Source: a virus
Virus record (IMG/VR): IMGVR_UViG_3300048694_000753
Location: 1-22,965 of that record
DNA: 22,965 nucleotides
Reading direction: 5' to 3' (one strand)
Within the stretch, counting starts at the first letter, position 1. Every line of letters begins with the position of its first letter. This document shows positions 1-22,965 of this stretch, piece by piece. The position numbers and the translations under genes were made by a program. The notes below the pieces were generated by a model. The model was given only the letters and a program-made list of their open reading frames with translations. It had not been told where the DNA came from and made no database searches.

Positions 1-149
1 GGCTTAATCATCACCTTGTAGCCAAGGCGTTTTGTTACGGCAGCGATTGTTTCCTTGCCCTCATCCAAGTGCAGGCATGGAACAAAGAACGACCAGCCCA
101 CACGAAACTTTTTCCAGTCGACTCGGTACTCAAGCCTGTTTACCTTCAT
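1..149 (-). CDS. Small conserved-looking phage protein, 3' part beyond window edge
   Basis: The frame opens at an ATG at 149 and runs 49 codons to the window edge without a stop, so the C-terminus is missing. The start lies inside the last 20 bases of the primase gene, in another frame, and is preceded by GAGGA at good Shine-Dalgarno spacing, which suggests translational coupling. The visible protein begins MKVNRLEYRVDWKKF and continues with FFVPCL and a basic TKRLGYKV segment. I recognise no catalytic motif. It resembles small ORFans that often follow replication genes in phages, but that is an impression, not a family call. Confidence 0.75.
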   Translation of the reverse strand, partial: MKVNRLEYRVDWKKFRVGWSFFVPCLHLDEGKETIAAVTKRLGYKVMIK

Positions 150-2967
150 CAGCTTCCTCGTCTTCAGGACCGTCGGCCTTGGCTGCGGCGGCAACCATGT
201 CCGGGTCTAAGAAGTCTCCCTTGGAACAATCAAAAACAAAAGCGTCAACGGGCGGAACATTGTTCAGCTTTGTGCCCTTGGCCATACGCTTCTTGGTAAC
301 ACCCATGAATACGCTGTCGGCAGTCAAAGAATTCAGAACATCCTTGAGAGTAATCTGATGCGCCGAGCACCAATTGCGGAACTTCTTGGCGATGATGTAC
401 AGCTTTTGGGTATCGGGCTCCATGCGGATGATCAACTCGCCCATGGGTTCCAAGACCGGCAGCATCTCAACCCCCGTGCGCTTGTCGACCTCGGCATTGA
501 TGATCAGGGTATTGCGACGGAATTCGTTCCAGAACTCGCCCACAACACTGGCATGCGATGATACGGGCGGCTTGATCTCTTGACGCATCTGCGAAAACTC
601 TTTGAGCATCCACTTGAAAATGCGACCAACGTCAATGTCAAACAGGCCAAGGCGTTTGGCGAACAGGGCACCGGCAATGTTGCAAGCTGCAACGCCTGAC
701 CAGAATCTTTCCCTATTAGTGAAGCCAATCTTCTCGTCAATGATACGTTGGACTTCTTTGACCTCGGCTACGCGCTCTTCCAAGTTTGCTACCAAATCCC
801 GCAGATAGATGCGGCCCGCATGCCCGTAGTTGGAGTAGAGCTTGGGGTAGATGTTGTCGGCTTCTGCCTTGGTCAGCAGTTTGGTTTCAGGGATTTCGTA
901 CTCAATCAGGCGCATCAGCTCGCCGTCTGGGGTAGCTTTCAACGCTTGAAGCTTGTCTACTGCGGAAGCGTTTGACGAACAAAGCAGAATAGTCTGCCAC
1001 TTGGACATGTTCAAACGCTCGGCGTTTTCATTGGACTTCATGCGGCCCCGGCCTCGGCCCTGAGAGACTGCATACGCAAAGTCAGAGAAGTCGTCCGATG
1101 ACATTTTGGTGATCTCGTCGCAGCCCAAGCCAATGTTGTTCATCACACCCAAGCGGTGCAACCGCACGTTCATCGTGTCCCGTGCAATCAACATCAGTTC
1201 TTCCGGGTGCCCATACACGCTGTGCATGGCTTTGATAGATGTGGTCTTGCCAGTGCCTGACTGGTTGTTAATCATGTTGATTATGGCACCCTTGAGATGC
1301 AGATGCTTCATCAACGGTGCGCCGAAAGCAGTGAAAAACCCAAACGCATGGGGCTCAAACCCGGGGCGGTCGTAGACATTGATTACAGACTGCCATTCTT
1401 CCAAGGTGCCGACGGGGGCAAACCAATCTGCAAGCTGGTGAGTAGAGCTAGATGGTGGGCTGTACCTATCTCCGTCTGCGCAAATCTCGGTGTCGCCAAC
1501 GATGAATGACTTGTCTTTCTCTGTCCACCCAAATTGTGAACGCATAATTTCTGCTCCTTCTTTGTATTGCAATTCTTTGGCAAACCTGACGATGTACGCC
1601 ATGATGCCGTCCATTTGCTTCTTCAGCGCAATCACGCCAAACCAAGCAAGTCGTTCCCGTAGCTTGTCGCTGGTCAATAGGTCAACCGCAGGTAACGCAA
1701 ACTCTTTCACTCCGTCCCGTGGGGTATGCAACCGCATCCAAATTACTTCGCCAGCTTGTGGGTCTTTGAGGCGCTTGACCACATACAGGTCATGCTCATA
1801 GATCATCACTGGGTCTGGGTCTTCTTCATCATCGTTCTTGCGGTACACACCGCCGTTTTTGCCACGGAAGTAAGGGAACGGATATTCAGGAATCTGGTAG
1901 ACAGTTGGCGCAGTTGCAGCCGGTGCCGTGTATTGAACTGTGTTGTCTGCTTCGGTGGCAGCTGCGATCTCTGCACCGAGCACGATGGGGGATGTGATCT
2001 TGCCTTTGTGAATACAGTTGTCGCACCCTGATGGATAAAGCCCTTCCCACTTCTCGCATGTGTATGGGCCCTTGGTCTTGTGTGCTTTGTCGGCTGTGCT
2101 GGCGGCGTCGTATCCCGGATGGTCTTTGGATATGTCGTGGATGGCAGTGTCGGCGTCGACACAGTGCGCTGCAATTGAGAGAGCTGCTCGCCAACGCGGT
2201 TCCTCTAACGTGGCTTGCTCGGCTATGGCTTTTGAGAGTTGGAAGCACCCACGCCCTTTGGCGTTTTTGTCAACGATGATGCTGAACCGAAACTGCTTGT
2301 TGCCCATCAGGGCTTTGGTCATGTCGTCGGCGTAGGTTGGCAAGTAGTCCGGCACCTCATCAAGCACACCGAGCTTGGACTTCAACTCACCAAAGTCGAC
2401 GGCTTTCCCCATCGCCATGACTTTGACTTCTAATGGGGGATTACCCTTATGGTTCAGCGTGTCAGGCATGCGCATGATCGACGCCACATCCGCTGTTCGT
2501 GCGGGGTCAGCTTCAAATTCATGCTCGGCGCACAAAGCCTTGAGGCGCACGGCCGCAGCTTTCCACTGCTCTCTTGTTACCTCAGCAGTAAAAGGCCAGT
2601 AGACATGAACACCACGCCCAGAATTTACAACGCACGGTCGGGGCAATTTGATTGCGTTGCAAAAAGCTCTGAGCGCATCCAGCCCTTCACCTTGCGTAGC
2701 ATAGGGTTTGCCCTCGCCACAATCAATGTCCAACCAAAGCGATTTAACCGACTTCACATTGTCGGCCGTGCGAGACTTATTCGTCTCATATTTAGCACAG
2801 GCAAAGTACACATCAAAGTGTTTTGCCATCAAATCATCAACCACCCCATCAACTTCGTCCAACCCCTGCACAAAAATCTGCTTGGGGAGGCCGGTCTTTT
2901 TTAGACCGACGACACAGTACCACCCATCTGGGGACAGTACTGCCGACAAAAAATCTTTTCTTGTCAT
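130..2967 (-). CDS. Primase-polymerase / DUF927-like helicase fusion, 945 aa
   Basis: A two-part replication protein that probably makes primers and unwinds DNA at the phage fork. The N-terminal ~200 residues look like an archaeo-eukaryotic primase (PrimPol): LWLDID (acidic D80 and D82) and the SGRGVHVYW motif (116-124, H121). A cysteine group (C304, C315, C318) precedes the helicase half. The C-terminal half has a Walker A motif NQSGTGKTT (568-576) and a Walker B-like GLGCDEIT (613-620), as in DUF927-type superfamily 3-like ATPases. I chose the ATG at 2967 because GAGG lies 5 nt upstream; a longer frame reaches 3030 but lacks a site. It is downstream of the HTH gene across a hairpin (2995-3024). 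The fusion call is firm; biochemical polarity is not visible. Confidence 0.92.
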   Translation of the reverse strand: MTRKDFLSAVLSPDGWYCVVGLKKTGLPKQIFVQGLDEVDGVVDDLMAKHFDVYFACAKYETNKSRTADNVKSVKSLWLDIDCGEGKPYATQGEGLDALRAFCNAIKLPRPCVVNSGRGVHVYWPFTAEVTREQWKAAAVRLKALCAEHEFEADPARTADVASIMRMPDTLNHKGNPPLEVKVMAMGKAVDFGELKSKLGVLDEVPDYLPTYADDMTKALMGNKQFRFSIIVDKNAKGRGCFQLSKAIAEQATLEEPRWRAALSIAAHCVDADTAIHDISKDHPGYDAASTADKAHKTKGPYTCEKWEGLYPSGCDNCIHKGKITSPIVLGAEIAAATEADNTVQYTAPAATAPTVYQIPEYPFPYFRGKNGGVYRKNDDEEDPDPVMIYEHDLYVVKRLKDPQAGEVIWMRLHTPRDGVKEFALPAVDLLTSDKLRERLAWFGVIALKKQMDGIMAYIVRFAKELQYKEGAEIMRSQFGWTEKDKSFIVGDTEICADGDRYSPPSSSTHQLADWFAPVGTLEEWQSVINVYDRPGFEPHAFGFFTAFGAPLMKHLHLKGAIINMINNQSGTGKTTSIKAMHSVYGHPEELMLIARDTMNVRLHRLGVMNNIGLGCDEITKMSSDDFSDFAYAVSQGRGRGRMKSNENAERLNMSKWQTILLCSSNASAVDKLQALKATPDGELMRLIEYEIPETKLLTKAEADNIYPKLYSNYGHAGRIYLRDLVANLEERVAEVKEVQRIIDEKIGFTNRERFWSGVAACNIAGALFAKRLGLFDIDVGRIFKWMLKEFSQMRQEIKPPVSSHASVVGEFWNEFRRNTLIINAEVDKRTGVEMLPVLEPMGELIIRMEPDTQKLYIIAKKFRNWCSAHQITLKDVLNSLTADSVFMGVTKKRMAKGTKLNNVPPVDAFVFDCSKGDFLDPDMVAAAAKADGPEDEEADEGKQA

Positions 2968-2985
2968 AGCCGCCTCTGCACCGCT

Positions 2986-3024
2986 GAAAGAAAAGCACTG
3001 GGGGCGCGGCTGGCCCCACAGTGC
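2986..3024 (-). terminator. Hairpin with imperfect T tract upstream of primase (possible attenuator)
   Basis: Read leftward, GCACTG, a bulged T and GGGG pair with CCCC and CAGTGC around a 9-nt loop (3005-3013). TTTTCTTTC follows directly. It fills the 62-bp gap between the HTH stop and the primase start. The interrupted T tract suggests partial rather than full termination, which would lower primase expression relative to upstream genes. Confidence 0.55.
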
Positions 3025-3029
3025 AACCA

Positions 3030-3269
3030 CTACTTGCTAACGCTGGTGCGGAGATACCGTACGATTTCGTCGACATGTGGAGCTCGTGGGAACCACTCAC
3101 CCGTAAACCACTTATAGATGGTCATACGGCTGACACCAAACTTGTCGGCAATGTCGCGTACTGATATGTCCCGCTCGATGCAATGCCGCCCCAGCTTGAC
3201 GCCGGGGTGTTTTGCATCTGCCTTTTTGTTAGCATAAACAAGACGCCATGTGTAGCCTCGGCTGTCCAT
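3030..3269 (-). CDS. Small helix-turn-helix DNA-binding protein, 79 aa
   Basis: Residues ~36-60 (ISVRDIADKFGVSRMTIYKW) match a classic helix-turn-helix: a first helix RDIADKF, the turn GVS, and recognition helix RMTIYKWF. The C-terminal helix HVDEIVRYL would help pack a short domain. The start codon overlaps the stop of the SSB-like gene by one base (TGATG), implying coupled translation. Likely a phage transcriptional regulator or a DNA-binding accessory of the replication operon; the target site is not shown by the sequence. It is one of the candidates for binding the 27-bp palindromes or the inverted repeat at the L3 promoter, but nothing here links it directly to either. Confidence 0.85.
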   Translation of the reverse strand: MDSRGYTWRLVYANKKADAKHPGVKLGRHCIERDISVRDIADKFGVSRMTIYKWFTGEWFPRAPHVDEIVRYLRTSVSK

Positions 3270-4141
3270 CAGTCGTCGTCAGTTGCCCAAGTGTTCAGGA
3301 CGTCCACGAAGTCCTTCTTGGGTGCAGGTTCAGCGGCCTTTTTAGAGGTACGCTTGGTGGGCTCAGGCACATCTTCAGCCTCGGCTTTCGCAGGGGCTTC
3401 GGCGGGCTTGGGTGCAGCAACTTTCTTCACACCATCGGTTTGAGCCGCAGTCTGAACGACGGCTGCTTTGGCGGCGGGAGAATCGGCTTTGTCCTTAGCA
3501 ATCAACCACTGCTCACGGCTCAGATAGCCAACGGGCTTGAAAGTCAGCTTCGGAGTGGCGCTGTCGCTGTCCATGCGCATCTCTGTGATCAGAGTACCAA
3601 GGCTGCGACCCATGGAACCAACATACTTGGCGTATTGCTGGAAGGGCATCTTATCCACGTCACCACGACCAAAGATCGACTGGGCGGGCAAAAGCAGTTG
3701 GAACACGTCGCCGTCAATGTCGTCGGCTAGCAGAACTGCCAAGCGTTGTTGATAACGGCAAGCGCGGGAGTCACCTTGGCCAGAACCTTTGATGTTCTGC
3801 GGACAGCCTTCGCATGCGCTGGCTTGCGGGTACTCAATGCTGGAGTCGGGCTTGTCGCCGTCATTTGACCAGCAGTCGGGTGCAGTGGTTTCACCAGCAA
3901 CGTACTTGCCAGCGTAGAACTGGCGAGACACTTTGGGGTTGCCGTTCACGATCACAACATTCATTGAACGGTTCTCGTTCTTTGCGATCTCCTCACCGTT
4001 GACCATCATGCGGAAAACACCGCCACGGATGGAGATGCGTTTGACCGCAGTGTTGCCCGCAAGGGCTTTGGTCATGTTGTCGATGCCGACCTCTTTCAGG
4101 TAGTCGGGGGCCTGATTCAACAGAGCGATATCGTTGCTCAT
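3269..4141 (-). CDS. Putative single-stranded DNA-binding-like protein with cysteine cluster and acidic tail, 290 aa
   Basis: Start at 4141 follows AAGGAGA with 6-7 nt spacing. Cysteines C90, C110, C113 and C128 may bind zinc (SACEGCPQN and RACRY contexts). The middle is beta-rich in appearance. Residues ~215-275 are an Ala/Pro/Lys-rich linker and the protein ends in an acidic tail (FVDVLNTWATDDD), the layout typical of phage SSBs whose tail recruits partners. Position between a coiled-coil gene and the primase supports a replication role. Its N-terminus shares a DYL...MTKAL.GN motif with the primase (see findings). SSB function is inference; no family match could be run. Confidence 0.8.
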   Translation of the reverse strand: MSNDIALLNQAPDYLKEVGIDNMTKALAGNTAVKRISIRGGVFRMMVNGEEIAKNENRSMNVVIVNGNPKVSRQFYAGKYVAGETTAPDCWSNDGDKPDSSIEYPQASACEGCPQNIKGSGQGDSRACRYQQRLAVLLADDIDGDVFQLLLPAQSIFGRGDVDKMPFQQYAKYVGSMGRSLGTLITEMRMDSDSATPKLTFKPVGYLSREQWLIAKDKADSPAAKAAVVQTAAQTDGVKKVAAPKPAEAPAKAEAEDVPEPTKRTSKKAAEPAPKKDFVDVLNTWATDDD

Positions 4142-4151
4142 TTGATTCTCC

Positions 4152-4547
4152 TTACTTGCTTCGTCTTTGGATGGTGATCTCATATTCGCTGTCGATATGA
4201 AGACCGGCGGGATGAAGGTCTGGATTTTGCTCCATGAATTCCTTCATATTGGTTTGATGAATTCGCTTTTCCAGCAAACCCATCGCATTGTGTTCGTGCA
4301 TCAGTTTGTAAAACTCCTCCCAGTTGTTGGTCCAATAACGGTTCTTGATCGTGCGGTACGCAACGCCGTGAGGGGTAGAGAAACTGGTAGCTCCAGTCTC
4401 TTTGGATATCTCGACAAGTTTGTACTTCAAGACTTCCATCTGTGCTTCAAGCTCTTCCGTCTTTGCCTTGTACTCTTGATAGAGCACGTCTCGTGCGTCG
4501 CGTATTTTGATGTACGCTTGCACAATTTTTTCGATTGGTGCTTCCAT
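4152..4547 (-). CDS. Coiled-coil phage protein of unknown function, 131 aa
   Basis: First gene of the L3 unit. AGGAGA precedes the ATG at 4547; the longer frame to 4580 would start inside the promoter -10 region and is rejected. Residues 1-60 form a heptad-rich helix (VLYQEYKAKTEELEAQME). The second half has FSTPHGVAYRTIKNRYW, then WEEFYKLMHEH and LLEKRIHQTNMKEFME, and ends in a basic QRRSK. This order (coiled coil, then a short aromatic 'YR...W..F' part and LLEKR) resembles a widespread family of small phage replication-region proteins with no assigned job. It lies 10 bp upstream of the SSB-like gene, so the two are surely cotranscribed. Confidence 0.85.
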   Translation of the reverse strand: MEAPIEKIVQAYIKIRDARDVLYQEYKAKTEELEAQMEVLKYKLVEISKETGATSFSTPHGVAYRTIKNRYWTNNWEEFYKLMHEHNAMGLLEKRIHQTNMKEFMEQNPDLHPAGLHIDSEYEITIQRRSK

Positions 4548-4571
4548 TGCTTCTCCTGTTGTGCGCTCTCT

Positions 4572-4599
4572 ATTATACACAGTTTCTTGACTGTGTCAA
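4572..4599 (-). promoter_or_regulatory. Consensus sigma70 promoter of leftward unit L3
   Basis: On the minus strand TTGACA (4599-4594) and TATAAT (4577-4572) are separated by 16 nt. Both hexamers are perfect consensus. The -35 overlaps the stop codon of the SNF2 helicase gene. It lies 25 bp upstream of the start at 4547. Confidence 0.88.
4577..4596. promoter_or_regulatory. Perfect 7-bp inverted repeat inside the L3 promoter (operator candidate)
   Basis: ACACAGT (4577-4583) and ACTGTGT (4590-4596) are perfect inverted copies around a 6-nt spacer. The dyad fills the space between -35 and -10, so a bound dimer would block RNA polymerase. It differs from the six 27-bp palindromes, so a different protein is expected. 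Confidence 0.6.
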
Positions 4600-6149
4600 G
4601 TATTTATTTCGTTTTTGTACAGATCAATGATCTGTTCGTGGAAACTCAATTTGTTTTGCAAGGCTGAGTACAACTTCGTCTCTACTGGACTGCCCTCGAT
4701 GTGAACGACAGTCATAGGATTGCGTTGTCCTGCTCGGTCGATACGAGCGTTTGCCTGCAAGTATGTTTCAATCGACGTCACTGGAGCATACCAAATCACC
4801 ACGTTTGCCGCAGTTAGGGTAACTCCGTGGGAGGCCGCTTGAGGCTGGATGAGCAGCACCTGCGGGGTTTGGTCTTCTTGGAACCGCTTGAAGATATCCG
4901 TGCGCTTGGTCACACTCACGCTGCCATTGATGATTTCGTTGGACACGCCCTTCAAATCCAAGAACGCTTTTACAAGTTCTAACGCATGTGTAAACGGCAC
5001 GAAGATCAACACCTTGTGCGAGGCTTCATTGATCACTTCCAAGATAGCATTGAGACGGTCTGACACATCGAACTCGACCACGGCGCCAGTATCAGAGTAC
5101 ACAGCCCCGCAAGAGATTTGCAAAAGTTTACTTAGGTTCGTCGCTGCGTTTACTGCTGACACATCTTCACCCGCCGCTTCGATCAGCATCTCTTTCTTGA
5201 GCAGCTTGTAGTACTTGTTTTGCTGGGGTGTGAGAGGGACATAACGGGATGTATAGGTTACATCGGGTAGGTCAAGGCAGTCTTTCTTCTCAAACCGAAT
5301 GGCCGGTTGAAGTATGCTATGCACAACCTTTTCGGCTCCGGGCTTGGGAACCCATTTGAACCGGGTCAGTTGATACATCACCGTATCACGGTATCCAGAA
5401 AACAAAGACGGGGCAGTGCTGGGAACGCACAGTTTTGCCAAGCCATACGCATCTAAAGGCGACTGAGATGCAGGGGTACCTGTCATCATCCACAACCAAG
5501 TCGTCGGCTGAATCAACTTGCGCATGGTCTTGAACCGTTTGGTCGTGTGGTTCTTGTATGCGTTAGCCTCATCAATGATGATCAGATCAAACCCACCGTT
5601 TGCGATCTCGTCGGCGACGATCTCTACACCGTCATAGTTGATGATGACAAACTCGGCGGGGCCATTGACAATTGCTTTGCGTTTGTTTCTATCGCCATAG
5701 GCAACATCAACAGGTCGATGTACTGCAAATTTAAACAGGTCTGCCTGCCACGCTGATTGCATGATAGACAAAGGGCAAACTACGAGCACGCGCTTGATTG
5801 CACCGATACTCAACAGATAGTCCGCTGCCCAAATTGCCGCGCCAGTTTTACCTGTGCCCTGCTCATTGAAACAAAACGCTCGTTGGTGCAGTGTAAGGAA
5901 AGACGCTGTCTGTCGCTGATGGTCCATCGGCTTGTAGATTCCGGGCCACTGGTAGTCACGCTCGATAGGTGATGGTGCTTTCCTAATGCCAAGGGCTCGC
6001 AGGGCTTGCGCCTCCTTCAGCCCCCAATACACTGCCACAGCAGTAACATCCCCTTGTTGCTCGACTTCTTTGCTTTTCTTGATCGCAGTTGTGATGCGCC
6101 CCGGGTTGCGGGTGCGCACAACCAGATACTTGTTGTCAACGATATCCAT
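4596..6149 (-). CDS. SNF2/DEAD-like superfamily 2 helicase, 517 aa
   Basis: An ATP-dependent DNA translocase/helicase. Visible motifs in order: Q-like MDHQRQTASF, Walker A NEQGTGKTGAA (~94-104), motif Ia VLVVCPLSI, motif II IIIDEANAYKN (DEAN instead of DEAH), motif III WMMTGTPASQSP, and in the C-terminal RecA domain motif V (QAASHGVTLTAANVVIW) and motif VI QANARIDRAGQRN, the SNF2-style arginine finger. Length is that of a minimal phage SNF2 protein without accessory domains. The ATG at 6149 overlaps the end of the upstream gene by 14 nt and has only a weak ribosome site, suggesting coupling. Likely roles are replication-fork or recombination remodelling. Last gene of L2. Confidence 0.93.
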   Translation of the reverse strand: MDIVDNKYLVVRTRNPGRITTAIKKSKEVEQQGDVTAVAVYWGLKEAQALRALGIRKAPSPIERDYQWPGIYKPMDHQRQTASFLTLHQRAFCFNEQGTGKTGAAIWAADYLLSIGAIKRVLVVCPLSIMQSAWQADLFKFAVHRPVDVAYGDRNKRKAIVNGPAEFVIINYDGVEIVADEIANGGFDLIIIDEANAYKNHTTKRFKTMRKLIQPTTWLWMMTGTPASQSPLDAYGLAKLCVPSTAPSLFSGYRDTVMYQLTRFKWVPKPGAEKVVHSILQPAIRFEKKDCLDLPDVTYTSRYVPLTPQQNKYYKLLKKEMLIEAAGEDVSAVNAATNLSKLLQISCGAVYSDTGAVVEFDVSDRLNAILEVINEASHKVLIFVPFTHALELVKAFLDLKGVSNEIINGSVSVTKRTDIFKRFQEDQTPQVLLIQPQAASHGVTLTAANVVIWYAPVTSIETYLQANARIDRAGQRNPMTVVHIEGSPVETKLYSALQNKLSFHEQIIDLYKNEINT

Positions 6150-6405
6150 CTTTTAGTCCGTACAGCTCAGTTTCCCAGTTGTGTTTGATCAGCCGTCCAA
6201 TGATTCCACGCCGCCAACACTCTATGGCAACGCTGAATTCGTCAGGGTCTCTTCTCTGCATTTCTTCAAACCGAAGCTCTCCAGTACCAAAGTAGATAAT
6301 CCAAGCGGCTCTGAGCTGCTCGTCTGTCATGTCGGTGGCAAAGTTGGGGGCAGTCAGCATCATAGGCAAGTGTTCAAACCTTCTTGCACTGTAGTCTTGA
6401 TACAT
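6136..6405 (-). CDS. Unknown protein, 89 aa
   Basis: The frame is open further upstream, but that part overlaps the HNH gene; I place the start at the ATG at 6405, just after GAGGGGG (short spacing) and 31 bp beyond the HNH stop. The protein starts MYQDYSARRFEHLP, contains MTDEQLRAAWIIYFG and ends near ELYGLKDGYR. No motif is recognised. Its helical DEQLRAAW segment resembles small acidic/helical phage ORFans. Stop overlaps the helicase start. Confidence 0.65.
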   Translation of the reverse strand: MYQDYSARRFEHLPMMLTAPNFATDMTDEQLRAAWIIYFGTGELRFEEMQRRDPDEFSVAIECWRRGIIGRLIKHNWETELYGLKDGYR

Positions 6406-6436
6406 CCCCCTCGGGTCGCTCCACCCAAAATGATAT

Positions 6437-6712
6437 CTATGGGTTCCGTTTGACCCCGTGATTAGACTTGCGGGGGAAGCTTCTGTTATCGGAAGCGGTT
6501 TTAACTCTGAGGTTACTGCGCTTTGTAGCGCCACCTTTACTGAGGGGCTGCTTGTGGTCAACATCTTTTCCATCTCCTTTGTGTACTAGCCCTGCTTCTT
6601 CCATCATGTGCCGCGCTTTGTTGCGTTGTGCACGTTTCTTCTTGACGGCGGGTGTGCCGTCGTATTGTTCATATTCTTTTTTGTAGGGGCGGGGTTTGTT
6701 AACGTACGGCAC
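6437..6712 (-). CDS. HNH endonuclease, 91 aa
   Basis: A compact HNH nuclease. The core is DVDHKQPLSKGG (~50-61), giving the DH and the loop, followed by RSNLRV (N of the motif) and a C-terminal KTASDNRSF. The N-terminus PYVNKPRPYKKEYEQ with a basic helix is typical of small phage HNH proteins that nick or cleave DNA. The start is GTG at 6712, chosen because a perfect GGAGGT sits 6 nt upstream. It is embedded between two genes of the replication unit and not inside an intron, so a replication/packaging or anti-competitor nuclease is likelier than a homing enzyme; this is inference. Confidence 0.9.
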   Translation of the reverse strand: MPYVNKPRPYKKEYEQYDGTPAVKKKRAQRNKARHMMEEAGLVHKGDGKDVDHKQPLSKGGATKRSNLRVKTASDNRSFPRKSNHGVKRNP

Positions 6713-6714
6713 GA

Positions 6715-7044
6715 TTACCTCCCAAATTTTTCAAGAACATCAGCATGGTCTTCCATTTTGCTGACCAACTTTTTTAACCCCACGGCATGACGGCGCATAT
6801 TGTGTACGGGGGCTCCTTTAGCTTTAAATTTAAAATAGTAGCCAAGTGCCGAGTCAGGGTCGAGCTTGTCAATGTCTTGAGCAAGTGACATAGTCATCTG
6901 CACGGCGCAGTGGACGCAAAACAAAAAATCGGGTCGTTTACTGCTTGGTCTGAAAACGATTCCTCTGTCATTTGCAAACATGGGTTTGTCGCAGCAGTTG
7001 CAAACGCTTTCGCCATTGAAATGGATATCGGGTGTGAGGCTCAT
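6715..7044 (-). CDS. Putative zinc-ribbon protein, 109 aa
   Basis: Two CxxC pairs (VCNCCDKP near residue 16 and FCVHCAV near 45) suggest a treble-clef or ribbon zinc site. The C-terminal half is helical and basic (HNMRRHAVGLKKLVSKMED). I prefer the ATG at 7044, 7 nt after AAGGA; an ATG at 7050 would form an ATGA overlap with the Cas4-like gene's stop but is too close to that site. No specific function is recognised. Zn-ribbon proteins in such clusters often bind nucleic acid or partners. Confidence 0.75.
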   Translation of the reverse strand: MSLTPDIHFNGESVCNCCDKPMFANDRGIVFRPSSKRPDFLFCVHCAVQMTMSLAQDIDKLDPDSALGYYFKFKAKGAPVHNMRRHAVGLKKLVSKMEDHADVLEKFGR

Positions 7045-7046
7045 GG

Positions 7047-7712
7047 TCATTTCCTTTTTTCGTGGTGCTCGCAGTCGGTGACAGGACACCAACCACGACA
7101 GGTGAAGTTGGGGCGGGGGTTCCAAACATCTGCTTCGAACGCCTTGTCCAACACTTGGGTTTCAGCCAGCCATTTTTGCCAGCTCTCTTCTTGCGCTTCA
7201 CGCTCGTACTTGGCAGTAACCAAATCGTCAGCCACCAAAAATACGAGCCCTGCCGTAACGGTTTTGACCTCGGGGAAATGCTTGAATACCAAGAGAGACA
7301 AAAGCTCAAGCTGCTTGCGGTCGGCATAGCGACTGTTCTTGCTTGTCTTCCAGTCAGCGATGCGGGCCTTGTCTCCATTGATCACCAGCAAATCAGCGAT
7401 GCCACGGAACCAAACATTCTTATCCCGAAACTTGCATGGGTCAAGGTTGCGTGTCAAGCCCATCTCATGTTCGCAGTACATTGTTCCGGGCAAGTTCTTG
7501 AACGGCGCAATCTTGGACTCAATGTACGCAAACTTCTCGGGGACTGGTTTGCTATCGCGCAGATATTCTTCGGCTGCTTTGTGAACCGATGTGCCATAAA
7601 TCAGATGATCTTGCGGCGGCTCCACAATGTCTTTGACAACACGCAGGCGATGATACTTGCGGGGGCACTGCTGAAACAGCGAGATGCTTGAGTACGACCA
7701 AGTGTATTCCAT
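7047..7712 (-). CDS. Cas4/RecB-like PD-(D/E)XK exonuclease with Fe-S cysteines, 221 aa
   Basis: The N-terminal C16 (SLFQQCPRKYHR) and three C-terminal cysteines (C205, C209, C214 in TCRGWCPVTDCEH) are the layout of the 4Fe-4S cluster in Cas4/AddB-type nucleases. Catalytic elements are GTSVHKAAEEYL (His motif), FRGIADLLVI (motif II D), ADWKTS (motif III D-x-K) and RKQLELLSLLV (QhxxY-like motif). It should resect DNA ends 5' to 3' or similar, supporting recombination-dependent replication. Start follows GAAGGA. There are no cas1/cas2 or CRISPR repeats nearby, so a phage recombination role fits better than spacer acquisition. Confidence 0.9.
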   Translation of the reverse strand: MEYTWSYSSISLFQQCPRKYHRLRVVKDIVEPPQDHLIYGTSVHKAAEEYLRDSKPVPEKFAYIESKIAPFKNLPGTMYCEHEMGLTRNLDPCKFRDKNVWFRGIADLLVINGDKARIADWKTSKNSRYADRKQLELLSLLVFKHFPEVKTVTAGLVFLVADDLVTAKYEREAQEESWQKWLAETQVLDKAFEADVWNPRPNFTCRGWCPVTDCEHHEKRK

Positions 7713-7714
7713 TG

Positions 7715-9553
7715 TTATCCTTCGAATTTTTTAGCACCGCCGTAACTGGTTCCGTACTTCACCTCACAATTCAAAGGCAAAGTTTGGGCCCATACGGGAC
7801 GCCACCGCATACATTCTTGTACGTACGTAGCCGCCTCTCGCCATTCATCCTCTGGTGCAATGCAAGCAACCGCATCATGGACAGTCAGAACTACTTTGTA
7901 TCGCTTGGCGATACGCAACATCTGCTCCCCAATGACACACCTCGCAAGCGCTTGACAAAGGTTCTCCACTACTTTGCCGCCGTAGATGCGCACAGGACCA
8001 CGCCGTGTATGGTAAATATACTGAGCCCGACCCCTGTCGTCAACGCCAACGGCTTGCAATTCCATGTATTTCAAAGGCAGTCCGCTGGGTAGGTCAAACC
8101 CTACCCCCGGTAGTACATTGATCGCTTGGGGCTGAACGCCAAACGGGGTAGTCTTTAGCTTTACGTCAGCCAAAGCATCCAAGCACCGATGACCAGCCTC
8201 CCAGAGCATGGGTATGAAAGGGAACCCATCTCGGTACGTTGTCAGGATGCGGCGGCACTCTGGCTCGCTCAATTCCACGCCAAAGTTTTTCAACTGCACT
8301 TGGAACTTGGCGGCTCCCATGCCGTACCCTGCACCAAGGATGGTGGTCTTGCCGACGAATCGTTCAGCGTCGTCCACTGCGTATGGCGGTTTGCGGTAAA
8401 TCTTGCCAGCCATAATCTTGTACACATCACTGCCCTCTGCAAAAGCCTGTACCAAATCTTTTTGCCCAGCCAGCCACGCCAAAATCCGTGCCTCAATCTG
8501 ACTGGAGTCGGCGTCGATGAGCACATACCCCGGCGGTGCAACGATGGCTGACTTGAGTTTGGATTTCCTAGGCAAGTTCTGTAGGTTGAGTTTGTCGTCT
8601 CCGCCCCAACGCCCTGTGTGTGCTGCGTAATATCTGAGGGGTACTGGGAGGCTACCGCGTTTCGCTATTGCCACGAATCGTTCGGTGCGTGTCTCCTCCA
8701 AAGTGCTTTTTGTCCCAAGCCGAGCAGCGACAAGGGCTTGCACCCGCACATCGTCATGATCAGCCAAAGCCTTGAACCCAGCGTCGCTCTTGGCAAGTGC
8801 AAGTGTCCATTTGTTGGTGGTAGGGCTGATCTTCATCGGCGGGTCTACGCCCAACTGCATTAACCGTGTAGCAAACTTCTCGTTTGACAACAGCGTCTCT
8901 CGGTCAGCATTGGCGTCGGCAATGAGGGCTTCTTTGCGTTCAACCACTTCAATCAGATGTTGCTCAAGCAGTGGTAGGTCTAACTGCAACAACGGACGGG
9001 TGAACATCCGCAGAGTCAGGTCGATCAACTTCAACTCTTGCTTCTTGAACGAGCTGATCAAGATTTTGAACAGGTCGTAGGTCAGCTCGACATCGTTAAT
9101 ACAGTACTCTCCGTATCGACGCAGGCTGGCTTCGTCAAAGTCGGATCGGCGTTTGCCAAGCGCCAACACAACCTCTGTGCCTTTCACCCCCAAGCCATAA
9201 CGCTCTGCGGCTTTAGCAAGGCTGTTGCCTACCTCAGTACCGTCAACGGCTCGTAGCATCGACAGGGTATCCATCAACGCCATAGGATGTATGTCAAAGC
9301 GCCACCCGAGGATGGCACCGTCGAACAACGTGTTGTGCGCCAACACCGCAGATGTGTCCCAAGGAAAGGTCTTGAGGAAAGACTTGATCTGTTGGTGTGT
9401 GCCAGAGCACCAGACTGTCTCGCCGTCATCGACCTTGACCGCAACGCCGATCACTTCGAATCGGTCGTCACGGATGTATTCCTCGGTCGTCATCTTCGAC
9501 AGAGAAAAATCCTTGTCGTAGTAGGTTTCAAAATCAAGAGTGATAAAGCTCAT
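7715..9553 (-). CDS. Family A DNA polymerase with 3'-5' exonuclease, 612 aa
   Basis: The replicative polymerase. The exonuclease domain carries D7/E9 (LDFET), D78 (HNTLFDG) and D154 (YCINDVE). The polymerase domain has HTGRW, motif A DADSSQIEARIL (D349, E354), motif B R398/K402/Y410 (RFVGKTTILGAGYG) and motif C TVHDAVACI. Two points are unusual: the residue equivalent to E. coli Phe762 is leucine (L406), and motif C is HDA, not HDE. There is no 5'-nuclease domain, normal for phage enzymes. The ATG overlaps the DUF3310 stop by ATGA and lies upstream of the Cas4-like gene by 2 bp, so polymerase and nuclease are made together. Confidence 0.96.
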   Translation of the reverse strand: MSFITLDFETYYDKDFSLSKMTTEEYIRDDRFEVIGVAVKVDDGETVWCSGTHQQIKSFLKTFPWDTSAVLAHNTLFDGAILGWRFDIHPMALMDTLSMLRAVDGTEVGNSLAKAAERYGLGVKGTEVVLALGKRRSDFDEASLRRYGEYCINDVELTYDLFKILISSFKKQELKLIDLTLRMFTRPLLQLDLPLLEQHLIEVVERKEALIADANADRETLLSNEKFATRLMQLGVDPPMKISPTTNKWTLALAKSDAGFKALADHDDVRVQALVAARLGTKSTLEETRTERFVAIAKRGSLPVPLRYYAAHTGRWGGDDKLNLQNLPRKSKLKSAIVAPPGYVLIDADSSQIEARILAWLAGQKDLVQAFAEGSDVYKIMAGKIYRKPPYAVDDAERFVGKTTILGAGYGMGAAKFQVQLKNFGVELSEPECRRILTTYRDGFPFIPMLWEAGHRCLDALADVKLKTTPFGVQPQAINVLPGVGFDLPSGLPLKYMELQAVGVDDRGRAQYIYHTRRGPVRIYGGKVVENLCQALARCVIGEQMLRIAKRYKVVLTVHDAVACIAPEDEWREAATYVQECMRWRPVWAQTLPLNCEVKYGTSYGGAKKFEG

Positions 9554-10122
9554 TGATTGTCAACCCCGGTGTGCTTGGCAATCTCACGATTGAGATACCA
9601 ACGGGCCTTGCACAAGTCCTCATACTTGTTGCCCTTGTGATCGGCACGGGTGATGTACTTGATCACATTGCCAAGGTTGTAGGTCAATTGCTTGGCTTCG
9701 ATGAAGTCAATCGTCTCAATGCCGCCAACTTTGTAGTGGGCGGGGTGATTCACGGGGTCGTGTTTAGGTTCTTCCATGGTGATGGTCAGTGTGTTTGGGG
9801 CCTCGGGTACGGGCAGGAGTGCAGGGGGTTTCCATTTCATCAGTTGCGCTTTACCTTTAGCGTATGACTTCAGGTCAATACCCAATTTTTGCGCTACTGC
9901 GGCTTCGCTTGCAGTGATAACTACCTTCTTAAATTTTTTGTTGTATGTACGCTTGACACGCCGAATGGGTAGTCCAAGCGATTTACGCTTCTTGTCCTTG
10001 CTGCGCAGAACATGAACATATTGAACCCTCACGCCCAATGCTTCAGCGATTTTCTTTGGTGTCGCATCGGAATGTGTGTCCATGTAGCGACGGATTCTCT
10101 CCGCAGTGGTGATTTTTGCCAT
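9550..10122 (-). CDS. DUF3310 protein with N-terminal HTH-like region, 190 aa
   Basis: The C-terminal ~65 residues (DPVNHPAHYKVGGIETIDFI ... LGNVIKYITRADHKG ... DLCKARWYLNREI) match the DUF3310 pattern, a domain common in phage replication clusters and often annotated as nucleotide-kinase-like, without firm proof. The first ~50 residues (TTAERIRRYMD...KIAEALGVRVQYVHVLRSK) look like a helix-turn-helix and are followed by a basic linker. The start at 10122 has AAGGAGA. Stop overlaps the polymerase start (ATGA). The fusion of a DNA-binding-like head to DUF3310 could tether it at the fork; that is inference. Confidence 0.85.
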   Translation of the reverse strand: MAKITTAERIRRYMDTHSDATPKKIAEALGVRVQYVHVLRSKDKKRKSLGLPIRRVKRTYNKKFKKVVITASEAAVAQKLGIDLKSYAKGKAQLMKWKPPALLPVPEAPNTLTITMEEPKHDPVNHPAHYKVGGIETIDFIEAKQLTYNLGNVIKYITRADHKGNKYEDLCKARWYLNREIAKHTGVDNQ

Positions 10123-10133
10123 GATAACTCTCC

Positions 10134-10352
10134 TTAAAATGGCGCTTCTTCAGCACAGTCAATCGGTGACTGCTTCCGTTGCCTTTTATTTAACTGGCGT
10201 AAGGCGTCGCCTGTTGCTCGCTCGAATGGGTTCCACTCGCTCCACTTGATCGCTGGCTGTTTCGTACTTTTACAAGTAGATTTTTTAGCAGTCTTGTGTG
10301 CGTGTAGTTTTCTTTGTGCCTTCGTATGAAGTTCTGAATTACCTTCTCGCAT
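10134..10352 (-). CDS. Small basic protein (or 3' frame of a frameshifted gene), 72 aa
   Basis: The ATG at 10352 has AGGAGA 7 nt upstream, so it can start on its own, yet the first 163 nt overlap the next gene in another frame. The N-terminal half is Lys/His-rich low complexity, while the C-terminal half (KWSEWNPFERATGDALRQL ... AEEAPF) looks like folded phage protein. It could be an independent gene or the C-terminal part of a product made by -1 frameshifting at 10286-10280 (see findings). Confidence 0.6.
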   Translation of the reverse strand: MREGNSELHTKAQRKLHAHKTAKKSTCKSTKQPAIKWSEWNPFERATGDALRQLNKRQRKQSPIDCAEEAPF

Positions 10353-10408
10353 CTAATTCTCTCCTGTGTTACGGCTAACCGTAGTTGCTCTTCATGGCTC
10401 AGATTCAT
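10190..10408 (-). CDS. Small helical protein, 72 aa, possible donor of a -1 frameshift
   Basis: The ATG at 10408 overlaps the upstream stop (ATGA) and has AGGTGA 5 nt before it. The first 45 residues (HEEQLRLAVTQERIRCEKVI) form a clear charged helix, while the last 25 residues are Ser/Gln-rich and look non-native, as if read in the wrong frame. The slippery A AAA AAT lies at codons 41-43, just before that change. So the natural product may be the 72-residue protein, a 91-residue fusion with the neighbouring frame, or both. Confidence 0.6.
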   Translation of the reverse strand: MNLSHEEQLRLAVTQERIRCEKVIQNFIRRHKENYTHTRLLKNLLVKVRNSQRSSGASGTHSSEQQATPYAS

Positions 10409-10710
10409 AGCTTCACCTCTTCTATTGGTTCGGGGAAGTCAGGGTCTGATGCTTTTATAACAATGCTCCTATCCAACTCTCTTGCCCAGTTCACATCGGG
10501 TGCAGTGAATGTTTCCCGAATAGCGTTGTCGGTTGTCAATTGCGCCATGGCCCCTACCACTGCACCATAGCCGTAGCGCCCTTCATAAAAACTGCTGATG
10601 CGTTTGACCTCGGGCGAATTGATTGCGCTTGCATCGGTTGCAAGCAACAGATACAAACCTCGCAGCCCAACCCAATCATCTTTGGATATTTTGTTTCTGA
10701 ATTTCTTCAT
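10405..10710 (-). CDS. Unknown protein, 101 aa
   Basis: Start at 10710 is preceded by AAGGAG, which lies within the end of the upstream gene; the two overlap by ATGA. The protein reads KISKDDWVGLRGLYLLLATD, then GRYGYGAVVGAMAQLTTDN and an acidic C-terminus (SDPDFPEPIEEVKL). No catalytic motif or membrane segment is clear; the AVVGAMAQ stretch is only mildly hydrophobic. Not recognised. Confidence 0.8.
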   Translation of the reverse strand: MKKFRNKISKDDWVGLRGLYLLLATDASAINSPEVKRISSFYEGRYGYGAVVGAMAQLTTDNAIRETFTAPDVNWARELDRSIVIKASDPDFPEPIEEVKL

Positions 10711-10991
10711 CTCATCTCCTTCTTTTTGATGCCAGCGGCTTTGCGCAGATCGCTTGAGTGCAACTTTTTGACTGGCTTTTTGATTTCATGTGCAGCCAAC
10801 GCTATCTTGGCAGCTTTCTTGCGTGATACAAACTTGCCCTCATTGGTCACAAACCCACGCTTGGCGTTTTTGTCTTTGACGCCCTTAGCCAATTCAATCT
10901 CTTCATGGCTCCATGCTTTGCTGGGTGCGGGGTCAACTTTGCCGCCTTTCTCTTTAATGGCGGGTTCAGCGATGGTCAGTTTCTTTTTCAT
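10707..10991 (-). CDS. Small lysine-rich phage protein, 94 aa
   Basis: I place the start at 10991, 7 nt after GGAG; the frame is open to 11048 but those codons overlap the PPK2 gene. It contains KRGFVTNEGKFVSRKKAAKIA, resembling a motif (GFVT..G.FV.R..AA.IA) seen in small phage proteins of unknown job. Highly basic, so nucleic acid contact is possible. Overlaps the end of PPK2 by 26 nt. Confidence 0.75.
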   Translation of the reverse strand: MKKKLTIAEPAIKEKGGKVDPAPSKAWSHEEIELAKGVKDKNAKRGFVTNEGKFVSRKKAAKIALAAHEIKKPVKKLHSSDLRKAAGIKKKEMR

Positions 10992-11682
10992 AATGGCTCC
11001 ACAAAATGTCGGGGTCAATTTTCCCGATGGCTTCCACATCTTTGCCAAGGTAGTCGTTGTTCAAGAGGACATACTGCATGGCGGCGATTCGGGCTTTGGT
11101 CTTGTCGTTTGAGTCGATCACAATCCAGTCGGGTGTGAAGTTAAGCATGACTGCGTACATGGATTCGTACGCTTCCCACTTAGACTGGCTGACCAAGTCC
11201 ACAGCACTCATTTTGCCCACTTTTAGGGGGCTTGTCTGCCTGCTGTCGAACCTCTTGGCTTGCTCTTCTTTGGTGATGCTGAAGAAGAACTTAGTAAGTT
11301 TGATACCAGCTTTTTTGAACACCGGCTCCAGCTCCCTGCACTCCTGCAAAAAGTGAGCAGTTTCATCCCTAGTACAGAACCCCATGACAGGCTCTACTCC
11401 TGCACGGTTGTACCAGCTACGATCAAAAAAACAAATCTCCCCTGCCTTTGGGAATTGGTTGATGTATCTCTGCCAATACCACTGTTTGGCTTCCAGCTCG
11501 GTAGGCTTGTCAAGGGCCACCACTCGGGCGTACCGGGGGTTCAGATGCTCCATGAACCTTTTAATGCACCCTGATTTACCTGCGGCATCCACCCCCTCAA
11601 AGAGGATGATGTGCTGGGTCTTTTGCTCACGAACAAAGTGTTGCCACTTGAGCAGTTCAACTTGTAAGGCGGTGAGGTTCAT
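10966..11682 (-). CDS. Polyphosphate kinase 2 (PPK2) family nucleotide kinase, 238 aa
   Basis: PPK2 enzymes move phosphate between polyphosphate and nucleotides. Visible motifs: Walker A FEGVDAAGKSG (28-38, D32 and K36), Walker B-like CFFDRSWYNRAGVEPVMGFC (84-103), and the lid/signature region with TSPLKVGKMSAVDL (150-163) followed by SKWEAYESMY. The order and spacing fit PPK2, not thymidylate or shikimate kinase. At 238 residues it lacks most of the N-terminal extension of typical 260-300-residue enzymes. The ATG overlaps the upstream stop (ATGA); context is the DNA-synthesis unit. A plausible role is regenerating NDP/NTP from host polyphosphate during infection. The subclass (NMP or NDP acceptor) cannot be read. 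Confidence 0.9.
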   Translation of the reverse strand: MNLTALQVELLKWQHFVREQKTQHIILFEGVDAAGKSGCIKRFMEHLNPRYARVVALDKPTELEAKQWYWQRYINQFPKAGEICFFDRSWYNRAGVEPVMGFCTRDETAHFLQECRELEPVFKKAGIKLTKFFFSITKEEQAKRFDSRQTSPLKVGKMSAVDLVSQSKWEAYESMYAVMLNFTPDWIVIDSNDKTKARIAAMQYVLLNNDYLGKDVEAIGKIDPDILWSHYEKETDHR

Positions 11683-11972
11683 GGGTTGCCCCTTTTCCTA
11701 ATAGTCTCAGCAATCACTTTGGACGGGTGTTCATAGGCGTTTACCCACGCATCAGCCACCTTTGCACAAGCCTCACGTTCTGCCTCAATAGCGCGCCTTG
11801 CAATTTCTACGGCATGGTTGGCAAATTGCTCACGCTCTGCGGCTTGAGCCATGTGGAAGAAGCGTTCAACAATGTCCGTTTGAATATGCCAATCGTCCCC
11901 CTCAAGAATCTCTCCTTCGGAGTTTACACGCCACCCAGCCTCTCGCGCCATCTTGATGATTTCTTCAGTCAT
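11679..11972 (-). CDS. Small helical phage protein, 97 aa
   Basis: The start at 11972 follows GAGGGG and overlaps the stop of the 31-residue membrane protein by ATGA. The protein begins TEEIIKMAREAGWRV, followed by an acidic GEILEGDDW and a long coiled helix with AAEREQFANHAVEIARRAIEAE and EREACAKVADAW. The EREACAKV helix is very common in small phage and prophage proteins of unknown function. It is the gene directly upstream of PPK2. Confidence 0.85.
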   Translation of the reverse strand: MTEEIIKMAREAGWRVNSEGEILEGDDWHIQTDIVERFFHMAQAAEREQFANHAVEIARRAIEAEREACAKVADAWVNAYEHPSKVIAETIRKRGNP

Positions 11973-12064
11973 TTCAACCCCTCCAGTAGGTCAATGATCT
12001 TGTTGAGTTGCGCAGTAATGGCAAGAATCAAAATCCAAATGGACACGAACTGCCAGAACTTCAT
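11969..12064 (-). CDS. Tiny single-pass membrane protein, 31 aa
   Basis: Reads MKFWQFVSIWILILAITAQL, a hydrophobic helix, then a short charged tail (NKIIDLLEGLK). GGAG sits 6 nt before the ATG at 12064. Both ends overlap neighbours by ATGA, which is the strongest reason to accept so short a gene. Predicted inner-membrane, single-spanning. Function unknown; tiny membrane proteins in phages include holin-like, exclusion and host-modulating peptides, but none is supported specifically. Confidence 0.7.
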   Translation of the reverse strand: MKFWQFVSIWILILAITAQLNKIIDLLEGLK

Positions 12065-12507
12065 CTCTTTCTCCCAATCCTGCCACCCTTGGTAACGCCC
12101 CAGTCCGTTGCTTGGTTGCGATTACTTGTTGAAAGGCTGTTCATTGCCATGCGTTTTCTATTTGTGCGTATCCTTCCCATTTCCGTTGACAAATCTTTTT
12201 CCATGTTGGTTTTAAACGGTTTGTCCAACGTATCGTACTTGGATGCCGATAGCTTCTTAAGCAGTACCACATCTTTTTCGGGTGTTTTGTCCCACAACCA
12301 ATCGTTGATCTTCGGCAAAAATTGCGCAGTGAACACACGAACATGTACCCAAGTAGGCACTCCAAGTTTTGGTAGCCGCTTAAGCTCAAACTCTTCTGTC
12401 TTTTTGCCGGTTATGGAATAAAACATGGAGAACACGTCGTGGATAGTCCCCATGTTGCGCCATGTTCTAATCAAACAAGCGTCCCAGTATTCCTGTGGGG
12501 TGCTCAT
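12061..12507 (-). CDS. Unknown protein, 148 aa
   Basis: The start at 12507 overlaps the previous stop (ATGA), with GGAG 8 nt upstream. It begins TPQEYWDACLIRTWRNMGTI, has a middle with GVPTWVHVRVFTAQFLPKI and a basic C-terminal tail (NRKRMAMNS..., GGRIGRKR). No motif is recognised. The EYWDACLIRTWR start and the basic tail suggest a helical, nucleic-acid-contacting protein at most. Confidence 0.8.
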   Translation of the reverse strand: MSTPQEYWDACLIRTWRNMGTIHDVFSMFYSITGKKTEEFELKRLPKLGVPTWVHVRVFTAQFLPKINDWLWDKTPEKDVVLLKKLSASKYDTLDKPFKTNMEKDLSTEMGRIRTNRKRMAMNSLSTSNRNQATDWGVTKGGRIGRKR

Positions 12508-12698
12508 TTGTTGTTCTCCGCACGGTACTGCTCCCAGTGCATCAAAGAGTCTGCGATCTTGATGTTGCCATCGTAGTAGGTCTCCACAAACTTGTTGATG
12601 CGCTGAGTCGTCATCGCCATACGCTCATGTGCCTCGGCCTCCTTCTTGTCTTGGAAGAACCGCCCGTCATCGGTCAGGTAGCCTGAGACATTTCTCAT
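12504..12698 (-). CDS. Unknown small protein, 64 aa
   Basis: GGAG lies 8 nt before the ATG at 12698; both ends overlap neighbours by ATGA. It starts MRNVSGYLTDDGRFFQDK, followed by a helix EAEAHERMAMTTQRINKF. The 'GY.T.DG..F.....A..HE' pattern recurs in small phage ORFans. No function is assigned. Confidence 0.8.
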   Translation of the reverse strand: MRNVSGYLTDDGRFFQDKKEAEAHERMAMTTQRINKFVETYYDGNIKIADSLMHWEQYRAENNK

Positions 12699-12898
12699 GT
12701 GTTCTTCTCCTTGAGTTTGGTGATGGTGGTATCCCAGTGTTCACCGTACAGGTCTTCAGCTATTGCGTAGTACAGCAACGCTAACCACATAGACGTCTCC
12801 TGCCTGAGTTCGTGGTGGCTGTGCGCTATGTGCAAGTACCCATCCTTCATGCGCTGGACGTAACTTTCTCTGGTGTCGTTGTTGTATGGAACGCTCAT
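12695..12898 (-). CDS. Unknown small protein, 67 aa
   Basis: Both ends overlap by ATGA. The protein is helical with histidines (YLHIAHSHHELRQE) and a WLALLYYAIAEDLYG segment. The hydrophobic stretch is too short for a safe membrane call. No obvious ribosome site stands clear of the overlap (only weak GGGAT), so translation probably depends on the upstream gene. Confidence 0.75.
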   Translation of the reverse strand: MSVPYNNDTRESYVQRMKDGYLHIAHSHHELRQETSMWLALLYYAIAEDLYGEHWDTTITKLKEKNT

Positions 12899-13107
12899 CG
12901 TTTCATATCCCGTATCAGAGCAGCGAAACTCGCAACGGTGTCGGCGGCGAAAGGTATTTTGAATTCTTCAATTCTGAGCGCCACTTCTTCTAGCACATCA
13001 TTGCGATAGCACATGGTGTCATCGTCGTCGATGGGCCTAGGGCGAATCTCTTTAGCCAGTTGTTTGAGTTCAATCTCTCGCCATGCTTCGTCTTCAGGTG
13101 TCATCAT
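12895..13107 (-). CDS. Unknown acidic small protein, 70 aa
   Basis: AGGA lies 6 nt before the ATG at 13107 (a second ATG follows at once). The sequence includes [30 protein letters not shown] and a helix [20 protein letters not shown]. Acidic and helical; no motif. Overlaps both neighbours by ATGA. Confidence 0.78.
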
Positions 13108-13283
13108 TTCTTTTCCTCGTAAAATTTGTCTTTGCGTTCAATTGGTTTCCATCCAAATCTGCGCCATGTCTGCGTGATATCGGTCGCCGCCGCTGGCACA
13201 TATTTAAAGTCAGGGTCGAGTAGGCTTTTGGGGCGGTACTCGGTCTGTTCTCGGTGATCAAATTTCAGGGCTTTTAATTTCAT
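13104..13283 (-). CDS. Small phage protein, 59 aa
   Basis: A 60-codon frame with GGAG 5 nt before the ATG at 13283 and an ATGA overlap with the next gene. It reads [20 protein letters not shown] and contains [21 protein letters not shown], a pattern (TD...TWRR.GW.P) that I associate with small phage proteins in which similar TWRK.GW segments occur. Basic C-terminus ([11 protein letters not shown]). No assigned function. Confidence 0.75.
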
Positions 13284-13334
13284 GTTTGCTCCATGGGCTA
13301 GGACGAAACTTTGTGCTCCCCTAATAGGGAACGG

Positions 13335-13634
13335 TCATAGTTGTCGCTCGCCGACCAACTTGGACAGCGATTCCAACAACGAGACATTGTCTTCATCGAC
13401 AACGATTGCAAAACCGCCAGCGACATTGATGCGCTCGATCTCCCTGAGTTGCAATGCAGTCGGGCGTCCCCCGTTGGCCTTGCACTCAATAGCAAAGAAT
13501 ACACCGTTAAGGCATCCAACAATATCGGGTACACCACTACGACCATAGCCACCAGTCGCAGGCATGAAGTAGTACGCACCAATGGACTCAAGGATGCGCT
13601 TGGCTCTCTCTTTGACTTTGCCCTCTGGGGTCAT
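13335..13634 (-). CDS. VRR-NUC domain nuclease, 99 aa
   Basis: A minimal VRR-NUC nuclease of the PD-(D/E)XK fold, the kind that resolves or cleaves branched DNA. Signature parts are an N-terminal helix (VKERAKRILESIGAYYF), GRSGVPDIVGCLNGVFFAIECKA (D of GxPDI and the E-x-K pair) and the helix PTALQLREIERINVAGG, followed by FAIVVDE. These match the stand-alone phage version in length and order. GGAG 7 nt upstream; the start overlaps the upstream stop (ATGA). Its place at the head of the replication unit supports a junction- or fork-processing role. Confidence 0.92.
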   Translation of the reverse strand: MTPEGKVKERAKRILESIGAYYFMPATGGYGRSGVPDIVGCLNGVFFAIECKANGGRPTALQLREIERINVAGGFAIVVDEDNVSLLESLSKLVGERQL

Positions 13635-13816
13635 GTGTTCTCTCCTAATGCCAACGCCAATTCTTTGGGGAAGGCAGTCTTTGCTTCTTCAACAGTGGAC
13701 AACAAAATCTCAGTTCGTTGTGGGCCGTTTTTCATGTACGCATGACCATCATTCTCTGACACTTGCCAAAGATCGTGGCCCCTTATCTCGTACCATTTTT
13801 CTCTTTGTGAGCCCAT
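13631..13816 (-). CDS. First gene of L2, unknown, 61 aa
   Basis: Starts 14 nt after the inferred transcription start of the L2 promoter, with a weak GGA-type ribosome site. It reads MGSQREKWYEIRGHDLWQV and EEAKTAFPKELALALGENT. No motif. The short leader and weak site suggest either low translation or dependence on features not visible. Confidence 0.72.
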   Translation of the reverse strand: MGSQREKWYEIRGHDLWQVSENDGHAYMKNGPQRTEILLSTVEEAKTAFPKELALALGENT

Positions 13817-13836
13817 GCTTTTTCCAATGTTGACTG

Positions 13837-13865
13837 AGTATAGAACATAAAAAAGCCCATGTCAA
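13837..13865 (-). promoter_or_regulatory. Sigma70 promoter of leftward unit L2
   Basis: TTGACA (13865-13860) and TATACT (13842-13837) with a 17-nt spacer on the minus strand. The -35 lies in the loop and right arm of the adjacent terminator hairpin. The expected start is near 13830, 14 nt before the first start codon. Confidence 0.85.
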
Positions 13866-13874
13866 TACATGGGC
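13849..13874 (-). terminator. Second terminator hairpin, overlapping the L2 promoter
   Basis: Read leftward, GCCCATG (13874-13868) and CATGGGC (13861-13855) form a 7-bp stem with a 6-nt loop, followed by T6 (13854-13849). Acts as a back-up terminator for L1; the promoter -35 sits within it. Confidence 0.75.
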
Positions 13875-13875
13875 G

Positions 13876-13904
13876 AAAAAAAGCCTCGGGGGAAACCCGA
13901 GGCT
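13876..13904 (-). terminator. Strong rho-independent terminator of leftward unit L1
   Basis: Read leftward, an 8-9 bp GC-rich stem (AGCCTCGGG with CCCGAGGCT) around a 5-nt loop, followed by seven T (13882-13876). It lies 36 bp beyond the stop of the 298-residue gene. Confidence 0.92.
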
Positions 13905-13906
13905 AA

Positions 13907-13933
13907 GACAAGATGACTAAACGTCAGTATGTC
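13907..13933 (-). promoter_or_regulatory. 27-bp palindrome, copy A
   Basis: Minus-strand half-sites GACATACTGAC and GTCATCTTGTC around GTTTA. Lies between the last L1 gene and terminator 1, about 40 bp upstream of the L2 promoter -35. One of six copies with the outer GACA/TGTC and inner TGAC/GTCA blocks conserved. Confidence 0.7.
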
Positions 13934-13939
13934 GTGGTA

Positions 13940-14836
13940 TCAGCAGTCTGTATAAGTCTCACCCTCTATGAGGAAGAAGTACTTGTACTCAATTCGCAAG
14001 CGATGGTCATGGGTTGATTCCTCAAACCACACGCCAACATGCTCGATGGGCTGATACTCCTCCATAAGTTTTAGCATGGTGATTTTTTCTTGGTAGTTTG
14101 TTGGCAAATCGTAGGTCGATTTATGTTCGACAAACTCTTTGGTCGTAAGGTCGTAGGTAGCAAGCGCACCGTCTGTCTCTATGCGGATACACACACCCCG
14201 ATTACCAACAAACGCCTTGGTCACTGCCTTAGCAATGCGGTAGTCATTCAGCTTGTCTTTCCACTCACGCCCAAGACTTGTAAGCAAATCTTTGGGGAGC
14301 TTTGCAGGCTTAGGGTCTAGCGCATCGTACGAGTCTAGGAAAGTAAGTATCTCGGACGATGAACCCCTCACCACACTGTCGGCATTGCTATGGGCGTTTT
14401 GCACCATGCGTTGCAGTCTGTGTTGCACCGAGGATTCCATATCCTTTGCCCGCTTGTCCATAGGCTTGACTTTGAAATACTCTTTGACAGTCTTCATAGC
14501 AAGTTTCAGATGCTTGGTTTGATGCTCTGGGTGACGCTTGTGTTCGATAGCGTCGCTGACCACTACATACAACTCCGTTGCATTGCTACTACGATACCCG
14601 TTGTTGATAGCCAAAGAACCGACAGGCTGATTGCCACACATCACCGCAACCTTACTGATGCGTTCACCGTCGCCCCACCCATTGGTGTCGGTAGCAATGT
14701 ACTGAAAGTCTGGGAAAGCGAAAGCCACCTCGGACATAAACTCCACCAGTTTTTTGTTGAAAAACTTTTGAGGGTACTTGCCCGTCTTGACTTTGCCCTT
14801 GAGGATTTCGGGCAGGTTTTCAAGTTTGATTGTCAT
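13940..14836 (-). CDS. Unknown protein, 298 aa
   Basis: Start at 14836 follows AAGGA with 7 nt spacing; 16 bp from the DUF3150-like stop. Segments visible: KTGKYPQKFFNKKLVEF, IATDTNGWGDGERISKV, a basic helix HRLQRMVQNAHSNADSV and a C-terminal acidic region ending FFLIEGETYTDC. No fold is recognised. Its place as last gene of the AAA+/VWA unit suggests a partner in that process. It is followed by palindrome A and the terminator. Confidence 0.82.
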   Translation of the reverse strand: MTIKLENLPEILKGKVKTGKYPQKFFNKKLVEFMSEVAFAFPDFQYIATDTNGWGDGERISKVAVMCGNQPVGSLAINNGYRSSNATELYVVVSDAIEHKRHPEHQTKHLKLAMKTVKEYFKVKPMDKRAKDMESSVQHRLQRMVQNAHSNADSVVRGSSSEILTFLDSYDALDPKPAKLPKDLLTSLGREWKDKLNDYRIAKAVTKAFVGNRGVCIRIETDGALATYDLTTKEFVEHKSTYDLPTNYQEKITMLKLMEEYQPIEHVGVWFEESTHDHRLRIEYKYFFLIEGETYTDC

Positions 14837-14852
14837 GTTGCTTCCTTTCAAA

Positions 14853-15731
14853 TTACCAAGAGTACTTGTTGAGAATGGCGTCGACCTTGTTCTTGACGGT
14901 TTCACGAACATAGTCACTGTCTTTGATGGTATCGGTGTCGGCGTTGGTCATTGCCAACTCCAAGTCACGCCGTGCCTCTTCCAACTTGGGGTCGTTGGTC
15001 ACATTGAGTCGACGCAACAAGCCGATCATTTCTCTGGCGTTTGTGATCAGCGTACCGTGAAACACTTTGCGGTTGCCTTCGTCGTCGTTTGCCAAACGCT
15101 CACTCATGTGTGACAAGCACTCATGCAGTCGGCCCCACACATCACGCATAGCGGTGTTGAGTCGCTCGTTGAAGTGTTCCTCGTAGTGTTGCACCAACTC
15201 GGCTTTGACTTGTTCGCCTATGTCGATACGGAAGTCACCCGATGTAGGCAGTGGCATGAGCGTGTATTGAAATTTGAATTTCTTTTCCACGGCATCAGGC
15301 TCGGGGTACTCATCACGATCAAACAAATCACCCAGTTGAAAGGCTGCTGCTGATATCAGCGTAGGGTAGACCTGAATGAAGTTGCTGGCAAGGCGTTCGA
15401 ATTCAACCTTGTGGTCGTCGAGTTGCGCTTTGTAGCCACCATTGAACAGGTTCTCCATCGTCACGATGCGACCACCGCTATCAGACCAAGGGATAGTCTG
15501 CTTGGTATTCCACAAGCGAACCTTAGCAGCGTACTTGTTGACGGCTTCCAAGTGTGGGTTGCCTGCAAGCAAATGCTTGTGGTAGTTGCCTGCTTTGACC
15601 TTGGTGTTCTTGGCTTGGTCGACTTCCTCGGAAACTTTCTTGTCCAGTTTGCGGGCAGTCCAGCAAGAGATGTTGAGCTCGACGAGCATGCTTGATGTTG
15701 CAATGCCCAATGAATTGAATTGGTTTTCCAT
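14853..15731 (-). CDS. DUF3150-like protein, 292 aa
   Basis: Resembles DUF3150 proteins of phages and bacteria: an N-terminal LVELNISCWTARKLDKKVS, a central NFIQVYPTLISAAAFQLG with DLFDRDEYPEPDAVEKKF, and PLPTSGDFRIDIG, then long helices. The family is of unknown function and often lies beside MoxR/CobS-like ATPases and VWA proteins, as here. GGAG lies 8 nt before the ATG. Palindrome B ends 25 bp upstream. Family call is from remembered pattern only, so moderate; the gene itself is certain. Confidence 0.82.
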   Translation of the reverse strand: MENQFNSLGIATSSMLVELNISCWTARKLDKKVSEEVDQAKNTKVKAGNYHKHLLAGNPHLEAVNKYAAKVRLWNTKQTIPWSDSGGRIVTMENLFNGGYKAQLDDHKVEFERLASNFIQVYPTLISAAAFQLGDLFDRDEYPEPDAVEKKFKFQYTLMPLPTSGDFRIDIGEQVKAELVQHYEEHFNERLNTAMRDVWGRLHECLSHMSERLANDDEGNRKVFHGTLITNAREMIGLLRRLNVTNDPKLEEARRDLELAMTNADTDTIKDSDYVRETVKNKVDAILNKYSW

Positions 15732-15744
15732 GTTGCTTCTCCAG

Positions 15745-15990
15745 TTATTGACTATCGACAGAATGACCAGTGGTCACTTTGTCGCCGTTGTTAGCAGAGT
15801 ATTCGCTGATCAAATACTCCACAAGTTGTGCAAGCGAAGGCTCAAAGCCAATCCTCCTCTCAAGTTTGCCTTGCAACGCACGAAGTTGATCACCCGCATC
15901 GGGCGACAGGCTGAGGGTCAGGCGCTTACGCACCGTGTTGCCCTCGGCTCCAAAGATATCCATTGTTTTGTTATCTACATCCTGTTTCAT
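15745..15990 (-). CDS. Putative ribbon-helix-helix-like small protein, 81 aa
   Basis: Start at 15990 has GGAGG 5 nt upstream and overlaps the VWA stop (ATGA). Residues ~20-32 (VRKRLTLSLSPDA) could be the beta strand of a ribbon-helix-helix domain, followed by helices GDQLRALQGKLERR and LAQLVEYLISEYS. RHH repressors bind short palindromes as dimers, and copy B of the 27-bp palindrome lies inside its own 3' end, so it is a candidate binder. That link is inference; a non-regulatory role is possible. Confidence 0.75.
   Translation of the reverse strand: MKQDVDNKTMDIFGAEGNTVRKRLTLSLSPDAGDQLRALQGKLERRIGFEPSLAQLVEYLISEYSANNGDKVTTGHSVDSQ
15757..15783 (-). promoter_or_regulatory. 27-bp palindrome, copy B
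   Basis: Minus-strand half-sites GACAAAGTGAC and GTCATTCTGTC around CACTG. It overlaps the 3' end of the RHH-like gene and ends 25 bp before the DUF3150-like start. Confidence 0.7.
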
Positions 15991-17267
15991 ATCCCCTCCA
16001 CCATCACGCTTTGGCCTACGGTCGGGTTGAATCGGTTGTTTCCATACACGCACCACAAGACAGGTGCGTTCACGCCTGCCCAGTTACCGCACCCATCGCC
16101 ATAGAAGTAGCCGTCGGTGAGCATGATCACGCATTGCGGTTCGATCTGTTCCTTGATCATGTACTCTGGTACACAACCGGGCTCAGTCCCGCCACCACCG
16201 GCCGGTCGAGTAACATCAGTGATCTTGGCTACATCGCTACCGAGATAGGTCTCACGCCTTGCAACATGGGAGTCCCAGTAAAGCAATTCGATGCGCTCGG
16301 GTGCAACTTCATCACAAATGCTCTTGACTTCTCCAAGAAACTGTGCAAGCGCATATCCACCAATCGAACCTGATGTGTCGATACCAAGAACAAACATCTC
16401 AGCCTTCTGGCTTTGCGTGGTCGGCATCACGATATCAACGCCCAAGAACCTGCGGTTGGGGCGACGCCATGTAGACTGGTCGCCTCCCTTGGTTGCTAGT
16501 TTGATGAAGTCACGCAGGGCTTCACGCCAGTCAACCTTGGGATGCAAGAGTTGGTCGATATCACGATTGACATTGCCTTTCATGCGTCCTGCTAGCATCG
16601 CACCCTCACGCAGGGCTGAGTCGATCTCACGGTTGAGTTCTTCCTTTTCTTCCTCGCTCATATCCTTGGCGTCGTCCCAGTCGTGCTCGTCAAAGGATTG
16701 GTCGGGACATGATGACCCTCCGTCATTTTGTCCAGAGGAGTGACCGTTACCGCCCTGCCCCTCGGTTTCATCGCCGTCACCCTCGCCCTCGCCTTCGGAG
16801 CCACCGCCACCGCCTTCCTCCATGAGGATGTTGAATACCTGCTTGGTATCCATACCACGGAAACGCTCGTCGTACAGACCCATGAGCTCACCAGTCTCTG
16901 GGTTGCGTGGCATGGACACATCCTCTTCGTACGGATCAGCGTCCCGAATCTGTAGGTTGATAACATAATCCATGGCATAGTTGGCTAGCTTGCGGTTGAT
17001 CTTGGCAATGTCTGCCCAGATGGTCATGTGCCGATACGCCTTGTGCATAGCCTCATGCACAATCAGAAAGCCAAGTGCCTTGTCTGATAGCATACCCACA
17101 AACTCTCGCCCGTAGGTCACATCACGACCATTGGTCGATGCGCTTGGGTGCTTGTCGCTCACAGTCACTTTGCCTACCATGAACACACCCGCAAACTGAC
17201 AAAAGCGTGGGCTTTGCATCAGTTGAATGTGGGCTCTCTCGACCCGTTGTTCAGCAGTTAAGTTCAT
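15987..17267 (-). CDS. VWA-domain protein with putative metallopeptidase head, 426 aa
   Basis: The N-terminal ~140 residues look like the DUF2201-type putative metallopeptidase region: LGFLIVHEAMHKAYRH (H71, E72, H75), a zinc-binding HExxH. A Gly/Glu/Asp low-complexity linker follows (~151-187). The C-terminal domain is a von Willebrand A type fold with a MIDAS: D297TSGS301, a GGGGT turn (T361) and TDG (D385). VWA proteins pair with MoxR AAA+ ATPases, as encoded ~900 bp upstream. Often named CobT-like in phages, but cobalamin synthesis is unlikely. AGGA 7 nt before the ATG at 17267. Confidence 0.9.
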   Translation of the reverse strand: MNLTAEQRVERAHIQLMQSPRFCQFAGVFMVGKVTVSDKHPSASTNGRDVTYGREFVGMLSDKALGFLIVHEAMHKAYRHMTIWADIAKINRKLANYAMDYVINLQIRDADPYEEDVSMPRNPETGELMGLYDERFRGMDTKQVFNILMEEGGGGGSEGEGEGDGDETEGQGGNGHSSGQNDGGSSCPDQSFDEHDWDDAKDMSEEEKEELNREIDSALREGAMLAGRMKGNVNRDIDQLLHPKVDWREALRDFIKLATKGGDQSTWRRPNRRFLGVDIVMPTTQSQKAEMFVLGIDTSGSIGGYALAQFLGEVKSICDEVAPERIELLYWDSHVARRETYLGSDVAKITDVTRPAGGGGTEPGCVPEYMIKEQIEPQCVIMLTDGYFYGDGCGNWAGVNAPVLWCVYGNNRFNPTVGQSVMVEGI

Positions 17268-17404
17268 TTGCTTTTCCTCTCGATCAGTTGATACAACTCT
17301 TTTGCTTTCTGGATATGCTTTGCCATGGACTCTTCAGTCCATAGCACCGATGGGTTGACTCGGCTTGCAAGTAGCCAAGCGTAGATAAAGTCCTTCTCAG
17401 TCAT
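17264..17404 (-). CDS. Small helical protein, 46 aa
   Basis: A strong GGAGG with 5-nt spacing precedes the ATG at 17404; the stop overlaps the VWA start (ATGA). It reads MTEKDFIYAWLLASRV and EESMAKHIQKAKELYQLIE. Overlaps the upstream gene by 8 nt. No known function. Confidence 0.75.
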   Translation of the reverse strand: MTEKDFIYAWLLASRVNPSVLWTEESMAKHIQKAKELYQLIERKSK

Positions 17405-17669
17405 TTAATCCTCCGTGGCTTTTGATTGCAGACTGGAAAGTGTCGTAGTGTGCGCTCACGGATTCGACAACCATTGAGACAAACTGACGCTTGGTCACTG
17501 TGTCGTAGTGGTTCAGTTGCACACCACCGTAGGCAACGGCACGGCACAGGGCGTGCATCGTCACATTCATCCCGTTATCGTTCTTGCCAAGCAAGTCGAC
17601 AATCGCTTCGAACAAGTCGTGCATCTCTGCTTGTTGTTCGGGGTCAAGTATTTCACGCTTCTCTTCCAT
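17397..17669 (-). CDS. Unknown protein, 90 aa
   Basis: Start at 17669 gives the best spacing (6 nt) from GGAG; an ATG at 17672 (ATGA overlap) and one at 17681 are alternatives. Reads EILDPEQQAEMHDLFEAIVD, then NVTMHALCRAVAYGGVQL and an amphipathic QFVSMVVESVSAHYDTF. No motif is recognised. Confidence 0.75.
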   Translation of the reverse strand: MEEKREILDPEQQAEMHDLFEAIVDLLGKNDNGMNVTMHALCRAVAYGGVQLNHYDTVTKRQFVSMVVESVSAHYDTFQSAIKSHGGLND

Positions 17670-17758
17670 CATGGTCTCCATACAAGAATATCAAGTAACA
17701 CAACGATGAGGGCCAGCAAGAACACCACCCTCATCACCTTCTCTTCATTGGTCAGCAT
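17669..17758 (-). CDS. Tiny single-pass membrane protein, 29 aa
   Basis: Reads MLTNEEKVMRVVFLLALIVV then LLDILVWRP: a charged N-tail and one strongly hydrophobic helix. GGAGG lies 6 nt before the ATG at 17758. It overlaps the upstream gene by 14 nt and the next start. Predicted inner-membrane; role unknown. Confidence 0.65.
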   Translation of the reverse strand: MLTNEEKVMRVVFLLALIVVLLDILVWRP

Positions 17759-17873
17759 TGTCATCCTCCTCTTGAACAGCGAAACGCAAGAACCTTGCGC
17801 CTTCGAAAATCTCCACAACTTCGTACTCAATCCCCATGCGATCAAGTGCTTCGTACAGTTCGTGTGCAGTCAT
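17745..17873 (-). CDS. Small acidic protein, 42 aa
   Basis: Preceded by a strong GGAGGTGA. Reads MTAHELYEALDRMGIEYEVV and FEGARFLRFAVQEEDDNADQ, an alternation of helix and strand suggestive of a small folded protein with an acidic tail. The same ribosome-site sequence (GGTGAAGC) precedes the next gene upstream. Function unknown. Confidence 0.7.
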   Translation of the reverse strand: MTAHELYEALDRMGIEYEVVEIFEGARFLRFAVQEEDDNADQ

Positions 17874-17885
17874 GCTTCACCTCCA

Positions 17886-18140
17886 TCAAAGTGTGCAATA
17901 CCATTTGTTTTCTGATATGCGTTTGGTTTTGAGTTTGGCTTTTTTGATTTGGCGCAGGTGCGAGTTGAAAGCCTTGACTTCTACGCAGTCGTGCAAGCCA
18001 CGCACTCGGTCGCTCTCGATGATGACAAACCCACGATGCACAAGGATTGCGTAGAGCGCATCCCAGTCATACGCTACCTTCGTAGGTATGGGCGTGGGCG
18101 ACGCAACGAAAGCATCCGATGGAATTTCACTTAGTCTCAT
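17886..18140 (-). CDS. Small basic protein, 84 aa
   Basis: GAGGTGAAGC precedes the ATG at 18140. Contains VAYDWDALYAILVHRGFVII and a basic tail with SHLRQIKKAKLKTKRI. The VHRGFVIIESD...VEVKAFNSHLRQIK pattern could be a small nucleic-acid-binding protein, but no family is recognised. Lies 8 bp downstream of the AAA+ gene stop. Confidence 0.78.
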   Translation of the reverse strand: MRLSEIPSDAFVASPTPIPTKVAYDWDALYAILVHRGFVIIESDRVRGLHDCVEVKAFNSHLRQIKKAKLKTKRISENKWYCTL

Positions 18141-18148
18141 GCTTCACC

Positions 18149-19240
18149 TCAGAACAAGTATTGGTTGTCACGCATCCAAGTGACGAACGAGCCGCTGGTC
18201 ATCATGATCTTTTTCTTCTCAGGGTGCTTTGCACCAGACAAGCAGAACACTGATTGCAACTCTTTGGGAGTGCGACGCAGGTACTCGAACCACGGTCCGA
18301 TGGTTGCACGATCAATCCGTTGCAGAGCACCGAAAGCCATGATGTTCAAAGCAGCGGGCGATGACGGCAGTTTTGCACCCTTGGGGTCGTCGATCACCTC
18401 TTGCCAACTCGGCAGGGAGTCGGATACCTCCACATACGCCACCATGTCCCGCGCAGCGCTCTCACCAATCGTTCCTGATAGTGAAGTAATGAGAGCATTG
18501 CGTGTGAGCTTGTCACGACGCTTGATGATGTTGCTTGCCCGAGCGAGTGAGCGTGGGCTTACATACGAGCGTTGTGCGTTCTTGGGGTTGAAGATGTAGT
18601 GGTTCTCCGCTTGGGTCGGGTCTTTGTACGATGCAAGTGCATGCGGGTAGGCTTTCACCCACGCCACAACTTCCTCTGCAATGTCGTTCTTGATTGCCCA
18701 CATACCCCATGAGTCCTCATCAACACTGCCGTCGGCATTGAACCCAGCGTGTGGTTTCTGGATAGGAACAATGGTCAGTCGGTTGATCGAGTGAGCCTTT
18801 AGCAAGTCGCCCACACCATCGGTTGTGTTGTTGCCTGCGGTGATAACGAGAGTCTCGGGGTGTTGCTGGAATCCGCCGATGCGCCTCTCATTGAGCAAGG
18901 GATGCAACATGTTTTGCACCGCTTGGGATGAGGGCTTGGTGAATTCGTCAATGAAGATCACCAGTGGTTCGCCAGTATGGAAACCCCAGTGGTCGTTGGG
19001 GTAAAGCGATGTGGTCTTGGTCTCATGGTTGGGCATGGGGATGCCAATGTCACCCAGCTCGGTGTTGGGTGTGTCGATGTACACGCCACGAAAGCCTGTG
19101 CGCTCTACGATACGCTCGTACATAGCCGTCTTGCCCACGCCCGGCTCACCTACCAGATGTACCGCATTGGTGCTACCAACGGCAATGATGAGCTCCTCAG
19201 CTTCGTTGAGGGTGATCTCGGTGTTCAGTCTAACTTCCAT
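18149..19240 (-). CDS. MoxR/CobS-like AAA+ ATPase, 363 aa
   Basis: A ring-forming AAA+ ATPase of the MoxR/CobS type. Walker A is GEPGVGKT (31-38), Walker B IFIDEF (95-100) and sensor 1 TAGNNTTDG (135-142). The region EFTKPSSQAVQNMLHPLLNE between them is typical of MoxR-type ATPases. These work with VWA proteins, using ATP to remodel targets (as in RavA-ViaA, CbbQ-CbbO, NorQ-NorD). The gene for the VWA partner lies downstream in the same unit. Start at 19240 is chosen by AGGA 8 nt upstream; a longer frame to 19279 runs into palindrome C and lacks a site. Confidence 0.93.
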   Translation of the reverse strand: MEVRLNTEITLNEAEELIIAVGSTNAVHLVGEPGVGKTAMYERIVERTGFRGVYIDTPNTELGDIGIPMPNHETKTTSLYPNDHWGFHTGEPLVIFIDEFTKPSSQAVQNMLHPLLNERRIGGFQQHPETLVITAGNNTTDGVGDLLKAHSINRLTIVPIQKPHAGFNADGSVDEDSWGMWAIKNDIAEEVVAWVKAYPHALASYKDPTQAENHYIFNPKNAQRSYVSPRSLARASNIIKRRDKLTRNALITSLSGTIGESAARDMVAYVEVSDSLPSWQEVIDDPKGAKLPSSPAALNIMAFGALQRIDRATIGPWFEYLRRTPKELQSVFCLSGAKHPEKKKIMMTSGSFVTWMRDNQYLF

Positions 19241-19274
19241 TTTGGTTTCCTTTGTAGTTGCAGAGTATTGAGAC

Positions 19275-19301
19275 GACAAGATGACTGTTAGTCACTTTGT
19301 C
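19275..19301 (-). promoter_or_regulatory. 27-bp palindrome, copy C
   Basis: Minus-strand half-sites GACAAAGTGAC and GTCATCTTGTC around TAACA. It overlaps the stop of the 70-residue gene and ends 34 bp before the AAA+ start. Confidence 0.7.
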
Positions 19302-19504
19302 GCAGGGTTGATGGGGGTTGTGGTGATCGGGTCAAAGTCCTCCAAGTCTTTGCCGTGTTGAATGTCGTTGTATCTTGCTATCTCCATATCAAGTTCCTCC
19401 ATGTTTGCGGTTGATAATGCTTTTTGCTTCGCCGTGCTGTGTTTTCCAGCATTGCGATTTGGGTTATTGATCAGTTCCCTTACAACAGGATTACGGGGTT
19501 TCAT
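19292..19504 (-). CDS. Unknown small protein, 70 aa
   Basis: GGAGG lies 7-8 nt before the ATG; both it and the preceding gene share an ATGA overlap. Reads KPRNPVVRELINNPNRNAGK, then KQKALSTANMEELDMEIARY, Asn/Lys-rich then acidic. The HSTAKQKA context resembles small nucleic-acid-associated phage proteins, but no family is claimed. Confidence 0.75.
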   Translation of the reverse strand: MKPRNPVVRELINNPNRNAGKHSTAKQKALSTANMEELDMEIARYNDIQHGKDLEDFDPITTTPINPATK

Positions 19505-19689
19505 TGCCGTGCCTCCCGCATAGCCGCTTCGGTCTGCGCCACGAGATCGTTGCGAGCCTCTTCGTTGGTGAGTATCAAATGGATGAAGTGCTTGGCGCTT
19601 TTGAGTTGTGCACCCAAGTGCAATGCGTATGCGGTCGCAAGCATGCCCCAGATGAACAGGGCGATTTCGGTGATGCTGATTTCGATCAT
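19501..19689 (-). CDS. Small membrane-anchored protein, 62 aa
   Basis: Start at 19689 after GGAGG (7 nt), overlapping the upstream stop (ATGA). Hydrophobic N-terminal helix (ISITEIALFIWGMLATAYAL), then a basic-to-acidic helix with KHFIHLILTNEEARNDLVAQ. Single-pass with the C-terminus likely cytoplasmic. Role unknown. Confidence 0.75.
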   Translation of the reverse strand: MIEISITEIALFIWGMLATAYALHLGAQLKSAKHFIHLILTNEEARNDLVAQTEAAMREARQ

Positions 19690-19907
19690 TTCGTTTCCTC
19701 CATAAGTTGTTCCAAGTCGTGCTTCATACCAAGCACCCAAACCTCCAAGTCGTTGGCTGCTTCGGCATCGCCCACCTGACGCATGGCATGAGCGAGGTGC
19801 ATCCCTGCGGTGTAGAGCGTGTTGAGCTTCGCTACCGTGATAGCAGGGCGTTGAGTTGTGACGACATCCTGACTGTCTGTCATTGTGTCGTGTGCTAGTT
19901 CGATCAT
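19686..19907 (-). CDS. Unknown helical protein, 73 aa
   Basis: Start at 19907 has AAGGAG upstream (8 nt) and overlaps the Zn-protein stop (ATGA). Contains VVTTQRPAITVAKLNTLYTA and MRQVGDAEAANDLEVWVLGM, mainly helical. The open frame upstream to 20102 overlaps the Zn-protein gene and is not used. No function. Confidence 0.75.
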   Translation of the reverse strand: MIELAHDTMTDSQDVVTTQRPAITVAKLNTLYTAGMHLAHAMRQVGDAEAANDLEVWVLGMKHDLEQLMEETK

Positions 19908-20146
19908 GTCCGTATCTCCTTCTGGTTGGTTTGTTTCAGCGTGGTCGGTGCAGTCGTGGGGGTGACGAACATGTACCCGCCCTTTCCATACTCTTGTACC
20001 ACAGTCCACGATCTGCGTAGCAGGCGAGCGTTCTCTTCCCCGCAACCCTTGCAGATGAGATGCCCATACTGAGCCCGTTTCTTGCCGATGCCGTTGTTGC
20101 ATCCTGCTGTTTGGCAGTAGCCGTTTCTGTATCTTGTGTATGACAT
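19904..20146 (-). CDS. Small zinc-ribbon-like protein, 80 aa
   Basis: Start at 20146 after AAGG. Cysteines CQTAGC and CKGC (C11, C16, C33, C36) suggest a small zinc ribbon, with YRNGY before and a Tyr/Val-rich WTVVQEYGKGG after. Likely a nucleic-acid or protein-binding adaptor; no family match. Coupled to the next gene (ATGA). Confidence 0.75.
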   Translation of the reverse strand: MSYTRYRNGYCQTAGCNNGIGKKRAQYGHLICKGCGEENARLLRRSWTVVQEYGKGGYMFVTPTTAPTTLKQTNQKEIRT

Positions 20147-20156
20147 TGTTTGCCTT

Positions 20157-20402
20157 TCAGTTGGGAGTTGACCATGCGTGGATGCGTTGGATGGTGGGGT
20201 CGGTGGACCTGCTGACGCACCAGTTGGTTTTGATACCACGGTATCCAGACTCATAGTCCTCTCGCACGCCGTATGCCATGCCTTCGATGAGGTGCAAGGG
20301 CTTGCGGAACAACTCGTTCCAGTTGCGGTCAAAGGCAATGATGATAGGGTTTGCTACGCTAGTAGGTTGGTGTGTTGCGTTGTTTGCTGATCTGATTTGC
20401 AT
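20157..20402 (-). CDS. First gene of L1, unknown, 81 aa
   Basis: Start at 20402 is preceded by GGAG (6 nt) and, 25 bp upstream, by palindrome D. Contains PIIIAFDRNWNELFRKPLHL and EGMAYGVREDYESGYRGIKT. The leader from the L1 promoter is ~105 nt. No known domain. Confidence 0.75.
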   Translation of the reverse strand: MQIRSANNATHQPTSVANPIIIAFDRNWNELFRKPLHLIEGMAYGVREDYESGYRGIKTNWCVSRSTDPTIQRIHAWSTPN

Positions 20403-20427
20403 GATGGACTCCAAAGAAGAAGAAAAA

Positions 20428-20454
20428 GACATAATGACCAAACGTCATTGTGTC
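20428..20454 (-). promoter_or_regulatory. 27-bp palindrome, copy D
   Basis: Minus-strand half-sites GACACAATGAC and GTCATTATGTC around GTTTG; only the first variable base breaks the symmetry. It lies +53 to +79 in the L1 leader and ends 25 bp before the first start codon. Confidence 0.75.
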
Positions 20455-20494
20455 GCCGGACAAGCCAAGGATGAAGAAAACCCATAGGACTGCC

Positions 20495-20509
20495 CTCGCT
20501 GAAAGCGAG
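20495..20509 (-). other. Hairpin at the 5' end of the L1 leader
   Basis: Read leftward, CTCGCT and AGCGAG form a 6-bp stem with a 3-nt loop, right at the expected transcription start. No T tract follows, so it is more likely a 5'-stabilising structure than a terminator. Confidence 0.45.
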
Positions 20510-20513
20510 CCCC

Positions 20514-20542
20514 ATTATACCACTAAAGAAGTACTTTGTCAA
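20514..20542 (-). promoter_or_regulatory. Consensus sigma70 promoter of leftward unit L1
   Basis: Perfect TTGACA (20542-20537) and TATAAT (20519-20514) with the optimal 17-nt spacer on the minus strand. It drives the leftward operon that begins at 20402. Confidence 0.9.
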
Positions 20543-20546
20543 GTGC

Positions 20547-20579
20547 TTGTCTTTGCTCTCCCTATTGCAAAATTTAAAA
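20547..20579. repeat. Composite direct repeat, left copy
   Basis: TTGTCT, then after 3 nt CTCTCCCTATT, then after 4 nt AATTTAAAA. The same blocks with the same gaps recur at 21130-21162. The pair brackets the GAACAT motif region. Confidence 0.7.
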
Positions 20580-20643
20580 CGAGCGATGTTCTTTTTGTGG
20601 AGGAATGTGTGGGGAAGGATAAGTACAAAAGGAGGATAGAACA

Positions 20644-20718
20644 ATGCATAAGAGAAAGGTTTTTGTTTCAGTGAAATTTTGGGGGGTAAAAGTGGTATTA
20701 CGACTTATATTGTTCTGA
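20644..20718 (+). CDS. Possible 24-residue peptide
   Basis: ATG at 20644 follows AGGAGG by 8 nt, a strong ribosome site in otherwise non-coding DNA. The peptide is basic then hydrophobic (MHKRKVFVSVKFWGVKVVLR plus LILF). It has no rightward sigma70 promoter that I can see, and it lies on the strand opposite L1. It could be a real leader or toxic-type peptide, or chance. Confidence 0.25.
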   Translation: MHKRKVFVSVKFWGVKVVLRLILF

Positions 20719-20766
20719 AAAAGTAAAAAATTCGAACATTAGGACGAAAAATTCGAACATTCGTAA

Positions 20767-20820
20767 GTTATTGATTTATAAGGGATTCATATATATATTT
20801 TGCTTAAATAATAATCAATG
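20767..20820. other. AT-rich tract, possible DNA unwinding element
   Basis: About 85% A+T, with ATATATATAT and TTAAATAATAAT stretches, between groups of GAACAT motifs. This is a usual companion of iteron-type origins. The unwinding role is inference. Confidence 0.4.
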
Positions 20821-21093
20821 TTCGTTATGTTCTGGGGAACTGCGGTTTAGAGAGCGCCAGTCCAAAACGATTGGGGTTGGAGTTGCACTTGCCGAGGGGC
20901 TCGGGCGAGCATGCAAATTGAAATTCTGGTTTTTGTCAAAAAACGCTCGTACAATAGAACAATACTGAACATACCTTTAAAATCAAGGACTTACGATGTT
21001 CCGAAACTATACAATGTTCCATGGTTTTTTAGAACATTAAAAAATTGTATACAGAAAAAGGGCAAAAATGCGTGGTTTTTGTCGCTTTGCGTG

Positions 21094-21122
21094 GGGCTAC
21101 GGCGTTGAAGTGACCGTTCCCT
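21094..21122 (+). repeat. Direct repeat upstream of the first rightward gene
   Basis: GGGCT then, after 3 nt, a 21-nt block GCGTTGAAGTGACCGTTCCC plus T. The partner at 21976-22004 differs by one base in the 21-nt block. Each precedes one of the two paralogous genes. Confidence 0.7.
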
Positions 21123-21129
21123 TGCCCTT

Positions 21130-21162
21130 TTGTCTAAACTCTCCCTATTCATCAATTTAAAA
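21130..21162. repeat. Composite direct repeat, right copy
   Basis: Same blocks and gaps as 20547-20579 (TTGTCT, CTCTCCCTATT, AATTTAAAA). Copies start 583 bp apart. Confidence 0.7.
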
Positions 21163-21225
21163 GATTGGGTGATAAAAAATTCGAACATTATATGAAAAAA
21201 TTCGAACATTACAGGGTTTCCACTA

Positions 21226-21253
21226 TTGATGTGTTTTGCTATCACGCTATTGT
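21226..21253 (+). promoter_or_regulatory. Sigma70-like promoter of rightward gene R1
   Basis: TTGATG and TATTGT with a 16-nt spacer. The surrounding AGGGTTTCC...ATTG...GTTTTG block (21213-21238) is repeated at the second gene's promoter (22051-22076). The start would fall at palindrome E. Confidence 0.55.
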
Positions 21254-21258
21254 AGCCT

Positions 21259-21285
21259 GACATAATGACATGGGGTCATTATGTA
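21259..21285 (+). promoter_or_regulatory. 27-bp palindrome, copy E
   Basis: Half-sites GACATAATGAC and GTCATTATGTA around ATGGG, symmetric except for the outermost pair. It sits at the expected transcription start and ends 25 bp before the start codon at 21311. Confidence 0.75.
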
Positions 21286-21310
21286 AATGTTCACTAACTT
21301 TGGAGGAAGT

Positions 21311-21931
21311 ATGAACACAGTAGCAAATCCGGTGATGCGAGCCATCATCGAGGGAGCCGATCAGGCGGGAGAGATGTTCGCCCGATCGGAAATTGACGCA
21401 ATGGGTTCTTTGGAAGTGTACGCACGAACCCTCGGAACCGAGCCCACTTTCGAGCACTGGTCGAACTGTCGGGTTGACTGGGTGAACGCCTATGTTCGCA
21501 CCAAACCACAGGCGAAGGGCAATAGTGCCGACAAAGCTTTCGCCCGATACAAGGTTCGCTTGAATGAAGCGTTTGGTATCGAAGCACCGAAGGCCAAATC
21601 AGAGGCCGCCGAAAAGAAGGCTCAGGAAAGGGCTAAAAAGGCTCAGGAACTCGAACAACGATTCTCTGGGTACTCTGATACCGACTTGAACGGCATGCTC
21701 AAAAAAGCCTACGAAGATCAGGCGAAGAACCCGATGAAAAAATCAGCGTTATTAGGTGAACTAGAACGGGCTGTAAAACAGCGTATCAAATCGACCGAAT
21801 CAATCAATCGTGATGCGTTGAAAGCAATCAGAACCCGACTGTTCAATCTGGCGAAGGCTTGCACCGACCCTGTAAGGATTGAAGCGGCCTGTGATGTGCT
21901 CGACCCCGAGTATGAGATCAGCGTAGAGTAA
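21311..21931 (+). CDS. Rightward early protein R1, paralog of R2, 206 aa
   Basis: Start at 21311 has GGAGGA (4-5 nt). The protein contains ARTLGTEPTFEHW, RVDWVNAYV and KGNSADKAFARYKV in the N-terminal part, a Lys/Glu-rich helical middle (SEAAEKKAQERAKKAQELEQ), and a C-terminal ACTDPVRIEAACDVLD. The same blocks occur in order in R2, so this is a duplicated family. Mostly helical and charged, with no known domain. Position beside the motif cluster and expression from its own promoter and terminator suggest an early role in host takeover, regulation or replication initiation. Confidence 0.88.
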   Translation: MNTVANPVMRAIIEGADQAGEMFARSEIDAMGSLEVYARTLGTEPTFEHWSNCRVDWVNAYVRTKPQAKGNSADKAFARYKVRLNEAFGIEAPKAKSEAAEKKAQERAKKAQELEQRFSGYSDTDLNGMLKKAYEDQAKNPMKKSALLGELERAVKQRIKSTESINRDALKAIRTRLFNLAKACTDPVRIEAACDVLDPEYEISVE

Positions 21932-21946
21932 TCGCCAGTAACTTAG

Positions 21947-21975
21947 CCTGACGGGTAACGCCGTCAGGTTTTTTT
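21947..21975 (+). terminator. Rho-independent terminator of R1
   Basis: CCTGACGG and CCGTCAGG form an 8-bp stem with a 6-nt loop, followed by T7. It lies 15 bp after the R1 stop. Confidence 0.93.
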
Positions 21976-22004
21976 GGGCTCCCGCGTTGAAATGACCGTT
22001 CCCT
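21976..22004 (+). repeat. Direct repeat upstream of the second rightward gene
   Basis: Partner of 21094-21122: GGGCT, 3 nt, then GCGTTGAAATGACCGTTCCC plus T. It begins right after the R1 terminator and ends 5 bp before palindrome F. Confidence 0.7.
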
Positions 22005-22009
22005 GACTA

Positions 22010-22036
22010 GACATAATGACGTCTGGTCATTGTGTC
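22010..22036 (+). promoter_or_regulatory. 27-bp palindrome, copy F
   Basis: Half-sites GACATAATGAC and GTCATTGTGTC around GTCTG. Unlike copy E it lies upstream of the inferred promoter (-35 at 22065) and 104 bp before the R2 start. Confidence 0.72.
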
Positions 22037-22064
22037 TGGTTGATACCACTAGGGTTTCCCCCAA

Positions 22065-22093
22065 TTGCTTGTTTTGTCTCCCTAGCATAGTAT
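22065..22093 (+). promoter_or_regulatory. Sigma70-like promoter of rightward gene R2
   Basis: TTGCTT and TAGTAT with a 17-nt spacer. It lies in a block homologous to the R1 promoter region (AGGGTTTCC, ATTG, GTTTTG in the same order). Confidence 0.55.
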
Positions 22094-22140
22094 CAAGACA
22101 CCTAGCCGGACTGGCTGGCTGGGATAATTGGAGAGAAACC

Positions 22141-22797
22141 ATGACAAAGCAAACTACAGTGGCAGCAGCAGCCATCGAGGCGCTGGACTTTGAGAGCAAA
22201 ACCGCAGCTTACGAGCAGGGCGGACGATACGCACGTAACAAGCTGGAACGTCTGCGCATCGCGGAAGACGCAGCCCGGACGCTGGGGACAAACCCCAGCC
22301 TTGATCGCTGGGACGGATACCGCATCCAATGGGTGGATGGTCACGTTCATGAAAATCCGCATCTCACTGGCAACGCGCATGATCAAGCATGGAAGGATTT
22401 TGCGGACTTACTTAATAACTTGTACGGGTTGAAAAAACCCCAAAGTACTTCGGCAGCAGCCGAAAAGAAACGAGACGAGCGCGCAGCAGCCAATGAAAAG
22501 CTGCTTGAAAAGTACGAAGACACTCCGGTGATCGAGCTACGCGATCAACTGGGCAAGACCTACGAGGCAATGGCAAAGAACCCGGAGAACAAAGACCTCA
22601 AGAAAAAACAAAAAGAACTGGACAAAGTGCTCAAGCTGCGCACCAGCGAAGAGAACAAGCAGCACGGTGAAACCCTCAAGCAGCTGCGCAGCCAAGTGCG
22701 CGAGGCAGCCAGTAAGTGCACCGATATCGAAAAGCTGGAGGCAGTCCTAGAGCTATTGGACGTGGACACAACAATGTCATACGTGATCGAAGACTGA
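22141..22797 (+). CDS. Rightward early protein R2, paralog of R1, 218 aa
   Basis: GGAGAG lies just before the ATG at 22141. Shared with R1: ARTLGTNPSLDRW, RIQWVDGHV, TGNAHDQAWKDFADL, SAAAEKKRDERA, MAKNPENKDLKKK and CTDIEKLEAVLELLD, in the same order and similar spacing; overall identity is low (by eye about a third). It is more Lys/Glu-rich and G+C-richer in codon choice than R1. Charged and helical, likely cytosolic, with no catalytic motif. It has its own promoter and terminator, like R1. Confidence 0.9.
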   Translation: MTKQTTVAAAAIEALDFESKTAAYEQGGRYARNKLERLRIAEDAARTLGTNPSLDRWDGYRIQWVDGHVHENPHLTGNAHDQAWKDFADLLNNLYGLKKPQSTSAAAEKKRDERAAANEKLLEKYEDTPVIELRDQLGKTYEAMAKNPENKDLKKKQKELDKVLKLRTSEENKQHGETLKQLRSQVREAASKCTDIEKLEAVLELLDVDTTMSYVIED

Positions 22798-22825
22798 CCA
22801 GCTATCAATCAATCAACCACTTCAG

Positions 22826-22849
22826 ACCCGGCAGCAGCCGGGTTTTTTT
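22826..22849 (+). terminator. Rho-independent terminator of R2
   Basis: ACCCGGC and GCCGGGT form a 7-bp stem with a 4-nt loop, and the T run extends to 22849. It lies 28 bp after the R2 stop. Confidence 0.93.
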
Positions 22850-22965
22850 ATGCCCGGTGATCAACCACTACCCTAGCGCAGCCGGACCCAGCTTGGGCAC
22901 TTGGGGCAGCTAGACCCAGACCCGGGCAGCCCCCAGCAACTTAGCCAGACCCAGCAACCCCAGAC
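22850..22965. repeat. C-rich tract with short repeats at window edge
   Basis: No gene is visible. AGACCCAG occurs at 22912 and 22947, and CCCAGCAAC at 22932 and 22950. The minus strand has several G3-G5 runs within 22915-22961. The tract continues out of the window, so its full extent and role are unknown. Confidence 0.5.

Follow-up and report, generated by a model that had tools for sequence, protein, structure and literature searches.

A 27-bp palindrome with the consensus GACANNNTGAC-N5-GTCANNNTGTC occurs nine times in the window analyzed here, a linear virus record of 22,965 bases that derives from a freshwater phage and is probably a fragment. All nine copies lie between positions 13907 and 22036. 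The palindrome is almost certainly the binding site of a DNA-binding regulator made by the phage. The preferred reading, which comparison of related sequences places slightly above even, is that it is the operator of a dimeric phage regulator, most likely from the protein family fam7, and that this regulator represses its own synthesis and shuts down the early operon from positions downstream of the promoter.

Nine copies of the palindrome in the window

The window was scanned for the 16 fixed positions of the motif with at most three mismatches allowed and with shuffled sequence as the null. The nine sites compare with 0.13 ± 0.39 expected from the shuffles, and the scan found no others (Table 1). 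The motif carries about 31 bits of conserved sequence and, by inspection, its GAC/GTC blocks recur every 8 bp. The six palindromes listed in the initial annotation, including one with a TGTA end, were all recovered. They had been taken as the full set, but the copies at 16706, 17478 and 19863 had been missed, those at 16706 and 17478 lying well inside genes. The element had also been described as polar, with a constant GTCAT in the right half and an orientation matching gene direction. This description did not survive: the copies at 16706, 20428 and 22010 fit the polar pattern on both strands, those at 17478 and 19863 carry GTCAG at that place in gene direction, and among 162 sites of relatives oriented by gene, ATGAC occurs in the left half only in 22 and in the right half only in 22. 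The reported spacing to start codons (25 bp at 15757, 20428 and 21259; 34 bp at 19275) is correct for the window but is not conserved in relatives, where it is about 16–39 bp; it is just the leader plus the ribosome-binding site.

The leftward operon extends from the promoter at 20542–20514 to site 13907 and the terminator, with a second strong promoter beyond. Strong promoters were predicted at 20542 and 13865 only; the operon between them carries six sites along its length and a seventh at its end. The promoter of the first fam7 paralog is weak (8/12 over the whole promoter). A PADLOC search for a defense role of the operon proteins gave no meaningful match. The earlier proposal of a phage regulon, in which a site for a DNA-binding dimer links the AAA/VWA region with both rightward paralogs, is supported.

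Table 1 Palindromic sites, predicted signals and genes discussed in the text.
Feature	Position	Strand	Description
Site 1	13907..13933	no strand	Exact match; 3' end of leftward early operon, directly before intrinsic terminator
Site 2	15757..15783	no strand	Exact match; within 3' end of RHH ORF, 25 bp before DUF3150-like start codon
Site 3	16706..16732	no strand	Exact match; within VWA/DUF2201 gene
Site 4	17478..17504	no strand	Exact match; within ORF 17397-17681
Site 5	19275..19301	no strand	Exact match; 34 bp before AAA gene start codon
Site 6	19863..19889	no strand	Exact match; near start of small ORF
Site 7	20428..20454	no strand	Exact match; 59 bases downstream of early leftward promoter -10
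Site 8	21259..21285	no strand	One mismatch; 5 bases after weak -10 of paralog 1, 25 bp before its start codon
Site 9	22010..22036	no strand	Exact match; between the two fam7 paralog genes
Early leftward promoter, predicted	20514..20542	-	TTGACA-17-TATAAT, 12/12 sigma-70 consensus, TG before -10; equivalents in relatives
Second leftward promoter, predicted	13837..13865	-	TTGACA-17-TATACT, 11/12; upstream of nuclease-gene operon
Intrinsic terminator	13882..13904	-	Adjoins site 1
fam7 paralog 1	21311..21931	+	206 aa; candidate DNA-binding regulator
fam7 paralog 2	22141..22797	+	218 aa
RHH-like protein gene	15745..15990	-	Binder proposed earlier, not general
Small HTH protein gene	3030..3269	-	Binder proposed earlier, also in motif-free relatives
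AAA (MoxR-like) ATPase gene	18149..19240	-	PF07728; in operon with sites
DUF2201 metallopeptidase-VWA gene	15987..17267	-	PF13203 and PF09967; in operon with sites
DUF3150-like gene	14853..15731	-	Weak PF11348 match; annotated DUF3150 homologue in phage MinM2
Last gene of early leftward operon	13940..14839	-	Conserved family

Conservation among relatives and the choice between DNA and RNA

When viral contigs were scanned for the 16 fixed bases, at least 119 stretches matched. Among the stretches listed, many hold 3–7 exact copies within about 10 kb, and the multi-copy contigs carry genes of the window. Sites were found in 36 of 37 whole records of relatives, with up to 11 per record, and the reversed pattern in none. 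This sample of 37 was picked partly by the motif, and relatives were therefore also picked by protein. Where the DUF3150-like and AAA proteins of a protein-picked locus are close homologues, the motif is nearly always present. Most loci picked by the second fam7 paralog also bear it, and those that do not mostly reach only a short way on the operon side. In distant relatives these DUF3150-like and AAA genes are found without the motif, even in records of 62–74 kb. Upstream of the AAA gene, 25 syntenic sites are found in relatives. Two checks suggested with the initial annotation, a search for relatives that keep the genes and lose the motif and for random placement of the motif, came out in its favor: close relatives retain genes and motif together, and in relatives of 60–65 kb the copies are restricted to one region. 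In longer relatives this region spans 8–10 kb, from the paralogs to a small nuclease gene. The core of the motif barely varies within the clade that bears it; in a drifted subgroup (G009, G033, G035 and L344) the inner box TGAC has moved towards TTNC.

The motif appears confined to phages. A stricter 18-base version yielded 11 single hits in 84,980 GTDB species (257 billion bases), which is near chance, and no repeated motif; with these 11 single hits only, a host regulon or a prophage origin was rejected. A search of the literature for a known motif returned no description of the GACA palindrome.

In the 291 distinct sites of the clade there is hardly any change at the 16 core positions, and pairing at 5/23, 6/22, 12/16 and 13/15 is not in excess, so that the absence of compensating changes noted in the initial annotation holds at these pairs. 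Pair 7/21 is the sole variable pair with excess pairing, most simply a clade preference at that base. These observations bear on the reading that the element acts as RNA, in the form of a hairpin, a terminator or an antiterminator signal. Several relatives do have the equivalent of site 1, before the nuclease gene, fused with a terminator (GGGGACA..TGTCCCC followed by a T-run), the flanks of the copy completing the hairpin. Against this, the stem letters are invariant and the loop letters free, no compensation is seen at four of the five variable pairs, strand polarity is absent and an Rfam search matched no family to the element. An RNA role is very improbable, and the RNA element was rejected on the negative arm covariation and Rfam results. 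The lack of RNA-like covariation between the arms, together with the lack of any cellular genome with repeats of the motif, argues for a phage-specific DNA-binding site. The copy within the VWA gene points the same way. It lies about 40% along the gene, in a variable linker. Most VWA genes of motif-bearing genomes keep it there with an unchanged codon phase, whereas the VWA genes of 10 motif-free relatives have no intragenic copy; being kept in place and phase, it indicates that selection acts on the DNA there.

Site placement and candidate regulators

Among relatives whose early promoter matches at 10/12 positions or better, the site follows the -10 by 58–60 bases in 14 records out of about 25; in the remainder the distance is mostly 37 to about 75 bases and thus not universal. 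The stretch between promoter and site diverges in sequence though the distance is kept. The footprint of RNA polymerase at a promoter ends before positions of the 58–60 type, and since the early-promoter sites are downstream of the promoter-bound polymerase, a block of elongation is more natural here than a block of binding. None (0%) of the sites before the AAA, VWA, DUF3150, Zn-finger-like and fam10 genes has a -10 just upstream, and classical promoter-overlapping operators were rejected for them on this ground. A different placement is seen at the fam7 promoters, where in part of the records the site follows a -10-like hexamer by 3–9 bases (23% at a threshold of at least 8/12 vs 5% in shuffles); in some relatives such a hexamer is present 5–7 bases before the paralog 1 site.

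On the preferred reading, fam7 would repress its own promoter through the copy at 21259, which overlaps the expected transcription start. The regulator would also silence the leftward early operon from sites past its promoter: the copy 59 bases beyond the -10 and those within the operon would halt or slow RNA polymerase during elongation, as stoperators do. Because the downstream position recurs, such transcriptional roadblocking is directly testable.

Several copies lie within genes, at a distance from promoters, and the sites are gathered in a single genomic region, as might be expected if they served replication, segregation or DNA organization instead of transcription. A fixed distance from the early promoters, placement directly after fam7 -10 boxes and recurrence just upstream of genes speak against such functions, which are rather unlikely. 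It is also unlikely that the regulator is an activator or an elongation factor, or that the binder is a host protein. In favor of this, the sites are downstream of promoters that are near consensus; against it, near-consensus promoters need no activator, the cellular scan with the 18-base version found no repeated motif, and the operators swap between sublineages along with phage-encoded genes.

The likeliest protein to bind the palindrome, judging from gene content and position, is the fam7 paralog pair. Of 20 long motif-bearing records, 17 encode fam7 and the remaining three break off close to the locus; the motif-free genomes that extend across the junction number only four, and all of them lack fam7. 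fam7 alone is found in every long motif-bearing record that reaches the locus and in none of these four genomes. The rest of the widely conserved families either occur in motif-free genomes as well or are lacking from part of the long motif-bearing records, one of them from the window. The association corresponds to one deep split between clades, and the family has too little clean variation for a comparison of its specificity with operator base 7. The predicted model of paralog 1 is all-helical with a mean pLDDT of 88. Searches of Pfam, PHROGs, PDB sequences, PDB folds and BFVD gave no match of fam7 to a DNA-binding family or fold, a result that excludes nothing.

Two other proteins had been put forward as binders. 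The RHH-like protein could bind the site as a tandem array, as RHH repressors do on met boxes, and the 8-bp periodicity of the motif would suit it; roughly half the motif-bearing records have its gene between the VWA and DUF3150 genes, a place where it is missing from most motif-free genomes. Yet it has no homologue in 11 long motif-bearing records, one of them a record of 65.6 kb with 10 sites, a motif-free relative carries the gene, and the RHH strand is unchanged in the subgroup with the drifted inner box. Binding by this protein is improbable, and as a general binder it was rejected because of its absence from the 11 records. Binding by the small HTH protein is likewise improbable. It has a predicted HTH with a recognition helix that is nearly constant across motif-bearing genomes, but motif-free relatives, whose operators are different, keep the protein too, and it was rejected on this ground; its gene is also far from every site, with none near it.

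The f7p lineage and known phage systems

A de novo search of the motif-free relatives revealed other dispersed palindromes, among them TTTCGTAC-N-GTACGAAA, CTTCATAT-N-ATATGAAG and TTTCATAC-N-GTATGAAA, and, encoded at the same junction, another protein, f7p, some 170 residues long. A 17-bp palindrome is present in 3–13 copies in f7p-lineage loci. At least three copies of one such palindrome were found in 26 of 32 viral loci identified by f7p and in no shuffled loci, and a copy is located 108–205 bp upstream of f7p in 31 of the 32. Early promoters like those described above occur in this lineage too, followed by a site at mostly 29–53 bases. In the loci examined the two systems exclude one another: the GACA motif is in no f7p locus and the f7p palindrome in no GACA record. 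No palindrome was found in KPP25. A third dispersed palindrome, with GTTACCTNNNNAGGTAAC sites, is present in the cultured Rhizobium etli phage RHph_TM3_14A, which offers a laboratory entry point.

Exactly one column of f7p (T/V/N in TAQK[TV]YLPTF) predicts operator base 5 in 25 of 25 different proteins, T occurring with G and V or N with A. A tree computed with this region left out shows four matched changes, two of them forced by well-supported branches; the correlation is backed by no more than 2 to 4 independent changes. Sequence covariation of this kind is good, though not conclusive, evidence that f7p is the regulator in its lineage. f7p gave no significant match to a DNA-binding family and none in a PDB fold search, which excludes nothing. 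Profile comparison of fam7 and f7p detected no homology, and f7p therefore supports fam7 by analogy of position only.

A broader proposal is possible but tentative: fam7 and f7p may be two unrelated or very distant, undescribed families of DNA-binding regulators, encoded at the same place within one large phage group, each with its own dispersed palindromes, that roadblock transcription just past strong promoters, and swaps of operators may give immunity-like specificity among integrase-free phages that do not lysogenize. Operator and candidate regulator are exchanged between sister lineages while the surrounding genes stay. Should the candidate proteins bind, they would constitute new DNA-binding families with a ready-made specificity series in which one f7p residue corresponds to one operator base. 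Among 16 records, which may be fragments, a search restricted to the integrase and resolvase families PF00589 and PF00239 found no match; these phages may be ones that do not lysogenize.

Palindromic sites scattered over an early region are also known from the temperate actinophage phiC31, whose conserved inverted repeats (CIRs) are bound by its repressor; the sequence and the repressor differ from those considered here. The met-box operators of RHH repressors such as MetJ are 8-bp repeats of a palindromic core. An 8-bp repeat of a palindromic core is likewise present in the motif here, but many genomes retain the site and have no RHH gene.

Dispersed operators that block elongation are best known from temperate mycobacteriophages; a similar layout is seen here in an abundant, apparently integrase-free phage group. 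According to published accounts (PMC6550527, PMC9283540), cluster A mycobacteriophages such as L5 and Bxb1, with the repressor Rep/gp71, have many copies of one site per genome, few of them at promoters and most within transcription units, and the consensus differs between subclusters together with the regulator. The stoperators of L5, one of a group of temperate phages, are given there as 13–14 bp, asymmetric and oriented with transcription. Measured against these descriptions, the present sites are alike in their number per genome (nine in the window and at most 11 per record of a relative), in lying mostly within transcription units away from predicted promoters, and in a consensus that changes together with the candidate regulator between related lineages. 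They differ from those of L5 in being 27 bp long, symmetric, without orientation (22 vs 22) and confined to 8–10 kb, and the candidate regulator, unlike that of cluster A, matches no known repressor family. The layout resembles the operator-plus-stoperator arrangement of cluster A (PMC6550527), with a symmetric site and without an integrase or resolvase in the 16 records. In our judgement, what is new here is a variant of known phage regulation with an undescribed candidate regulator.

Stepwise drift of the inner box

The outer GACA/TGTC blocks of the 27-bp palindrome, a putative operator, are retained in the related records L066, L214, L215, L344, L339, L213 and L336, while the inner box shifts stepwise from TGAC through TTAC to TTNC, with a box of the TAC type in L336. 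The drift looks as if all sites were tracking a regulator that changes.

The site and the terminator before the nuclease gene

The small nuclease gene is kept across the whole phage group. Upstream of it, in the related loci G011, G003, G001 and G004, the 27-bp site is enclosed by a terminator of the form GGGGACA..TGTCCCC followed by a T-run; therefore, a single element may double as putative operator and terminator. In several records, a G+C-rich hairpin of the GGGCTCTGCCC type tends to open the early leader immediately after the -10 element. The window also carries a phage-borne polyphosphate kinase 2 gene.

Positions of features in the window
Feature	Position	Strand	Remark
Polyphosphate kinase 2 gene	10966-11682	-	PF03976, E 1e-72
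Small nuclease	13335-13634	-	Weak match to Holliday junction resolvase Hjc family
Early leader	20455-20513		Equivalents in relatives

Palindromes of other lineages

Viral contigs L285-L316 encode f7p, a candidate regulator of ~170 residues from relatives that lack the 27-bp site. Palindromes of 17 bp, mainly of three types, are scattered through these contigs; one of the copies lies upstream of f7p, and base 5 of the putative operator is tracked by one f7p residue. Additional lineage-specific palindromes, GGAATNNTACTT-N4-AAGTANNATTCC and TAAACANNTGTTTA, occur in the relatives L204/G042 and G047. The distant relative Rhizobium phage RHph_TM3_14A (L349, MN988472.1), which is in culture, contains 28 copies of GTTACCTNNNNAGGTAAC in 50 kb with at most one mismatch, where 0 are expected. 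Many of these copies lie at gene boundaries and some are intragenic.
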